From the NCBI RefSeq assembly GCF_008710095.1, contig NZ_VYKJ01000004.1, positions 186,001-250,000 of the forward strand: a DNA stretch of 64,000 nucleotides. Reading direction: 5' to 3'. A program made the translations under genes and the position numbers. Of the stretch, positions 1 through 64,000 are shown one piece after another. Under the pieces are notes generated by a model, which did no database searches, was not told the DNA's origin, and saw only the letters and a program-made list of their open reading frames with translations. This DNA is from Affinibrenneria salicis (GTDB lineage Bacteria; Pseudomonadota; Gammaproteobacteria; Enterobacterales; Enterobacteriaceae). Each line of letters begins with the position of its first letter. Positions within the stretch are counted from its first letter, which is position 1.

Positions 1-640
<640 letters not shown>

Positions 641-766
641 TTACCTTTCGGGACAACAGAGACAAACGTTAAGCCGGATCTTAGAAGACCTGCAAAATAT
701 GTACAGAATTTGTTAATTAAAATAATTACATATGCTTGCCTGCCGATCTTTCTCGCCGCTATCCGA

Positions 767-1669
767 TTAAATCTGCTTATTGATCAAGCGTCGTTCAACC
801 TGCTCACAGCCCAGCGCCCGCAGCGTATCGCGGGTAGCCGGCCACTGCGTCAGGGCGGCGTCGGCTTGTTCAACCAGCACCGCCCGCCGGATAGCGCTCA
901 GGTCGCCCTGGCGCATATTCATCAGGATCAGCGCGGCCTGCAGCGGCGGCAGGCTGGGGTTGAAGGCGGCGTTTTCCGCATAGCGGCCGCAGTAGATATT
1001 GCCCTGCCGATCCTCCAGCGCCACGCCGCTGTGCGCCCCGCTATACGGCGCGTGACTGCGGCAGGCGGCGGTCAGCGCGGCCTGCGCCAGCGGGGCGCCG
1101 TCGTCGTCGGCCAGTCGGTATGCGTGTTGCACCTCGTCCATCAGCAGGGTGTCGATGGCCAGATCGCCCGGCCCAAAGGCGTCCGGCAAGTAGTGGCCGA
1201 GCAGGGCGGCGGGCCGACCGGGCAGATGAATATGCAACTGCCCGGCGCCTCTCAGCTCATTCATAAACTGGCGACAGTGCCCGCATGGCGTGTAGTTGAC
1301 GGTGACGGCGATCAGCTGCTTTTCGTTTTGCAGCCAGGCGTGGGTGATCGCGCTCTGTTCCGCATGCACCGTTTGCTGCAGCGGCGCGCCGGAAAATTCC
1401 ATATTGGCGCCGAAATAGATATTGCCGCTGCGGCCGTGCGCGATGGCGCCGACCTGAAACGCGGAGATCGGCGCCAGCGCGCAGGCGGCCGCCAGCGGCA
1501 GCAGACTAAAAGCCAGCGCTTCGCGCTGCAGGCCGCTGGCCTGACACAGCAGGTCGACCTGCCCGGCGCTGAACGCGGCGGTAAAAGACGCTGCGTGCAG
1601 CATCGGCGCCAGCGCGGACCGCAGCGCGGCGGGCAACTGTTCAAAAGCAGACTGGAAACGCGGGTGCAT
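767..1669 (-). CDS. cdd: Cytidine deaminase
   Basis: Deaminates cytidine and deoxycytidine to uridine and deoxyuridine in pyrimidine salvage. The protein is 300 aa, close to the 294-aa dimeric enterobacterial enzyme: an N-terminal catalytic deaminase domain and a degenerate C-terminal copy. The zinc and proton-relay residues are all present: HAE at H102/E104 and PCGHC with C129 and C132, numbered as in E. coli. The ATG at 1669 is preceded by AAGGAG about 9 nt upstream. In E. coli cdd lies in the same direction just behind yohJ-yohK. Here uhpABC separates them. No clear CRP or CytR site is visible in the 110 bases before the start, where a dispersed repeat begins. Confidence 0.97.
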
Positions 1670-1783
1670 CGTGACTCACTCCTTCAGCATGGCGTGGACG
1701 GGGAACCGCAACGGCCGGCCTGCGCTCGGCAGCGCGCAACGATTTATTCGCCATAGTCGTGCCCGTCCCGCGAATTATCAGGG

Positions 1784-2058
1784 TATACCCCCTTCATACT
1801 TTAAGCCGCGGGTATGTCGGCTTTGTCGCTCGCCCCATTCATGGGTTCGCTCTTACCGAACCGCAGCCAGCGGCGCTCAAATCTGCTCGCGGCAGATTTG
1901 TCCCTTATCCTGGTTGCTTACAGGGGTAAGCGCCCGGGAAATAATGAGAGACATCCTGTTTCTCAGCGCAGGCCTGCCGTTGGCTGGATAAATTCGTTGC
2001 CGACGAATTTGTCGCTGCGCTGCCGCCTGCCTGCAACCCGAATCTATTTGGGTATAGC
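1784..2058 (+). repeat. Dispersed intergenic repeat, copy 1
   Basis: About 275 bases, non-coding, framed by a left end TATACCCCCTTCATACTTTA and a right end CCTGCAACCCGAATCTATTT-GGGTATA. Internally there is a perfect 8-bp hairpin (AAATCTGC at 1879-1886 with GCAGATTT at 1892-1899) and a second hairpin around CCGTTGG and AAATTCGT/ACGAATTT. Related copies lie at 52487-52735 and 52995-53313, and right-end remnants near 48650-48690 and 51645-51678, all in the same orientation. The short open frames over this stretch are not conserved between copies and are not called as genes. Confidence 0.85.
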
Positions 2059-2109
2059 GTGATATTTAAAACACTTTCTATGAAAGTTATGTAATTAATA
2101 AAATTAATA

Positions 2110-2125
2110 TGTGATCTGATTCATG
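2110..2125 (+). promoter_or_regulatory. Weak CRP-like site upstream of the uhpA heptamer array
   Basis: TGTGA-TCTGAT-TCATG matches 8 of 10 positions of the CRP core TGTGA-N6-TCACA. It lies about 200 bases upstream of the likely uhpA -10, with the tandem array between. Position and score make it only a candidate. Confidence 0.22.
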
Positions 2126-2134
2126 TTTTTATTG

Positions 2135-2239
2135 GCAGACAGCAGACAGCAGACAGCAGACAGCAGACAGCAGACGGCAGACGGCAGACGGCAGACGGCA
2201 GACGGCAGACGGCAGACGACAGACGACAGACGACAGACG
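2135..2239 (+). repeat. Heptamer tandem array (15 units) upstream of uhpA
   Basis: Fifteen uninterrupted 7-bp units, 105 bases. The variants are sorted in blocks: five GCAGACA, then seven GCAGACG, then three ACAGACG. The sorted order is what slippage and local duplication produce. The unit is not a multiple of three, so copy-number change would shift any reading frame. The array ends about 75 bases before the likely -10 of uhpA. Open frames through it only reflect the period and are not genes. Confidence 0.95.
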
Positions 2240-2313
2240 ACCGGCGCCGCTATCCGGTCTGAGACTTCCCGCCCGCCGGATGACCCGAACGGTGCTTTTC
2301 TGCGCCTCTAATG

Positions 2314-2319
2314 TATAAT
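2314..2319 (+). promoter_or_regulatory. Likely uhpA -10 element
   Basis: A perfect TATAAT 33 bases upstream of the uhpA ATG, with no good -35 at 16-18 bp (GTGCTT is the nearest). It is the best promoter candidate between the tandem array and uhpA. Confidence 0.4.
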
Positions 2320-2351
2320 CTGCGCTTTTTTGCGAGCGGCCGGAGCCCATC

Positions 2352-2942
2352 ATGAGTTATCGGGTAGTGTTTATTGATGACCACGCGATCGTGCGTTCAG
2401 GATTCGTACAGCTGCTGACGCTGGAGGACGACATCGAGGTGGTGGGCGAATTCAGTTCGGCGGTGGACGCGCGCGCCGGGTTGCCGGGGCTGCGGGCGCA
2501 GATCTGTATCTGCGATATCGCCATGCCGGGCGAAAGCGGTCTCGACCTGCTGTCCGATCTGCCCTCCGGGCTGGGGGTTATTATGCTGTCGATGCACGAT
2601 AATCCGGCGATGGTGGAACTGGCGCTCAAACGCGGCGCGCGCGGATTTTTATCAAAACGTTGCCATCCCGAGGATCTGGTGACCGCCGTGCGCACCGTCG
2701 GGCAGGGCGGGGTATACCTGATGCCGGAGATCGCGCAGCGCCTGGCGCGCGCGCAGGTCGATCCGCTGACCCGGCGCGAAAGCGAGGTCGCCATGCTGCT
2801 GGCGCAGGGACTGGAGGTGCGCGAAGCGGCGGCTCAGATGGGTATTTCGCCGAAAACCGTACACGTGCATCGCGCCAACCTGTTCGCCAAACTGGGCGTG
2901 AGCAACAACGTTGAGCTGGCGCAACGGATGCTGGGGTACTGA
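2352..2942 (+). CDS. uhpA: Response regulator UhpA (sugar-phosphate uptake)
   Basis: Cytoplasmic LuxR/FixJ-type response regulator, which in E. coli activates uhpT when UhpC senses external glucose-6-phosphate. The protein is 196 aa, the same length as E. coli UhpA. The receiver domain (residues 1-120) has the acidic pair D9/D10, phospho-acceptor D55 in CICDIAMPG and a KR near the end (FLSKRC). The C-terminal LuxR helix-turn-helix covers DPLTRRE...[22 protein letters not shown]. It overlaps uhpB by one base, which suggests coupled translation. A -10 TATAAT lies just upstream, and a heptamer array lies before that. No uhpT is seen in this window. Confidence 0.95.
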
Positions 2943-4468
2943 TGCAACGCGCGATTGCCGCGCTGGCGATTTTTTTCCTCTACGCCTGCGCCTGGTTCTG
3001 CCTGTGGGCCATCGGCGCGGCGCTGGTGGCGCAGCAGACCGAGGCCGTGATGCTGTTCCCCTTCGGCCTGCGCATCGGCATTCTGCTGCTGGCGCCGCGC
3101 CGCCACTGGAGCGGGATCCTTCTCGCCGAAGCGATGATGCTGTGGTTTTTGTCTCAGCAGTTCGGCGCCGGCCGCTGGCTGTGGGCGGCGGCGCTCAATC
3201 TGGGGTTGTGCGTCGGGCTGGCTTCGCTGGCCGGCGGCTGGCTGCGCCGCTACCGGCAGGAAGACGCCGAGTGGCAACGGCCGCTGCAGCAGGGCGCGGT
3301 GGTGGTGCTGGCCGCGCTGCTGCAGACAGCGGGCTGGTCGCTGGTCGCCCGCGGCGACGCCGGCCAGGCGCTGTTGCTCGGATTGAGCGGCGGTCTGACG
3401 GTGGCGCCGACCTGTCTGTTGATCTGGCACTATCTGGCCCGTCAGATCTGGCTGCCGCTGGAACCGGGACTGATCCATCACCCCGTCAACCTGCGGCTGC
3501 GCCATCTGGTCTGCTATCTGGCGTTGTTTACCCTCAGCCTGTGGCTGCAGCATCTGGCGGTCAATGAGGAACTGCGTCGCTTCGTTCCGTTCTGTCTGGC
3601 GATTCCGGTGGTTTTTATGTCCTGGCGCTACGGCTGGCAGGGCGCGCTGCTGGCCACCCTGCTGAACGGCATCGTGCTGGTGGCGACCGACCCGCATGAC
3701 GCGGCGGCGCACCGCGATATGCTGCTGTCGCTGCTGGCGCAGAGCCTGATGGGCATGCTGCTGGGCGCGGGAATCGAACGGCAGCGCTATCTGAATCAAC
3801 AGCTTAGTCAGAAACTGGCGGAAAACCGCGAGCTGGCGCGTTTGCTGGTGATGGCGGAGGAAAATACCCGTCGCGAGATTGCGCGCGAACTGCACGATGA
3901 AATCGGCCAGACCATCACCGTAATCCGCACCCAGTCCAGTATCATCCGGCGCCTGACCCGCGAGCCGAAGGTGGTCGACAGCGCCGGGGCCATCGAGCGC
4001 TACGCTCTGCGCATCTATGACGGCGTGCACGATCTGCTGGCGCGGCTGTGGCCGGCCGCGCTGACTAATCTGCCGCTGTCGGCGGCGATCGCCGCGCTGC
4101 TGCGCGAACTGGTGCCGCCGGAGCAGCCGATGGTGACGGTGCTCAACTGGCGGATTCCCGACCAGCGGGTGGACGATAGTCTGAAAGTTCTGCTTTACCG
4201 CCTGTGTCAGGAAGGGGTGACCAACGCCTGCCGACACGCCGGAGCGACGCGCATTGAGATCAGCGCGCAGCTCAGCGTCAGCGGACAGCTGCACGTCAGC
4301 ATCCGGGACGACGGGCGCGGCGTGGACGCGCAGCGGGCGACGGCCGGTTATGGCTTGCGCGGGATCAGCGACCGGGTGCGCGCCATGGGCGGCGAATTTC
4401 GGCTGCTTAACCGCCAGGGGACCGAGCTGGTTGTGATCCTGCCCACAATTTTTGCCCGGAACGGATAA
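2942..4468 (+). CDS. uhpB: Sensor histidine kinase UhpB
   Basis: Inner-membrane histidine kinase that pairs with UhpC to phosphorylate UhpA. The protein is 508 aa. The N-terminal half (about residues 1-280) is a MASE1-like multi-pass membrane region, starting AIFFLYACAWFCLW. It is followed by a HisKA_3 dimerisation domain with the phospho-acceptor in RREIARELHDEIGQ (H318, codon 3893-3895). A C-terminal HATPase domain has N-box QEGVTNACRHA and G-box DDGRGV...GYGLRGISDR. Sequence blocks such as FPFGLRIG and WRYGWQGALLATLLN follow E. coli UhpB closely. It starts on the last base of the uhpA stop. A 110-base gap with its own palindrome separates it from uhpC. Confidence 0.94.
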   Translation: MQRAIAALAIFFLYACAWFCLWAIGAALVAQQTEAVMLFPFGLRIGILLLAPRRHWSGILLAEAMMLWFLSQQFGAGRWLWAAALNLGLCVGLASLAGGWLRRYRQEDAEWQRPLQQGAVVVLAALLQTAGWSLVARGDAGQALLLGLSGGLTVAPTCLLIWHYLARQIWLPLEPGLIHHPVNLRLRHLVCYLALFTLSLWLQHLAVNEELRRFVPFCLAIPVVFMSWRYGWQGALLATLLNGIVLVATDPHDAAAHRDMLLSLLAQSLMGMLLGAGIERQRYLNQQLSQKLAENRELARLLVMAEENTRREIARELHDEIGQTITVIRTQSSIIRRLTREPKVVDSAGAIERYALRIYDGVHDLLARLWPAALTNLPLSAAIAALLRELVPPEQPMVTVLNWRIPDQRVDDSLKVLLYRLCQEGVTNACRHAGATRIEISAQLSVSGQLHVSIRDDGRGVDAQRATAGYGLRGISDRVRAMGGEFRLLNRQGTELVVILPTIFARNG

Positions 4469-4470
4469 AA

Positions 4471-4487
4471 CCAGGAAATTTTCCTGG
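4471..4487. other. Inverted repeat in the uhpB-uhpC gap
   Basis: CCAGGAA-ATT-TTCCTGG, a 7-bp perfect stem, begins two bases after the uhpB stop. It has no T-run after it, so it could be a weak attenuator, an mRNA-processing stem or a regulator site. Its function is unknown. Confidence 0.4.
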
Positions 4488-4578
4488 TGGCGTTGCGCCA
4501 TCGGCTTAACTGTTTTCCTGCGCCGCGCCGCACCATAGGCGCCACGAATTTTATCGCGAATTATTCTTGAGGTTTTTT

Positions 4579-5907
4579 ATGTGGTCCTTTTTAAAGAGCC
4601 GTCCCGACGCAGAGCCGATACGGGACGCGGCTCAGGTTGATGCGACGTACAAATACTGGCGCATTCAGCTAATGTGGGTGATGTATGTCGGCTATGCCGC
4701 GTTCTATTTCACCCGTAAAAGTTTCAACTTCATCATGCCCGCCATGGTCAGCGACCTGGGGCTGAGTATGTCCGATGTCGGGATCCTCGGCACGCTGTTC
4801 TACATCACTTACGGCTGTTCCAAATTTATTTCCGGGATGATCAGCGATCGTTCCAACCCGCGCTATTTTATGGGGCTGGGGCTGATCATGACCGGCGTGA
4901 TCAATATCATTTTCGGCCTGAGTTCCTCGCTGTTGGTCTTCGGCGCGCTGTGGATCCTGAACGCCTTTTTCCAGGGCTGGGGCTGGCCGCCCTGTTCTAA
5001 AATTCTCACCAACTGGTATTCGCGCGCCGAACGCGGCGGCTGGTGGTCGATCTGGAACACATCGCATAACTTCGGCGGCGCGCTGATCCCGCTGCTGGTC
5101 GGCTTTATCTCGCTGCATTTCAGCTGGCGCTACGGCATGATCATTCCGGGCGTCATCGGCATCGCGCTGGGTCTGCTGGTGTGCTGGCGCCTGCGCGACA
5201 AGCCCTCCAGCATGGGGTTGCCCAGCGTGGGCAAATGGCGCAACGACGCGATGGAACAGGTGCAGGAGTCCGAAGGTCTGGGGCTGTCGAACAAAGAGAT
5301 CGTGAAACGCTACGTGCTGAGCAACAAGTATATCTGGCTGCTGGCGATCAGCTATGTGCTGGTTTACGTGGTGCGCACGGCGATCAACGACTGGGGCAAC
5401 CTCTACCTCGCGCAGGAAAAGGGCTATTCGCTGATGACCGCCAACTCCGCGCTGTCGCTGTTTGAAGTGGGCGGTTTTATCGGCTCGCTGGTCGCCGGCT
5501 GGGGATCCGATAAACTGTTCCGCGGCAACCGCGGGCCGATGAACCTGATTTTTGCCATCGGCATCTTTCTGTCCGTCGCTTCGCTATGGCTGATGCCGGG
5601 CGTGAGTTATGTGCTGCAGGCCGGCTGTTTCTTCGCCATCGGCTTCTTTATCTTCGGTCCGCAGATGCTGATCGGCATGGCCGCCGCCGAGTGTTCGCAC
5701 AAAGACGCGGCCGGCGCGGCCACCGGCTTTGTCGGCCTGTTCGCCTACCTCGGCGCGGCGCTGTCGGGCTATCCGATTGCGCAGATTATGGAAAGATGGC
5801 ACTGGACCGGCTTCTTTGTGGTCATCTCCGTCGCCGCCTGTCTGTCGGCGCTTTTCCTGCTGCCGTTCCTGCGCGCTCAGACGCCGCAGGCCGACCAGAA
5901 GGCGTAA
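4579..5907 (+). CDS. uhpC: Glucose-6-phosphate sensor/transporter UhpC (MFS)
   Basis: Organophosphate:phosphate antiporter-family protein of the inner membrane. In E. coli it acts as the G6P receptor for UhpB and has weak transport activity. About 442 aa, 12 expected membrane segments. Conserved blocks include ALFYFTRKSFN-like YAAFYFTRKSFN, ERGGWWSIWNTSHN, NDWGNLYLAQEKG, GWGSDKLFRGNRGPMN and FGPQMLIGMAAAECSHKDAAG, the last two nearly identical to UhpC and distinct from UhpT/GlpT. I chose ATG 4579, preceded by TGAGG at 6-nt spacing. An in-frame TTG at 4567 overlaps that Shine-Dalgarno and is less likely. No uhpT follows; a palindrome and convergent yohK come next. Confidence 0.93.
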   Translation: MWSFLKSRPDAEPIRDAAQVDATYKYWRIQLMWVMYVGYAAFYFTRKSFNFIMPAMVSDLGLSMSDVGILGTLFYITYGCSKFISGMISDRSNPRYFMGLGLIMTGVINIIFGLSSSLLVFGALWILNAFFQGWGWPPCSKILTNWYSRAERGGWWSIWNTSHNFGGALIPLLVGFISLHFSWRYGMIIPGVIGIALGLLVCWRLRDKPSSMGLPSVGKWRNDAMEQVQESEGLGLSNKEIVKRYVLSNKYIWLLAISYVLVYVVRTAINDWGNLYLAQEKGYSLMTANSALSLFEVGGFIGSLVAGWGSDKLFRGNRGPMNLIFAIGIFLSVASLWLMPGVSYVLQAGCFFAIGFFIFGPQMLIGMAAAECSHKDAAGAATGFVGLFAYLGAALSGYPIAQIMERWHWTGFFVVISVAACLSALFLLPFLRAQTPQADQKA

Positions 5908-5930
5908 CGTCTGGCCGATGCATTATTGAC

Positions 5931-5948
5931 GCCGGGCTTAAGCCCGGC
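5931..5948. terminator. Perfect 18-base palindrome after uhpC
   Basis: GCCGGGCTTAAGCCCGGC lies 23 bases after the uhpC stop, in the gap before convergent yohK. It lacks a T-run, so it is a terminator-like or RNA-end-protecting stem rather than a classical intrinsic terminator. Confidence 0.45.
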
Positions 5949-6097
5949 TTGCGCCGCGGCGCGTTATCCGCGCCCCGTCCGCCCTTCGCTTTGCCTCTCT
6001 TGTCTGAACTTACGCCACGTCGCGGCGCGCATGGCGCTCGCCGGGGCTGATGCCGGTGGGCGCGCCGCAGCCGAGGGGCGGCGGCCGCGTTCAGACG

Positions 6098-6793
6098 TTA
6101 TTTAAACAGATGCAGCAGGATCGGGAAGATAAAGGGCGCGACCAGCGAGGTAATAATCCCGCAAATGACCAGCGCCAGGGAGCTGAAGGCGCCTTCCTGA
6201 AAGTCCACCTCGGCGCAGCGGGCGGTACCCAACGCATGAGATGCGGTGCCCATCGACAGGCCGCGCGCGGCTTTCGTGGTAATGCGCACCCGGTTGAGCA
6301 GGGCGTGGCCGAGCACCGCGCCGAGTACGCCGACAAAAATCACGCACACCGCGCTGATGGCCGGAATGCCGCCGATCGAACTCGCTACCGCCATGGCGAT
6401 CGGCGTCGTCACCGATTTAGGCAGCACCGAAGCGGCGATTTCCTGCGACGCCCCTAGCCACAGGGCAATCAGCGTGCCGGACACAATGGCCGTTATACTG
6501 CCGATGAAACAGACGCTAATGATGGATTTCCAGCGCGCACGGATCTGATGAATCTGTTCGTAGAGCGGGAATGCGAGCGCCACTACGGCCGGCTGCAGCA
6601 GATCGTTGAGCACTTTACTGCCGGCAAAATAGCGCTCATAGCTGATATGGGTAATCAGCAATAGCGGGATAATCACCAGCATCGATACCAGCAGCGGGTT
6701 CAGCAGCGGCATTTTCAATACGATGGCCAGCTTACGGGCGGCAAAAAATACCGCCAGAGTCAACGGCAGCGACCACCACAGATTTGCGATCAT
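6098..6793 (-). CDS. yohK: CidB/LrgB-family membrane protein YohK
   Basis: Inner-membrane LrgB/CidB-family protein, 231 aa, the same length as E. coli YohK. The family is linked to holin/antiholin-like control of autolysis and to export of small organic acids; the enterobacterial role is not settled. Conserved segments include [60 protein letters not shown] and [14 protein letters not shown]. The start overlaps the yohJ stop by 4 bases (ATGA), so YohJ and YohK are translationally coupled. uhpC converges from the left. Confidence 0.96.
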
Positions 6794-7197
6794 TTCTCTT
6801 CTTCTCCGCTAATGTCTTCATTAATGGGTTCGCCTTCGCGCTGCATCAACTGGGTGCAGAAGCCGACCACCAGCAACACAACAAAGGTGCTCACCAGGCA
6901 GGAAACCACGATCGGACCGAACTGGCGGCTGAGCAGATCGTAATAATTCATGACGCCGACGCCGATCGGCACGAACAGCAGGGCCATGTAGCGGATGAAC
7001 AGATGGCAGCCGGGCTTAACCCACTGGGCGGGCAAAATTTGCGAGGCGAGGAGGGCGAAAAGGATCAGCATACCGATGATACTGCCGGGGATGGTAATAG
7101 GGAGTATTGCGGATACCGCATTGCCTGCCAGCAGGCAGAGATAAATCAATGCGAAAGCGCGTAAATACTGCCAGCAAAGAGTGATTGTATTACGCAT
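6790..7197 (-). CDS. yohJ: CidA/LrgA-family membrane protein YohJ
   Basis: Small LrgA/CidA holin-like inner-membrane protein, first gene of yohJK. I use the ATG at 7197 ([15 protein letters not shown]), which gives 135 aa, close to E. coli YohJ (132 aa). It has AGGA 7 nt upstream; an upstream in-frame start at 7230 would add 11 unconserved residues. Four membrane segments are evident, with the family core [20 protein letters not shown] and [15 protein letters not shown]. The C-terminus is acidic (EDISGEEEK). A strong CRP-like site sits about 50 bases upstream. Confidence 0.95.
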
Positions 7198-7247
7198 GGG
7201 ACATTCCTGATTAACTGAAGGGTCAATCATAGCGCTAATGAAATTGG

Positions 7248-7263
7248 TGTGCCATAGATCACA
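7248..7263. promoter_or_regulatory. CRP-binding site upstream of yohJK
   Basis: TGTGC-CATAGA-TCACA matches 9 of 10 positions of TGTGA-N6-TCACA and reads as TGTGA-TCTATG-GCACA toward yohJ. It is centred about 58 bases before the yohJ ATG, a suitable place for CRP control. Confidence 0.6.
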
Positions 7264-7308
7264 GCTTTTTGCCAGGCGGCGAAGCGCGAACGGTTCGCCG
7301 CGCGGGAT

Positions 7309-8598
7309 TTAGTCGGTGAACAGGGCGTCGTCGTCCAGCGCCGCGCCGATGGCGTCGGTCAGGCGTTTCAGTTCGCCGGGCTGAATAATATAGGGCGGCA
7401 TCAGATAGATCAGCCGGCCGAACGGTCGGATCCAGACGCCGCGATTGACGAAGAAGCGCTGCAGACGCGCCATATTGACCGGGCGGCGGGTTTCCACCAC
7501 GCCGATCGCGCCCAGCACCCGCACGTCGGCCACCGTCGGCAGCGCGCTCAGCGGCAGCAGTTCGGCGCGCAGCTGCCGCTCTATCGCGCTAACCTGGCGC
7601 GGCCAGTGATTCTGCGCCAACAGTTCGAGGCTGGCGCAGGCGGCCGCGCAGGCCAGCGGGTTGCCCATAAAGGTCGGGCCGTGCATAAAGCAGCCTGCCT
7701 CGCCCTGGCTGATGGTATCGGCCACCGTCCGGGTGGTCAGCGTGGCGGACAGCGTCAGATAGCCGCCGGTCAGCGCCTTGCCGAGACACAGAATATCCGG
7801 CGCGATGCCGGCGTGTTCGCAGGCGAACAGTCGGCCGGTGCGGCCGAAGCCGGTGGCGATTTCATCGGCAATCAGCAGCACGTTGTGGCGATCGCACAGC
7901 TCGCGCACGCGCTGCAGGTAGCGCGGGTGGTAAAAACGCATGCCGCCGGCGCCCTGCACGATCGGTTCGAGAATCACGGCGGCGATCTGCGCGGCGTGCC
8001 GTTCCAGCAGCGCGGCCAGCGGCGCGATATCGCTGTCGCGCCATTCATCGTCAAAGGCGCAGCGCGGCGCGTCGGCGAACAGATGGTCGGGCAGATAACC
8101 CTGATACAGACTGTGCATCGAGTTCTGCGGATCGCACACCGACATCGCGCCGAAGGTATCGCCGTGGTAGCCGTGGCGCAGGGTGAGGAAGCGCTGGCGC
8201 GGCTGACCGAGCGCCTGCCAGTACTGCAGCGCCATTTTCAGCGCCACTTCTACGGCTACCGAACCGGAGTCGGCCAGAAAGACGCAGTCCAGCCCGTCCG
8301 GCGTCAGCGCCACCAACTGGCGGCAGAGCGCCACCGCCGGCGGATGGGTGATGCCGCCGAACATTACGTGCGCCATCTGCGCTAGCTGCCGCTGCAGCGC
8401 GTCGTTGATGACCGGGTGATTGTAGCCGTGGATCGCCGCCCACCATGAGGACATGCCGTCGATTAAACGGCGGCCGTCGGCCAGCGTCAGCTGCACGCCG
8501 CTGGCGGCGGTGACCGGATAACAGGGCAGCGGCCGGGTCATAGAGGTATAGGGGTGCCAGATGTGTTGCTGATCGAAATCCAGATCGGATGCGTTCAT
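7309..8598 (-). CDS. bioA: Adenosylmethionine-8-amino-7-oxononanoate aminotransferase
   Basis: PLP enzyme that converts KAPA to DAPA with SAM as amino donor, the third step of the biotin branch. From the ATG at 8598 it is 429 aa, the same length as E. coli BioA. K274 in CLGKALTGG is the PLP lysine. Further landmarks are [48 protein letters not shown] and [16 protein letters not shown]. The frame stays open another 57 codons upstream, but that part runs through the bio operator and shows no family similarity. It is divergent from bioBFCD with the operator between, so both arms are probably under BirA control. Confidence 0.97.
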
Positions 8599-8602
8599 TT
8601 CA

Positions 8603-8636
8603 ATGTAAACCAAAAATATCTCATAATAGTTGACAG
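8603..8636. promoter_or_regulatory. BirA-type bio operator
   Basis: Left half ATGTAAACC (8603-8611), a 16-base spacer, right half AGTTGACAG (8628-8636). The E. coli operator is TTGTAAACC-N16-GGTTTACAA; this matches 8/9 and 6/9 with exactly the right spacing. The right half contains the -35 of the bioB promoter, so repressor binding would block it. It also sits directly upstream of the bioA start. Confidence 0.75.
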
Positions 8637-8657
8637 TATATAGGGGTAATTTACACT
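8630..8657 (+). promoter_or_regulatory. bioBFCD promoter
   Basis: A perfect -35 TTGACA (8630-8635), 16-bp spacer and -10 TACACT (8652-8657). This would start transcription about 24 bases before the bioB ATG. The -35 lies inside the right half of the BirA-like operator. Confidence 0.65.
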
Positions 8658-8687
8658 GACGAAACTTTTTTAGCTGGAGAGGCCGGG

Positions 8688-9725
8688 ATGACGCATCGTA
8701 CTCACTGGACCCTGCAACAGGCGCAGGCGCTGTTTGAAAAACCGTTTCTGGAATTAATGTTCGAGGCACAGCAGGTGCATCGTCAGCATTTTGACCCCCG
8801 TCAGGTTCAGGTCAGCACGCTGCTGTCGATCAAGACCGGCGCCTGCCCGGAAGACTGTAAATATTGTCCGCAGAGCTCGCGCTACCGCACCGGTATCGAA
8901 ACGGAGCGGCTGATGCAGGTGGAGCAGGTATTGGACTCCGCGCGTCAGGCCAAAGCCGCCGGCTCCACCCGTTTCTGCATGGGCGCCGCGTGGAAAAATC
9001 CCCATGAGCGCGATATGCCGTATCTGGAAGAGATGGTGCGCGGCGTGAAGGAACTGGGGATGGAAACCTGCATGACGCTCGGCACGCTGAACGGTTCTCA
9101 GGCCGAACGTCTGGCGCAGGCCGGGCTGGATTTCTATAACCATAACCTCGATACCTCGCCGGAATTTTACGGCAATATCATTACCACCCGCACCTATCAG
9201 GAACGGCTGGATACGCTGGACAAGGTGCGCTCGGCCGGGATTAAGGTCTGTTCCGGCGGCATCGTCGGTCTCGGCGAGACGGTGCGCGACCGCGCCGGCC
9301 TGCTGGTGCAACTGGCTAATCTGCCGAAACCGCCGGAAAGCGTGCCGATCAATATGCTGGTTAAGGTGAAAGGGACGCCGCTGGCGGACAACGATGACGT
9401 CGAACCGTTCGACTTTATTCGCACTATCGCGGTGGCGCGCATCATGATGCCGCGCTCGCATGTTCGCCTGTCGGCCGGGCGCGAACAGATGAACGAACAG
9501 ATGCAGGCGATGTGCTTTATGGCCGGCGCCAACTCGATTTTCTACGGCTGCAAGCTGCTGACCACGCCGAATCCAAAAGAGGATAAAGACCTGGCGCTGT
9601 TCCGCAAGCTGGGGCTCAATCCGCAGCAGACGCAGACCGAATACGGCGACAATCAGCAGCAGGAGCGCCTGGCGCAACAGCTGTTGCATGCCGATACCGA
9701 ACAGTATTACAACGCGGCGGTGTAA
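8688..9725 (+). CDS. bioB: Biotin synthase
   Basis: Radical SAM enzyme that inserts sulfur into dethiobiotin, the last step of biotin synthesis. 345 aa. The radical-SAM 4Fe-4S ligands are C53, C57 and C60 (CPEDCKYC). The 2Fe-2S ligands C97, C128, C188 and R260 all fall at the E. coli positions, so both clusters should be intact. GGAGAGG precedes the ATG. It is the first gene of bioBFCD; bioF starts on the base after the bioB stop. A promoter overlapping the bio operator lies just upstream. Confidence 0.98.
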
Positions 9726-10877
9726 ATGAGCTGGCAGCAGCGTATCTCGCATGAGCTGGCGCAGCGCCGGCGTGACGACGCTTACCGCACGCGGCAGGCG
9801 AACGACGGCGGCAACGGCCGCTGGCTGACGCAGGGCGAACGGCGCTATCTCAATTTTTCCAGCAACGATTACCTGGGGCTAAGCCGCGATGCCGGGGTGA
9901 TAGCCGCCTGGCGTCAGGGCGCGCGGCGCTACGGCGCCGGCAGCGGCGGCTCCGGTCACGTCACCGGCTATAGCGTGGCGCACGCCGCGCTGGAGCAGGC
10001 GCTGGCCGACTGGCTCGGCTATCCGCGCGCCCTGCTGTTTATCTCCGGCTATGCCGCCAATCAGGCGCTGGTAACGGCGCTGACCCGCGCCGGCGACCGT
10101 ATTCTGGCCGATAAGCTCAGTCACGCCTCGCTGATCGAAGCGGCGACGCTGTCGCCCGCCGTACTGCGCCGTTTTGTTCATAATCAGCCGTCGGCGCTTG
10201 AAACGCTGCTGGCCAAACCGGACGACGGGGGCGAGACGCTGGTGGTGACCGAGGGCGTGTTCAGCATGGACGGCGACAGCGCGCCGCTGGCCGAGCTGCA
10301 GCGGCTCAGCCGCGCCGCCGGCGCCTGGCTGATGGTGGATGACGCGCACGGCATCGGCGTGTGCGGCGAGCAGGGGCGCGGCAGCTGCTGGCGTCAGGGC
10401 GTGCGGCCCGATCTGCTGGTGGTCACGTTCGGCAAGGCTTTCGGCGTCAGCGGCGCGGCGGTGCTGTGCGAACAGCCGACGGCGGAGTATTTGCTGCAGT
10501 TCGCCCGTCATCTGATCTACAGCACGGCCATGCCGGCCGCCCAGGCCTGCGCGCTGAGCGCCGCGCTGACCCGTATCCGTCAGGGCGACGATCTGCGCGC
10601 CGCGCTGCAGCGCAATATTCGGCAGTTGCGCGCCGGCCTGCGCGCGCTGCCGTGGCGTCTTACCGACTCGGACAGCGCTATTCAGCCGCTGATCGTGGGC
10701 GACAACGGGCGGGCGCTGGAACTGGCGCAGCGGCTGCGCGCGGCCGGCATGTGGGTCAGCGCCATGCGTCCGCCGACGGTGCCGCCGGGCAGCGCCCGAT
10801 TGCGAATCACCCTGACGGCGGCCCACCAGCCGGAAGATATCGATAGGCTGCTGGAGGTACTGCGCCATGCCGACTGA
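9726..10877 (+). CDS. bioF: 8-amino-7-oxononanoate synthase
   Basis: PLP-dependent alpha-oxoamine synthase joining pimeloyl-ACP and alanine to give KAPA. 383 aa (E. coli 384). The PLP lysine is K237 in [33 protein letters not shown] and [12 protein letters not shown] are family signatures. It starts directly after the bioB stop with no gap and its end overlaps bioC by 11 bases, so translation is probably coupled through the operon. Confidence 0.97.
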
Positions 10878-11640
10878 GCCCGCGCCGCGTCAGGCGGATA
10901 AGCAGGCCATCGCCCGGGCCTTCGGCCGGGCGGCGGCGCGCTACGATCGTTTTGCCGAACTGCAGCGCATCAGCGGCGAGCGGCTGATGGCGCTGAGCGC
11001 CGATCATCCCGGCCGACAGGTGCTGGACGCCGGCTGCGGCACAGGCTATTTCAGCCGGCGCTGGCGTCAGCAGGGGCGCGAGGTGACGGCGCTCGACCTG
11101 TCGGCGGAGATGCTGGCTCAGGCGCGCCAGCAGCAGGCCGCCACGCATTATCTGAGCGGCGATATCGAACATCTGCCGCTGCCCGACGGCGCGGTGGACA
11201 TCAGCTTCTGCAACCTGGCGGTACAGTGGTGCGATACGCTGCCGCGCGCGCTGGCCGAACTGCACCGCGTCACGCGGCCGGGCGGCCGGGTGGTGTTTTC
11301 CACCCTTGCGCAGGGCTCTCTGCAGGAACTGGCGCAGGCCTGGACGGCGCTGGACGGTTCGCGGCGGGTGAACCGCTTTCTGCCGGCCGCGGCGATCGAG
11401 CAGGCCTGTCGACCCTGGCGCCATCAAATTAGTGCCGAACAGCACTGCCTGTGGTTTTCGGACGTGATGACGCTGATGCAGTCGCTAAAAGGCATCGGCG
11501 CCACCTGGCTGCAGCAGGGACGTGCTCCCGGCCTGCTGGGGCGGCGGCGGCTCGATGCGCTGGCGACCGGCTATCCGCGGCGGGAACAGGGCTTTCCGCT
11601 GAGTTATCATCTGATTTATGGTGTGCTTTATCATGATTGA
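10867..11640 (+). CDS. bioC: Malonyl-ACP O-methyltransferase
   Basis: SAM-dependent methyltransferase that masks the free carboxylate of malonyl-ACP so fatty acid enzymes can build the pimeloyl chain. 257 aa (E. coli 251). Motif [14 protein letters not shown], motif II-like [14 protein letters not shown] and [10 protein letters not shown] are as in BioC. The C-terminal part ([11 protein letters not shown]) is the BioC-specific region. It overlaps bioF by 11 bases and bioD by 8. The partner esterase gene bioH is not in the window. Confidence 0.95.
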
Positions 11641-12316
11641 ACGCTGGTTTGTGACCGGAACGGATACTGATGTGGGCAAAACCCTCGCCAGCTGCGCGCT
11701 GCTGCAGGCGGCGACGCGCGCCGGCTATCGCTGCGCCGGCTATAAACCGGTGGCGTCCGGCAGCGAGCAAACGCCCGCCGGCCTGCGCAACGGCGACGCG
11801 TTGCTGCTGCAGGCCAGCGGCAGCGTGCGGCTGGATTATGACGAGGTGAATCCGCTGGCCTTCGCCGAGGCCACCTCGCCGCATATCGCCAGCGCCGCGG
11901 AGGGGCGGCCGGTGTCGCTGGCGCGGCTGTCCGACGGGCTGCGGCGCATTGAGCGGCGCGCCGACTGGATCGTGGTGGAAGGGGCGGGCGGCTGGTTTAC
12001 CCCGCTGTCCGGTCGCGAGACGCTGGCCGACTGGGTCGCGGCGGAGCGGCTGCCGGTGATCCTGGTGGTCGGCATGAAGCTGGGCTGTATTAATCACGCG
12101 TTGCTGACCGCCGCCGCCATCGCGCAGGCCGGCCTGACGCTCGGCGGCTGGATCGCCAATGCGGTGGTCGCGCCGGGCCGCCGGCAGGCGGAATATCTGG
12201 CTACCCTGCGCCAGTCGCTCAATGCGCCGCTTCTGGGCGAAATCCCTCATCTGCCCGCCGGGCGGCGGCAGGACCTGGCCGCTTATCTCGATCTGGCGCC
12301 GCTGGCGCCCCGTTAA
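11633..12316 (+). CDS. bioD: Dethiobiotin synthetase
   Basis: ATP-dependent ureido-ring closure of DAPA to dethiobiotin. 227 aa from the ATG at 11633 ([11 protein letters not shown]), aligned with E. coli BioD1. The upstream ATG at 11618 would add five unconserved residues. P-loop GTDTDVGKT, GYKPVASGSE, FAEATSPHI, VVEGAGGWFTPL and VILVVGMKLGCINH are family blocks. It is the last gene of bioBFCD and overlaps the bioC stop. No clear intrinsic terminator follows within 100 bases. Confidence 0.96.
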   Translation: MIERWFVTGTDTDVGKTLASCALLQAATRAGYRCAGYKPVASGSEQTPAGLRNGDALLLQASGSVRLDYDEVNPLAFAEATSPHIASAAEGRPVSLARLSDGLRRIERRADWIVVEGAGGWFTPLSGRETLADWVAAERLPVILVVGMKLGCINHALLTAAAIAQAGLTLGGWIANAVVAPGRRQAEYLATLRQSLNAPLLGEIPHLPAGRRQDLAAYLDLAPLAPR

Positions 12317-13088
12317 CGGGCGCGAGGCGGGAGAGGGCATTATTCCCGTGCGGGCAGGAAAGGCCGGGGGAATGGAAATCAGCCAAAAAGGCAGGATGGT
12401 TATTTCCTCCGCGCGGCAGGGAAGAGCACGGATTTCACTACCCGCCGGACGCGTCTCATCCGCCGTCTGTGGGCGCGATTGTCGACTGCCGCCGGTCTGA
12501 AATCGTCATTTCCGCATCAATTCCCGTTAATCAATAGAAAAAAGCAGCTTGAACTTTGGCTTCGGGTCATTCGGGCAGGGTGGCGCTACGGCGCTCTCCG
12601 CCCCGCGACGACAGGGATTTAGCTTTTTTCAGCATAATTTTGTGCGGGAAATAACGAAAAAAAACGTTAAAAAAATCCATGTCGCGGCAAATGCGCGGGC
12701 AGAGCGGCATTTCTCTAAGCCAGAGCGGCCGCGGGATTGTGGGAGTTATCCACTATTTCTGTGGATAACTGTGTGCATTAGGGTTAAGAAAAGCGTAAAA
12801 AACGAGAGAGGGCGCGGCTTCCAACGCGATTGGCGCTATTCTCCGCTTTTTTTCAAACTTACTAATTATCATATCGTTAGCTAAAATCAAGTCCTGTACT
12901 GACCCGCGCGGATTGGCGGCATCATTTAACCCGCGCCCGGCCGGCCAGATGTTAAAAAAACGCGTCGGCTGGGGATAAACGGGCTTGACAATTGCGGCGA
13001 ATGAACCCGTGACGCCGGCCATCGCGCATCTCGTCCGGACGGCGCTTTTTTTTCGCCCGTATCGACGCGTCGCGCCGGCATAAAGCGC
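12317..13088. other. Long bioD-uvrB intergenic region
   Basis: About 770 bases before the uvrB promoter. It contains an inverted pair of DnaA boxes (described separately) and AT-rich patches around 12630-12680 and 12830-12900. Open frames here have no recognisable product, composition unlike the neighbours or no start context, so I call no gene. Confidence 0.6.
12746..12768. promoter_or_regulatory. Inverted pair of DnaA boxes upstream of uvrB
   Basis: TTATCCACT (12746-12754), 5 bases, then TGTGGATAA (12760-12768), whose complement is the perfect DnaA box TTATCCACA. E. coli uvrB is known to have a DnaA-binding site in its upstream region. Here the pair lies about 340 bases before the likely uvrB promoter. 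Confidence 0.65.
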
Positions 13089-13116
13089 TTGATGCTGTTT
13101 TTATATCCAGTATTAT
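13089..13116 (+). promoter_or_regulatory. uvrB promoter
   Basis: -35 TTGATG (13089-13094), 16-bp spacer, -10 TATTAT (13111-13116). The spacer is exactly the SOS box, so LexA would block RNA polymerase. The transcript would have a leader of about 100 bases. Confidence 0.7.
13095..13110. promoter_or_regulatory. LexA SOS box of uvrB
   Basis: CTG-TTTTTATATC-CAG followed by TA: the CTG-N10-CAG core of the LexA consensus, T-rich on the left and AT on the right. It fills the spacer between the uvrB -35 and -10, the same arrangement known in E. coli uvrB. Confidence 0.85.
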
Positions 13117-13223
13117 GTGACTGGCAAAGCGGCGGATTCGCACCATAATAGATAGCCGGTCGTCGCGCTTATTTCGCCGTCCGTATTCTGATTCCGCGCA
13201 CGTATTCAGCAGGTAGCCCGTTC

Positions 13224-15236
<2,013 letters not shown>

Positions 15237-15278
15237 TTGTTATCGGGCTGAAAAAATAGCCTTTTAGGGAGAAACAGT

Positions 15279-15716
15279 ATGTCGATACCGCAGTTAAACG
15301 TGCGTTTCGTGGCCGGCTTCGGGCCGGTGGTGCGCTCACAGACGGAGAGCAGCCGCCTCTGGCTGCAAGCGTTGGGGCTGCCGCTGCAGGCGATGCCGGG
15401 CAACGAAGACTATCTGCTGACGGACAGGCTGGACGGCGTGAAACATTTCTCGCTGTGGCCGCTGGCGCAGGCCAGTCAGTCCTGTTTCGGCCGGCCGGAC
15501 TGGCCGGAAACGCTGCCGGAGCCGCAGTGCTGGCTGGAGCTGGAGGTGGATGACGTGGCGCAGGCCTCGCGGATTCTGCAACAGCACGGCTATCAGTTGC
15601 TGATCGAAAACCGGCTGGAGCCCTGGGGGCAAACGGTGAGCCGTTTTCTCAGCCCGGAAGGGATTCTGACCGGCGTGACCTATACGCCCTGGCTGCGCGA
15701 AGACGCGGCGCAGTAA
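15279..15716 (+). CDS. VOC/glyoxalase-fold protein
   Basis: 145-aa soluble protein with the paired beta-alpha-beta layout of the vicinal-oxygen-chelate (glyoxalase/bleomycin-resistance) superfamily. The C-terminal half reads VDDVAQASRILQQHGYQLL...EPWGQTVSRFLSPEGILTGVTYTPW, typical of uncharacterised VOC members. Classical metal ligands are not all evident and the substrate is unknown. GGGAG precedes the ATG. It sits between uvrB and convergent ybhK, a position empty in E. coli, so it is a lineage-specific gene. Nothing in the context gives it a pathway. Confidence 0.75.
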   Translation: MSIPQLNVRFVAGFGPVVRSQTESSRLWLQALGLPLQAMPGNEDYLLTDRLDGVKHFSLWPLAQASQSCFGRPDWPETLPEPQCWLELEVDDVAQASRILQQHGYQLLIENRLEPWGQTVSRFLSPEGILTGVTYTPWLREDAAQ

Positions 15717-15724
15717 CGCCGTCG

Positions 15725-16633
15725 TCAGCCCGGCGCCTGCAGCGTTTTCTCCAGCGCGTCGCGCAGGCGCTGTCGGTCGTGGTGGTGCGGCACATCGCTG
15801 GCGGCCAGCGGTTGTTGTACGATCAGCCGATCGTGAATCTGGCTGACGTCGGTCGTCGGGCTGACCAGCACGGCGTCGATAATTCGTCGTCCCACCTTGC
15901 TTTCTATCATCGCCAGCTTGTGCGCCAGCGTCATGCTGGCCGCCGCCGGGCTGAGTTCCTGCCCCAGATTATCAATATAAACGATCGGCGCCTGGGTACG
16001 GCGCAGCGCCCGCGTCAGGTCGCTCAGCAGCAGCGGCGGCATCAGGCTGGTGAGAAAGCTGCCGGGGCCGATCAGGATCAGATCGGCTTCGGCAATGGCG
16101 TCCAGCGCTTCGCGCGTGGCGCTGACCGGCGGCACCAGCAGCAGATCCTGCGGCACCGTCGCCATCTGGTCGATCGCCGTTTCGCCGTACACCGGGTAAC
16201 CCTGTTCATCCACCGCCTGCAGATCGACCGGTTGCTCCGACATCGGGATCAGAAAGGCGTCGACCTTCAGCAGGTTGCGCAGCAGATTGATCGCCTCCAG
16301 CGGCCGCACGCTCAGGTGATCGAGCGCGCGCAGCATCAGGTTGCCCAGATTGTGGCCGGCCAGTTCGCCGTTGCCGCTGAAGCGGTACTCGAACATGGCC
16401 GAGGCCACGCTGGGCGAGGTGATCAGCTGGTTAAGGCAGTTGCGGGTGTCGCCCCAGGCGATACCGCCTTCCGCCCGGCGTATTCTGCCGGTCGAGCCGC
16501 CGTTGTCGGTGGTGGTGACAATCCCGGTCAGACGGGAGCCGAGCGAAGAGAGGGATGACATCACGCGGCCCAGCCCGTGACCGCCGCCAAGAGCGACGAC
16601 CCGGTCGAGATCGGCCAGTGTGCGGTTGCGCAT
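15725..16633 (-). CDS. ybhK: YvcK/CofD-like protein YbhK
   Basis: 302-aa member of the YvcK/gluconeogenesis-factor family (CofD-like fold), related to 2-phospho-L-lactate transferase. In Bacillus YvcK binds UDP-sugars and affects cell shape and gluconeogenic growth; the enterobacterial function is unproven. Family blocks: [66 protein letters not shown]. The start at 16633 has AGGATC just upstream. It is divergent from moaA, next to uvrB as in E. coli. Confidence 0.93.
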
Positions 16634-16761
16634 AGTGATCCTTAGGATAAGAAAATATGATAATTCGCGTAAGGTAGCGGATCTGGCGCAAAAAGGCGAA
16701 AAATCCTCAGTCAGAGGCGCGCCGGCGCCGCTTGCGCGGCCCGGTGCGGGCGTGGGATAAA

Positions 16762-16787
16762 ATCGTTATATATCAATGTATATACCG
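16762..16787. promoter_or_regulatory. ModE-binding site upstream of moaABCDE
   Basis: ATCGTTATATA (16762-16772), six bases, then TATATACCG (16779-16787). This is the inverted-repeat layout of the molybdate-responsive ModE operator (CGNTATATA-N6-TATATNNCG). In E. coli ModE-molybdate activates moaA from such a site. It lies about 100 bases upstream of the Moco RNA motif. Confidence 0.7.
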
Positions 16788-16868
16788 CATTTTAAGTGAC
16801 GGCGGCAAAGGTTAGCGGTAGACTCCCTGTCATTATCACGGTTTTGTCGTCGCGGCGACAAAATCAAA

Positions 16869-16968
16869 CTCCTAGCCCAGTCGCCTAAGTGCCGCATCGC
16901 GCGGCATATGGCGTCTGGGCCGTGGCCTTCGGGTCACCAGGGTGCACGGCAGAAATGCCCGCATCTCC
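16869..16968 (+). ncRNA. Moco RNA motif (molybdenum cofactor riboswitch)
   Basis: The moaA leader carries nested helices: GCCCAG/CTGGGC closing the element, CGCC/GGCG, and GCCGC/GCGGC around 16874-16920. A GTGGCC-TTCG-GGTCAC hairpin at 16922-16937 and the conserved tail GGTGCACGGC-AGAAATGCCC follow. CTCCTAGCCC at its start and GTGGCCTTCGGGTCACCAG are typical of the class upstream of enterobacterial moaA. The element ends about 22 bases before the GTG start, so it probably controls translation start or early elongation in response to Moco. Confidence 0.85.
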
Positions 16969-16990
16969 CGTATCTGGAAAGGTGTTTATC

Positions 16991-17977
16991 GTGAGTCAAC
17001 TGACTGATGCGTTTGCGCGTAAGTTCTACTATTTGCGTCTGTCGATCACCGACGTATGCAATTTCCGCTGTACCTATTGCCTGCCGGACGGCTATCGTCC
17101 CGACGGCGCCGGACAGCGCGGCTTCCTGTCTCTGGAAGAAATTCGCCGCGTCAGCCGCGCCTTCGCCGAACTGGGGACGGAGAAGGTGCGGCTCACCGGC
17201 GGCGAACCCACCCTGCGTCGCGACTTCGTTGACATTATCGCGGCGGTGCGCGAAAACCCGGCGATTCGCGCGCTGGCGGTGACCACCAACGGTTACCGGA
17301 TGGCGCGCGATGTCGCGCGCTGGCGCGAGGCCGGGTTGACCAGCCTCAACGTCAGCGTCGACAGCCTGGACGCCCGTCAGTTTCACGCCATCACCGGTCA
17401 GGACAAATTTCGCCTGGTCATGGACGGTATCGATGCCGCCTTCGCCTGCGGCTTTTCCCGCGTCAAAGTTAACACGGTGCTGATGCGCGGCGTTAACGAC
17501 AGCAGCCTGAACAGTTTTCTGGCCTGGATTCGCCGCCGGCCGATCCAGTTGCGTTTCATCGAGCTGATGGAAACCGGCGAGGGCGGCGAACTGTTTCGCC
17601 AGCGCCACGTGGCGGGGACGGAGATTCGCCAGCGTTTGCTGCAGCAGGGCTGGCTGCGGCAGCCGCGCGGCCTGAGCGACGGTCCGGCTCAGGTGTTCAG
17701 CCATCCCGATTATCAGGGCGAGATCGGTCTAATCATGCCGTATGAAAAAGACTTCTGTCTGAGCTGCAACCGTCTGCGCGTATCGGCCGTCGGCAATCTG
17801 CACCTGTGTCTGTTCGGCGAACAGGGCGTCCCGCTGCGCGATCTGCTGACGGACGACCGGCAGCTTGACGCATTGAAATCGCGTATTGCCGGCGGATTAG
17901 CGCAGAAAAAGCAAACGCACGGGCTGCATGAAGGCAACAGCGGCATGACCCCCAATCTGGCGTTTATCGGCGGCTAA
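16991..17977 (+). CDS. moaA: GTP 3',8-cyclase MoaA
   Basis: Radical SAM enzyme for the first step of molybdopterin synthesis, GTP to 3',8-cyclo-GTP. 328 aa from the GTG at 16991 ([20 protein letters not shown]), matching E. coli MoaA, with AAAGG 8 nt upstream. Starting further upstream would place the Moco RNA motif in the coding frame. N-terminal cluster ligands CNFRCTYC; C-terminal cluster region [20 protein letters not shown]; terminal double glycine FIGG. First gene of moaABCDE, controlled by an upstream ModE-like site and Moco motif. Confidence 0.97.
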
Positions 17978-18001
17978 ACGGACGTTCCGAAGGAGTTAAG
18001 C

Positions 18002-18514
18002 ATGAGTAAGGTCAGCGATACGTTTATCCCGCTGCGAATCGCCGTTCTCACGGTGTCCGGCTGGCGCACTGAACAGGACGACACCTCCGGCGATTACCTG
18101 CGGCAGGCGGCCGAAGAGGCCGGTCATCAGATTGTCGCGCGCGCCATTGCGCCCGAGGATCTCTATCAGGTCCGCGCGCAGGTCGCGGTGTGGATCGCCA
18201 GCGCAGAGGTGCAGGTCATTCTGATTAACGGCGGCACCGGCTTTACCGGCGCCGATGTGACGCCGGAAGCGATCGGCGTGCTGTTCGATCGTGAAATCGC
18301 CGGCTTCGGCGAACTGTTCCGCATGATTTCGTACGAAGATATCGGCACCGCGACCCTGCAGTCGCGCGCTATAGCCGGTCTGGCCAACCGGACGGTGATT
18401 TTTGCGCTGCCCGGTTCCACCCGCGCCTGCCGCACCGGCTGGGAGCGTATTATCGTCGAACAGCTGGACGCCCGTCAGCGCCCCTGCAATTTTTATCCTC
18501 ATCTGAAAGAATAA
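18002..18514 (+). CDS. moaB: Molybdenum cofactor biosynthesis protein B
   Basis: 170 aa, the same length as E. coli MoaB, a MogA/MoaB-fold trimer able to bind molybdopterin; its exact step is unclear in bacteria that also have MogA. Signature blocks: VLTVSGWRTEQDDTSGDYL, VILINGGTGFTGADVTPEA and [15 protein letters not shown]. It starts 24 bases after the moaA stop with GGAG upstream and is followed after 7 bases by moaC. Confidence 0.96.
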   Translation: MSKVSDTFIPLRIAVLTVSGWRTEQDDTSGDYLRQAAEEAGHQIVARAIAPEDLYQVRAQVAVWIASAEVQVILINGGTGFTGADVTPEAIGVLFDREIAGFGELFRMISYEDIGTATLQSRAIAGLANRTVIFALPGSTRACRTGWERIIVEQLDARQRPCNFYPHLKE

Positions 18515-18521
18515 GTGATTT

Positions 18522-19007
18522 ATGACGCAACTGACGCATATTAACGCCGCTGGCGAAGCCAGTATGGTGGATGTCACGGATAAAGCCGAGACGGCGCGCG
18601 AGGCGCGCGCCGAAGCCTATGTCAGCATGGCGCCGCGCACGCTGGCGATGATTATCGACGGCAGCCACCATAAAGGGGATGTGTTCGCCACCGCGCGCAT
18701 CGCCGGAATTCAGGCGGCCAAACGCACCTGGGAGCTGATTCCGCTGTGCCATCCGCTGTTGCTCAGCAAGGTGGCGGTCGAGCTGGAAGCGCAGCCCGAA
18801 CATAACCGGGTGCGCATTGAGTCGCTGTGCCGGCTAAGCGGCAAGACCGGCGTGGAAATGGAGGCGCTGACCGCCGCGACGGTCGCAGCGCTGACGATTT
18901 ACGATATGTGTAAGGCGGCGCAGAAAGATATGACGATCGGTCCGGTGCGGCTGTTGACTAAAAGCGGCGGCAAGTCGGGCGATTTCCGCCGGGAGGAAGT
19001 ATGCTGA
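18522..19007 (+). CDS. moaC: Cyclic pyranopterin monophosphate synthase MoaC
   Basis: Converts 3',8-cyclo-GTP to cyclic pyranopterin monophosphate. 161 aa (E. coli 161). It contains [53 protein letters not shown] and [11 protein letters not shown], which carry the active-site lysine, histidine and aspartate of the family. The last 7 bases overlap moaD. Confidence 0.97.
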
Positions 19008-19249
19008 ACGTGTTGTTTTTTGCCCAGGTGCGCGAATTAACCGGAACGGATCGCCTGGCGCTGGACACGGACGACTACGCCGACGTGGAGGCGCTGCGTC
19101 TGGCGCTGTGCGCGCGCGGCGATCGCTGGGCGCTGGCGCTGGAGCGCGGCAAACTGCTGGCGGCGGTCAATCAGTCGCTGGTCGAGATGAACCATCCGCT
19201 GCGCGCGGGCGACGAAGTGGCGTTCTTCCCGCCGGTCACCGGGGGTTAA
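19001..19249 (+). CDS. moaD: Molybdopterin synthase sulfur carrier subunit MoaD
   Basis: 82-aa ubiquitin-like protein ending in the required GG (FFPPVTGG), whose C-terminal glycine is adenylated by MoeB and thiocarboxylated. It then donates sulfur to cPMP in complex with MoaE. It starts inside moaC (7-base overlap), and its stop overlaps the moaE start, so MoaD and MoaE are coupled and likely made in equal amounts. Confidence 0.96.
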
Positions 19250-19704
19250 TGATGGACGAGATGCGAATCCGGGTGGGCGCGGCGCCCTTTAACGTCGGCG
19301 AGGAGTATCAGTGGCTGGCGCAGTGTGATGAAGACGGCGCGGTGGTGACCTTCACCGGGAAGGTACGCAACCATAATCTGGCGCGGGACGTCAGCGCGCT
19401 GACGCTGGAGTACTATCCGGGCATGACGGAAAAAACGCTGGCCGATATTGTGGCCGAGGCGCGTCAGCGCTGGAGGCTGCCGCGCGTCAGCGTGATCCAC
19501 CGGGTCGGCGAACTGTTTCCCGGCGATGAAATCGTGTTTGTCGGCGTCAGCGCGCCGCACCGCGAGGCGGCGTTTGACGCCGCGCGTTTCATCATGGACT
19601 ACCTGAAAACCCGCGCGCCGTTCTGGAAGCGGGAAAGCACGCCGCAGGGCGATCAGTGGGTGGCGTCGCGCGACAGCGATCGGCAGGCGGCGCAGCGTTG
19701 GTAG
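19249..19704 (+). CDS. moaE: Molybdopterin synthase catalytic subunit MoaE
   Basis: Catalytic subunit that builds the dithiolene of molybdopterin with MoaD. 151 aa from the ATG at 19249 in the TAATG junction with moaD; a second in-frame ATG follows at once. E. coli MoaE is 150 aa. Family blocks: DEDGAVVTFTGKVRNHN, LEYYPGMTEKTL, VIHRVGELFPGDEIVFVGV, IMDYLKTRAPFWKRE. Last gene of the moa operon; a short GC stem (CCCC-TTCC-GGGG) follows. Confidence 0.96.
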   Translation: MMDEMRIRVGAAPFNVGEEYQWLAQCDEDGAVVTFTGKVRNHNLARDVSALTLEYYPGMTEKTLADIVAEARQRWRLPRVSVIHRVGELFPGDEIVFVGVSAPHREAAFDAARFIMDYLKTRAPFWKRESTPQGDQWVASRDSDRQAAQRW

Positions 19705-19874
19705 CGCAACCGCTATCAAGCTGATTACTCTACAATAACCCCCTTCCGGGGCCGCGCGCGGCAGGAAAAGCAAGAAGCCGCGTCGCGGCGAAATCTGTGG
19801 TAGGCTATGCTCTACAGTGCGGGGCGGCGACCGCCGGACTCGCGTTTCGTTTCATTGACTAAAAAGGTGATCTC

Positions 19875-20585
19875 ATGGATCGATATCCTCGTTCTAATGG
19901 TTCTATCGTGGAGCGCGCCGGTAGCGGCATTCAGGCGTATATGGCGCAGGTATACGGCTGGATGACCTGCGGGCTGCTGCTCACGGCGTTTGTTTCATGG
20001 TACGCGGCCAATACGCCGGCGGTATTGGATCTGGTGTTCTCCAGCAAAATTACATTCTATGGCCTGATCATCGCGCAGCTCGGTCTGGTGTTCGTCATCT
20101 CCGGTATGGTGCAGCGCCTGAGCGGCGGGGTGGCGACCGCATTGTTTATGCTGTACTCGGCTCTGACCGGTCTGACGCTGTCCAGCATTTTCATTCTCTA
20201 TTCCGGCGCGTCGATCGCCAGCACCTTTGTGATCACGGCCGGTATGTTTGGCGCCATGAGCCTGTATGGTTACACGACGAAGCGCGATTTAAGCGGCTTT
20301 GGCAGCATGCTGTTTATGGCGCTGATCGGGCTTATCCTGGCGTCGCTGGTCAATATCTGGCTGAAAAGCACCGCGCTGATGTGGGCGGTGACCTATATCG
20401 GCGTGCTGGTGTTCGTGGGGCTGACCGCCTATGACACGCAGAAGCTGAAAGGCATCGGCGAACAGCTGTCCCCGAACGACAAGGATAATTTCCGCAAATA
20501 TTCGATCGTCGGCGCGCTGACGCTGTATCTGGACTTCATCAACCTGTTCCTGATGCTGCTGCGTATTTTCGGCAACCGCCGTTAA
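19875..20585 (+). CDS. ybhL: Bax-inhibitor-1 family membrane protein YbhL
   Basis: 236-aa inner-membrane protein of the BI-1/YccA family with seven expected membrane segments. Bacterial homologues act as pH-sensitive calcium-leak channels (BsYetJ) or FtsH modulators (YccA); the role of YbhL is unknown. Near-identical blocks to E. coli YbhL: MAQVYGWMT, MLYSALTGLTLSSIF, GAMSLYGYTTKRDLSGFG, AVTYIGVLVFVGLTAYDTQKLK, YLDFINLFLMLLRIFGNRR. It follows moaE by 170 bases and has AAGGTGAT upstream of the ATG. As in E. coli it lies downstream of moa. Confidence 0.95.
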   Translation: MDRYPRSNGSIVERAGSGIQAYMAQVYGWMTCGLLLTAFVSWYAANTPAVLDLVFSSKITFYGLIIAQLGLVFVISGMVQRLSGGVATALFMLYSALTGLTLSSIFILYSGASIASTFVITAGMFGAMSLYGYTTKRDLSGFGSMLFMALIGLILASLVNIWLKSTALMWAVTYIGVLVFVGLTAYDTQKLKGIGEQLSPNDKDNFRKYSIVGALTLYLDFINLFLMLLRIFGNRR

Positions 20586-20615
20586 GGCCGCATTCGCGAT
20601 CGGGAAAGGCGGAAG

Positions 20616-20656
20616 TGTGATCGGCGTTATATCGCGGTCCGGCTATTCTCTATAGT
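20616..20656 (+). promoter_or_regulatory. Putative CRP-dependent promoter of the arabinofuranosidase leader
   Basis: -10 TATAGT (20651-20656) has no good -35. Instead TGTGA-TCGGCG-TTATA (20616-20631) matches 8 of 10 CRP core positions, centred near -40 of the expected start at about 20663-20665, the class II position. The start would fall about 15 bases before the RAT. Confidence 0.4.
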
Positions 20657-20677
20657 CTTTCTCGTTAATATCAATCT

Positions 20678-20709
20678 GGATTGTTACTGGCCGCTGGCCA
20701 GGCAAAACC
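20678..20709 (+). promoter_or_regulatory. RAT: BglG-family ribonucleic antiterminator site
   Basis: GGATTGTTACTG (20678-20689), a GC loop extension, then CAGGCAAAACC (20699-20709). These flanks are identical to the RAT sequences bound by BglG/LicT-type antiterminators. The central stem is CTGGCC-GCT-GGCCAG, longer than the CTG-N-CAG stem of bgl. The last four bases are also the first bases of the terminator stem, so the two folds exclude each other. Confidence 0.85.
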
Positions 20710-20749
20710 TGAGTGGGTTCTCGCAAGAGGCTCACTTGGGTTTTTTTTT
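20706..20749 (+). terminator. Conditional intrinsic terminator (attenuator) before the GH51 gene
   Basis: AACCTGAGTG (20706-20715) pairs with CACTTGGGTT (20733-20742) over ten pairs including two G-T. The loop itself folds on CTC-GCAA-GAG, and a run of nine T follows (20741-20749). It overlaps the 3' end of the RAT by four bases and lies about 27 bases upstream of the gene start, the classic bgl-type antitermination layout. Confidence 0.85.
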
Positions 20750-20775
20750 ATCTTTATGTTATTGACGAGGGGTCG

Positions 20776-22356
20776 ATGAGAATGATTAAACGCACTACGC
20801 TTTTCATGGCGGGATGGATGGGAGTAATGTCGGCGGCTGGCGCGGATAGCCGCATTGAAGCGACGCTGCAGGCGGAAAAATCCGGCCCGCAAATATCGCG
20901 CTACCTCTATGGTCAGTTCTCCGAGCATCTGGGGCGCAGCATTTACGACGGCATTTGGGTTGGCCCCGATTCCGCCATTCCGAACACGCGCGGCATCAGA
21001 AATGATGTGGTCGCCGCGCTTAAGGCGATCAAAGTGCCGGTAGTCCGCTGGCCGGGCGGATGTTTTGCCGATGAATATCACTGGCGAGACGGCATTGGGC
21101 CGCGCGATAAGCGCCCGGTGCGCAAGAATAACTGGTGGGGCGGCGCTCTGGAAAGCAATGCGTTCGGCACCCATGAATTTTTCGATTTTGCCGAACAGAT
21201 CGGCGCGGACGCCTATATCTCGGTCAATGTCGCCACCTCCACGCCGACGGAAATGCGCGAATGGATTGAATACCTGACCTCGAAGGACCAGGACAGTCTG
21301 GCCAACGAGCGCCGCGCCAACGGCCGCGACGAACCGTTTAAGGTGCCGTTTATCGGCATCGGCAATGAGAGTTGGGGCTGCGGCGGCAATATGACGCCGG
21401 AATATTATTCCAACGAACTGCGCCGCTGGGGATCGTTCTTCCATAAAGACGGCCTCAATTTCCATGAGGGCAATGACAATACCGCGCTGCGCGTCGGCTC
21501 CGGCGCCAATAACGACGACACCCACTGGACCGATGTGGTGATGAAAAACGCCGCGTTTCACATGGACGCCATCTCTTTGCATTTCTACACCGTGCTGACG
21601 GGCGAATGGGTCAATCGTAATCAGGCCAGCGCCACGGGTTTTCCCGTAGAGCAATGGAACGCGATTTTCCAGCAAACCATGCGTATGGATGATGTGCTGC
21701 AGCAGCATATCGCCGTGATGGACAAACACGATCCGCAAAAACGCATCGGTCTGTTCGTTGACGAGTGGGGCACCTGGTATAATGTTGAACCCGGCACTTA
21801 CGCTGGCCATCTGTTCCAGCAGAACACCCTGCGCGATGGGATTCTGGCCGCCGCCAATTTTAATATTTTCCATAAATACGCTGAACGCGTGCGGATGACC
21901 AACATCGCGCAGACCATCAACGTTCTGCAGGCGATGATTCTGACCGCGGGCGATAAGATCGCGCTGACGCCGACTTATTATGCATTCAAAATGTACGTGC
22001 CGTTTCAGGATTCCACCGCTATCCCGCTCGACGTGAAGGCGCCGCTGTTGTCGGCCGGCGACAAGTCGTTCCCGGCATTTAATGTTTCCGCCGCCAGGGC
22101 GAAGGACGGCAAGGTCTATATCGGCGTGGCCAATATGAACCTGCGCGCAGGCTATGAGCTGGCCATCGATCTGGGAACGCTAAAGGCGAAGTCGGTCTCC
22201 GGCGAAGTGCTGACCAGCGCGGTGATGGATGCGCATAACGTGCTGGGTCAGACCGAAGTTATTCACCCGGCCAGTTACCAGGACGGTAAAATCAACGGTT
22301 CGGTGTTGACGCTGAAAATCCCCGCCAAATCCGTTGTGGTGGTTAGCCTTGAGTAG
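20776..22356 (+). CDS. Secreted GH51 alpha-L-arabinofuranosidase
   Basis: Glycoside hydrolase that releases arabinose from arabinan, arabinoxylan or pectin side chains. About 526 aa. The N-terminus (MIKRTTLFMAGWMGVMSAAGA) looks like a Sec signal peptide, so a periplasmic or secreted enzyme is likely; most bacterial GH51 enzymes are cytoplasmic. The GH51 core shows YGQFSEHLGRSIYDGIWVG, VRWPGGCFADEYHWRDGIGP, acid/base E198 in GIGNESWGCGG and nucleophile E330 in LFVDEWGTWY. ATG 20776 follows GACGAGGGG; ATG 20782 is an alternative. The leader holds a RAT site and overlapping terminator, so expression should need a BglG-type antiterminator. No such regulator or PTS gene is in the window. Confidence 0.93.
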   Translation: MRMIKRTTLFMAGWMGVMSAAGADSRIEATLQAEKSGPQISRYLYGQFSEHLGRSIYDGIWVGPDSAIPNTRGIRNDVVAALKAIKVPVVRWPGGCFADEYHWRDGIGPRDKRPVRKNNWWGGALESNAFGTHEFFDFAEQIGADAYISVNVATSTPTEMREWIEYLTSKDQDSLANERRANGRDEPFKVPFIGIGNESWGCGGNMTPEYYSNELRRWGSFFHKDGLNFHEGNDNTALRVGSGANNDDTHWTDVVMKNAAFHMDAISLHFYTVLTGEWVNRNQASATGFPVEQWNAIFQQTMRMDDVLQQHIAVMDKHDPQKRIGLFVDEWGTWYNVEPGTYAGHLFQQNTLRDGILAAANFNIFHKYAERVRMTNIAQTINVLQAMILTAGDKIALTPTYYAFKMYVPFQDSTAIPLDVKAPLLSAGDKSFPAFNVSAARAKDGKVYIGVANMNLRAGYELAIDLGTLKAKSVSGEVLTSAVMDAHNVLGQTEVIHPASYQDGKINGSVLTLKIPAKSVVVVSLE

Positions 22357-22362
22357 TCGCGC

Positions 22363-22390
22363 CGGCGCGGAGCGTTCACGCCCCGCGCCG
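22363..22390. terminator. Hairpin between convergent GH51 gene and ybhR
   Basis: CGGCGCGG-A-GCG, loop TTCA, CGC-C-CCGCGCCG: a 12-bp arm with one A-C mismatch, in the 79-base gap between the convergent stops. There is no T-run on either side, so the strength is uncertain. Confidence 0.45.
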
Positions 22391-22435
22391 ATCGTACCGA
22401 CAGTCGCGGGCGCTGAATGACCGGCTGTCGGCCCG

Positions 22436-23542
22436 TTACGCCACCTTACGCTGGAACATGCGGTAAGCGATACTGCCGGTGAACGCGGTAATGACCAACA
22501 GCGGCCACAGGTTGTGCCAGATGATGTGAAAATCGGCGTCCTTGAGGTAGATCTGTTTGGTGATATCGGTAAAGTGACGTATCGGGTTTATCCACGTCAG
22601 GTGCTGCAGCCACACCGGCATATTTTCGACCGGCGAGACGTAGCCGGACAATAGGATGGCCGGCATCATAAAGACAAACACGCCGATGAACGCCTGCTGC
22701 TGGGTGGAGCACAGCGCTGAAATCAACAGACCGAAGCCGACCAGCGACAGGCCGTAGGTCAGCATGGCGGCGTAAAACAGCAGCAGCGAACCGGCGAAAG
22801 GGATGCGATAGCCCAAAATTCCCACGCCCAGCACGATGGAGCCCTGAAAGCTGGCGACAATCAGCGCCGGCACCGCTTTGCCGACGAAGATTTGCCAGGT
22901 CGACAGCGGCGAAACCAACAGCTGTTCCAGCGTTCCCTGTTCCCGTTCGCGCGCCACCGACAGCGCGGTGACGATCAGCACGCCAATCGTGGTGATCAGC
23001 GCAATCAGCGACGGCACCACAAACCATTTGTAATCCAGATTCGGGTTATACCAGTGGCGCACCACCAGTTCGCTGTTGTTGAGCGTGCCGCGATCGCCCA
23101 GCAGCTCCAGCTGATAGTCGCGTGCGATCTGCTGCACATAGCGCGCGGCGATTTGCGCGCTGTTCGAATTGCGGCCGTCCAGGATCACCTGCAGGGAGGC
23201 GGTCCGGCCGCTGGCGATATCGCGCGAAAAATCGGCGGGGAAACGCACCAGCAACAGCGCGCGCTGGTTGTCCAGCGTGGGCGCCACCTGTTGCGGGCTA
23301 TGCAGCAGCAGAACCTGCGAGAACGCGCTGGCCTTCGCCAGCCGCTGGGTCAGCTCCACCGAAGCCTGGCCGTTGTCTTCGCTGTAAATGGCGATGGTGG
23401 CGTTGGTAACGTCCAGCGTGGCGGCGAACGGCAGCAGAACGACCTGCAGGATCACCGGTGCGATCAGGATGGCGCGCGTCTGTGGTTCGCGCAGCAGCGA
23501 CTGCAGCTCTTTTACGATGAGGGTCCATAAGCGATTAAACAT
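22436..23542 (-). CDS. ybhR: ABC-2 transporter permease YbhR
   Basis: 368 aa inner-membrane permease of the YbhFSR exporter. One N-terminal membrane helix ([23 protein letters not shown]), a large periplasmic loop, then five membrane segments. Family marks: [23 protein letters not shown] and [25 protein letters not shown]. In E. coli this system is tied to tetracycline-type drug, cation and cefoperazone/chloramphenicol sensitivity under CecR. Last gene of cecR-ybhGFSR; it starts 9 bases after ybhS ends. Confidence 0.95.
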
Positions 23543-23551
23543 GACGACTCC

Positions 23552-24697
23552 TTAATCCAGCCGGCGCCGGGTTTTCCACGCCGTCAGGCCGATAAACACG
23601 CAGGCCGAAACGATCAGGAACACGATATTGATCAGCAGTACGCTGCCGATATTGCCGGCCAGAAACAGGGTCTTCATCGTGCTGACGAAGTAGCGCGCCG
23701 GAATGATATAAGAGACGGTGCTGACCAGCGCCGGCATACTGTCGATCTCGAAAATAAAGCCGGACAGCATAATCGAAGGGATGAACGCGGCGTTAAGCGC
23801 CACCATCGCCGCGTTGAACTGATTGCGGGTCAGGGTGGAAATCAGCAGCCCCATGCCGAGGGTACAGGCGAGAAACAGGGTGCTGATCAGCAGCAGCAGC
23901 AGCAGCGAACCGCGGTAGGGCACGCCGAGGATGAATACCGCCACCACCATGCACAGGATCATGACGGCGGTGCCCAGTACGTAGTAGGGCAGCAGTTTGG
24001 ACAGCAGCAGCTCGGTACGCGTGATCTGGGTGGACAGCAGCGCTTCCATGGTGCCGCGCTCCCACTCGCGCGCGATCACCAGCGAGGTGAGGATCGCGCC
24101 AATCACCGTCATAATGATGGTGATGGCGCCGGGAATAATAAAATGCTGGCTGACGGCGGCCGGGTTGAACCAGTAGCGCGGCTGTACCTCGATCAGCGAT
24201 TCAAATTTTTCCCCGCGCCGTTCGGCGCGCTGTTGCTGCCAGATCTGCCAGACGCCCTCGCTGTAGCCCTGCACAAAGCTGGCGGTGTTCGGTTCGCTGC
24301 CGTCGGTAATCACCTGGATGGGCGCCGTCGCGCCGTCGCGCGCCATCTGGCTGGCGAAATTAACCGGGATGACGATCATGCCGCGGATGGTGCCGGCCTG
24401 CATCATCTCCGTCAACTGCTGACGGTTATTGCTGACCGTCGGCTGCAGGAACGGCGAGCCGATAAACGCCTGCGCCAGATCGCGCGCGTCCTCGCTTTGC
24501 TGTTCCAGCAGGATACCGACGCGCAGCCGGCTGGAGTCGAGATTGATGCCGTAGCCGAAGATAAACAGCAGCATCAGCGGAATGAAAAAGGCGATCAGCG
24601 CGCTGCTCGGATCGCGCAGAATCTGGCGCGTTTCCTTGATGCACAGCGCCCGGGTGCGGCGCCAGGAGATGCCCGCGAAAGTTGGCTGCTCAGCCAT
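23552..24697 (-). CDS. ybhS: ABC-2 transporter permease YbhS
   Basis: 381 aa, paralogue and partner of YbhR. It has the N-terminal [36 protein letters not shown] segment, the periplasmic loop, and the ABC-2 core [36 protein letters not shown] and [11 protein letters not shown]. The start overlaps the ybhF stop by 8 bases. YbhS and YbhR probably form the heterodimeric membrane channel energised by YbhF. Confidence 0.95.
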
Positions 24698-26432
24698 GTT
24701 TTGCCTCCCGATCCCACTGCTGAATCAACGCGATAAACGCCTGTTCCATCGTTGGGTTGGGCGTGTCGCCGCCGGCCACCTGCCGTTTCAGATCGTCGGG
24801 CGTGCCGCTGGCGATCAGCTTGCCGTGATACACCAGACCGATGCGATCGCAGTACTCCGCTTCATCCATAAAATGGGTGGTAACCATCACGGTGACGCCT
24901 TTTTCAACCATGCCGTTGATGTGCAGCCAGAACTCGCGCCGGGTCAGCGGGTCCACGCCGGAGGTGGGTTCGTCGAGGAATAAGATATCCGGTTCGTGCA
25001 TCAGCGCGCAGGCCAGCGCCAGACGCTGTTTGAAGCCCAGCGGCAGCGAATCCGGCGTCTGCTGGTAAATCGGTTCGAAATTAAAGGCCTGACTCATTTC
25101 CGCCATCTTGTGCTGCTGACGTTTGCCGGTTAGTCCGTAAACGCCGGAAAAGAAACGCAGGTTTTGTTCTACTGTCAGGTTGCCGTAAAGCGAAAATTTT
25201 TGCGCCATATAACCCAGATGCTGACGCGCCTTGCCCGAACTGGTTTTCAAATCCATTTCCAGCACCAGCGCGTGGCCGGAGGTCGGCACCAGCAGGCCGC
25301 ACATCATCTTAAAGGTCGTGGATTTGCCGGCGCCGTTGGGACCCAGCAGTCCGAAAATCTCGCCGCGTTTGACGGCGAAATTGACATGATCGGTGGCGGC
25401 GAAGCTGCCGAATTTTTTGGTCAATTCGCGCGCCTCGATCACGGTATCGCCGGCGCTGGTATCGATTTGCGGCATGATGCCGGCCAGCGAGGACTCGCTG
25501 TTCGTCACTCCGCCCATCAGATCGATAAAGGCGTCTTCGAAGCGTGGCGCGGTCTGTTCCATCTGGTCCGCGTTCAGACCGAGCGTTTGCAGCAGCTGAC
25601 GTGCGTCGCTGTCCTGCTTGAGGATCAGACGCACCGATTTACCCTGAATCACGCCGTCGCTGACCTGCGGCTGGCGCAGCGCTTTTTGCAGCAGCCGGCG
25701 GTTATTGCCCGAACCGGCCTCCAGCAGCACCGTCCGGCCGGCCATGCGCTGCGTCAGCGCCTGCGGAGCGCCGTTGTAGAGCAGTTCTCCTTCGTTGAGC
25801 AGCAGCACTTCGCGGCACTGCTCGGCCTCGTCCAGATAGGACGTGCTCCACAGGATCAGCATGCCCTCATCGGCCAGATCGTGCACCATGCGCCACAGTT
25901 CGCGCCGCGAGATCGGGTCGACGCCCACGCCGGGCTCATCCAGCAGCAGCACCTTGGGTTGACCCAGCAGCGTACAGGCCAGCCCCAGCTTCTGCTTCAT
26001 GCCGCCGGAGAGTTTGCCGGCCAGCCGATCGGTAAAGTCGGCGAGGGCGGTGAATGCCAGCAGGCGCTCGAAGGTCTGACGCCGTTCCTCGCCGGTAATG
26101 CCGCGCAGATCGGCATACAGCGTCAAATTTTCCATCACGGTCAAATCTTCGTACAGACCAAACTTCTGCGGCATATAGCCGAGAATGGCGTGTAGCCGGC
26201 GGTCGTCGCTGACCGGATTGAGGCCGGCCACCCGCGCATCGCCGCCGTCCGGCGTCAGCAGGCCGGCCAGTATGCGCAGCAGGGTGGTTTTGCCGGCGCC
26301 GTCCGGTCCGACCAGCCCGGTCACCGCGCCGGCGCTGATCGTGATGCTTAGCGGCGCCAGCGCCGGTTTCGCCATTCCGGCGAAGCGCTTCTCCAGCGCG
26401 TTCAGTTCAATGCGCGCGAGCGGGTTGCTCAT
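24690..26432 (-). CDS. ybhF: Tandem ABC ATPase YbhF
   Basis: 580 aa (E. coli 578) with two ABC domains in one chain. N-terminal domain: Walker [10 protein letters not shown], signature LSGGMKQK, Walker B VLLLDEP. C-terminal domain: Walker [10 protein letters not shown], signature-like LPLGFKQR, Walker [15 protein letters not shown] start at ATG 26432 ([17 protein letters not shown]), which overlaps the ybhG stop by 4 bases; the longer open frame upstream lies in ybhG and is a shadow. ATPase of the YbhFSR exporter. Confidence 0.96.
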
Positions 26433-27427
26433 TGTGCGCGGCCGTCGTCGGTGAAGCGCAGAGTGACCGGCATGCCCTGGCGCAGTTGATCGTCGGGATC
26501 GGCGACCACGATGCGCAGCCGGTAAACGAGGTCGGTGCGCAGCTCTTCCGTTTCCACCGTTTTCGGGGTGAACTCCGCGCTGGGCGAGACAAAGCCAATC
26601 TTGCCGCGCCACGGTTTATCGGGCCGGCCGTCGCTGTATATTTCCACCTCGCGTCCCGGTTGCGCCTCCTGCAACTGCGTTTCGTTAACGTAGGCGCGCA
26701 CCCATACCGGCCGGGTGAGCGAGACGGTAAACACCGTGCTGCCGGCGCTCAGAATGCTGCCCGGCTCTACAGCGCGGGTCAGGATCACTCCGTCAGACGG
26801 CGCGGGCAGGCGGCTGTCTTGCAGATCGAGTTCGGCCTGCGCCTGCGCCGCTTCGCTCTGGGCCAGCGCGGCGTTAGCCGCGGCGATTTCCTGCGGGCGA
26901 TTGCCGCGTTCGTATTGGTTCAGCTTGTCTTTGGCCGCCTGCAGGGCGGATTGCGCCTGATCGCGCGCCGCCCTGGCGTCTTCCAGCGTGTTGGCGGCGA
27001 TGGTGCGCCGCGCCCACAGACCTTGCTGACGCTGCCAGAAACTGTTGGCGTAATTGAACGCCGCTTGCGCCTGGCCGACCTGCGAGCGCACCTGGGCGAT
27101 CTCTTCGCTGCGGTAGCCTTCCTGCAGCAGCGCCAGTTTGGCCCGGGCGCTGGCGACGTTGGCCTGCGCCTCGCGCAACGCGTTCTGGTAAGGCGCATCA
27201 TCCAGTACGGCCAGCGGCTGCCCCTGACGAACGGCATCGCCTTCGTCGACCGCCAGCGAGGCGAGACGCCCGCCGACCCGGAAGGCGACGTTGACCGTGC
27301 GGATATCCACATTGCCGTAAAGCGTTAGCGGTTTCTGTTGCTGCTGCCGGTAATACATAACGCCGTAAATCAGCGCGACGATAATTGCCAGAATGACGAT
27401 GGCAACCGCCCATTTTTTCTTGTTCAT
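26429..27427 (-). CDS. ybhG: HlyD-family membrane fusion protein YbhG
   Basis: 332 aa, the same length as E. coli YbhG. A short cytoplasmic end and one membrane anchor ([21 protein letters not shown]) precede a lipoyl half ([21 protein letters not shown]), a long alpha-helical hairpin rich in Ala/Gln (about residues 75-205) and the second lipoyl half ([19 protein letters not shown]). It is the periplasmic adaptor linking YbhFSR to an outer-membrane channel such as TolC. It starts 18 bases after cecR. Confidence 0.95.
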
Positions 27428-27445
27428 ACCTCTCAGGCCCTTGTC

Positions 27446-28144
27446 TTAGCGGGCGTGCTGCGCCCGCAGTCCATAAAGAATGAAATCGATATGCTGCGTT
27501 ACTATCTGTGCGATTTGCTCGGTCTGCTCCTGCCCGATGGTGCGCCAGCCGGCGCGGCGGCAGATGGTTTCTCTGGCGATGCGGAAGGACAACACTTCGC
27601 CCAACATGGCGTGGGTATGCATGATCGCGGACTCCGTCGTCGCGTCCAGACCGGCGAAGCAGGCCACCAGCCCGGTCAGGCGCTGGTGCAGCGGCGCGTA
27701 GATCCGCTGGTGCAGCAGGGTAAAGGCTTCGGTGGGCAGCAGCTGTTCGCGCGACATTATGCGGCTCAGGTCCATGGTTTCGTCGCGCGTCAGCAAATGC
27801 GCAAACATTCTGGTTATCCGGTGGATCGCCTTGCGGCAGGATTCGGGCGGCGGCGCGGACTGCGCCAGCAGGGCGTCGATATCGCGCGTCAGCGGCTGAA
27901 ATTCACGCTCGATAAAGTCGGCGATCCACTGTACTACGCCGAGATACAACCCGTCTTTGGAGCCAAAATAATAGGTAATGGCGGCGATATTTTGCCCGGC
28001 GCGGCTGGCAATCTGCCGCGTGGTCGCGCCGTGGGTGCCATAGGCGCCGAACAGGGCGATGGCGGCGTCAATCAACTGCTGGCGGGCCTGCTCGCCGCGC
28101 GGTGTTGGGGTGACGGGCCCGGCAGGCGCTGAGGAAGTTGGCAT
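27446..28144 (-). CDS. cecR: TetR-family regulator CecR
   Basis: TetR regulator (formerly YbiH) that in E. coli controls ybhGFSR and rhlE in response to antibiotics. 232 aa. The N-terminal helix-turn-helix reads ATTRQIASRAGQNIAAITYYFGSKDGLYL, nearly identical to E. coli. The C-terminal CecR-type ligand domain includes TRDETMDLSRIMSREQLLPTEAF and HTHAMLGEVLSFR. It heads the minus-strand operon cecR-ybhG-ybhF-ybhS-ybhR and is divergent from rhlE. A perfect palindrome 15 bases upstream of its start is the likely autoregulatory operator. Confidence 0.95.
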   Translation of the reverse strand: MPTSSAPAGPVTPTPRGEQARQQLIDAAIALFGAYGTHGATTRQIASRAGQNIAAITYYFGSKDGLYLGVVQWIADFIEREFQPLTRDIDALLAQSAPPPESCRKAIHRITRMFAHLLTRDETMDLSRIMSREQLLPTEAFTLLHQRIYAPLHQRLTGLVACFAGLDATTESAIMHTHAMLGEVLSFRIARETICRRAGWRTIGQEQTEQIAQIVTQHIDFILYGLRAQHAR

Positions 28145-28158
28145 AAGCGATGGTAAAG

Positions 28159-28178
28159 TTAATCATTCGATTGATTAA
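28159..28178. promoter_or_regulatory. Palindromic operator, likely CecR
   Basis: TTAATCA-TTCGAT-TGATTAA, perfect 7-bp arms with a 6-base centre, 15-34 bases upstream of cecR and in the cecR/rhlE gap. A TetR-type dimer fits this symmetry, and CecR is the obvious candidate. The assignment is by position and symmetry only. Confidence 0.6.
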
Positions 28179-28249
28179 CCCTGGTCCGAAAGCGAAGGCC
28201 TGTCAAGCAATTATCCAGGAGAAAAATCCCTTTACGTCACAAATCTCTG

Positions 28250-28426
28250 TTACACTCTGTGCCAGTTATGCACCGTAGTTTGTGCCCGTTGATCGTGGTA
28301 ATGCGTAAGTGATGGTTGCCCGGCTGATTCGCCGGCAGAAGTCAACCTGCAGGACCCGCCTTATCATCCCCCTGAAAAACTACACCGGCAGCTGTCCGGT
28401 CAGGGCGGATCGGAGTTTTTCTCTAT
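28250..28426 (+). other. Long rhlE leader region
   Basis: A TACACT hexamer near 28251 is a possible -10 for rhlE, which would leave an untranslated leader of about 170 bases. Short stems are visible (for example GCCCGGCTGATTCGCCGGC near 28318-28336). No known riboswitch is recognised. GGAG lies 11 nt before the rhlE ATG. Confidence 0.35.
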
Positions 28427-29812
28427 ATGTCTTTTGATTCTCTCGGCTTAAACGCCGATATTTTGCGTGCCGTTGCTGAACAGGGCTACCAGACGCCAAC
28501 GCCGATACAGAGCCAGGCGATCCCGGTGGTTCTGTCGGGCCGCGATCTGATGGCCAGCGCCCAGACCGGGACGGGTAAGACCGCCGGTTTCACCCTGCCG
28601 CTGCTGGAGTTGCTGAACCAAAGTCCGGCGCCGGCCAAAGGCCGTCGTCCGGTGCGCGCGCTGATTCTGACGCCGACCCGCGAACTGGCGGCGCAGATTG
28701 GCGAAAACGTGCAGAGCTACAGTAAATATCTGCGTTTGCGTTCGCTGGTGGTGTTTGGCGGCGTGAGCATTAACCCGCAGATGATGAAACTGCGCGGCGG
28801 CGTCGATATTCTGGTCGCCACGCCGGGACGTCTGCTCGATCTGGAACATCAGAACGCGGTCGATCTGTCGCAGGTTGAAATCCTGGTGCTGGACGAAGCC
28901 GATCGCATGCTGGATATGGGCTTTATTCACGATATCCGTCGCGTGCTGGCGAAGCTGCCGGCTAAGCGGCAGAATCTGCTGTTTTCCGCCACCTTCTCGG
29001 ACGACATCAAACTGCTGGCCGGCAAACTGCTGACCAACCCGGCCTCGGTGGAAGTCGCCCGGCGCAATACGCCGTCGGAACTGGTCACGCAACACGTGCA
29101 CCTGGTGGATAAAAAGCGTAAGCGCGAGTTGCTGTCGCAGATGATCGGACAGAACGACTGGCGCCAGGTGCTGGTGTTTACCCGGACCAAACACGGCGCC
29201 AACTATCTGGCGGAACAGCTGAACAAAGACGGCATCACGGCGGCGGCGATTCACGGCAATAAAAGCCAGGGCGCGCGCACCCGGGCGCTGGCCAGCTTCA
29301 AAGACGGCACTATTCGCGTGCTGGTGGCGACCGATATCGCCGCGCGCGGTTTGGATATCGACCAGTTGCCGCAGGTGGTGAACTATGAACTGCCTAACGT
29401 GCCGGAAGACTATGTGCACCGTATTGGCCGTACCGGCCGCGCGGAAGCCACCGGCGAAGCCATCTCGCTGGTGTGCGTGGATGAGCACAAGCTGCTGCGC
29501 GATATCGAGCGCCTGCTGAAACGCGAGATCCCGCGTATTGCGCTTCCGGGTTATGAACCTGATCCGAGCATTAAGGCGGAGCCGATCGTCAATGGCCGCC
29601 AGGGCAACCGGGGCGGCGGCGCCCCGCGCGGGCGTTCAGGCGCGCCGTCCGAGCGCGCTCAGTCCGAACGCGGGCAGGGCGAACGCCGGCGCGCGGATAG
29701 CGAACGCCAGCCGCGCAAATCTGGCGGCGGCAACGGCGGCGGCTGGCGTAATGGCGAAGGCCAGCGCCGCGCGCCCAGTGCGTCAAACCGCAGCAAACCC
29801 AGCGCGAAGTAA
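28427..29812 (+). CDS. rhlE: ATP-dependent RNA helicase RhlE
   Basis: DEAD-box helicase, 461 aa (E. coli 454), acting in ribosome assembly and mRNA decay. Motifs in order: Q motif [23 protein letters not shown], Ia [48 protein letters not shown]. The C-terminal ~70 residues are a basic, low-complexity RNA-binding tail of GG, RG and SER repeats ([20 protein letters not shown]). It is divergent from cecR and so possibly CecR-controlled, as in E. coli. A strong hairpin follows. Confidence 0.96.
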
Positions 29813-29832
29813 GTTTTCTGCTCGCGTTGTCC

Positions 29833-29858
29833 TCATGGGAGCCTTTAGGCTCCCATGA
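29833..29858. terminator. Intrinsic terminator after rhlE (probably bidirectional)
   Basis: Stem TCATGGGAGCC / GGCTCCCATGA, 11 perfect pairs with loop TTTA, followed by TTGTTTTC on the + strand. It sits between the convergent rhlE and EamA-type genes and can serve both. Confidence 0.8.
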
Positions 29859-29874
29859 TTGTTTTCGGACCTCG

Positions 29875-30774
29875 CTATTTCCCCTGTGCGGCGGCGGTCA
29901 GTTTGCGATGCGGACGGTAGAACATCACGGCATTGCCGGCCAGGATGATCGTCAACCCCAGCAGCGCGTTGCCATGCCAGCGATAGTTCTCAAACAGCGT
30001 GGAGATGGACAGCGCAATCAGCGGAAACAGCAGCGTGGAGTAGGCGGCCTGACTGGCGCCGATGCGCCCCACCAGCTTGAAATACGCGCTGAAAGCGATG
30101 ACCGAACCAAAAACCGCCAGATAAAACAGCGATCCCAGATAACGCGCGCTGTTTTCCGGCATGAAATCATAGCCCAGCCACAGACTGATTAACCCCATCC
30201 ACAGCGCGCCGTAGAGCATGCCCCAGCCGTTGGTGGTCATCACGTCCCGCTGTTGCTGCTGGTGCCGGTAGCTGATCATATTGCCCAGAGAAAAACAGTA
30301 GGTGCCGAGCAGACTCAGGCCCACGCCCCACAGCAGGCGCGGCTGCGCCTCTATGTTCATCAGATCGTGCCAGAAGAGCGCCGCAATGCCGACAATGCCG
30401 AGCGGCGCGGCGATCATCACATTCCATGTCAGGCGCTGGCCGAAAAAGAGTCGGCTGTTAAACGCGTTAAATAATACCGCCATGGAAAAAATAACCGATT
30501 CCAGACCGCTCGAAATCCAGGCGATAGCGTGATAAAAACAGAGAAAATTGACTCCAAAGACGCACAATCCCTGTATCATACAGAGCAGATGCGCCTGGCG
30601 GGACAGCGGGCGCAGGCGGCGGGCGAGCGCCAGACTGGCCAGCAATATCAGCGCGGCCAGCAGAAAGCGCCAGAACACGGATACTTCGGCGGACACCGTT
30701 CCGTGCTGTAGATGAATCGCAATCCAGGTTGTTCCCCAGATCAGGACGACGGAAAAATAAAGCACAATATTCAT
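29875..30774 (-). CDS. EamA/DMT-family exporter
   Basis: 299-aa inner-membrane protein with ten predicted helices and two EamA repeats, the drug/metabolite transporter superfamily (RhaT/YedA/RhtA relatives). N-terminal NIVLYFSVVLIWGTTWIAI is the typical first helix. I use ATG 30774, which has AAGGAG 7 nt upstream; an earlier in-frame start at 30807 lacks one. The substrate is unknown; relatives export amino acids or metabolites. Divergent from an AraC-type regulator only 116 bases away, so the regulator probably controls it. Confidence 0.88.
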   Translation of the reverse strand: MNIVLYFSVVLIWGTTWIAIHLQHGTVSAEVSVFWRFLLAALILLASLALARRLRPLSRQAHLLCMIQGLCVFGVNFLCFYHAIAWISSGLESVIFSMAVLFNAFNSRLFFGQRLTWNVMIAAPLGIVGIAALFWHDLMNIEAQPRLLWGVGLSLLGTYCFSLGNMISYRHQQQQRDVMTTNGWGMLYGALWMGLISLWLGYDFMPENSARYLGSLFYLAVFGSVIAFSAYFKLVGRIGASQAAYSTLLFPLIALSISTLFENYRWHGNALLGLTIILAGNAVMFYRPHRKLTAAAQGK

Positions 30775-30890
30775 TGGCGGACTCCTTGTATTTACCCTGT
30801 CCGCCAATATGCTATTTTGCCGCCACTGGCGCTTTCAGCCGCTTGCGGCGGCTAACATAATCTTGCGATTTTTTTGGAAAGGAGGTCGCG

Positions 30891-31766
30891 ATGCGGCGCT
30901 ATCGCGTATTCGATACGATGCAACATCACAAAGCCCGGTTGCGCGATACCGTCGAACTGGGATCCGGTGTGCGTCTGGCCTCATGGTTTAACCGTCATGA
31001 TTGCGTCACGGTGGAAAACGCCGATCACCATACCCTCAGTCTGTACATTGCCGACGGCTACGAGTGCTACCATAAAACGCCGGACGGCTGGCGCAACGGC
31101 GGCGGCCCCGATCGTTTTTGCCTGATGCCGCGGGAAAGCGTGTCGACCTGGGATATCCGCGGTGATCTGTCCTTTGTTCATCTGTATTGCGACGACAATC
31201 ATCTGCGCCGGCTGGCGGAGCAGATTTGGGATCGCAGTCCGGCGGCGTTGCGTATCGAGGAGCGGACCTTCAGCGAAGATCCGCAGATCACCACGCTCTA
31301 TCGCCAGTTCTTGCTCAACAATAGCTGGGCCGATCCGGCCAGCCAACTGGCCCTGTCGAGCGCCGCCACGCTGTTGATGATCCATACGTTACGGCAATAT
31401 ACTCAACTGCAATGGGCCATGCCGGCGGTGCGCGGCGGACTGGCGCCGGCCGTGTCGCGGCGAATAAAAGATCTGATCGACAGCCGGATCGCCGAGCCGC
31501 TGACGCTGGCCGATCTCGCCGCCGAGGCGGAGCTGAGCGAATACCATTTCGCCCGTATGTTCCGGCAGAGCGAGGGAATGGCGCCTCATCAGTATATGCT
31601 GAAGCGTCGGCTGGTCCGGGCGGAAGAGATGTTGCGCCGCAGCTCGCTGTCGATCACCGAGATCGCGCTGGCCTGCGGCTTCAGTTCCGCCAGCCATTTT
31701 AGCCATCGGTTTAAAATCGAGCGCGGCCTGACGCCGTCCGCGCTGCGTCAGGCGCTGTCGCGTTAA
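30891..31766 (+). CDS. AraC-family transcriptional regulator
   Basis: 291 aa. The C-terminal ~100 residues form the AraC double helix-turn-helix: LTLADLAAEAELSEYHFARMF and SITEIALACGFSSASHFSHRFK. The N-terminal part (residues 1-180) is a ligand/dimer domain without a familiar signature (WDIRGDLSFVHLYCDD). A perfect AAAGGAGGT lies 4 nt before the ATG, implying good translation. Divergent from the EamA exporter, its likely target; the effector is unknown. Confidence 0.9.
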   Translation: MRRYRVFDTMQHHKARLRDTVELGSGVRLASWFNRHDCVTVENADHHTLSLYIADGYECYHKTPDGWRNGGGPDRFCLMPRESVSTWDIRGDLSFVHLYCDDNHLRRLAEQIWDRSPAALRIEERTFSEDPQITTLYRQFLLNNSWADPASQLALSSAATLLMIHTLRQYTQLQWAMPAVRGGLAPAVSRRIKDLIDSRIAEPLTLADLAAEAELSEYHFARMFRQSEGMAPHQYMLKRRLVRAEEMLRRSSLSITEIALACGFSSASHFSHRFKIERGLTPSALRQALSR

Positions 31767-31855
31767 GCGCGCGCCGCTGAGCGGCCATGTTTTTCCGTTG
31801 TGCTGCGCGGTCGATGGGCTGTAACATGGCGTGCTTTTTTTAACTGAGTAGCGTT

Positions 31856-32803
31856 ATGCGTGTTTTACTTGCTCCAATGGAAGGCGTGCTCGATGCGCTG
31901 GTCCGCCACCTGCTGTCGGCGGTGAACGACTACGACCTGTGCATCACCGAATTTCTGCGCGTCACCGATCAATTGCTGCCGGCCAAATCCTTTTACCGGC
32001 TCTGTCCGGAACTGCATCATGCCAGCCGCACCGCCGCCGGCACCCCGGTGCGTATTCAACTGTTGGGCCAGTATCCGCACTGGCTGGCGGAAAACGCCGC
32101 CCGCGCGGTGGAACTGGGCTCCTGGGGCGTAGATCTGAACTGCGGCTGCCCGTCGAAGGTGGTGAACGGCAGCGGCGGCGGGGCGACGCTGCTGAAAGAT
32201 CCGGAACTGATCTATCAGGGCGCGAAAGCGATGCGCGCGGCCGTCCCGGCGCATTTGCCGCTTACGGTAAAGATACGTCTGGGCTGGGATTCGGATCAGC
32301 GGCGTTTTGAGATTGCCGACGCGGTCGAACAGGCCGGCGCCAGCGAACTGGTAGTGCACGGCCGAACCAAAGAGGACGGTTACCGCGCCGAACGCATCAA
32401 CTGGGCGGCGATCGGCGAAATCCGCCGTCGTCTGAAAATCCCGGTGATCGCCAACGGCGAAATCCGCGACCATCGCAGCGCGCGCGAGTGCCTGAACATT
32501 ACCGGCTGCGATGCGCTGATGTTGGGGCGCGGCGCGCTTAATGTGCCGAACCTGAGCCGGGTGATTAAATACGACGAGCCGCGCATGCCGTGGTCCGGGG
32601 TGATGCGGCTGCTGGATAACTATGTACGGCTGGAAAAACAGGGCGACACCGGCCTGTATCACGTAGCGCGCATTAAGCAGTGGCTGGGCTATTTGCGTCA
32701 GGAATATGACGAAGCCGGCGCGTTATTCAGCGAGATTCGCACGCTGAGTTCCAGCCCGGCGATAGCCGGCGTGATAGCCCGTCGCGCGGAAGCGATGGAC
32801 TGA
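31856..32803 (+). CDS. dusC: tRNA-dihydrouridine(16) synthase DusC
   Basis: FMN enzyme reducing U16 of tRNA. 315 aa, the same as E. coli Dus[20 protein letters not shown] is the DusC-type FMN-binding start. The catalytic cysteine is in [27 protein letters not shown] and [10 protein letters not shown] follow. The C-terminal helical tRNA-binding domain includes [16 protein letters not shown]. It is convergent with the diguanylate cyclase gene, 13 bases apart. Confidence 0.96.
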
Positions 32804-32816
32804 AACGGCGCGCGCG

Positions 32817-34295
32817 TTATGCGCCGCGCCGCTCGGGCAAGTCGGCGCGCACGCTGCGATTGCGTCCCTGCTGTTTGGCCTGATAGAGCGCGACGTCCGC
32901 GCGGTTAATCAGCGCGTCCAGCGTTTCTTGCGCAAAAGATTCGGCGACGCCGCAGCTGATGGTGACCTGTATCGGACGGTGGTCTGACTCGGTGACCGAC
33001 TCCCCAATCCGTACGCGCAGCGCCTCGGCGCGTTCGAAGGCGGCTTCTTCGCCGCAGTCCTCCAGCAAAATGGCGAATTCTTCGCCGCCCCAGCGGCAGG
33101 CCTGATCGGATGTGCGGATGCTGTTTTGAATCAGCGTGGCGATATGCTGCAGCACCCGATCGCCGGCGATGTGGCCATCGCGGTCGTTGACCTGCTTGAA
33201 GTGATCCACATCAAGCAGCAGTAATGAACGCTGGCGCTGGCCGTGACGCGTCAGCGGGCTGATGCGCCTGAACTGATCTTCAAACGCCTGACGGTTCATC
33301 AGCCCGGTAAGCTTGTCCGTGGTCGCCATGCGCTCCAGTCGGCGCTGGTAACCGCCGATGGTCAGCCACAGAAAAAACAGAAACAGCGCGCTGACCGCGG
33401 CGCTGATGCCCATATTCTGCATCAGCGTCAGCCACAGCTTCTGCTCCGCCGGATGGTTGGTCTGTTCAATCATCAGATACCAGTCGAATTCGGGGATATA
33501 GCGGGTGTGCAGATAAATCTGCCGACCGTCGGCCTGATACTGCCAGGCGCCGCCGGGCACGGTCAGAATGGCGGTAGTCAGCGGCGCAAGGCCGGTTTGC
33601 CGGCGGATATTCAGCGGGCGTTTAAAATGCTGTCCGTGCAGGGTAACCTCGCCGGTCTTATCGATAAAGTAGATGGTGCGGTTATAGCGCTGCTGATAGT
33701 CCTCGATAAAATGGCGGATTTTTTCCACCGAAATGCCCACGCCGGTTACGCCGATCACATTATCGTCATAGTCCATCACCTTGTAGTTGATGAAGATATC
33801 CAACTGGGTGCGGTCCTCGGGATCGGTGCGCAGATCGACCATCCACGCCTGATCGGCGGGCAGCGATTTCACGTCGAAGTACCATTTGTCATCGGCGGAC
33901 TGTTCTGACACGGTGCCGAGAACCCGCTGAGGATCGTAATAGCGCCGCGTTTTGTCGGAGACGAAGTAGGCCTCGACGGTATCAAAGCGTCGGTCGATCT
34001 CATGCAGGTAGCGGATCATCGCCTGCGAATCGGTTTCATTGTTCAGCAGCCAGTCGCGAACGAAGGTGTCGTGCGCCATCAGCGATGAGATGAAAATCGG
34101 CCGCAGCAGATCCTGCTGGATTTCCGAATAGACGTTATCGCCGGTCAGCGGCAGGCTATTTTCCTCGATTTCCTGAATCAGCGACTGCCGCGCGACCTGA
34201 TAGCTGCTCCAGCTGATAATGAAAAACGCCACCAGCAGCATGGCGGTAAACAAAATGATGGCGCCTTTTTTATTCAGCCAGTACGGACGTATCAT
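32817..34295 (-). CDS. Membrane diguanylate cyclase with periplasmic Cache sensor
   Basis: 492 aa. Membrane helix near residues 12-33, a periplasmic domain (about 35-300) of dCache type (DDKWYFDVKSLPADQAWMVDLR, DIFINYKVMDYDDNVIGVTGVGI), a second membrane helix (ISAAVSALFLFFLWLTIG), then GGDEF. The active-site motif is GGEEF, with an RxxD inhibitory site (RTSD) five residues before it. It should therefore make c-di-GMP and be product-inhibited. TTDKLTGLMNRQAF and LLLLDVDHFKQVND are intact. The ligand of the Cache domain is unknown. Confidence 0.92.
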   Translation of the reverse strand: MIRPYWLNKKGAIILFTAMLLVAFFIISWSSYQVARQSLIQEIEENSLPLTGDNVYSEIQQDLLRPIFISSLMAHDTFVRDWLLNNETDSQAMIRYLHEIDRRFDTVEAYFVSDKTRRYYDPQRVLGTVSEQSADDKWYFDVKSLPADQAWMVDLRTDPEDRTQLDIFINYKVMDYDDNVIGVTGVGISVEKIRHFIEDYQQRYNRTIYFIDKTGEVTLHGQHFKRPLNIRRQTGLAPLTTAILTVPGGAWQYQADGRQIYLHTRYIPEFDWYLMIEQTNHPAEQKLWLTLMQNMGISAAVSALFLFFLWLTIGGYQRRLERMATTDKLTGLMNRQAFEDQFRRISPLTRHGQRQRSLLLLDVDHFKQVNDRDGHIAGDRVLQHIATLIQNSIRTSDQACRWGGEEFAILLEDCGEEAAFERAEALRVRIGESVTESDHRPIQVTISCGVAESFAQETLDALINRADVALYQAKQQGRNRSVRADLPERRGA

Positions 34296-34358
34296 TATTC
34301 CACTCGTTGACAGGTAGGAAGAAGGGCGCCGGCGATGCCCTGGGCGCGGTCAGACGGT

Positions 34359-34376
34359 GAGCCGGCGCGCCGGCTC
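34359..34376. terminator. Perfect 18-base palindrome downstream of queH
   Basis: GAGCCGGCGCGCCGGCTC lies 15 bases after the queH stop, between it and the next minus-strand gene. No T-run follows, so it is terminator-like only. Confidence 0.45.
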
Positions 34377-34391
34377 TTCCCGGCAAGGCGG

Positions 34392-35051
34392 TCAGGACTG
34401 GCTGTCGTCGCCGTAATAGAGTTTACCAATCCGTATAATATCGCGTCCCTGCGATTTACGATGCAGATTGGTATCGCGCAGCGAGTAGATACAGCCACAG
34501 TACTCCTGCTGATAAAAACGCTCCCGCTTACTGATTTCGATCATCCGCGCCGAACCGCCTTTTTTGCGCCAGTTGTAATCCCAGTAACTGATGCCGGGGT
34601 ACTTATCGGCGGCTCTGGCGCCGCAGCCGTTGATCTGCTCCATATTTTTCCAGCGCGAGATGCCCAGCGAACTGGAAATCACGCTGAAGCCATGTTCATA
34701 AGCATAGAGCGCGGTGCGCTCGAAGCGCATATCAAAACACATGGTGCAGCGGATGCCGCGCTCCGGTTCCTGCTCCATGCCTTTGGCGCGCTCGAACCAG
34801 TTGTCGGTGTCGTAGTCGGCGTCGACAAAGGGTACGTTGTGTTTTTCGGCGAAGCGAATATTTTCTTCTTTGCGGATCAGGTACTCCCGCTGGGGATGAA
34901 TATTGGGGTTGTAAAAAAAGATGGTGTATTCGATTCCCGATGCGCTGATCGCCTCCATCACCTCCCCGGAACAGGGGGCACAGCAGGAGTGCAGCAGCAG
35001 TTTGTCGGCCTGGTTGGGCAGCGATAGTTTGGGACGCAGGTGCTCTGACAT
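34392..35051 (-). CDS. queH: Epoxyqueuosine reductase QueH
   Basis: Last step of queuosine synthesis, reducing epoxyqueuosine in tRNA. This is the QueH (DUF208) family, non-homologous to the cobalamin-dependent QueG of E. coli. About 219 aa from ATG 35051; earlier in-frame ATGs at 35075 and 35090 are possible but lack Shine-Dalgarno signals. Cysteine motifs: [19 protein letters not shown] and EYCGCIYS, the cluster and iron ligands of QueH; also FFYNPNIHP and [10 protein letters not shown]. It is flanked by unrelated genes. Confidence 0.92.
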
Positions 35052-35139
35052 AGCGGCGGACTTTCTCTTTCTCATGATAAAAAACAACATGATGAATTAT
35101 CGTAGATTAACAGCGCATTTACAAATTTAACCGTTGTCG

Positions 35140-36030
35140 TCATGCCGACGGAGCGATAAAGGTCTGAGTTATCGCGCGCATTTCATCACGCAGCCACTGA
35201 CTGAAGGCGAGGCTGCGCGGATCCTGCTCGCAGGGACGGGCCGACAGCAACACGTACTGGCTGCCGTCCGGCTGGAAGGGCGCCAGCGTTTGCAGTCGGC
35301 CGTCGTGCAACTCCCGTTCAACCATAAACAGCGAGGCGATGGCCGCGCCGAGTCCGCTTTCCGCCGCCTGCAGGCTGAGCCAGAAATGCTCGAAATGCCG
35401 TTGCTGGCCCGGCGCGTCGGCTAGCCCGGCGTGTCGAGCCTGCCACTGTTGCCAGGCCTGCGGCCGAGACGCGGTGTGCAGCCGGGCGAGCGGGAGACGC
35501 TCGTCGCGTTTATGCGGCGCGTACACCGGCGCGATATATTCGGACGCGATGCGCAGCGAACAGTAATGGCGCTGCGGGATAAAGTCGTCGCGGCGCAGGG
35601 CGAGGTCGGTATGGCTGCGCTGCAGGTCGATATCGCCGCCGGCCGCCAGCAGGTGGATATCGATATCCGGATGGGCCTGCTTAAAAGCCGGCAGACGGGG
35701 AATCAGAAAGCGCATGCACAGCGTCGGTTCGCACGACACGGTCAGCGGCCGCGCGCTTTCGTCGACGCTGAGCCGCGCGAGGGTATCCGCCAGTTGGGCG
35801 AAAGCGTTCTGGCAGCAGCGGTGCAACTCCTGCCCCTTGAGGGTCAGCCGAATGCCGCGGCCGTTGCGCTCAATCACCGCGAAGCCCAACTGCGACTCCA
35901 GCGTCTTAATCTGTTTACTGACCGCGCCGTGGGTAATAAACAGCGCGCGGGCGGCGGCGGTGATGCTCAGGCAGTTACCGACCGTTTCAAAGGTGGCCAA
36001 TAAATTAAGCGGTGGCAGTGGCTGGGTCAT
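35140..36030 (-). CDS. LysR-family transcriptional regulator
   Basis: 296 aa. N-terminal winged helix-turn-helix (LSITAAARALFITHGAVSKQIKTLESQLG) and a C-terminal periplasmic-binding-like effector domain, GcvA/AmpR-type. Divergent from a LysE-family exporter gene 125 bases away, which is its most likely target. The inducer cannot be told from sequence. Confidence 0.9.
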   Translation of the reverse strand: MTQPLPPLNLLATFETVGNCLSITAAARALFITHGAVSKQIKTLESQLGFAVIERNGRGIRLTLKGQELHRCCQNAFAQLADTLARLSVDESARPLTVSCEPTLCMRFLIPRLPAFKQAHPDIDIHLLAAGGDIDLQRSHTDLALRRDDFIPQRHYCSLRIASEYIAPVYAPHKRDERLPLARLHTASRPQAWQQWQARHAGLADAPGQQRHFEHFWLSLQAAESGLGAAIASLFMVERELHDGRLQTLAPFQPDGSQYVLLSARPCEQDPRSLAFSQWLRDEMRAITQTFIAPSA

Positions 36031-36155
36031 TGGTGAGCTCTCGTCACAATTGGCTGTGAATTATTATCGATTTTTATTGCGCTTTTTTCCATTTATAACT
36101 CCGACATATTGCCGCGCCGGTCGGCGCGCTTTTTTCAACTGACGGGAGTTCACTG

Positions 36156-36764
36156 ATGACGGAGTTTTGGGCGGTAGCACTGATTACCGGACTGGCGGTA
36201 GTCAGCCCGGGGGCGGATTTCGCCATGGTCACGCGTAACAGCCTGGCCGGTCTGCGCCGCGCGGGGGTGCTGACCGCGGCCGGCATTGCGGCGGGCGTGC
36301 TGGTGCACGTCGGCTATACGCTGTTCGGCGTGGCGGCGTTGATGAGCCACTCGCCGCAGCTGTTCGTGCTGGTTAAGTACGCCGGCGCGGCCTGGCTGCT
36401 GTGGCTGGGGTTCAGCACCTGGCGCGACAGGCGTCCGCCGGTGAATATAACGGCCGACGCGTCGACGGCGCCGGGCGGCTGGCGCTATTTCCGTCAGGGT
36501 TTTTTGACCAATGCGCTGAATCCGAAGACCACGCTGTTCGTGCTGAGCGCCTTTCTGCAACTGGTCAATCCGCATACGCCGCTGGCGGTACAGTTGCTGT
36601 ACGGCGCATTTATGTCTCTGGCGCATTTATGCTGGTTTAGCCTGGTGGCGCTATTTTTCAGCAGCGCGTGGTTCCGCCGGCAGGTGCTGCGCTGGTATGG
36701 CTGGATCAACCGTATTATCGGCACGCTGTTGATGCTGTTGGCCGGAATGCTGGCGCTGACCTGA
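36156..36764 (+). CDS. LysE/RhtB-family amino acid exporter
   Basis: 202-aa inner-membrane protein with five to six helices and the family start VSPGADFAMVTRNSLAGLRRAGVLTAAGIAAG. FLTNALNPKTTLFVLSAFLQLV is the conserved middle segment. Likely exports an amino acid or related compound. GGGAG precedes the ATG. Divergent LysR regulator upstream suggests substrate-induced expression. Confidence 0.9.
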   Translation: MTEFWAVALITGLAVVSPGADFAMVTRNSLAGLRRAGVLTAAGIAAGVLVHVGYTLFGVAALMSHSPQLFVLVKYAGAAWLLWLGFSTWRDRRPPVNITADASTAPGGWRYFRQGFLTNALNPKTTLFVLSAFLQLVNPHTPLAVQLLYGAFMSLAHLCWFSLVALFFSSAWFRRQVLRWYGWINRIIGTLLMLLAGMLALT

Positions 36765-36857
36765 GTTCTGGTCAGGTGGAAAATTCAAGCGTAGCATAAC
36801 GCGCATGCGGGCAAGCCCGCGGCCAAAATTACTTATCGCGTTTCAGGGAAAGAGAAT

Positions 36858-37370
36858 ATGACACTGATATTCAATACGATGCGCCATACGCCCTCGTGGG
36901 TGTGGGTCGTTCTGCTGCTACTGATTTACAGCGGCCTCAAGGCTCGGCGGCCGCGGCGCCAGACGCAGTTGCGCCTGCTGTTGCTGCCGGCGATATTCCT
37001 CGTCTGGGGACTGGTTTCGATCTTCCTTGCGCTGCCGGCGTGGGGCGCCGGGCTGGTCGGTTTCGCCGCGGCCTTCGTGTTGTGCGGCGCGCTGAGCTGG
37101 CGGCTGAATAAAGACGTTGGTTACTACGATGCGTCCGGCGGGCAGTATGTGCGCGCCGGGACGGGATGGCCGCTGGTGGTGATGCTGCTCACATTCGCCG
37201 GCCGCTACTATTGCGCGATTCAACTGGCGTGGGAGCCGACGCTGGCGACGTCCGCCGTGTTCTGCGCCTTATCCGGCATCGTGGGCGGTTTCAGCGCCGG
37301 TTTTTTCGCCGCCGGCAGCGGTCGTTTGCTGATGCAGCGCTACTATCCCGTATCGGCCGATCCGGCCTGA
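36858..37370 (+). CDS. DUF6622-like membrane protein
   Basis: 170 aa, hydrophobic, with about four to five membrane segments (WVWVVLLLLIYSGLKARRP, LLLLPAIFLVWGLVSIFLALP, GLVGFAAAFVLCGALSW, WPLVVMLLTFAGRYY). This pattern, with the basic KARRPRRQ loop, resembles the uncharacterised DUF6622 family; I am not certain. GGAAAGAG lies before the ATG. No function can be inferred from neighbours. Confidence 0.75.
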   Translation: MTLIFNTMRHTPSWVWVVLLLLIYSGLKARRPRRQTQLRLLLLPAIFLVWGLVSIFLALPAWGAGLVGFAAAFVLCGALSWRLNKDVGYYDASGGQYVRAGTGWPLVVMLLTFAGRYYCAIQLAWEPTLATSAVFCALSGIVGGFSAGFFAAGSGRLLMQRYYPVSADPA

Positions 37371-37515
37371 ACGCCTCTTGCTCGCCCGCGCCCGCTGCGC
37401 GGATAAATTTTGTCACAAAGAACGCCGACAAACTCGAGTGCGGGCCGCCTGGGGCTAAATTATAATGCCTGCCGGTATTCTCCCTCTAACAGATTTCTGT
37501 TTAAGTTGTTAAATC

Positions 37516-38475
37516 ATGCGTACTGCATTTCGTCTGTCCTTATGCGCCGTTGTTTTATCGTTGACGAGCGCGCTATTGGCGCTGCCGGCGGCGGCGAGTG
37601 AGAACGCAACGTCCGCCAGAGCGGCGGCGCAGCCGGAGATCGCTTCGGGCAGCGCCATGATCGTGGACTTGCGTAATCAAAAAATTCTCTATTCCAGCAA
37701 CCCGGATGTGGTGGTGCCTATCGCGTCGATCACTAAGCTGATGACCGCGATGGTGGTGCTGGATGCCCGCCAGCCGCTGGATGAGCGCCTGTCGGTCGAT
37801 ATCCGCCAGACGCGGGAAATGCAGGGCGTATTCTCCCGCGTGCGTTTAAACAGCGCCGTCAGCCGCTACGATATGCTGCTGCTGGCGCTGATGTCGTCGG
37901 AGAACCGCGCGGCGGCCAGTCTGGCGCATCATTATCCGGGCGGCTATACGGCGTTTATCGCGGCGATGAACGCCAAAGCCCGCGCGCTGGGCATGACGCA
38001 CACCCATTATGTCGAGCCGACCGGTCTGTCGACCGAGAACGTCTCCACCGCCCGCGATCTGAGCAAGCTGCTGATCGCCAGCAAACAGTACCCGTTGCTG
38101 AGCCAGCTGAGCACCACGCAGGAAAAAACGGTTTCCTTTAGCCATCCCGACTATAGCCTGCCGTTTCGCAACACCAACCACCTGGTGTTCCGCCCGGACT
38201 GGAACATTCAGCTGACCAAAACCGGCTTCACCAATCAGGCCGGGCATTGTCTGGTGATGCGCACGGTGATTAATCAGCGGCCGGTGGCGCTGGTGGTGCT
38301 GGACGCGTTCGGCAAATACACCCACTTCGCCGACGCCAGCCGGTTGAGAAGCTGGCTGGAAACCGGCAAGATCAGCCCGGTGCCGCCCGCCGCGCTGAGC
38401 TATAAACAGCAAAAGGCGCTGCATGCGCGCCAGCCGGGCGTGAGCCAGGTGGCCGACGCGGGCGAGGTAAACTGA
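37516..38475 (+). CDS. pbpG: D-alanyl-D-alanine endopeptidase PBP7
   Basis: Periplasmic low-molecular-weight penicillin-binding protein that cuts peptidoglycan cross-links. 319 aa with an N-terminal signal peptide ([20 protein letters not shown]). Serine-protease-like triad: S71-I-T-K74, S128-E-N130, K235-T-G237, all intact. E. coli PbpG is 310-313 aa. Convergent with the GST-type gene, 17 bases apart. In E. coli pbpG and bglX are also near neighbours. Confidence 0.95.
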
Positions 38476-38492
38476 TCGCGCGCCCGGCGCCG

Positions 38493-39176
38493 TCAGGACG
38501 CCCGGAGATCGCTGATGACTTCGCCGATGTCGGCCGTTTCCGCCTCGTGTTGCGTTTCGCGCCATTCTTCCGCCAGCGCATCGGCGTACCACTGCTTCAG
38601 CGCCGGCAGGGACAGCATATTTTGGCACCAGGCCTGACTGGCTGCGCTGACCGGCAGGCCATAGGTTTGCAGGCGAAACACTACCGGCGCGAAGAAGGCA
38701 TCCGCCGCGCTAAAGCGCGCGCCGGCGAGGAATGGACCGCCGAAGCGCGTCAGTCCCTGCTGCCAGAGTTCATCCAGCCGTGCAATATCCTGCCGCAGTT
38801 CGTCGGACACGGCGGCTAACTTGATGCGTACGCCGCAGTTCATCGGGCACTGCGAGCGCAGGGCGCCGAAGCCGGAATGCATCTCCGCCGCGGCGCAACG
38901 TGCCCAGGCGCGCGCCTGACGATCGGCGGGCCACACCTGCGGATGGTCTTCGGCCACGTATTCGACGATGGCCAGCGAATCCCAGATGGTGCGCGCGCCG
39001 TCCACCAGGCAAGGCACCTTGCCGGTCGGCGAAAAGACCTTAAAGGCCGACTGGCGGATGCCCGACGAAAAGGGCACCAGCGTTTGGTTAAAGGGAATAG
39101 CCAACGCGCGCAGCAGCAGCCAGGGGCGCAGTGACCAGGACGAGTAATTTTTATTGGCGATATAGAGCTGATACAT
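38493..39176 (-). CDS. Glutathione S-transferase family protein
   Basis: 227 aa. N-terminal thioredoxin-like domain starts YQLYIANKNYSSWSLRPWLLLRAL with the active-site serine region SSWSLR, and PTGKVPCLVDG and TIWDSLAIVEYVAE are the glutathione-binding loops. A helical C-terminal domain follows (GARFSAADAFFAPVVFRL). It resembles uncharacterised bacterial GSTs of the maleylacetoacetate-isomerase-like group; the substrate is unknown. Confidence 0.88.
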   Translation of the reverse strand: MYQLYIANKNYSSWSLRPWLLLRALAIPFNQTLVPFSSGIRQSAFKVFSPTGKVPCLVDGARTIWDSLAIVEYVAEDHPQVWPADRQARAWARCAAAEMHSGFGALRSQCPMNCGVRIKLAAVSDELRQDIARLDELWQQGLTRFGGPFLAGARFSAADAFFAPVVFRLQTYGLPVSAASQAWCQNMLSLPALKQWYADALAEEWRETQHEAETADIGEVISDLRAS

Positions 39177-39620
39177 ATGTTTTTCCCTGTAATGAATCGA
39201 TAATAAATTCTACCCGCCCATCTTTCCCGTCGCCAACAAGCCCTGGGTTACGGCCTTGACGCGAGGGCGCATTATCATCATGCCATAATCCTGTCGTACG
39301 GAACCATTGCCGGACGCCGATGCTTTTTTATGCTGACTCGGGGTATGAATATGAGGATAAATGCGGGCATCAGGCGCCGTGGGTTATGCGTTACGGCGAC
39401 GGAATACGCCGAAATTGTCCTGCGTCGTGTTTTTTTGCAGTTTTTATTCAATGGAACCTAAACAAATACACTATATTACGCGCTGTGTTTTCGAGAGTGT
39501 TGGCGTTGTCGGTGTTTTTCACCATGCCGGAGTTATGGCACAGCGGCTGACTTATCTTCAAACCTGTCTGGTGCTGCAGTGACGCATCCTGCAGCCTGGA
39601 TTGATAGGGTTTATAACATA
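39177..39620. other. Intergenic region GST-bglX
   Basis: About 440 bases between divergent genes. A possible -10 CATAAT lies in GCCATAATCCTG near 39280-39292. Open frames here have no recognisable product and no ribosome binding sites, so none is called. Confidence 0.5.
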
Positions 39621-41930
39621 ATGAAATGGCTTTACTCCCTGACGATGGCCGTTGGCCTGGCCTGTCATCCGGCGCTGGCGCAGTCCGTTGCGCCGCTTGC
39701 CGCACCCACGGCAACCACTCCGCAGCAGCAGCGCGATGCCTACGTTTCCGACCTGCTGAAAAAAATGACGCTGGAAGAGAAGATCGGCCAGCTGCGGCTG
39801 ATCAGCGTAGGGCCAGATAACCCGAAAGAGGCAATCCGCGAGATGATCCGCCACGGTCAGGTCGGCGCGATCTTTAACACGGTGACGCGGCAGAACATTC
39901 GCGCCATGCAGGATCAGGTAATGCAGCTGAGCCGGCTGAAGATCCCGCTGTTCTTCGCCTATGACGTGGTGCACGGTCAGCGCACGATTTTTCCGATTAG
40001 TCTGGGCGTCGCCTCCAGCTGGGACCGGGACGCGATCGCGCTCAGCGGACGCATCGCGGCGCTGGAAGCCAGCGAAGACGGCCTGAACATGACCTGGGCG
40101 CCGATGGTGGATATCACCCGCGATCCGCGTTGGGGACGGGTATCGGAAGGTTTTGGCGAAGACACCTGGCTGACCAGCGAGATCGCGCGCATTCTGGTGA
40201 AAGCCTATCAGGGCGACGATCCGCAGGCGCGCCACGCGCTGATGACCAGCGTTAAACACTATGCCCTGTACGGCGCGGTGGAAGGCGGCCGGGATTACAA
40301 CACGGTGGATATGAGCCCGCAGCGCATGTTTCAGGACTATATGCCGCCCTATAAGGCGGCGATAGACGCCGGCAGCAGCGGCGTCATGGTGTCGCTGAAC
40401 TCGGTCAACGGCGTTCCGGCCACCGCCAACCGCTGGCTGCTGCAGGATGTGCTGCATCAGCAATGGAAATTCTCCGGCATCACCATCAGCGATCACGGCG
40501 CGATTAAAGAGTTGATTAAACACGGCGTGGCCAGCGACCCGCGCGAGGCCTCGCGTCTCGCTCTGCAGGCCGGCATTAATATGAGCATGAGCGATGAATA
40601 TTTTATTCGCTATCTGCCCGAGCTGGTGAAAAGCGGCGCGGTCAGCGAGCAGGAGATCGAACTCGCCTGCCGCAAGGTGCTGAACGTGAAATATGATATG
40701 GGGCTGTTCCAGGACCCGTACCGTCATTTGGGCCCGGCGGAATCCGATCCGCAGGATACCAACGCGGAAAGCCGTCTGCACCGGCCGGAAGCGCGCGAGG
40801 TGGCGCGTAAGAGCCTGGTGCTGCTGAAGAACCGGCTGCAAACGCTGCCGCTGAAAAGGCAGGGAACTATTGCGGTGATCGGACCGCTGGCCGACAGTAA
40901 GCTCGATATGATGGGCAGTTGGTCGGCCGCCGGGGTGGCCGCGCAGTCGGTGACGGTTTATCAGGGTATGAAGAACGTAGCCGGGCCGCGGGCGCGCATT
41001 TTGTACGCCAAGGGCGCCAACGTCACCGATCATCAGGGCATCATCGATTTCCTCAACCAGTATGAGGCGGCGGTCGCAATCGAGAAACGTTCGCCGCAGG
41101 CGCTGCTGGATGAAGCGCTGGTCGCCGCGCGTCAGGCCGATGTGGTGGTGGCGGTGGTGGGCGAGGCGCGCGGCATGGCGCACGAGGCCTCCAGTCAGGC
41201 GAAACTGACGCTGCCGGACAGTCAGCGCAAGCTGATCGCCGCGCTGAAAGCCACCGGTAAACCGCTGGTGCTGGTGCTGATGAACGGTCGCCCGCTGTCG
41301 CTGGTGAGTGAAGATCAGCAGGCCGATGCGCTGCTGGAAACCTGGTTCAGCGGCACCGAGGGGGGCAACGCCATTGCGGACGTGTTGTTTGGCGACTATA
41401 ACCCGGCGGGGAAACTGCCGATGTCGTTCCCGCGTTCGGTCGGCCAGATCCCGATTTATTACAACCATCTGCCCACCGGTCGGCCCTATTCGCCGGAAAA
41501 TCCGGGCAAGTACACCTCGCACTATTATGATGAGGCGAACGGGCCGCTGTACCCGTTCGGCTACGGCCTGAGCTATACCACGTTCAGCCTGTCGGATATG
41601 CATCTTTCCGCGCCGCGCTTAAAGCGGGACGGCACGCTGACCGCCAGCGTTCGGGTGAAGAATACCGGCCAGCGGACGGGGGAAACGGTGGTGCAGCTCT
41701 ATCTGCACGATGTGGTGGCCTCGCTGAGCCGGCCGGTGAAGGAGCTGCGCGGTTTTCACAAGGTGATGCTGCAGCCGGGGCAGGAGAAGACGCTGACGTT
41801 CACCATCAGCCCTGAAGATCTGATGTTCTATAACGCGCAGATGCAGCGGGTGGCGGAACCGGGCGACGTTGACGTGATGATCGGTCTTGATTCGCAGCGC
41901 CTGACCACGCAGCGTTTTACGCTGTTATAG
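39621..41930 (+). CDS. bglX: Periplasmic beta-glucosidase BglX (GH3)
   Basis: Family 3 beta-glucosidase, 769 aa from ATG 39621 (MKWLYSLTMAVGLACHPALA, a signal peptide), close to E. coli BglX (765 aa). The frame upstream of this ATG is open but unconserved. The catalytic nucleophile is the aspartate of ISDHGAIKEL (D291). Other blocks: KIGQLRLISVGPDNPKEAIREM, FFAYDVVHGQRT, DPRWGRVSEGFGED, MGSWSAAGVA and FGYGLSYTTFSLSD, leading to a C-terminal fibronectin-III-like domain. Acts on cellobiose and aryl glucosides in the periplasm. Confidence 0.96.
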   Translation: MKWLYSLTMAVGLACHPALAQSVAPLAAPTATTPQQQRDAYVSDLLKKMTLEEKIGQLRLISVGPDNPKEAIREMIRHGQVGAIFNTVTRQNIRAMQDQVMQLSRLKIPLFFAYDVVHGQRTIFPISLGVASSWDRDAIALSGRIAALEASEDGLNMTWAPMVDITRDPRWGRVSEGFGEDTWLTSEIARILVKAYQGDDPQARHALMTSVKHYALYGAVEGGRDYNTVDMSPQRMFQDYMPPYKAAIDAGSSGVMVSLNSVNGVPATANRWLLQDVLHQQWKFSGITISDHGAIKELIKHGVASDPREASRLALQAGINMSMSDEYFIRYLPELVKSGAVSEQEIELACRKVLNVKYDMGLFQDPYRHLGPAESDPQDTNAESRLHRPEAREVARKSLVLLKNRLQTLPLKRQGTIAVIGPLADSKLDMMGSWSAAGVAAQSVTVYQGMKNVAGPRARILYAKGANVTDHQGIIDFLNQYEAAVAIEKRSPQALLDEALVAARQADVVVAVVGEARGMAHEASSQAKLTLPDSQRKLIAALKATGKPLVLVLMNGRPLSLVSEDQQADALLETWFSGTEGGNAIADVLFGDYNPAGKLPMSFPRSVGQIPIYYNHLPTGRPYSPENPGKYTSHYYDEANGPLYPFGYGLSYTTFSLSDMHLSAPRLKRDGTLTASVRVKNTGQRTGETVVQLYLHDVVASLSRPVKELRGFHKVMLQPGQEKTLTFTISPEDLMFYNAQMQRVAEPGDVDVMIGLDSQRLTTQRFTLL

Positions 41931-41980
41931 TTCGCGACGCGGCGGCCGGGTGACGCAGCCCGGTCGTCCGCATCCGGCGC

Positions 41981-42088
41981 TTAGCCGCCGCGCACGATAA
42001 TGATATAGCCCACCAGCATTACCCCGCCGATGCCGCCCAGCGCGCAGAGAGAAATCAAACCGATAATAGCCGCTTTACCCGGAGTCAT
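41981..42088 (-). CDS. Small membrane protein, 35 aa
   Basis: A 35-codon gene: MTPGKAAIIGLISLC, then ALGGIGGVMLVGYIIIV, ending RGG. It is one hydrophobic helix with a positively charged end at each side, typical of enterobacterial small inner-membrane proteins. AAGGACAGG lies a few bases before the ATG, a better ribosome binding site than most neighbours. It sits between bglX (convergent) and the LysE-type exporter (same strand, upstream). I do not recognise the family. Confidence 0.6.
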   Translation of the reverse strand: MTPGKAAIIGLISLCALGGIGGVMLVGYIIIVRGG

Positions 42089-42136
42089 TTGCCTGTCCTT
42101 TTGTTAACCACGCTGGATTATAAAGTTTCCTGCTGG

Positions 42137-42787
42137 TTAAACAAGGGCGGAAACCGTACGGTTAAACAGCAGAATCAGTCCGAAGGCGATCAGCAGCGCG
42201 CCGGCCGCGCGTTCAATCCAGTGCAGGTTGCGCAGCAGCCGACGCTGCAGCCAGTCGTGCCCGGCGAGCGCCGCCAGCAGACTGTCCCAGACCAGCACCA
42301 CCAGCGTCATCCAGACGCCGCACGCGATGTGCTGCGGCAGCGTCACCGCGCTGCCCAGAATAGTGGTCATCAGGCTGAAATAGAACAGCGCGTTTTTCGG
42401 GTTGAGCAGCGACGAACCCAGACCGAGCAGCAGTTGCCTGGCCGGCGAGGGCAGGCGCGCGGCGGCGGTGAGCGCCAGTTCGCCGTTGCGCGGCCGGCTG
42501 TGCGCCAGCTGCCAGCCAATCCACAACAGGTAGGCGGCGCCGGCCAGTTCGATCAGGCTGAATAGCCTGGGCGAATGCTGGATGCCGTTCCAGCCGGCGA
42601 CGGCCAGCGCGATATAGCAGCCGTTGCCGGCGGCAATGCCGATGGCGATAGCAAAGCTGCCGCGCAGGCGATAGCGAATGGCATAGCCGGAGAGCAGGAA
42701 GAAATCCGGCCCCGGGCTGAGCAACGCGACGAAATGCGCCAGCGCCAGCGCCGGGAAATGGGCAGGAAAAAGCGTATCGAACCACAT
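42137..42787 (-). CDS. LysE/RhtB-family amino acid exporter
   Basis: 216-aa membrane protein with the family opening FVALLSPGPDFFLLSGYAIRY and middle block LGLGSSLLNPKNALFYFSLMTTILG; five to six membrane helices. Probably exports an amino acid. It lies 48 bases downstream of an AraC-type regulator on the same strand, so the two likely form one unit in which the regulator controls the exporter. Confidence 0.9.
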   Translation of the reverse strand: MWFDTLFPAHFPALALAHFVALLSPGPDFFLLSGYAIRYRLRGSFAIAIGIAAGNGCYIALAVAGWNGIQHSPRLFSLIELAGAAYLLWIGWQLAHSRPRNGELALTAAARLPSPARQLLLGLGSSLLNPKNALFYFSLMTTILGSAVTLPQHIACGVWMTLVVLVWDSLLAALAGHDWLQRRLLRNLHWIERAAGALLIAFGLILLFNRTVSALV

Positions 42788-42835
42788 AGAAAGACCCCGA
42801 AAAAAATTCGCGGCCAGTGTAGTGCGGCGCGGCGG

Positions 42836-43669
42836 CTATTTATTGTCAAAAATTGATCGCGCCAGACGATATTGGCCCGGCGTGGCGGCGCTGTACTGGA
42901 CAAACATTTTATGGAAATGGCTCTGATCGCTGAAGCCGCTTTGGTAACCGGCATCGGCGAGCGGGCTGCCGCTTCTGATCAGCCGGCGGGCATACTCGAT
43001 GCGCGCGTTGGTCACAAAGGCCTTCGGCGTAATGCCGGTATCCTGGCGAAAACGGCGAATGAGCGTCTCTTCGCGCAGGCCGAACTCGGCGGCCAGCGTG
43101 GCCAGCGACGGCGGCGCCAGCAGGTTATCCTGCAGACGCTGGCGCAGACGCTGCGTCAGCGGGTGTGCCGGCCCCGGCGCGTCGGCGGGCTGGCAATAGC
43201 GATCGAACAGCCTGTCCGTCAGACGGTGCAGCCATAGCCGCGCCCCGGCCAGGTCATTGCGCGTCAGGACGGCGACCAGCGCGCGGAAATCGCGCGCCAG
43301 CGCCTCGTCGCGGATATGCAGCCGGCTGACCCGCAGCGCGCCGACCGGATAGCCGCAGCGCTGAGTCAGGCGCGCCCGGCACCACGCTTCGTCAAGATAC
43401 AGCATGTGGTAACTGCGCGCCCGGCCCGGCAACGGGTTGCAGCTGTGCGCCTGCTGCGGCGCGAACAGCGCCAGATCGCCGGCCTGCAGGCGATGATCGC
43501 GCTCCAGCGAGCGGCAGCAGGTGCCGCCCTGTTCTATCAGGCCGAGCGACAGCTGCTGGTGGCTATGAGTTTTGTAGCTCTGGCGGCTCTGCCAGGTGGA
43601 GCGTAACTCCAGCCACGGCAGGGCGGGAGAAAACCAATAGCATTGTCGCACCAGATGAGCGGATGACAT
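42836..43669 (-). CDS. AraC-family transcriptional regulator
   Basis: 277 aa from ATG 43669. N-terminal AraC-type cupin domain (THSHQQLSLGLIEQGGT, LQAGDLALFAPQQAHSCNP) and C-terminal double helix-turn-helix (PSLATLAAEFGLREETLIRRFRQ, SPLADAGYQSGFSDQSHFHKMF). A TTG three codons upstream is a less likely start. This cupin/AraC type often sits beside LysE-family exporters, as here. Confidence 0.9.
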   Translation of the reverse strand: MSSAHLVRQCYWFSPALPWLELRSTWQSRQSYKTHSHQQLSLGLIEQGGTCCRSLERDHRLQAGDLALFAPQQAHSCNPLPGRARSYHMLYLDEAWCRARLTQRCGYPVGALRVSRLHIRDEALARDFRALVAVLTRNDLAGARLWLHRLTDRLFDRYCQPADAPGPAHPLTQRLRQRLQDNLLAPPSLATLAAEFGLREETLIRRFRQDTGITPKAFVTNARIEYARRLIRSGSPLADAGYQSGFSDQSHFHKMFVQYSAATPGQYRLARSIFDNK

Positions 43670-43817
43670 GATGTCCAATCGGTGAATGATTTTGCCTTAC
43701 CCTGGCCGGTTGGCGGGCTTCTGTCAAGAGACGACGGCGACGCGCGGGGATTAACGGCTGACGCGCCGGGGCGACTGTGGGACAATGGCGACTGGCATTA
43801 ACGGATATTGAGAACGC

Positions 43818-45929
43818 ATGGCGCTGTCCCCCGCAATAAAACAGCAGATTGGCCTGTGGTATAAGGCGCTGCAACAACAGATCCCGGATTTTATTTCCCG
43901 CACGCCGCAGCGTCAGATGATTGCCGAAGTGGCGAAAACGCTGGCCGGCGAATATAGCCGTCATCTGGCGATTGAAGCGCCGACCGGCGTGGGTAAAACG
44001 CTGTCCTATCTGATCCCCGGCATCGCCATTGGCCGGGCGGAGAACAAAACGCTGGTGATCAGCACCGCTAACGTGGCGCTGCAGGATCAGATCTACAGCA
44101 AGGATTTACCGCTGCTGAAGAAAATCATCCCCGAGCTGACGTTTACCGCCGCCTTTGGCCGCGGCCGCTATGTCTGCCCGCGCAACCTGGCGGCGATGGC
44201 CGCCGACGTGGCGCAGCAGGGCGATTTGATGCTGTTTCTGGACGACGAACGGGCGCCGTCCAGCAAAGAAGAGCAGAAGAGCAGCGCGGCGCTGCTGCTG
44301 GCGCTGCAGCGCCAGGGCTGGGACGGGCTGCGCGATCACCATAAAGAGAATATCTCCGACGCGCTGTGGCACAAGCTCAGTACGGATAAGGCTAACTGCC
44401 TGGGACGCAACTGCCACTATTTTCGCGAGTGTCCGTTCTTTCTGGCGCGGCGCGAAATCGACGAGGCGGACGTGGTGGTCACCAACCATGCGCTGGTGAT
44501 GGCGGCGCTGGAGAGCGAGGCGGTGTTGCCCGAACCGCGCAATATGCTGCTGGTGCTGGATGAGGGCCATCACGTTCCTGATGTGGCGCGCGACGCGCTC
44601 GAGATGTCCGGCGAGATCACGCCAGCGGCGCTGAACCAGCAACTGGACGCGTTGATGCAGCACACCGCGCTCTGCATGGCGCAGTTTAAACCCACCTCGC
44701 CGCCGCGCCTCGCGCAACCGGAGCGGCTGGCGCAGCAGTGCGAGGTCATTGGCGAACTGCTGCTCGATTTTTCCCGGCTGGCCGGGCTGTATCTGTCGCC
44801 CGGCCAGCCGGATGTGGAATACCGTTTCCCGATGGGCGCGCTGCCGAGCGAGATGAGCGAGCTGTGCGCGCAGCTGTTTAAGCGCATGGACGCGCTGCGC
44901 GGCATGGCCGAAGGCATGCTGGCCGATCTGAGCGAAAAAACCGGTAAATACGACGTCGCGCGTGTGTATCAGGCGATGCTGAAAATGAGCCGTCTGCTCG
45001 GGTATCTGGAGGCGCAGAGCAAGCTATGGCGGCTGGCCGCGCTCGGCCAGGCCTCCGGCGCGCCGATCTCCAAATGGATGACGCGCGAAAATCGCGAGGG
45101 CACGCCGCGCCTCTACCTGCACTGCGCCGGCATTCGCGTGTGCGATCAGCTGGAGAAGCTGCTGTGGCGCCAGATCCCGCATGCGGTGGTGACTTCGGCC
45201 ACGCTGCGTTCGCTCAATAGTTTCGCCCGTCTGCAGGAGCTGTCCGGTCTGCATGAGCAGGCCGGCGATCGCTTTATCGCGCTGGATTCGCCGTTTAACC
45301 ATCGCGAGCAGGGGCTGCTGGTGATCCCGCGTATGCGGCATGAGCCGCTGGTCGATCAGGAAGCGGAACATCTGGCCGAAATGGCGCGTTTTTTCCGCGC
45401 CAGTCTGGCGCAGGGGCAACATAAAGGCATGCTGATGCTGTTCGCCAGCCAGCGTGCGATGCAGCTGTTTTTAACCTTCGTCGGCGATTTACGCCTGATG
45501 CTGTTGGTGCAGGGCGACCAGCCGCGTTACCGTCTGGTGGAGCTGCACCGCGAACGGGTTCAGCGCGGGGAAACCAGCGTACTGATTGGCCTGCAGTCGT
45601 TCGCCGAAGGGCTCGATCTCAAGGGGGAATTGCTGACGCAGGTGCACATCCATAAAATCGCGTTTCCGCCGATTGACAGCCCGGTGATTCTGACCGAAGG
45701 TGAGTGGCTGAAAAGCCAGAAGCGCCATCCGTTTGTGGTGCAGAGCCTGCCCAGCGCCTCATTCAGCCTGATACAGCAGGTCGGGCGTCTGATTCGCAGC
45801 CATCAGTGCCGCGGCGAAATCGTTATCTACGATCGCCGCCTGATCAGCAAGCGCTATGGCGCGCAACTGCTGGCCGCGCTGCCGGTGTTTCCCATTGAAC
45901 AGCGCGCCATGCCGCCTGAAGACGCGTGA
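43818..45929 (+). CDS. dinG: ATP-dependent DNA helicase DinG
   Basis: 5'-3' superfamily 2 (XPD-like) helicase that removes R-loops and helps replication past transcription. 703 aa (E. coli 716). Walker A EAPTGVGKT; the 4Fe-4S ligands C120, C194, C199 and C205 fall exactly at E. coli positions; DEGHH motif II; QQVGRLIRS motif VI. ATG at 43818. In E. coli dinG is LexA-controlled, but I find no CTG-N10-CAG box in the 140 bases upstream here. Confidence 0.97.
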   Translation: MALSPAIKQQIGLWYKALQQQIPDFISRTPQRQMIAEVAKTLAGEYSRHLAIEAPTGVGKTLSYLIPGIAIGRAENKTLVISTANVALQDQIYSKDLPLLKKIIPELTFTAAFGRGRYVCPRNLAAMAADVAQQGDLMLFLDDERAPSSKEEQKSSAALLLALQRQGWDGLRDHHKENISDALWHKLSTDKANCLGRNCHYFRECPFFLARREIDEADVVVTNHALVMAALESEAVLPEPRNMLLVLDEGHHVPDVARDALEMSGEITPAALNQQLDALMQHTALCMAQFKPTSPPRLAQPERLAQQCEVIGELLLDFSRLAGLYLSPGQPDVEYRFPMGALPSEMSELCAQLFKRMDALRGMAEGMLADLSEKTGKYDVARVYQAMLKMSRLLGYLEAQSKLWRLAALGQASGAPISKWMTRENREGTPRLYLHCAGIRVCDQLEKLLWRQIPHAVVTSATLRSLNSFARLQELSGLHEQAGDRFIALDSPFNHREQGLLVIPRMRHEPLVDQEAEHLAEMARFFRASLAQGQHKGMLMLFASQRAMQLFLTFVGDLRLMLLVQGDQPRYRLVELHRERVQRGETSVLIGLQSFAEGLDLKGELLTQVHIHKIAFPPIDSPVILTEGEWLKSQKRHPFVVQSLPSASFSLIQQVGRLIRSHQCRGEIVIYDRRLISKRYGAQLLAALPVFPIEQRAMPPEDA

Positions 45930-46030
45930 CGCGCGCGGTCGTTACGCGCAACATCGCGGCGCGCGTCGGATACATATGATAACTGGCGAGACGGCGCCGG
46001 TGTCCGTTCGATAAGCAGGTAAGTGACCCC

Positions 46031-46996
46031 ATGGATTACAGCAAAATCATCAAAGAAGTCGGGCGCGGCAAAAACCATGCCCGGGATTTAGACCAGTCCG
46101 CCGCATGCGAGCTATACCGGCACATGCTGGATGGCAAGGTGCCGGAGCTGGAGCTGGGCGGCCTGCTGCTGTCGTTTCGCATCAAAGGCGAAGCCGAAGA
46201 GGAAATGCGCGGTTTTTACCAGGCGGCGCAGGAGCGGGTGCGGCCGCTGCGCTTGCCCGCCGGCCGGCCGGCGCCGGTGGTGGTGCCGACGTATAACGGC
46301 GCGCGCCGCCAGGCCAATCTGACGCCGCTGCTGGCGTTATTGCTGGCGCGGCTCGGCCTGCCGGTGCTGGTGCACGGCGTGGAAGATGATCCGACCCGGG
46401 TCACCAGCGCGGCGATTTTTCAGGCGCTCGGGCTGGCGCCGGCCCGCGATATCGATCAGGCGCAACGCCGGCTGGACGCCGGGCAGGCGGCGTTTATACC
46501 GCTGTCGGTGCTCTGCCCGCCGCTGCAACGTCAGCTGGATCTGCGCTGGCGTCTCGGCGTACGCAACAGCAGCCATACGCTGGCCAAGCTGATCACGCCG
46601 TTTGACGGCGAAGCGGCGCTGCGTCTCGCCAGCGTTTCCCACCCGGAATATGTGACGCGGGTGGCTACCTTTTTCGTGCAGACCGGCGGCCGGGCGCTGC
46701 TGATGCAGGGCACGGAGGGCGAGGTGTATGCCAGCCCGCAACGCTGTCCGCAGATTCATCTGATCCGCCAGCAACAGCAGCAGATCTTGCTGGAGCGCCA
46801 GAATATGGCCGGGCAGGGAGAACTGGCGGCGGCCAAAGACGTGGAAACGACGGCGCGCTGGACCGAGCGCTGCCTGGCCGGCGAACTGCCGGTGCCGCAG
46901 TCCATCAGGCTACAGCTGGCGTGTTGTCTGGTAGGCGCCGGGGCGGCGACGTCGCTGGAGCAGGCGCAAAGCCGGCTGGATCAGGCGCTGTCCTGA
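46031..46996 (+). CDS. ybiB: Nucleic-acid-binding TrpD2-like protein YbiB
   Basis: 321 aa (E. coli 320). It has the glycosyltransferase family 3 fold of anthranilate phosphoribosyltransferase, but E. coli YbiB binds nucleic acids in a sequence-independent way and is linked to the SOS response. Conserved parts: MDYSKIIKEVGRGKNHARDL, LLLSFRIKGEAEEEMRGF, VVVPTYNGARRQANLTPLLALLLARLG, GVRNSSHTLAKLITPF. It lies 101 bases after dinG as in E. coli. The last four codons and stop are part of a perfect 20-bp tandem duplication. Confidence 0.95.
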   Translation: MDYSKIIKEVGRGKNHARDLDQSAACELYRHMLDGKVPELELGGLLLSFRIKGEAEEEMRGFYQAAQERVRPLRLPAGRPAPVVVPTYNGARRQANLTPLLALLLARLGLPVLVHGVEDDPTRVTSAAIFQALGLAPARDIDQAQRRLDAGQAAFIPLSVLCPPLQRQLDLRWRLGVRNSSHTLAKLITPFDGEAALRLASVSHPEYVTRVATFFVQTGGRALLMQGTEGEVYASPQRCPQIHLIRQQQQQILLERQNMAGQGELAAAKDVETTARWTERCLAGELPVPQSIRLQLACCLVGAGAATSLEQAQSRLDQALS

Positions 46997-47023
46997 CGGA
47001 TAAGGCGCTGTCCTGACGGATAA
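46984..47023 (+). repeat. 20-bp tandem duplication across the ybiB stop
   Basis: GGCGCTGTCCTGACGGATAA occurs twice without interruption (46984-47003, 47004-47023) and a third partial GGCG follows. The first unit contains the last ybiB codons and TGA stop. It is a recent slippage or duplication event that does not change the protein. Confidence 0.95.
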
Positions 47024-47040
47024 GGCGGGGGAGATAAAAC

Positions 47041-47067
47041 GGCGCGCCGGAACCCGTCCGGCGCGCC
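47041..47067 (-). terminator. Terminator of adhP
   Basis: GGCGCGCCGGA pairs perfectly with TCCGGCGCGCC (11 bp) around a 5-base loop. Read on the minus strand it is followed by GTTTTATC. It lies 24 bases after the adhP stop and may also serve ybiB from the other side. Confidence 0.7.
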
Positions 47068-47090
47068 CTGGTTGAACGACCGCCTGCCGA

Positions 47091-48104
47091 TTAGTGGCTG
47101 GTCAGATCGATAACCATACGACCGGTAATTTTACCTTCTTCCATTTCTTTAAAAATGGCGTTGATATCCTGCAGCGGGCGTTTGGTGACCTTCGGTTTTA
47201 CTTTACCTTCGGCGGCGAACTGGAAGGCCTCTTTCAGGTCTTCACGCGTGCCGACCAGGGAACCCAATACCTGGATACCGTCCAGCACCAGACGCGGAAT
47301 GTTCAGATCCATTGATTCCGGCGGCAGACCCACGGCCACGATACGGCCGCCGGCGCGCACGGCATCCACGGCAGAGTTAAAGGCGGAGCGGGCCACGGCG
47401 GTCACCACGGCGGAATGCGCGCCGCCCACTTTTTCCTGAATCAGTTTCGCCGCGTCTTCTTTGATCGGGTTGATCGTCAGATCGGCTCCCATCTGACGAG
47501 CCAATTCCAGCTGCGCTTCGTTAACGTCAATGGCGATAACTTTAGCATTGAATACGTTTTTCGCGTATTGCAGCGCCAGGTTGCCCAGACCGCCCAGACC
47601 GTAGATTGCGATCCACTGACCCGGTTTGATTTGGGACACTTTTACCGCTTTATAAGTGGTTACGCCGGCGCAGGTGATGCTGCTGGCCGCCGCCGGGTCA
47701 AGATTGTCCGGCACTTTGACCGCATAGTCGGCAACGACAATGCACTCTTCCGCCATACCGCCGTCAACGGTAAAGCCCGCATTTTTTACATCGCGGCACA
47801 GGGTTTCATTGCCACTGATACAGTATTCACAGTGGCCGCAGCCCTCGTAGAACCAGGCAACGCTGGCGCGGTCGCCCGGTTTCAGCGAAGTCACGCCCGG
47901 ACCGACAGCCTTAACGATACCTACGCCTTCGTGGCCGAGAACCGTTCCCGGGACTTCGCCGAAATCACCGTTTTTTACGTGTAGATCGGTGTGACAAACA
48001 CCACAATATTCCATACTCAACAGTGCTTCCCCATGCTGGAGCGCACGCAGAGTTTTTTCCTGCACTTCAACGGAATGATCTTTAGTTACAACGGCTGCTT
48101 TCAT
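47091..48104 (-). CDS. adhP: Zinc-dependent alcohol dehydrogenase AdhP
   Basis: NAD-dependent ethanol/propanol dehydrogenase of the medium-chain family, 337 aa (E. coli 336) and highly similar. Catalytic zinc site CGVCHTDLH with GHEGVG; structural zinc cysteines in [15 protein letters not shown]; nucleotide-binding [17 protein letters not shown] precedes the ATG at 48104. In E. coli adhP sits elsewhere (33 min, next to maeA), so its place between ybiB and the M3 peptidase is a rearrangement or insertion. Confidence 0.96.
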
Positions 48105-48278
48105 GGTATTTCCTTAAGTGTGTTGATTTGAACCGCATCCGACAAAGCCGGCAAATTTGCCAGGGTGTCAGAATCAAATCCGGAGCACAATATATCGTCT
48201 CCGAATCTTTTAACCATATGAAATGGTTTTTTCACTGACATACGCCACGTCATCTTTTACGTGAGCGCGAGTTATTAT

Positions 48279-48294
48279 TGTGATGCCGCTCACT
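48279..48294. promoter_or_regulatory. CRP-like site upstream of adhP
   Basis: TGTGA-TGCCGC-TCACT matches 9 of 10 positions of TGTGA-N6-TCACA. It is about 180 bases before the adhP ATG and 450 bases before the divergent peptidase gene, so its target is uncertain. Confidence 0.45.
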
Positions 48295-48649
48295 GATGTC
48301 CAGCGCAGAGCATATCTTTCCCGGCGAAGTGGCCTGCTGATGGCGGCTGACAAGACGCGGCGGCACGTTTTGATCATTTTGTTTTGCGTTGCTCCCGATC
48401 CGCGTGTCGGCGGCTGCACAAAACATAAGCAATGATGACATTGTGGATGGCATCGCGTCGCGTAATGGCCTTCGTTATATATTCTGACTATTTTTGTTTG
48501 TTTGAAGTTTTCATCTGAAAACAGAATGAGGCGTACGGCGCTGTCGTCGGCGTTCAATCCGCCTTACGGTCGGTGTGAATTCGCCCTGTTCCCGGATACC
48601 TTCCGCCTGAGCGCGGTTAGCCGGTTATCTAAGCTGTTGACGATGTCCG

Positions 48650-48690
48650 CGCTTGCCGCTTGCCTGCAACGCCAATGATTTAGAGTATAG
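48650..48690 (+). repeat. Right-end remnant of the dispersed repeat
   Basis: CTTGCCGCTTGCCTGCAAC then GCCAATGATTTAGAGTATA. It matches the right end of the full copies (CCTGCAACCCGAAT-ATTT-GTATA) with several substitutions, in the same orientation. It ends 50 bases before the M3 peptidase ATG. Confidence 0.65.
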
Positions 48691-48739
48691 TGAGAGAACG
48701 ATCTCTTTTTTCCCTCTCGGGCTAACGGAAGGAATAACT

Positions 48740-50605
48740 ATGCAATCGGCCGTCGATTACTTTCATCAACTCAATCGCGATTATCTTGCCGTTCACCAGC
48801 AGAAAGAAGACCTGTTCTGGCAACAATATATGGCCACCGGCGACGATGGCGTGCCGGCTCGTTTCGCCAGCGCGGAAAGCGCGTGGAAACGCTTTATCTC
48901 GGATGCCCGTCGCCCGGGCGAACTGCGTCGGCATATCGCGCAGCTGGAGGCCGGCGAGCAAACGGCGCAAAATGCGGCGCTGCTGCACGGTCTGCGCGGC
49001 TGGCATCGCTTCTTTGACTGCAATGTGATCGAAGATGCGCGCGCCCAGACGCTGATGGACGACATCATCGCGGCGGAAAACGCGCTGTTCGCGCGGCGCA
49101 AAAATTACACAATGACGCACCGCGATGCGCGCGGCGAGCAGGTCAGCGCCTCGCTGGGCGAACTGTTGACGAATCAGGCGACCAACGAGAATGAAACGTG
49201 GCGCCGCAGTTCGCATCAGGCGCTACGCGATCTGGAACAGTGGCTGCTGCATAACGGGCTGCCCGAACTGATTGCGTTGCGCAACCGTTTTGCCCGCCAG
49301 ATGGGCTATCGCAACTATTTCGACTATAAGGTGAATAAGACCGAGCGCATGACGCCGGAACAGCTGTTCGCCATTCTCGACCGTTTCGAACAGCAAACGC
49401 GCGATGCCTGCCGGCGCAGTCTGAGCGAGCTGGCGCGGCAAAAAGGCGCCGATGCGCTGCAGCCGTGGAATATCCGCTATGCCAGCGCGGGCGACGTGAC
49501 GCGTCAGTTCGATCCTTATATGCCGTTTTCCGCTTCGCTGGCGCGCTGGGTGAACAGTTTCAAACGGCTGCATATCGGTTTTAACGGCGCGCAGCTACAG
49601 CTGGATTTATTGGTGCGTAAGGGCAAATATGAAAACGGCTTTATGCACGGCCCGGTACCGCCGTTTTTCGATCAGCATAATCAATGGGTTCCGGCGCGGA
49701 TTAATTTCACCAGTCTGGCGCAGCCCGATCAGGTGGGCAGCGGCGCCAGCGGCATCAATACCCTGTTTCACGAGGGGGGACATGCGGCGCACTTCGCCAA
49801 TATTCGCCAGAATGCGCCCTGTTTTTCACAGGAGTTTCCGCCTACCTCCATGGCCTATGCCGAAACCCAGTCGATGTTTTGCGATAGCCTGCTGCATGAC
49901 GCCGACTGGCTGAAACGCTACGCGCGAAATGCGCAGGGCGAAACGCTCCCTGACGCGCTGATCCGCGCCGATATCGCGGCCCGCCAGCCGATGCGCGCGT
50001 TTAATGAACGCCATATTTTGCTGGTGCCGTATTTTGAATGGCAGCTGTATAGCTGGGATGACGAGCAGCGCACGCCGCAGGCGATCGTCCAGCTGGCCAG
50101 AGATACCGAACAGCGCATTCTCGGCATCGACGCCAGTCCGCGTCCGACGCTGGCTATTCCGCACCTGTTGTCTATGGAGTCGGCCTGTTCCTATCAGGGC
50201 TATCTGCTGGCGCTGATGGCGGTAGAGCAAACGCGTCATTTCTTCCTGCAGCGCGACGGCTATCTGACCGATAACCCGGCGATCGGCCCCGACCTGGCGC
50301 AGCACTACTGGCGGCCAGGCAACAGCGTCAGTCATGATGACACGCTGCGCAGCCTGACCGGCGAAGGCTTTAACCCGGACTATCTTGCCAGCGCCTGTAA
50401 TCTGACCGTCGAACAGGCATGGCAGCAGGCGCAGCGCTCTATCGACCTGGCGAGTCAGCGGCCGCAGCCGGCGGCGGATTTCGATCTCGACGCCGCGATT
50501 CGCGTGGTGGACGGCGAGCGGGTGCTGGCGGATAACGAGAAGGGAGACGAGCAGATGTGCCGCGACTTCGCGGCGTTTATCGAACAAACCTATCCCGCGC
50601 GCTAA
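48740..50605 (+). CDS. M3-family zinc metallopeptidase (oligoendopeptidase-like)
   Basis: 621 aa from ATG 48740, which has GGAAGGAA upstream; the frame is open further left but that part translates the dispersed-repeat remnant. The zinc site is H344-E345-GG-H348 (LFHEGGHAAHFANI) with a downstream glutamate in the M3 pattern (TSMAYAETQSMF). FMHGPVPPFFDQ and QVGSGASGINTLFHEGGH are M3 family segments. No signal peptide, so probably a cytoplasmic oligopeptidase degrading short peptides. It is distinct from OpdA/Dcp and of unknown physiological role. Confidence 0.88.
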   Translation: MQSAVDYFHQLNRDYLAVHQQKEDLFWQQYMATGDDGVPARFASAESAWKRFISDARRPGELRRHIAQLEAGEQTAQNAALLHGLRGWHRFFDCNVIEDARAQTLMDDIIAAENALFARRKNYTMTHRDARGEQVSASLGELLTNQATNENETWRRSSHQALRDLEQWLLHNGLPELIALRNRFARQMGYRNYFDYKVNKTERMTPEQLFAILDRFEQQTRDACRRSLSELARQKGADALQPWNIRYASAGDVTRQFDPYMPFSASLARWVNSFKRLHIGFNGAQLQLDLLVRKGKYENGFMHGPVPPFFDQHNQWVPARINFTSLAQPDQVGSGASGINTLFHEGGHAAHFANIRQNAPCFSQEFPPTSMAYAETQSMFCDSLLHDADWLKRYARNAQGETLPDALIRADIAARQPMRAFNERHILLVPYFEWQLYSWDDEQRTPQAIVQLARDTEQRILGIDASPRPTLAIPHLLSMESACSYQGYLLALMAVEQTRHFFLQRDGYLTDNPAIGPDLAQHYWRPGNSVSHDDTLRSLTGEGFNPDYLASACNLTVEQAWQQAQRSIDLASQRPQPAADFDLDAAIRVVDGERVLADNEKGDEQMCRDFAAFIEQTYPAR

Positions 50606-50647
50606 AGCGCAGAAACTGTGCCCGTAACGGCCCCGCTGTTGACCGGC

Positions 50648-51273
50648 TCAGGCGACGTGCCGCAGGAACTCGCGCAAAGGTTCGCTGGGCGGAGCCGTAA
50701 TCAGCATTTCCGCATCGCCATCCTCGGCGATGCGGTGCTTATCGATGAAGATCAGATGCGAGGCGACTTTATCGGCGAAATCCACCTCGTGCGTTACGAT
50801 CCGCATGGTCATGCCTTCTTCGACCAGATCCTTCACGACGTTCAGCACTTCATGACGCAACGCCGGGTCCAGCGCCGGGAGCGGCTCATCGAATAGCATT
50901 AGCTGCGTTTCACCGCCAGCGCGCGGGCGATCGCCACGCGCTGTTGCTGGCCGCCCGACAGTTCAGACGGGTAGCGACCGGCGCGCTCGGATAGACCGAC
51001 CTTGCCCGGCAATACCCGCGCCAGTTTTTCAGCCTCCGCCATACTGGCGCCGTCACCCGGATGGAGCCGCAAGCCACATTTCCCAGCGTGGTTGGATGAG
51101 GAAACAGGTAAAACGGCTGAAAAACCATGCCCGCTTCCTGACGAATCAACCGGTTATCCACGTTGGGAACGGCTCGTCGACGATCCGTTCGCCGCGGCCG
51201 ATCTCTTGCCGCTTATTGATCCGGCGCAGCAGGTGGGGTTCCCGAAACCGGACGGCCCGATGATGATCACCAT
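50648..51273 (-). pseudogene. glnQ: Decayed glutamine ABC transporter ATPase (glnQ remnant)
   Basis: Three blocks in different minus-strand frames match successive parts of GlnQ. Block one (51273 down) reads VIIIGPSGFGNPT, where the Walker A lysine is lost; after a frameshift it reads LLRRINKRQEI. Block two (51161 down) reads [30 protein letters not shown]. Frameshifts follow, with [19 protein letters not shown] readable in another frame. Block three (50899 to 50648) reads MLFDEPLPALDPALRHEVLNVVKDLVEEGMT to the natural C-terminus. The first ~30 residues are missing. It lies at the position of glnHPQ beside dps in E. coli; glnP and glnH are gone. Confidence 0.93.
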
Positions 51274-51441
51274 CTAAATAGCTTTGCGCATTGATGCTTC
51301 ACTGTTGACCATGCCACAGCGCGTAATTGATGATAAGCGTATTAAAATACTTATTAAAAACAGTTGATTATGATTTTATCATCATATCGTTGTCACTTAA
51401 CTGGCAGGGCAAGTGTAGCGCTATTATACGAAGCTATTTAA

Positions 51442-51469
51442 GCGTTTACGCCGGCTGCGGCGTAAACGC
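51442..51469. other. Perfect 12-bp hairpin in the glnHPQ scar
   Basis: GCGTTTACGCCG and CGGCGTAAACGC around the loop GCTG. No T-run on either side, so not a classical terminator. It lies between the glnQ remnant and dps. Confidence 0.6.
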
Positions 51470-51644
51470 AAACGCGAACGGCGGGGGCGGCGGGAGAATA
51501 TCAGGGATAAAAAACCGGGAGGATGCCCGGTTGATACGCGTCGAGTCGTTTATAGGCGTCATATTTCAGGCTGCAGGCGATGTTGCTGCGTTCAATGATT
51601 CGACCCATTGCGGTGGGCCGTCGGCAGCGGCGTTGCGATAATGT

Positions 51645-51678
51645 TTTGTCCTGCAACCCGAATGATTCGGAGTCTATA
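51645..51678 (+). repeat. Right-end remnant of the dispersed repeat
   Basis: TTGTCCTGCAACCCGAATG then ATTCGGAGTCTATA matches the right ends of the full copies, same orientation. It lies inside the glnHPQ deletion scar. Confidence 0.65.
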
Positions 51679-51688
51679 CTGCCCATTC

Positions 51689-51721
51689 GCCCGGCGGCGG
51701 CTTTAACGCCCGCCGCCGGGC
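51689..51721 (-). terminator. Hairpin downstream of dps
   Basis: GCCCGGCGGCGG and CCGCCGCCGGGC pair perfectly (12 bp) around a 9-base loop, 32 bases after the dps stop. No T-run, so it is terminator-like or RNA-stabilising. Confidence 0.5.
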
Positions 51722-51752
51722 GTCTGGTGCAGCGTAAAGCACCGGGCGCGGC

Positions 51753-52262
51753 TTATTCGATATTGGATTCGATGAACCACAGCGCTTTATCCAGATCGCG
51801 CGACGCCGCGGTCAGAATATCGGCGGTATCTTCGTCGGCCACTTCGGTAATGGCTTTACGCGTGCTGTTGGCTACCGTCGCATAACGATCGGCCAGCGCT
51901 TTCAGGTGATCCTGCACGTGGTGAATATCGGTTGGATAGCTTTTCAGCGAGGTCTGTTTGTTGACGATCTGCACCGTACCCAGCGCCACTCCGCCCAACT
52001 GCACCACGCGTTCTGCAATGGTGTCCTGATGGTCGGTGATCGAGGTGCGGAAGCCATCCAGCATTTCATGCACGCCGATAAAATTCGCCCCGCGCATGTT
52101 CCAGTGGGCCTGTTTGGTGATCAGCGATAGATCGATAAAGTCGGCAACCAGCTGATTCAGCGCTTTAATTGTCGATTTTTTTACCCCGTCTTCAACATCA
52201 TTGCGGGTGTAAATCAGGTCAGAAGATGTTGTCGTTTTTACCAGTTTAGCGGTGCCCATCAT
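51753..52262 (-). CDS. dps: DNA-binding ferritin-like protein Dps
   Basis: Dodecameric ferritin-like protein that oxidises and stores iron with peroxide and coats DNA in stationary phase. 169 aa from ATG 52262 (AGAGGA 6 nt upstream); the next codon is also ATG. E. coli Dps is 167 aa. Ferroxidase region [27 protein letters not shown] is intact, and the lysine-bearing N-terminal tail ([13 protein letters not shown]) is present. C-terminus [12 protein letters not shown] is nearly identical. Upstream lie dispersed repeats, so the control region may differ from E. coli. Confidence 0.97.
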
Positions 52263-52486
52263 GTTTATCCTCTTATTTGATTGTTCATACCCATATATTT
52301 CAGGGCGTTGGTGCACTCACGCCGTGTTTATTCTTCCCCGCAAAAATACCGGGCGTAGAGAAGAATAGTGACCATGCGTTCATGCCGCTGAAATTTACCG
52401 GGTCATAATCTTGTTTCTGCGACGAAAATAAGTATATCAGTAATTAAAGTATGGCTTTGCTAATAATTACCTATCATATAAATAGT

Positions 52487-52735
52487 TATACCTTTCATAC
52501 TGCGAATTGCAGGCGCGTTGCTTTTGTTACTTGTCCCATTCATGGGCTCGCTCTTGCAGGGCCGCCGCCAGCGGCGCTCAAATCCCCGCAGCCACAGACT
52601 GCTGTATGCTGCAGGGGATGAATGAGAGACTCCTGCCTCTCACCGAAGGCCAGCCGTTAGCTGGACAAATCAGTGCCGACGAATCTGTCGCTGCGTTACC
52701 GCCTGCCTGCAACCCGAATTATTTTGGCTCTATAT
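52487..52735 (+). repeat. Dispersed intergenic repeat, copy 2
   Basis: Left end TATACCTTTCATACTGCGAA, right end CCTGCAACCCGAATTATTTT-GGCTCTATA, with shared interior blocks (CCCATTCATGGGCTCGCTCTTGC-like start, CCAGCGGCGCTCAAATC, CCAGCCGTTAGCTGGACAAAT). A second, truncated left end begins at once (TATATCCGTCATACTGCAAA, 52731 on), so copies are joined end to end. A weak left-end-like stretch also lies at 52285-52325. Confidence 0.8.
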
Positions 52736-52994
52736 CCGTCATACTGCAAATTGCAGACGCGCTGGCTTGTTTACTCACTCCGGGCGCGTTTATCTGCATG
52801 TCCGGCCGCCGCTTTACTGCAATGTAAATTATTCCTGTGTTGCCAGCGTATCGATAAAAACAAGCCTGCTTTTAAACATAGTCAAAATAATGCCGGATAT
52901 CCACCTGCGCGGGGAAAATATTATCCGCCGTCCGGGCGGATGACGATAATAAGTAAAGTGATAATTATTTACCCCGCATCATTTCAGGCCACAA

Positions 52995-53313
52995 TATATA
53001 TGCTTCATGCTTCATGCTTCATGCTTCATGCTTCATGCTTCATGCTTCATGCTTCATGCTTCATGCCTCAGGTTGCGGTGCATTGGTTTTGTTACTCGCC
53101 CCGGCCATAGAGTTCGCTCTTGCAAGGCCGCCGCCAGCGGCGTTCAAATCTGCTCCCGGCAGATTTGTCGCTCACCCGAATCACTTATCTGAATAAGTTC
53201 ATCGGGATTGATGAGCGACATCCTGCCTCTCGCCGAAGGCCAGCCGTTGGCTGGACAAATTCGCTGCCGATGAACTTTCCGCCTTCCTGCAACTCGAATT
53301 ATTTAGCGTATAG
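52995..53313 (+). repeat. Dispersed intergenic repeat, copy 3 (with expanded left end)
   Basis: Starts TATATA directly followed by the heptamer array, then CAGGTTGCGGTGCATTGG. It has a perfect internal hairpin (AAATCTGC 53146-53153 with GCAGATTT 53159-53166), the CCAGCCGTTGGCTGG stem, and ends CCTGCAACTCGAATTATTTA-GCGTATA. Copies 1 and 3 share the AAATCTGC/GCAGATTT hairpin exactly. Confidence 0.85.
53001..53070 (+). repeat. Heptamer tandem array TGCTTCA (10 units)
   Basis: Nine perfect TGCTTCA units and a tenth TGCCTCA, inside the left end of repeat copy 3. The unit corresponds to the TTCATAC/TTCA motif at the left end of the other copies, suggesting the array grew by slippage from the element's own terminus. 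Open frames such as MLHASCF repeats are artefacts. Confidence 0.95.
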
Positions 53314-53371
53314 CAGCCTGCGCTCCTGCTCATTGAGAACGCGGCGTACGCCGGCAACCGCAGATGACGGG

Positions 53372-54262
53372 TTATGCGGCCTTGTCTGCCCTGGGGGCGG
53401 CGCGGATGGTCAGCGTGGCGCCAATCGAGGCGCCGATCACGCAGCCCAGCGCCAGCCACTGCAGCGGCGACAGATGTTCATTCAGAAACAGGATACCGGA
53501 CAGGGCGGCGATCGCCGGCTCCAGACTCATCAGCGTGCTAAAGGTGCGGGTCGGCAGGCGGGTCAGCGCCACCATCTCCAGCGCATAGGGTAAGGCGCTG
53601 GATAAAATGGCCACCGCCAGGCCGAGCGGCAGCACCGACAGGGAAAATATCTGCGTACCGGCGATCAGCAGACCGGCCGGGCAAAAGATCAGCGCCGCAA
53701 TGGCCGACCCTAGCGCCACCGTGGCCGGGCCGTGCAGCGCGCCGGCTTTCTGACCGAAAAGAATGTACATCGCCCAGCAGGTTCCCGCGCCCAGCGCGCA
53801 CAGCGCGCCGGCCAAATCGACATTGCCGATATTGTGGCCGAGCGGCAGCAGGAACCACAGGCCGAGGATGGCCAGCGCGATCCAGAAAAAGTCGATGGCG
53901 CGCCGCGAGGAACACATGGCGACGGCCAGCGGGCCGGTAAACTCCAGCGCCACCACAACGCCCAACGGTACGGTGCGCAGCGCCAGATAAAACAGAAAAT
54001 TCATGCCGCCCAGCGTCAGACCATAAATCAGCAGGGCGAGGCGATTGTCCCGGCAGATGGGCACTTTCCACGGCTGAAAGATCGCCAGCAGGATGAGCAT
54101 GCTGAGTCCGAGACGCAGCGCGGTGACGCCGGCCGCGCCGATCAGTGGAAAAAGCGTTTTGGCGATCGCCGCTCCAACCTGAATCGATATCATTGCGATA
54201 AGCAGCAGGAGTATCGGCAATAGCAGCGTGTTTTTTTTCCGTCCGCTGGAGGAGGCTGTCAT
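53372..54262 (-). CDS. rhtA: Threonine/homoserine exporter RhtA
   Basis: DMT-superfamily exporter, 296 aa (E. coli 295), ten membrane helices in two EamA repeats. E. coli RhtA exports threonine, homoserine and other amino acids. Shared blocks: LFPLIGAAGVTALRL, YGLTLGGMNFLFYLALRTVPLGVVVALEFTGPLAVA, GLWFLLPLG, GPATVALGSAIAALIF, ALPYALEMVALTRLPTRTFSTLMSLEPA. Between dps and ompX as in E. coli; repeats occupy the dps side. Confidence 0.96.
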   Translation of the reverse strand: MTASSSGRKKNTLLLPILLLLIAMISIQVGAAIAKTLFPLIGAAGVTALRLGLSMLILLAIFQPWKVPICRDNRLALLIYGLTLGGMNFLFYLALRTVPLGVVVALEFTGPLAVAMCSSRRAIDFFWIALAILGLWFLLPLGHNIGNVDLAGALCALGAGTCWAMYILFGQKAGALHGPATVALGSAIAALIFCPAGLLIAGTQIFSLSVLPLGLAVAILSSALPYALEMVALTRLPTRTFSTLMSLEPAIAALSGILFLNEHLSPLQWLALGCVIGASIGATLTIRAAPRADKAA

Positions 54263-54735
54263 TTTTTAAACCCTTTTGAATAAATATTAACCGGCGTATT
54301 GCTGGCCGTGGAGGAAATTCTCTCGCGGCGCGCCTGTCGTTTTCCTGTAACCTGAAATCTGTAGGGTAAAACGGCATACGGCGGTTGGATATGACTAAAT
54401 GTATCCGCTGCGAAGAATTTCTTCGACAATTATTTACGTTTTATTGACTTTAATTTACGCCGGGCGTTTACTATGATCGGAAAGTGTTATTTCGGTTGAT
54501 AAAGTGAGCAGTGTATTCAGAATCATCCGTTTTTATTTGTCGGCGGGATTTATTTTTTCACAGGCTTAAAGATTAAAAATATTATGATTTTTAATATGAT
54601 AGCCCGTGGGTGAAAATATTTGTTACATCAAACTAATAATTGGACATTATTTGTCAATTCGGCCCGTGTCTATTTTTGCTATATTTACCGCGCTGGAAAT
54701 ATTCTTTCATAAGATGAATTTGAGGCAGTAAGTAT
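54263..54735. other. Intergenic region rhtA-ompX
   Basis: About 470 AT-rich bases between divergent genes. It holds a TTGACT-N19-TACTAT pair (54444-54474), an imperfect inverted repeat AATTGGACA...TGTCAATT near 54638-54659, and the likely ompX promoter near 54677-54685. No gene is apparent. Confidence 0.5.
54677..54685 (+). promoter_or_regulatory. Extended -10 promoter of ompX
   Basis: TGC-TATATT is an extended -10 (TGN plus hexamer) 50 bases before the ompX ATG. It would give a leader of about 45 bases, suitable for sRNA control known for ompX. Confidence 0.45.
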
Positions 54736-55248
54736 ATGAAAAAGATTGCGTGTCTTTCCGCTTTAGCCTGTGTTTTGGCTGTTAGCGCGGGTTCTGCTCT
54801 GGCTGGCCAGAGTACTGTTTCTGCTGGTTATGCTCAGGGCGATGCTCAGGGCGTAGTGAATAAAGCAAAAGGTTTTAACCTGAAATATCGCTACGACTGG
54901 GATAATAGCCCGCTGGGCGCCATTGGTTCTTTCACTTATCTGGAAGACAGCAAAACGACTGACAATGTTTATCGTAAAGGCCAGTACTATGGCATCAGCG
55001 GCGGTCCGGCTTATCGTCTTAACGACTGGGCCAGTATTTACGGCGTGGTAGGTCTGAGCCACGGTAAATACACCCGTAACGCCAGCAGCGATGATAATAA
55101 AAACAACAGCGATTATGGCTTTATTTACGGCGCGGGTCTGCAGTTTAATCCGACCGAAGAAGTCGCGCTGGATGTTGGCTATGAACAAAGCCGTATCCGC
55201 AGCGTGGATACCGGTATCTGGGCGGTTGGCGTAGGTTACCGTTTCTGA
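54736..55248 (+). CDS. ompX: Outer membrane protein OmpX
   Basis: Eight-stranded outer-membrane beta-barrel. 170 aa (E. coli 171). Signal peptide MKKIACLSALACVLAVSAGS-ALA, 23 residues, then STVSAGYAQGDAQG. Strand blocks GFNLKYRYDWDNSPLGAIGSFTY, YYGISGGPAYRLNDWASIYGVVGLSHGKY and ALDVGYEQSRIR are typical, and the chain ends in phenylalanine (VGVGYRF) as BAM substrates do. GAGGCAG lies upstream of the ATG. Strong terminator after it. Confidence 0.97.
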   Translation: MKKIACLSALACVLAVSAGSALAGQSTVSAGYAQGDAQGVVNKAKGFNLKYRYDWDNSPLGAIGSFTYLEDSKTTDNVYRKGQYYGISGGPAYRLNDWASIYGVVGLSHGKYTRNASSDDNKNNSDYGFIYGAGLQFNPTEEVALDVGYEQSRIRSVDTGIWAVGVGYRF

Positions 55249-55293
55249 TCCCGTAATATCGCCTGACGCAATCGCTGCGTCCGCGGATAAAAA

Positions 55294-55322
55294 AGCCGGC
55301 AACGATGTTGCCGGCTTTTTTT
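55294..55322 (+). terminator. Intrinsic terminator of ompX
   Basis: AGCCGGCAAC pairs with GTTGCCGGCT around GAT, preceded by six A and followed by seven T. A strong, A/T-flanked terminator that can also act on the opposite strand. Confidence 0.92.
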
Positions 55323-55367
55323 ATGCTTAGTGCGTCGTTATGCGCCAAAGCGAATGCGCTCAATATA

Positions 55368-55391
55368 GCGCCCCGGCGTTCGCCGGGGCGC
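55368..55391 (-). terminator. GC hairpin downstream of ldtB
   Basis: GCGCCCCGGCG and CGCCGGGGCGC, 11 pairs separated by only TT, six bases past the ldtB stop. No T-run on the minus side, but the ompX terminator is further downstream and bidirectional. Confidence 0.5.
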
Positions 55392-55396
55392 GGCCA

Positions 55397-56317
55397 TCAA
55401 TTCACTTTGACCGGTATGCCGGAGCGATTCTGGACGGCTTCATCAATCCGCGTGGTATCGATGTTTTCATCCGCCAGCGTTTTATTGACGCTGGCCGGAA
55501 TAACAATCGGCGCCTGCTGATGCGAATGGAACTCTTCTTCCGTCTTCGATAGCGGATTGTGCACTTCGATATAGCGTGAGCCGTCAGGTTCCACGGTGGC
55601 TTTCACCGGTTCGTTGATAAACTGCACGCGCGTGCCGACGGGGACATTTTCAAACAGGTACTTGATGTCGTCCGCCCGCAGACGGACGCAGCCGTGGCTG
55701 ACGCGCAAACCGATGCCGAAGTTGGCGTTGGTGCCGTGAATCGCGTACAGACGGCCGACATACATTGCATACAGGCCCATCGGGTTATCCGGACCGGCCG
55801 GATAGACTTCCGGCAGGAATTCACCGCGCGCCGCGTACTCGGCGTGCATCGCCTTCGTCGGCGTCCAGGTCGGGTTGGCGCGCTTACGCTGCACGCTGGT
55901 GATCCAGTTCTGCGGCGTATCCTTGCCCAGTTCGCCGATGCCGATAGGCAATACCACTACGGTATTGGTGCCCTTCGGGTAATAGTAGAGGCGCATTTCC
56001 GCGCTATTGATGACGATGCCCTCACGCGGGGCGTCCGGCAGAATCAGCTGATGGGGAATCGTCAGCGTACTGCCCGGTTTGGGCAGATAGACATCGGCGT
56101 CCGGGTTGGCTTCCAGCATATTGCTCAGACCCATTTGGAACTGAGCGGCGAAATGCTCCAGCGGGAGCGTGCTATCTTCGGGAATGGTAATAGTCAGATT
56201 TTCTCCGACCAGCCTGCTGTTTTTAGCCGGCAGGGGATACACAACGGCAAAAGCCGCCTGGCTCCAGACAAAGCCAGCCAGGATTAGGGTTGAAATCGCG
56301 CGAATGTTCATCTTCAT
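55397..56317 (-). CDS. ldtB: L,D-transpeptidase LdtB (YbiS)
   Basis: Periplasmic enzyme attaching Braun lipoprotein to peptidoglycan. 306 aa, equal to E. coli LdtB. Signal peptide near residues 1-24 ([16 protein letters not shown]). A LysM-like N-terminal part ([27 protein letters not shown]) precedes the YkuD catalytic domain with [23 protein letters not shown], where the cysteine of SHGC is the nucleophile. ATG at 56317; a second ATG two codons later is possible. Divergent from ybiT. Confidence 0.96.
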
Positions 56318-56702
56318 CTTTTATTGAACGTTATTGCCATAGCGGCGGTAATGGACTGGTGTTCTACCCGCCATCTTTTTGGTTGCATTGTCGCTGGCCG
56401 CGCGCGTATCCCCGTTGCGCTACTCTTGCGGGGTTCCGGTTGCCGGCCGCCGTTCTGCATCCAAAAATCTATTGGGAATATTGCCGATCGTTGCATGCGA
56501 TCAGGATGCGCATTATATGTTCACAACGGGCCCGGAGGGAAATAACATCTTCATTAACGCCGCTTATTTTTTTCGGCCGGATAGTCCGGCGCCTGCGGCG
56601 CGCCATACGCGGCAAATCGCTCAAACCGGCAGCGAAGGCGATACCGGGCGGCAATTGTGGCATAATGAGATTTAAATCACATTTCTGACTTGAGTAGACG
56701 CA
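56318..56702. other. Intergenic region ldtB-ybiT
   Basis: About 385 bases between divergent genes. No convincing promoter pair, operator or structured element was found, and the open frames have no recognisable product. Confidence 0.5.
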
Positions 56703-58295
56703 GTGTTAAGTACCAATAATATCACCATGCAGTTCGGCACTAAGCCATTGTTTGAAAACATCTCGGTTAAGTTCGGCAGCGGCAATCGCTACGGCTTGAT
56801 CGGCGCCAATGGTTGCGGTAAGTCGACCTTTATGAAAATCCTCGGCGGCGACCTCGCGCCCACGTCGGGCAACGTCGCGCTCGATCCGAACGAACGGCTG
56901 GGTAAGCTGCGTCAGGATCAGTTCGCGTTTGAGCAATACAGCGTGCTGGATACCGTTATCATGGGTCATGCCGAGCTGTGGGCGGTCAAAGAAGAGCGCG
57001 ACCATATCTATTCTCTGCCGGAGATGAGCGAAGCCGACGGCTACCGGGTGGCGGATTTGGAAGTGCTGTACGGCGAAATGGACGGCTACAGCGCCGAAGC
57101 GCGCGCCGGCGAACTGCTGCTCGGCGTCGGCATCCCGGTCGAACAGCACTACGGTTCGATGAGCGAAGTGGCGCCCGGCTGGAAACTGCGCGTTTTGCTG
57201 GCGCAGGCGCTGTTCGCCGATCCGGATATCCTGCTGCTTGATGAACCGACCAACAACCTGGACATCGATACCATTCGCTGGCTCGAGCAAATGCTGAACG
57301 AGCGCAACAGCACCATGATCATTATTTCCCATGACCGCCACTTCCTGAATATGGTGTGTACTCACATGGCCGATCTGGATTACGGCGATCTGCGCGTTTA
57401 TCCCGGTAACTATGATGAGTACATGACCGCGGCGACCCAGGCGCGCGAACGTCTGCTGGCGGATAACGCCAGGAAAAAAGCGCAAATTTCCGAGCTGCAG
57501 TCGTTCGTCAGTCGTTTCAGCGCCAACGCCTCCAAATCGAAGCAGGCTACCTCGCGCGCGCGCCAGATCGATAAAATTCAGCTGGAAGAGGTAAAGGCTT
57601 CCAGCCGGCAGAATCCCTTTATTCGCTTTGAGCAGGATAAGAAACTGTTCCGCAACGCGCTGGAAGTGGAAGCGCTGGCGCGCGGCTTCGACAACGGTCC
57701 GCTGTTCAGCCAGCTGAATATGCTGGTCGGCGTGGGCGAGAAGGTTGCGATCCTCGGCACCAACGGCATCGGTAAATCAACCCTGTTGAAGACTCTGGTG
57801 GGCGAACTGGAGCCGGACGCCGGTACGGTGAAATGGTCCGAAAACGCCAATATCGGCTATTACGCCCAGGATCATGAATATGAGTTCGACGATCAGCTGA
57901 CGGTGTTCGAATGGATGAGCCAGTGGAAGCAGGACAAGGATGACGAGCAGGCGGTGCGCAGCATTCTGGGGCGCCTGTTGTTCAGCCAGGACGACATCAA
58001 GAAAAAAGTCAAGGTATTGTCCGGCGGCGAAAAAGGGCGGATGCTGTTCGGCAAACTGATGATGCGCCACCCTAATATCCTGGTGATGGATGAACCGACC
58101 AACCATATGGATATGGAGTCGATTGAATCGCTCAATATGGCGCTGGAGATGTATCAGGGCACGCTGCTGTTTGTTTCGCACGATCGCGAATTCGTCAGTT
58201 CGTTGGCGACCCGCATCGTGGAAATCACCGCCGATAAAGTCATCGACTTCAGCGGCAGTTACGAAGATTACCTGCGCAGTCAGGGTATCCAGTAA
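56703..58295 (+). CDS. ybiT: ABC-F ATPase YbiT
   Basis: Ribosome-associated ABC-F protein, 530 aa, the same as E. coli YbiT. Start is GTG 56703 ([11 protein letters not shown]), in line with the E. coli N-terminus. Two ABC domains: Walker [10 protein letters not shown] and GTNGIGKST; signature LSGGEKGRM in the second; Walker [13 protein letters not shown] and [12 protein letters not shown]. The linker between domains ([24 protein letters not shown]) is the P-site tRNA-interaction motif. No membrane part, so not a transporter. Confidence 0.96.
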
Positions 58296-58453
58296 CCGTT
58301 CTATGCGATCGAAAACTCGCCGGTTGCGCGCAAGCGCGGGCAACCGCGCCGCTATCGTTTAGTTGTATTTCTGTCTTTTGAGATGACGAGCGGGGCGTCG
58401 GCGGCTGGGCCGTTCGCCGTCAATGCGCGTCGAAATGGAAAGAAGGGAGTATT

Positions 58454-59269
58454 ATGAAGAACCTACGGACCTGGGCGATGTCAGGCGCATTGCTATTCTC
58501 GCTGGCCGCCCACGGCGGCGAGACGCTCGACCGGGTGACTCATACCGGCGTGATGCGCAACGTGTTGTTGAATAACTATCCGCCGTTCGGTTTTATCGAC
58601 GATAACAACCAACTGGCCGGCTTTGACGTCGATGTGGCGCGCGCGGTCGCCGAACGGCTGGGCGTCAGGCTTGAACTGATCACCCCCGGCTGGGAAACCA
58701 TTGTCAGCGGGCGCTGGCAGGGGCGCTGGGATACCTGCATCTGTTCGATGACGCCGAACAGCGAACGGGCGAAGGTGCTGGATTTCGTCACGCCTTATTA
58801 TTCATCTCCCGCGGTGCTGGTGGTGCATAAGGACGACAACCGCATCCACGGCGCCGCCGATTTGACCGGAAAAAAAGTAGGCACCGGCATTGGCTCCAGT
58901 TATGAAAATTACCTGCATAAATCGCTGGTGATCCCGGGCGCGAAACCGCTCGAGTATCCGTTTGGCGATGTACAGGTGATCCCGACCGATGAATCGATGG
59001 CGTTTCAGAATCTGGCGCTCGGGCCCGGCAAACGGCTGGATGCGGTGGTATCCGATCTGGCGACCGCCAACGACCGGATTAAAAAAATCCCGCGCTTTCG
59101 CGTGGTGGCCGAGCTGTACAGCGAACCGAATTGGGTGGTGACCGATAAGGGCGATCCGCAATGGGATCAGAAGCTGACCGAAACCGTGCAATCCCTGCGC
59201 GCGGACGGGACGCTGGCGAAGATATCGCAGCGCTGGCTGGGCGAAGACGTTACCCGGGAGCAGCAGTGA
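58454..59269 (+). CDS. Amino acid ABC transporter periplasmic binding protein
   Basis: 271 aa, SBP family 3. Signal-like N-terminus (RTWAMSGALLFSLAAHGG). Family-3 blocks: YPPFGFIDDNNQLAGFDVDVARAVAERLGVRLELI, WDTCICSMTPNSERAKVLDFVTPYY, LTGKKVGTGIGSSYENYL. Likely binds a polar or cationic amino acid. GAAAGAAGGGAG precedes the ATG. The next gene, a permease, overlaps its stop. No ATPase gene is in this cluster. Confidence 0.9.
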   Translation: MKNLRTWAMSGALLFSLAAHGGETLDRVTHTGVMRNVLLNNYPPFGFIDDNNQLAGFDVDVARAVAERLGVRLELITPGWETIVSGRWQGRWDTCICSMTPNSERAKVLDFVTPYYSSPAVLVVHKDDNRIHGAADLTGKKVGTGIGSSYENYLHKSLVIPGAKPLEYPFGDVQVIPTDESMAFQNLALGPGKRLDAVVSDLATANDRIKKIPRFRVVAELYSEPNWVVTDKGDPQWDQKLTETVQSLRADGTLAKISQRWLGEDVTREQQ

Positions 59270-60129
59270 ACAGCAACCAGACCGATATGCCGGCGGGAAA
59301 CGCTGTCGACCCCCGCCCGGCGTCGATAGACGCCGTACTGCCGGCGCCGCGCCTGTCCCGGACGTTCCGCATGAAAGCGCTGGTTACCTGGCTGGTGCTG
59401 ATTGGGCTGTTGGGCGCGCTGTTTATCAGTATGGATCTCGATACCGGGCTGATAAAAGAGAAGCTGCCGTTTCTGCTCGGTTTGCGTCTGTCGCCGGACG
59501 GCTTTTTGCAGGGCGCGGCGCTGACTCTGCTGATTACCCTGTGTTCATCGATATTCTGCTTTTTGCTCGGCGCACTGACCGCGCTCGGTCGCGTTTCTCA
59601 CAGCGCCATCGCCTGGGGCTGCGCCACGTTCTATGTTTCGCTGTTTCGCGGCACGCCGCTGTTGGTGCAGGTGCTGATTATCTATCTGGCGTTGCCGCAG
59701 GTGGGCATCGTGCTGGGAGCGCTCTCTTCCGGGGTGATCGCGCTGTCGCTCAACTATGGCGCCTATCTGGCGGAAATTATCCGCAGCGGCGTGCTGGCGG
59801 TGCCCAAAGGGCAGAAAGAGGCGGCGATGGCGCTGGGGCTGTCGCACTGGAACACGGTGCGCTATGTCACGGCGCCGCTGGCGTTGCGCATTATTCTGCC
59901 GCCGAGCGGATCGCTGTTTATCTCCATGCTGAAAGATTCCTCGCTGGTTTCGCTGATGGGGTTGTGGGAGTTGAATTTTCTCGCGCAGTCCTACGGCCGC
60001 AGCACTTATCACTATATGGAGATGCTGGTGGTCGCCGCCGCGATATACTGGCTGATGTCCGTCGTGCTGGAGCTGCTGCAGGGGCGGCTGGAACGGAAAT
60101 TTTCTCAGGGCTTCGGCCCGCACCGTTAA
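59266..60129 (+). CDS. Amino acid ABC transporter permease
   Basis: 287 aa from GTG 59266, which overlaps the binding-protein stop by 4 bases and has GGAG 5 nt upstream; ATG 59287 is an alternative. HisM/GlnP-type permease: a long cytoplasmic N-terminal tail, then LSPDGFLQGAALTLLITLCSSIFCFLLGALTALGR, LFRGTPLLVQVLIIYLALPQ and the coupling EAA loop QKEAAMALGLSHWNTVRYVTAPLALRIILPP. It must borrow an ATPase from another locus. Confidence 0.92.
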   Translation: MNSNQTDMPAGNAVDPRPASIDAVLPAPRLSRTFRMKALVTWLVLIGLLGALFISMDLDTGLIKEKLPFLLGLRLSPDGFLQGAALTLLITLCSSIFCFLLGALTALGRVSHSAIAWGCATFYVSLFRGTPLLVQVLIIYLALPQVGIVLGALSSGVIALSLNYGAYLAEIIRSGVLAVPKGQKEAAMALGLSHWNTVRYVTAPLALRIILPPSGSLFISMLKDSSLVSLMGLWELNFLAQSYGRSTYHYMEMLVVAAAIYWLMSVVLELLQGRLERKFSQGFGPHR

Positions 60130-60150
60130 TGTCCCGATACAGAGTGTGTT

Positions 60151-61281
60151 ATGACCTTTCCTGACGAGTTTCGCCTGATTTCTTATCTGATGCGCCGGGA
60201 AGGGCAGGCGCGCTATCCGCTGGTGGCCTCTTACCCGCAGAGCATGACCATCGGCCAGTTGCTGAGCCTGACGGACGATCCGCAGGGGGAACGGCTGCTG
60301 TCGCTGACGCTGGATTATCCGCCGCTGCGCGGTTCGTCCTGGCTGCTGGCCGCCATTGCGCGTCATTATCAGCGCATCAACGACCGCCAGATCGTTAGCT
60401 TCGCCGGCGCCGATGAAGCGATTTATGCGCTGTATCACGTCCTGCTGCAGCCTGACGATCACGTGGTGGTGGTTACGCCGTGCTATCAGTCGCTGGAAAG
60501 CGTGCCGCTGTCGCTGTGTCAGGTCAGCGGCGTGGCGCTGGACGCCGCTCGCGACTGGGCGCTGGATCTGGACGCGTTGAGCGCCGCGCTGACGCCGCGC
60601 ACGCGCATGCTGGTCATCAATTTCCCGCATAATCCGACCGGCGCTCTGATCCCGCTGACCACGCTGCGGGCGTTGGTTTCGCTGTGCCGCGAACGCGGCA
60701 TCTGGCTGGTTTCCGACGAAGTCTATCGGCTGACGGAATATGATGAAACGCAGCGTCTGCCGCCGGTAGCCGACCTGTACGAGCGCGGCATTTCGCTCAA
60801 CGTGATGTCGAAGGCCTACGGACTGCCCGGGTTGCGTATTGGCTGGATCGCCTGTCAGGACGCGGATCTGTTGCGCCGTCTGGAGCGCGCGAAACAGTAT
60901 CTGTCGGTATGCAGCGCGATGAGCAGCGAATATCTGGCGACGCAGGCGCTCGACCACCAGACGCAGATCATCGAACGGGTGATGCGTCTGGCGCGCCATA
61001 ACCTGCGGCTGCTGGAGCAACTGCTCGAGCGCTATCCGCAGTGGTTCGACTGGCGGCGGCCGGCGGCCGGGGTTCTGGCTTTCCCGCGCTATCTCGGCCC
61101 CGATGGGGCGGACGCGTTCGCCGCCCGTCTGCTCGGCGAAACCGGCGTGCTGGTCATTCCCTCGACGATATATCATTCCGCGTTGACGCCGGTGGCGCCC
61201 GACCACCTGCGCATCGGCTTTGGCCGGCAGGATCTTGAACAGCCGCTGGCCGTACTGGATCGCTGGCTGGCCGCGCAATAG
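60151..61281 (+). CDS. PLP-dependent class I/II aminotransferase
   Basis: 376 aa, fold type I. Markers: NFPHNPTG with N161, VSDEVYRL with D189 and Y192, the Schiff-base lysine K221 in VMSKAYGLPGLRIGW, and a C-terminal arginine in DHLRIGFGRQ. It lies 21 bases after the permease, so it probably acts on the imported compound or its product. The substrate is unknown; similarity is to general aminotransferases rather than any one biosynthetic family. Confidence 0.88.
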   Translation: MTFPDEFRLISYLMRREGQARYPLVASYPQSMTIGQLLSLTDDPQGERLLSLTLDYPPLRGSSWLLAAIARHYQRINDRQIVSFAGADEAIYALYHVLLQPDDHVVVVTPCYQSLESVPLSLCQVSGVALDAARDWALDLDALSAALTPRTRMLVINFPHNPTGALIPLTTLRALVSLCRERGIWLVSDEVYRLTEYDETQRLPPVADLYERGISLNVMSKAYGLPGLRIGWIACQDADLLRRLERAKQYLSVCSAMSSEYLATQALDHQTQIIERVMRLARHNLRLLEQLLERYPQWFDWRRPAAGVLAFPRYLGPDGADAFAARLLGETGVLVIPSTIYHSALTPVAPDHLRIGFGRQDLEQPLAVLDRWLAAQ

Positions 61282-61672
61282 CGCCATCTCCGGCGGATGG
61301 CCGATGCGCGCGGCGTTTTTCGCCTTCGCCGCGCGTTTAGATTTAGTGATGAATTTCACAGTTTTTCGTAAATTAAGAAAAAATCATTTTCCGCGCGGCA
61401 GACGCTGATTTTTGCCGCCGGGCGCGTTATTTCCCATTCTGCTAACATTTTCACGCCTGATGTTTTTAATTGCTTGAATATTATATTTATTTATAAGAAT
61501 GCGGATGCGTGAATGTTGGTTTTTTGTTTAAATAAATAGAGATCGGCGGTTAATAAAGAGGCGCTTTGCGGCGGAGCGGCAACAGCGACCGGCGGATGAA
61601 AATTATGTCGGTTGATAACTAATAATAATTATCATTTAATCTGAGGGAATTGGACTGGCAGAGAATAAAAGT
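61282..61672. other. Intergenic region aminotransferase-hutW
   Basis: About 390 bases, AT-rich from 61440, with a Fur box at 61620-61634 just before hutW. No gene is apparent; no clear terminator for the aminotransferase gene was found. Confidence 0.5.
61620..61634. promoter_or_regulatory. Fur box upstream of hutW
   Basis: On the minus strand TGATAAT-T-ATTATTA matches 13 of 14 positions of the Fur 7-1-7 motif TGATAAT-N-ATTATCA. It lies about 38 bases before the hutW ATG, consistent with iron repression of the operon. Confidence 0.75.
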
Positions 61673-63001
61673 ATGATGATAGACCTGACGCCTTATTATG
61701 CCCGGCCGGGCGAGCAGCCGTTCGGCGCGCGCCGTATGGCGATGCCCTGGCGTAACCATGTGCCGCTTCCGCCCGATGCCATTCAGCCGCGCTGGCGGGC
61801 GCTGCTGCAGAGCCAGCTACCGGCGGCTAAACGTCTGCTGTATTTGCACATTCCTTTCTGCGCCACGCACTGTAAATTTTGCGGTTTCTACCAGAATAAA
61901 CTGCGCGACGACAGTACGGCGACCTATATCCGCTACCTGCTGCAGGAGCTGGCGCTGGAGGCGAACAGCCCGCTGCATCAGTCGGCGCCGATCCACGCGG
62001 TCTATTTCGGCGGCGGTACGCCTACCGCGCTGGCCGCCAGCGAACTGGCGGCGATTATTCGCGCCATTCGCACCAGCCTGCCGCTGGCGCCCGACTGTGA
62101 AATCACCGTCGAAGGGCGCATTCTCAATTTTGACGACGAACGTATCGACGCCTGCCTGGACGCCGGCGCCAATCGTTTTTCCATCGGCATTCAGACCTTC
62201 GACAGCCGTATCCGGCAGCGGCTGGGGCGGCGTTCAGATAAACAGCAGGCGGTGAGTTTCCTGGAACGGCTGGGGCGGCGCGATAAGGCGGCCGTGGTGT
62301 GTGATCTGATGTTTGGTCTGCCGCAGCAGACGGAGCAGAGCTGGCGTGAAGATCTGGCGATTGTCGGCGATCTGCCGCTGGACGGGGTGGATCTCTACGC
62401 GCTGAATCTGCTGCCGTCCACGCCGCTGGCGCAGGCGGTGGAGAACCAGCGCGTCGAACTGCCGGATCTCGCGGCGCGGCGCAACTTTTATCGCATTGGC
62501 GCCGCCACGCTGGCCGGCGAGGGCTGGCGCCAGCTTAGCAACAGCCATTGGGCTAAAACCACCCGCGAGCGTAATTTGTACAATCTGCTGATTAAGCAGG
62601 GGGCGGATTGTCTGGCGCTGGGTTGCGGCGCCGGCGGCAACCTGAACGGCCAGGCCTATATGATGGAACGCAACCTGGAGCGCTACTACCAGATGCTGGA
62701 TGCCGGACAAAAGCCGATCGCCATGATGACGCCGGCCGGCGGCGGCGCGGCCTGGCAGCACCAGTTGCAGGCCGGCATCGAGGTCGGTCGGGTCAGGCTG
62801 CCGGCGCTGACCCGACGCGCCGGCGAACTGCAGCCGCTGCTTAGCCAGTGGCATCAGGCCGGGCTGGTGTGTGACGACAGCACCTGTCTGCGCCTGACCG
62901 ACGACGGCCGCTTCTGGGCCAACAATCTGCTGCAGGCGCTGCAGCAGATTATTCCGCAACTCAATTCGGACGAACTCACGCACGACAGGAGTCCGGTATG
63001 A
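61673..63001 (+). CDS. hutW: Anaerobic haem-degrading radical SAM enzyme HutW/ChuW
   Basis: Radical SAM class C methyltransferase-like enzyme that opens haem without oxygen, giving anaerobilin and freeing iron (ChuW in E. coli O157). 442 aa. Radical SAM cysteines are in LHIPFCATHCKFCGFYQN; FGGGTPTAL and NRFSIGIQTFDSRIRQRLGR are HemN-like segments of this group. ATG at 61673, with a second ATG next. It overlaps hutX by 4 bases. A Fur box upstream indicates iron-repressed expression. Confidence 0.93.
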   Translation: MMIDLTPYYARPGEQPFGARRMAMPWRNHVPLPPDAIQPRWRALLQSQLPAAKRLLYLHIPFCATHCKFCGFYQNKLRDDSTATYIRYLLQELALEANSPLHQSAPIHAVYFGGGTPTALAASELAAIIRAIRTSLPLAPDCEITVEGRILNFDDERIDACLDAGANRFSIGIQTFDSRIRQRLGRRSDKQQAVSFLERLGRRDKAAVVCDLMFGLPQQTEQSWREDLAIVGDLPLDGVDLYALNLLPSTPLAQAVENQRVELPDLAARRNFYRIGAATLAGEGWRQLSNSHWAKTTRERNLYNLLIKQGADCLALGCGAGGNLNGQAYMMERNLERYYQMLDAGQKPIAMMTPAGGGAAWQHQLQAGIEVGRVRLPALTRRAGELQPLLSQWHQAGLVCDDSTCLRLTDDGRFWANNLLQALQQIIPQLNSDELTHDRSPV

Positions 63002-63504
63002 CACAGCAACCCACGCTGCAGGAATGGATGGCGACCAATCCGGACGGCACCCTGGAAGAGATCGCCAGCTGCTATCACACCACGCTGCTGGCGGTCGCCG
63101 AAGCGCTGCCGGCCGGGCAGCGCACGCTGGCCGACGGTCGGCAATTCGATTTTGTCTGGGACAGCATGACCGGCTGGGGCTGTCTGACGCTTATTGCCCA
63201 CAGCCAGGATGCGATCCTCGAATTTAAGAGCGAGCTGCCGCAGGGGAGCCACCGTCACGGCTATTTTAACCTGCGCGGCCAGGACGGACTGAGCGGTCAT
63301 ATTCGCGCCGATCGCTGCCATCGCATTGCGCTGATCGAGCGTAAGTTCATGGGGATGGATACCGCCTCCGTGGTGTTTTTTAATCCTGACGGGGCGGCGA
63401 TGTTTAAAGTGTTCCTTGGACGCGACGAACAGCGCCGCCTGCGGGCCGAACAGATGACGGCGTTTCGCGCGCTGGCGCAGCGTCTGGCCGGGGTATCGCC
63501 ATGA
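62998..63504 (+). CDS. hutX: Cytosolic haem-binding protein HutX/ChuX
   Basis: 168 aa, ChuX/HutX family. These proteins carry haem in the cytoplasm and pass it to degrading enzymes. Family blocks: MTGWGCLTLIAHSQDAILEFKSELPQGSHRHGYFNL, IRADRCHRIALIERKFMGMDTASVVFFN and AMFKVFLGRDEQR. The start overlaps the hutW stop and the stop overlaps the next gene, so the three are translated as a unit. Confidence 0.93.
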   Translation: MTQQPTLQEWMATNPDGTLEEIASCYHTTLLAVAEALPAGQRTLADGRQFDFVWDSMTGWGCLTLIAHSQDAILEFKSELPQGSHRHGYFNLRGQDGLSGHIRADRCHRIALIERKFMGMDTASVVFFNPDGAAMFKVFLGRDEQRRLRAEQMTAFRALAQRLAGVSP

Positions 63505-64000
63505 GCGAATGCTGGCTGTTGTTCGGCGCGGGTCGCGGTACGGGGGCGCAATTGCTGGCGCTGGCTCAGGCGCAGCGTCAGCCGGTAGTGCTGGTGTTGC
63601 GCGACGCGCAGCAGGCGCAACAGTGGCGGGGCCGGCCGGATGTGGCGGTGATTCAGGGCGACGCCTGCGATCCCGACTGCGTACAGCTGGCCTGTCGGAC
63701 CGCCGGACCGCAGGCGATTGCGGTATCCACGCTGGGCGGCGGGGATGCCGACTACCGCGCCCATCGGCTGATTATCGACAGCGCGCAGCAGAACGGCATG
63801 CGCCGCATGCTGCTGGTGACCTCGATCGGCTGCGGCGATAGCTGGCCGATGCTGTCGCCGCGCGCCAGGGCGGCCTTCGGTCATGCGGTGCGCGAAAAGT
63901 CGCTGGCGGAAAGCTGGCTGCAGACCAGCGAACTGGACTACTGCATCGTCCGGCCTGGCGGGTTGACCAACGGCCCGGCGAGCGGCAACGTGCTGTTGTC
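63501..64000 (+). CDS. NAD(P)-binding protein, ChuY-like anaerobilin reductase (partial)
   Basis: First ~166 codons of a gene running off the right edge. N-terminal Rossmann motif LLFGAGRGTGAQLL, then GDACDPDCVQLAC, MLLVTSIGCGDSW and YCIVRPGGLTNGP, the atypical SDR/NAD(P)H-binding family of biliverdin-reductase-like enzymes. ATG 63501 overlaps the hutX stop by 4 bases. The hutW-hutX-this order equals chuW-chuX-chuY, whose product reduces anaerobilin; the assignment rests on that context. Confidence 0.85.
   Translation, partial: MSECWLLFGAGRGTGAQLLALAQAQRQPVVLVLRDAQQAQQWRGRPDVAVIQGDACDPDCVQLACRTAGPQAIAVSTLGGGDADYRAHRLIIDSAQQNGMRRMLLVTSIGCGDSWPMLSPRARAAFGHAVREKSLAESWLQTSELDYCIVRPGGLTNGPASGNVLL

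Follow-up and report, generated by a model that had tools for sequence, protein, structure and literature searches.

In Bacillus subtilis, exported glycoside-active enzymes governed by antitermination at a ribonucleic antiterminator (RAT) include those of sacB (under SacY) and licS/bglS (under LicT). In both, the substrate of the enzyme is chemically linked to the PTS sugar, and the host and the enzyme families differ from those of the GH51 case described here.

A related arrangement is that of NagY, a PTS-linked member of the BglG/SacY family in Enterococcus faecalis. NagY controls the separate, monocistronic gene of the exported HylA through a RAT that overlaps a terminator, and hylA was acquired horizontally, the RAT going along with the gene (PMC9981650, PMC12502629). 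The principle of an unlinked exported enzyme under a RAT antiterminator is already in print for Firmicutes. PMC12502629 also cites reports that BglG of Escherichia coli influences no fewer than 12 genes outside its own operon and that B. subtilis has 11 additional putative RATs. For Erwinia, an arb operon is described that also encodes a porin together with a glycosyl hydrolase exoenzyme and a nucleoside hydrolase, both putative (PMC2646131). Our searches of the openly licensed literature yielded no paper on a RAT ahead of an arabinofuranosidase gene and nothing of use on RATs in Pectobacterium.

The present locus came from an earlier reading of the DNA (the original prediction), which regarded this type of control as known for PTS-linked genes. 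The control is not confined to such genes, HylA under NagY being a published precedent. We describe here a real and conserved RAT–terminator control of a probably exported GH51 enzyme, exerted most likely by ArbG.

Results

A probably exported GH51 enzyme with no antiterminator gene nearby

The window, the whole 64-kb stretch of DNA that was analysed, contains the gene in question between two neighbours:

20776..22356, plus strand: GH51 alpha-L-arabinofuranosidase, 526 amino acids (PF06964, PDB homology, IGNE and DEWG motifs)
19875..20585, plus strand: Bax1-I family gene, upstream neighbour (Pfam PF01027)
22436..23542, minus strand: ABC-2 transporter gene, convergent downstream neighbour (Pfam PF12698)

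The gene starts with the ATG at 20776, and its protein, used in the searches from the second codon onward, has the catalytic barrel and the C-terminal domain of the family, with Pfam matches to PF06964 (E 1.9e-39) and PF22848. It is homologous over nearly its full length to two solved structures, PDB 6d25 (E 6e-172, residues 20-524) and 2vrk (E 2e-158, residues 30-524). The motifs IGNE (residue 195) and DEWG (residue 329) both lie within the stretches aligned with 6d25, and we take their glutamates to be the two catalytic residues. The NCBIfam equivalog ArfA scored 214.8 bits, under its cut-off of 625. The N-terminus, MRMIKRTTLFMAGWMGVMSAAGA, resembles a signal peptide, with a charged start, a hydrophobic stretch and AGA-D; judged by this segment and by hydropathy, the enzyme is probably exported. 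The protein is 91% identical to one from Brenneria goodwinii and 85% identical to one from Lonsdalea quercina, and the window is therefore that of an enterobacterium near these two genera.

The upstream neighbour is presumably ybhL-like and the downstream one presumably ybhR-like. Since the latter is convergent, the GH51 gene looks monocistronic. A tblastn search with six BglG, PTS EII and GH1 reference proteins (E <= 1e-3) found none of these in the window, which bears out the original prediction that no antiterminator or PTS gene lies nearby.

The leader carries a RAT that overlaps an intrinsic terminator

The region upstream of the start codon holds the following elements:

20616..20631 (centre 20623.5), plus strand: putative CRP-like half-site pair, TGTGA-N6-TTATA
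20651..20656, plus strand: putative -10 hexamer TATAGT (read by eye)
20678..20709, plus strand: RAT, 32 nt, with an upper stem of 6 bp and a loop of 3 nt
20687..20701, plus strand: upper stem of the RAT, CTGGCC-GCT-GGCCAG, 6 pairs
20704..20749, plus strand: intrinsic terminator, with AAAACC of the RAT in its 5' arm and a run of nine T (20741-20749)
20767..20772, plus strand: likely ribosome-binding site GAGGGG (read by eye)

The RAT at 20678-20709 (plus strand) fits the pattern GGATTGTTACTG-GCCGCTGGC-CAGGCAAAACC with zero mismatches, and its flanks are identical to those of the RAT in the E. coli bgl leader, GGATTGTTACTGCATTCGCAGGCAAAACC. It is the single match in the window even when three mismatches are allowed, and none of 100 dinucleotide shuffles contained a match at that tolerance, which rules out a chance RAT. 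The BglG/LicT-type flanks that had been claimed for it are thus exact. As in the LicT-RAT literature, the element is laid out as two helices with internal loops, and all 11 named pairs are formed in each of the five distinct sequences found among the eight GH51 leaders known to us (the window's and the seven of the next section). Over these eight leaders, 24 of the 32 RAT columns are invariant, compared with 42 of the 147 columns outside it (Fisher p 1.5e-6). In one pair of the upper stem both bases have changed (C-G to U-A), which fits a helix, and in two further pairs one base has changed, giving G-U or U-G; with five distinct sequences, and a covariation score that was reached by 51 of 500 shuffles, this is modest evidence. 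No Rfam family matched 20500-20900 at E <= 1, and a curated RNA model was therefore unusable.

The terminator folds with -20.5 kcal/mol (z -4.9), and 0 of 200 shuffles folded as low. In the fold of the full leader it shares six bases with the RAT (AAAACC, 20704-20709), so the two structures cannot both form. The terminator, its nine T and the overlap were predicted correctly, although the overlap had been put at four bases. When the naked leader is folded to its minimum free energy, the terminator forms, and of the RAT the upper stem alone remains, as expected if antitermination requires a protein. A simple terminator scan missed the element at 20704-20749, probably because its stem contains a bulge.

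A class II CRP-activated promoter has TGTGA-N6-TCACA centred near -41.5. The putative CRP site has one half exact and a poor second half, agreeing in three of five positions; its centre would fall at about -40, given a transcription start near 20663. AAnTGTGA is invariant across all eight leaders, two of which have TTACA as the second half. The promoter scan listed no sigma-70 consensus promoter on the plus strand.

We also considered attenuation by a leader peptide and rejected it, as no ATG is seen by eye from the assumed start to the terminator.

The leader travels with the gene

We searched three overlapping genome samples for GH51 proteins at E <= 1e-60. The family sample gave hits in 5 of 314 genomes, three at 83-85% identity and two at 35%; relatives of G592 gave hits in 4 of 118; and the genus of G494, searched with the 35% protein, gave hits in five of nine, adding G757, G758 and G759. 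Seven genomes carry the window-type GH51 (G592, G497, G659, G718, G757, G758 and G759). A GH51 identity of 99.6% places G757 in B. goodwinii or very close to it, and G497 is near L. quercina. In the scan of related genomes suggested as a check, a RAT and a terminator precede the gene at all seven orthologous loci found, in Brenneria and Lonsdalea, and with the window included a T-run of 8-10 is present in eight of eight leaders.

Three chromosomal sites are seen for the gene. Its neighbour is ybhL in the window, a guaC-like gene in the three Brenneria genomes (G757-G759) and a LysR-type gene in the Lonsdalea-like ones (the latter two named by eye). A ybhL orthologue is present in nine of the nine relatives searched, with GH51 within 1.5 kb of it in none. 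In G657, G758, G759 and G494, ybhR follows ybhL after gaps of 94, 450, 811 and 884 nt, respectively; in the remaining five of the nine there is no ybhR within 1.5 kb. Since the RAT and terminator are kept at all three sites, the leader travels with the gene.

These data bear on the possibility that the element is a plain terminator, serving ybhL or acting as a constitutive attenuator, and that its likeness to a RAT is a functionless relic. A leader can indeed outlast its target, as the one in G657 appears by eye to have survived the loss of the transporter gene behind it. Yet the RAT is conserved in eight leaders, its pairs kept while the flanks diverge, and the three sites have different upstream genes. 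We regard a relic as very improbable.

A six-pair upper stem peculiar to the GH51 leaders

The upper stem of BglG/LicT-type RATs usually has 4 bp; that of the window has 6. Among the RATs with a T-run in the matches listed (147, a non-random sample), the six-pair stem occurs in 8 of 8 GH51 leaders and in 0 of the 139 others, which have three to five pairs; 100 of the 147 have 4 bp. The enlarged stem noticed originally thus exists, and within the set of RATs examined it is confined to the GH51 leaders; it may, as first supposed, set specificity. A length of 4 bp is not known to be a defining protein contact. The predicted stability of the RAT is -11.7 kcal/mol in the window and -9.6 in G757; the arb RAT (G759) and the bgl RAT (E. 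coli) come to -7.2 and -6.4. The longer stem may, by these calculated energies, tune the strength of the RAT. We found no paper on RAT specificity in the openly licensed literature.

ArbG as the candidate reader

At least one BglG-family gene, as the prediction demanded, is present in all seven relatives that carry the orthologue. There is exactly one PF03123 gene in G592, G497, G659, G718 and G759, and it is arbG of an unlinked arb (aryl-beta-glucoside PTS) operon. The same five genomes have two RATs each, that of arbG and that of GH51, while G757 has three RATs and G758 four; the pattern was run with no mismatch allowed and may miss diverged RATs, so these counts are lower bounds. In G759, arbG and GH51 lie on one contig of 4.89 Mb, about 1.08 Mb apart. 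Over 14 Brenneria/Lonsdalea-like genomes there were 26 RAT matches, in 13 genomes, and none in the reversed control. Sorted by the next gene, 13 precede an arbG-type gene, 2 a second bglG-type gene, 7 a window-type GH51, 2 the other GH51 or its transporter, 1 a GH30 and 1 an alkylsulfatase; the arbG-type call in G679, G589, G716 and G761 is made from coordinates and PF03123 alone. The one remaining genome, G760, had neither a PF03123 gene nor any match to the RAT pattern or to GH51. At the GH51, GH30 and sulfatase loci that were tested, tblastn with the BglG, EII and GH1 references gave no hit within 4.5 to 17 kb of surrounding sequence. With one PF03123 gene per genome and none linked to the target, ArbG is the sole candidate reader found in five genomes. 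Judged from these relatives, the window's own genome presumably carries arbG too.

G757 and G758, with three and five PF03123 genes, have more than one possible reader of the RAT. One could accordingly suppose that the RAT is read by a BglG-family protein other than ArbG, such as that of a second bgl-type system in these two genomes, or by several. The upper stem also sets the GH51 RAT apart from the arb RAT, as does, among the seven relatives, one base of an internal loop (TTGTCAC in GH51, TTGTTAC in arb). Against this stands that arbG is alone in five of the seven genomes that carry this leader, and we consider a different reader improbable.

A second GH51 lineage and RATs elsewhere

Two genomes, G494 and G657, carry GH51 proteins that are 90% identical to each other and about 35% identical to that of the window, at a locus between metL-like and metF-like genes (by eye). 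In G494, the RAT and terminator are followed first by a GPH/MFS transporter (by Pfam) and next by GH51. G657 has lost the transporter except for an apparent 3' end, and the RAT and terminator now stand directly ahead of GH51 (by eye). Neither GH51 has an evident signal peptide by eye. Orphan RATs in the same genus stand ahead of one GH30 and one alkylsulfatase.

The idea that GH51 genes of the family are generally under RAT control was considered and rejected. PF06964 occurs in 14 of the 392 genomes of a family sample, five of them Brenneria/Lonsdalea-like; the other nine have no RAT in the loci read (about 3.6 kb), and it was likewise absent from 11-kb loci of six of those nine. In the 11-kb loci a GPH-like gene usually adjoins GH51. 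An order-level sample with GH51 (E <= 1e-100) in 8 of 394 genomes had a RAT in none of nine loci, and among the matches listed 0 of 80 GH51 loci contained a RAT-like match (best identity 71%, with no enterobacterial titles).

The RAT pattern matched in 147 of the 392 family genomes; the reversed control gave 15 matches in 14 genomes. We analysed 156 distinct sites among the matches listed, 147 of them with a T-run, a non-random set, and compared the first gene 3' of each by blastx with a small reference set. It was of BglG type in 57, PTS EII in 41, a BglH-type porin in 4, a window-type GH51 in 8, the other GH51 in 1, its transporter in 1, GH30 in 1 and an alkylsulfatase in 1, and it had no match in the reference set in 42. 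Eight of these 42 sites lack a T-run, and several of these eight lie inside open frames and so look like chance. By eye, the 42 genes include OprB- and OprD-type porins, exported-looking histidine phosphatases, SurE-like and NagB-like proteins and a sulfatase; one of each type was tested by Pfam.

Discussion

We consider it highly probable that GH51 is under BglG-type RAT–terminator control by ArbG; the binding of ArbG and the nature of the inducer are inferred steps in the following scheme. GH51 would belong, as a single gene far from the operon, to the arb (aryl-beta-glucoside) regulon. Its leader RNA, made from a promoter with a CRP-like site, would by default fold into the terminator at 20704-20749, where transcription would stop. 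Uptake of an aryl-beta-glucoside through an ArbF-type PTS permease would set free ArbG, encoded elsewhere, which would bind and stabilise the RAT at 20678-20709 and so permit read-through into GH51.

The purpose of such control is a more tentative matter. The main plant diglycosides are the 6-O-alpha-L-arabinofuranosyl-, rhamnosyl- and apiosyl-beta-D-glucosides studied in grape, and their cap is cleaved first (PMC4814449). The exported GH51 would probably strip alpha-L-arabinofuranose caps from such diglycosides, and perhaps act on arabinan too, and the uncapped beta-glucosides would be imported by the same PTS. In six of the seven genomes, the arb operon continues after arbG, arbF and arbB with a gene for a protein with a twin-arginine start. 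This protein in G757 is a GH78 alpha-L-rhamnosidase by Pfam, and those of the other five are 64-88% identical to it; in G759 the GH78 is reduced to fragments. The rhamnosidase would play the same role for rhamnosyl-glucosides, and an arabinofuranosidase and a rhamnosidase under one beta-glucoside signal would therefore feed the PTS. That GH51 serves in decapping is a plausible possibility to which we give a little less than an even chance. The RAT-controlled GH51 of G657 and G494 fits decapping in the periplasm poorly, because it has no evident signal peptide and, in G494, comes with a transporter.

The original prediction supposed that arabinan breakdown is tied here to an unrelated PTS signal. 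Arabinan may be degraded, but it is one of several possible substrates. That the signal is unrelated seems doubtful, as the sole antiterminator in five genomes is arbG, and the arb operon in six of the seven encodes a rhamnosidase, so that trimming of arabinofuranosyl-glucosides could relate directly to the PTS signal.

The same ArbG-RAT control could instead report the host tissue: phenolic beta-glucosides of bark would signal the plant, and the enzyme would strip side chains of arabinan or arabinoxylan for arabinose, a product chemically unlinked to the PTS substrate. The solved relatives 6d25 and 2vrk are named arabinofuranosidases, Brenneria and Lonsdalea include bark pathogens, and the pairing of the RAT-controlled GH51 of G494 with a transporter is as for oligosaccharide use. 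The GH78 rhamnosidase of the arb operon and the orphan RAT before GH30, on the other hand, suggest a trimming set rather than an arabinan pathway. We hold the host-cue function to be possible, at roughly a one-third degree of belief.

Taking up decapping again, a broader proposal can be put forward, with similar reserve, that in Brenneria and Lonsdalea ArbG runs a dispersed decapping regulon, with RAT–terminator leaders as portable cassettes on horizontally acquired exported hydrolases. Its members may be GH51, GH30 and the alkylsulfatase, together with GH78 inside the arb operon. Each new cap-removing enzyme may then fall under the phenolic-glucoside signal, and the various conjugates may be funnelled into one beta-glucoside PTS; the presence of two distant GH51 lineages under the same control may be convergence.

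If the ArbG assignment is right, a PTS antiterminator of Gram-negative plant bacteria regulates exported enzymes for plant glycosides at a distance, beyond its own operon. Orphan RAT–terminator pairs would then be a simple rule for discovering members of the regulon, and the entry of horizontally gained enzymes into an existing sugar-sensing circuit would be explained. It would also provide a testable link between phenolic glucosides of bark and the release of arabinose by tree-associated bacteria.

The RAT consensus and the layout of the terminator are identical to those of the bgl operon of E. coli and the arb operon of Erwinia, and the arb operon is present in the relatives; the RATs of bgl and arb, however, lie inside the PTS operon, whereas the GH51 target is far from it. 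The further RATs of E. coli and B. subtilis are mostly said not to overlap terminators, whereas the GH51 RAT does so, as in the classical leader. With NagY-HylA the locus shares an unlinked degradative enzyme, here probably exported, behind a RAT and terminator under what is most likely likewise a PTS-linked antiterminator. That system is one of a Firmicute, with an N-acetylglucosamine PTS and a PL8 lyase, whereas the present one combines an enterobacterial aryl-beta-glucoside system, a GH51 exo-glycosidase and a stem-extended RAT.

GH51 genes and their leaders

Few genomes of the family carry GH51 (PF06964 occurs in 14 of 392), and the next closest named relatives of the arabinofuranosidase in the window (20776-22356) are proteins of Asticcacaulis, at about 71%. 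Together, this rarity and this kinship suggest that the gene may have been gained horizontally. Two genomes of the genus carry the other GH51 lineage behind a RAT leader. As judged by eye, the order in G494 (L125) is RAT, GPH transporter and GH51, arranged as an operon, and that in G657 (L123) is RAT, a transporter remnant and GH51. By the same visual comparison with G494, the G657 leader seems to have survived the loss of the first gene of the operon.

Orphan RAT-terminators and other hydrolases

Two RAT-terminators without a linked BglG or PTS gene precede other hydrolase genes, each with a run of nine T:

L312 (G758, contig C1, 888000-896500), RAT at 4463, minus strand; GH30 glycosidase downstream
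L313 (G589, contig C64, 102000-110000), RAT at 3296; alkylsulfatase-like gene (PF14863) downstream

Both encoded proteins look exported. Homologues of BglG, EII and GH1 were absent from the 8.5 kb read around the GH30 gene. Two further glycosidase genes are of note:

window, 39579-41930; GH3 beta-glucosidase-like (bglX-like) gene, identified by eye from the ORF list
L212, 12830-14524; GH78 alpha-L-rhamnosidase with a twin-arginine start, gene four of the arb operon

Across the 64-kb window no RAT-like match was found besides that of GH51. In the arb operons of L117, L118, L119, L213 and L214, position four is likewise taken by GH78 with a twin-arginine start; two overlapping tblastn matches lie near its end in L214 (G758), and in G759 (L211) it is reduced to fragments.

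RAT leaders elsewhere in the family

In other genomes of the family, RAT leaders precede exported-looking histidine phosphatases (L132, L233, L235, L238, L262 and L273) and SurE-like proteins (L255, L263, L274, L302 and L309), the Pfam check of this set covering L233 and L263. Two of these leaders, both in G703, are separated by over 100 kb from all other RATs among the matches listed. NagB-like proteins also stand behind RAT leaders (L147, L241 and L278; PF01182 assignment tested in L241), and they are of a kind resembling YieK, the neighbour of the bgl operon of E. coli.
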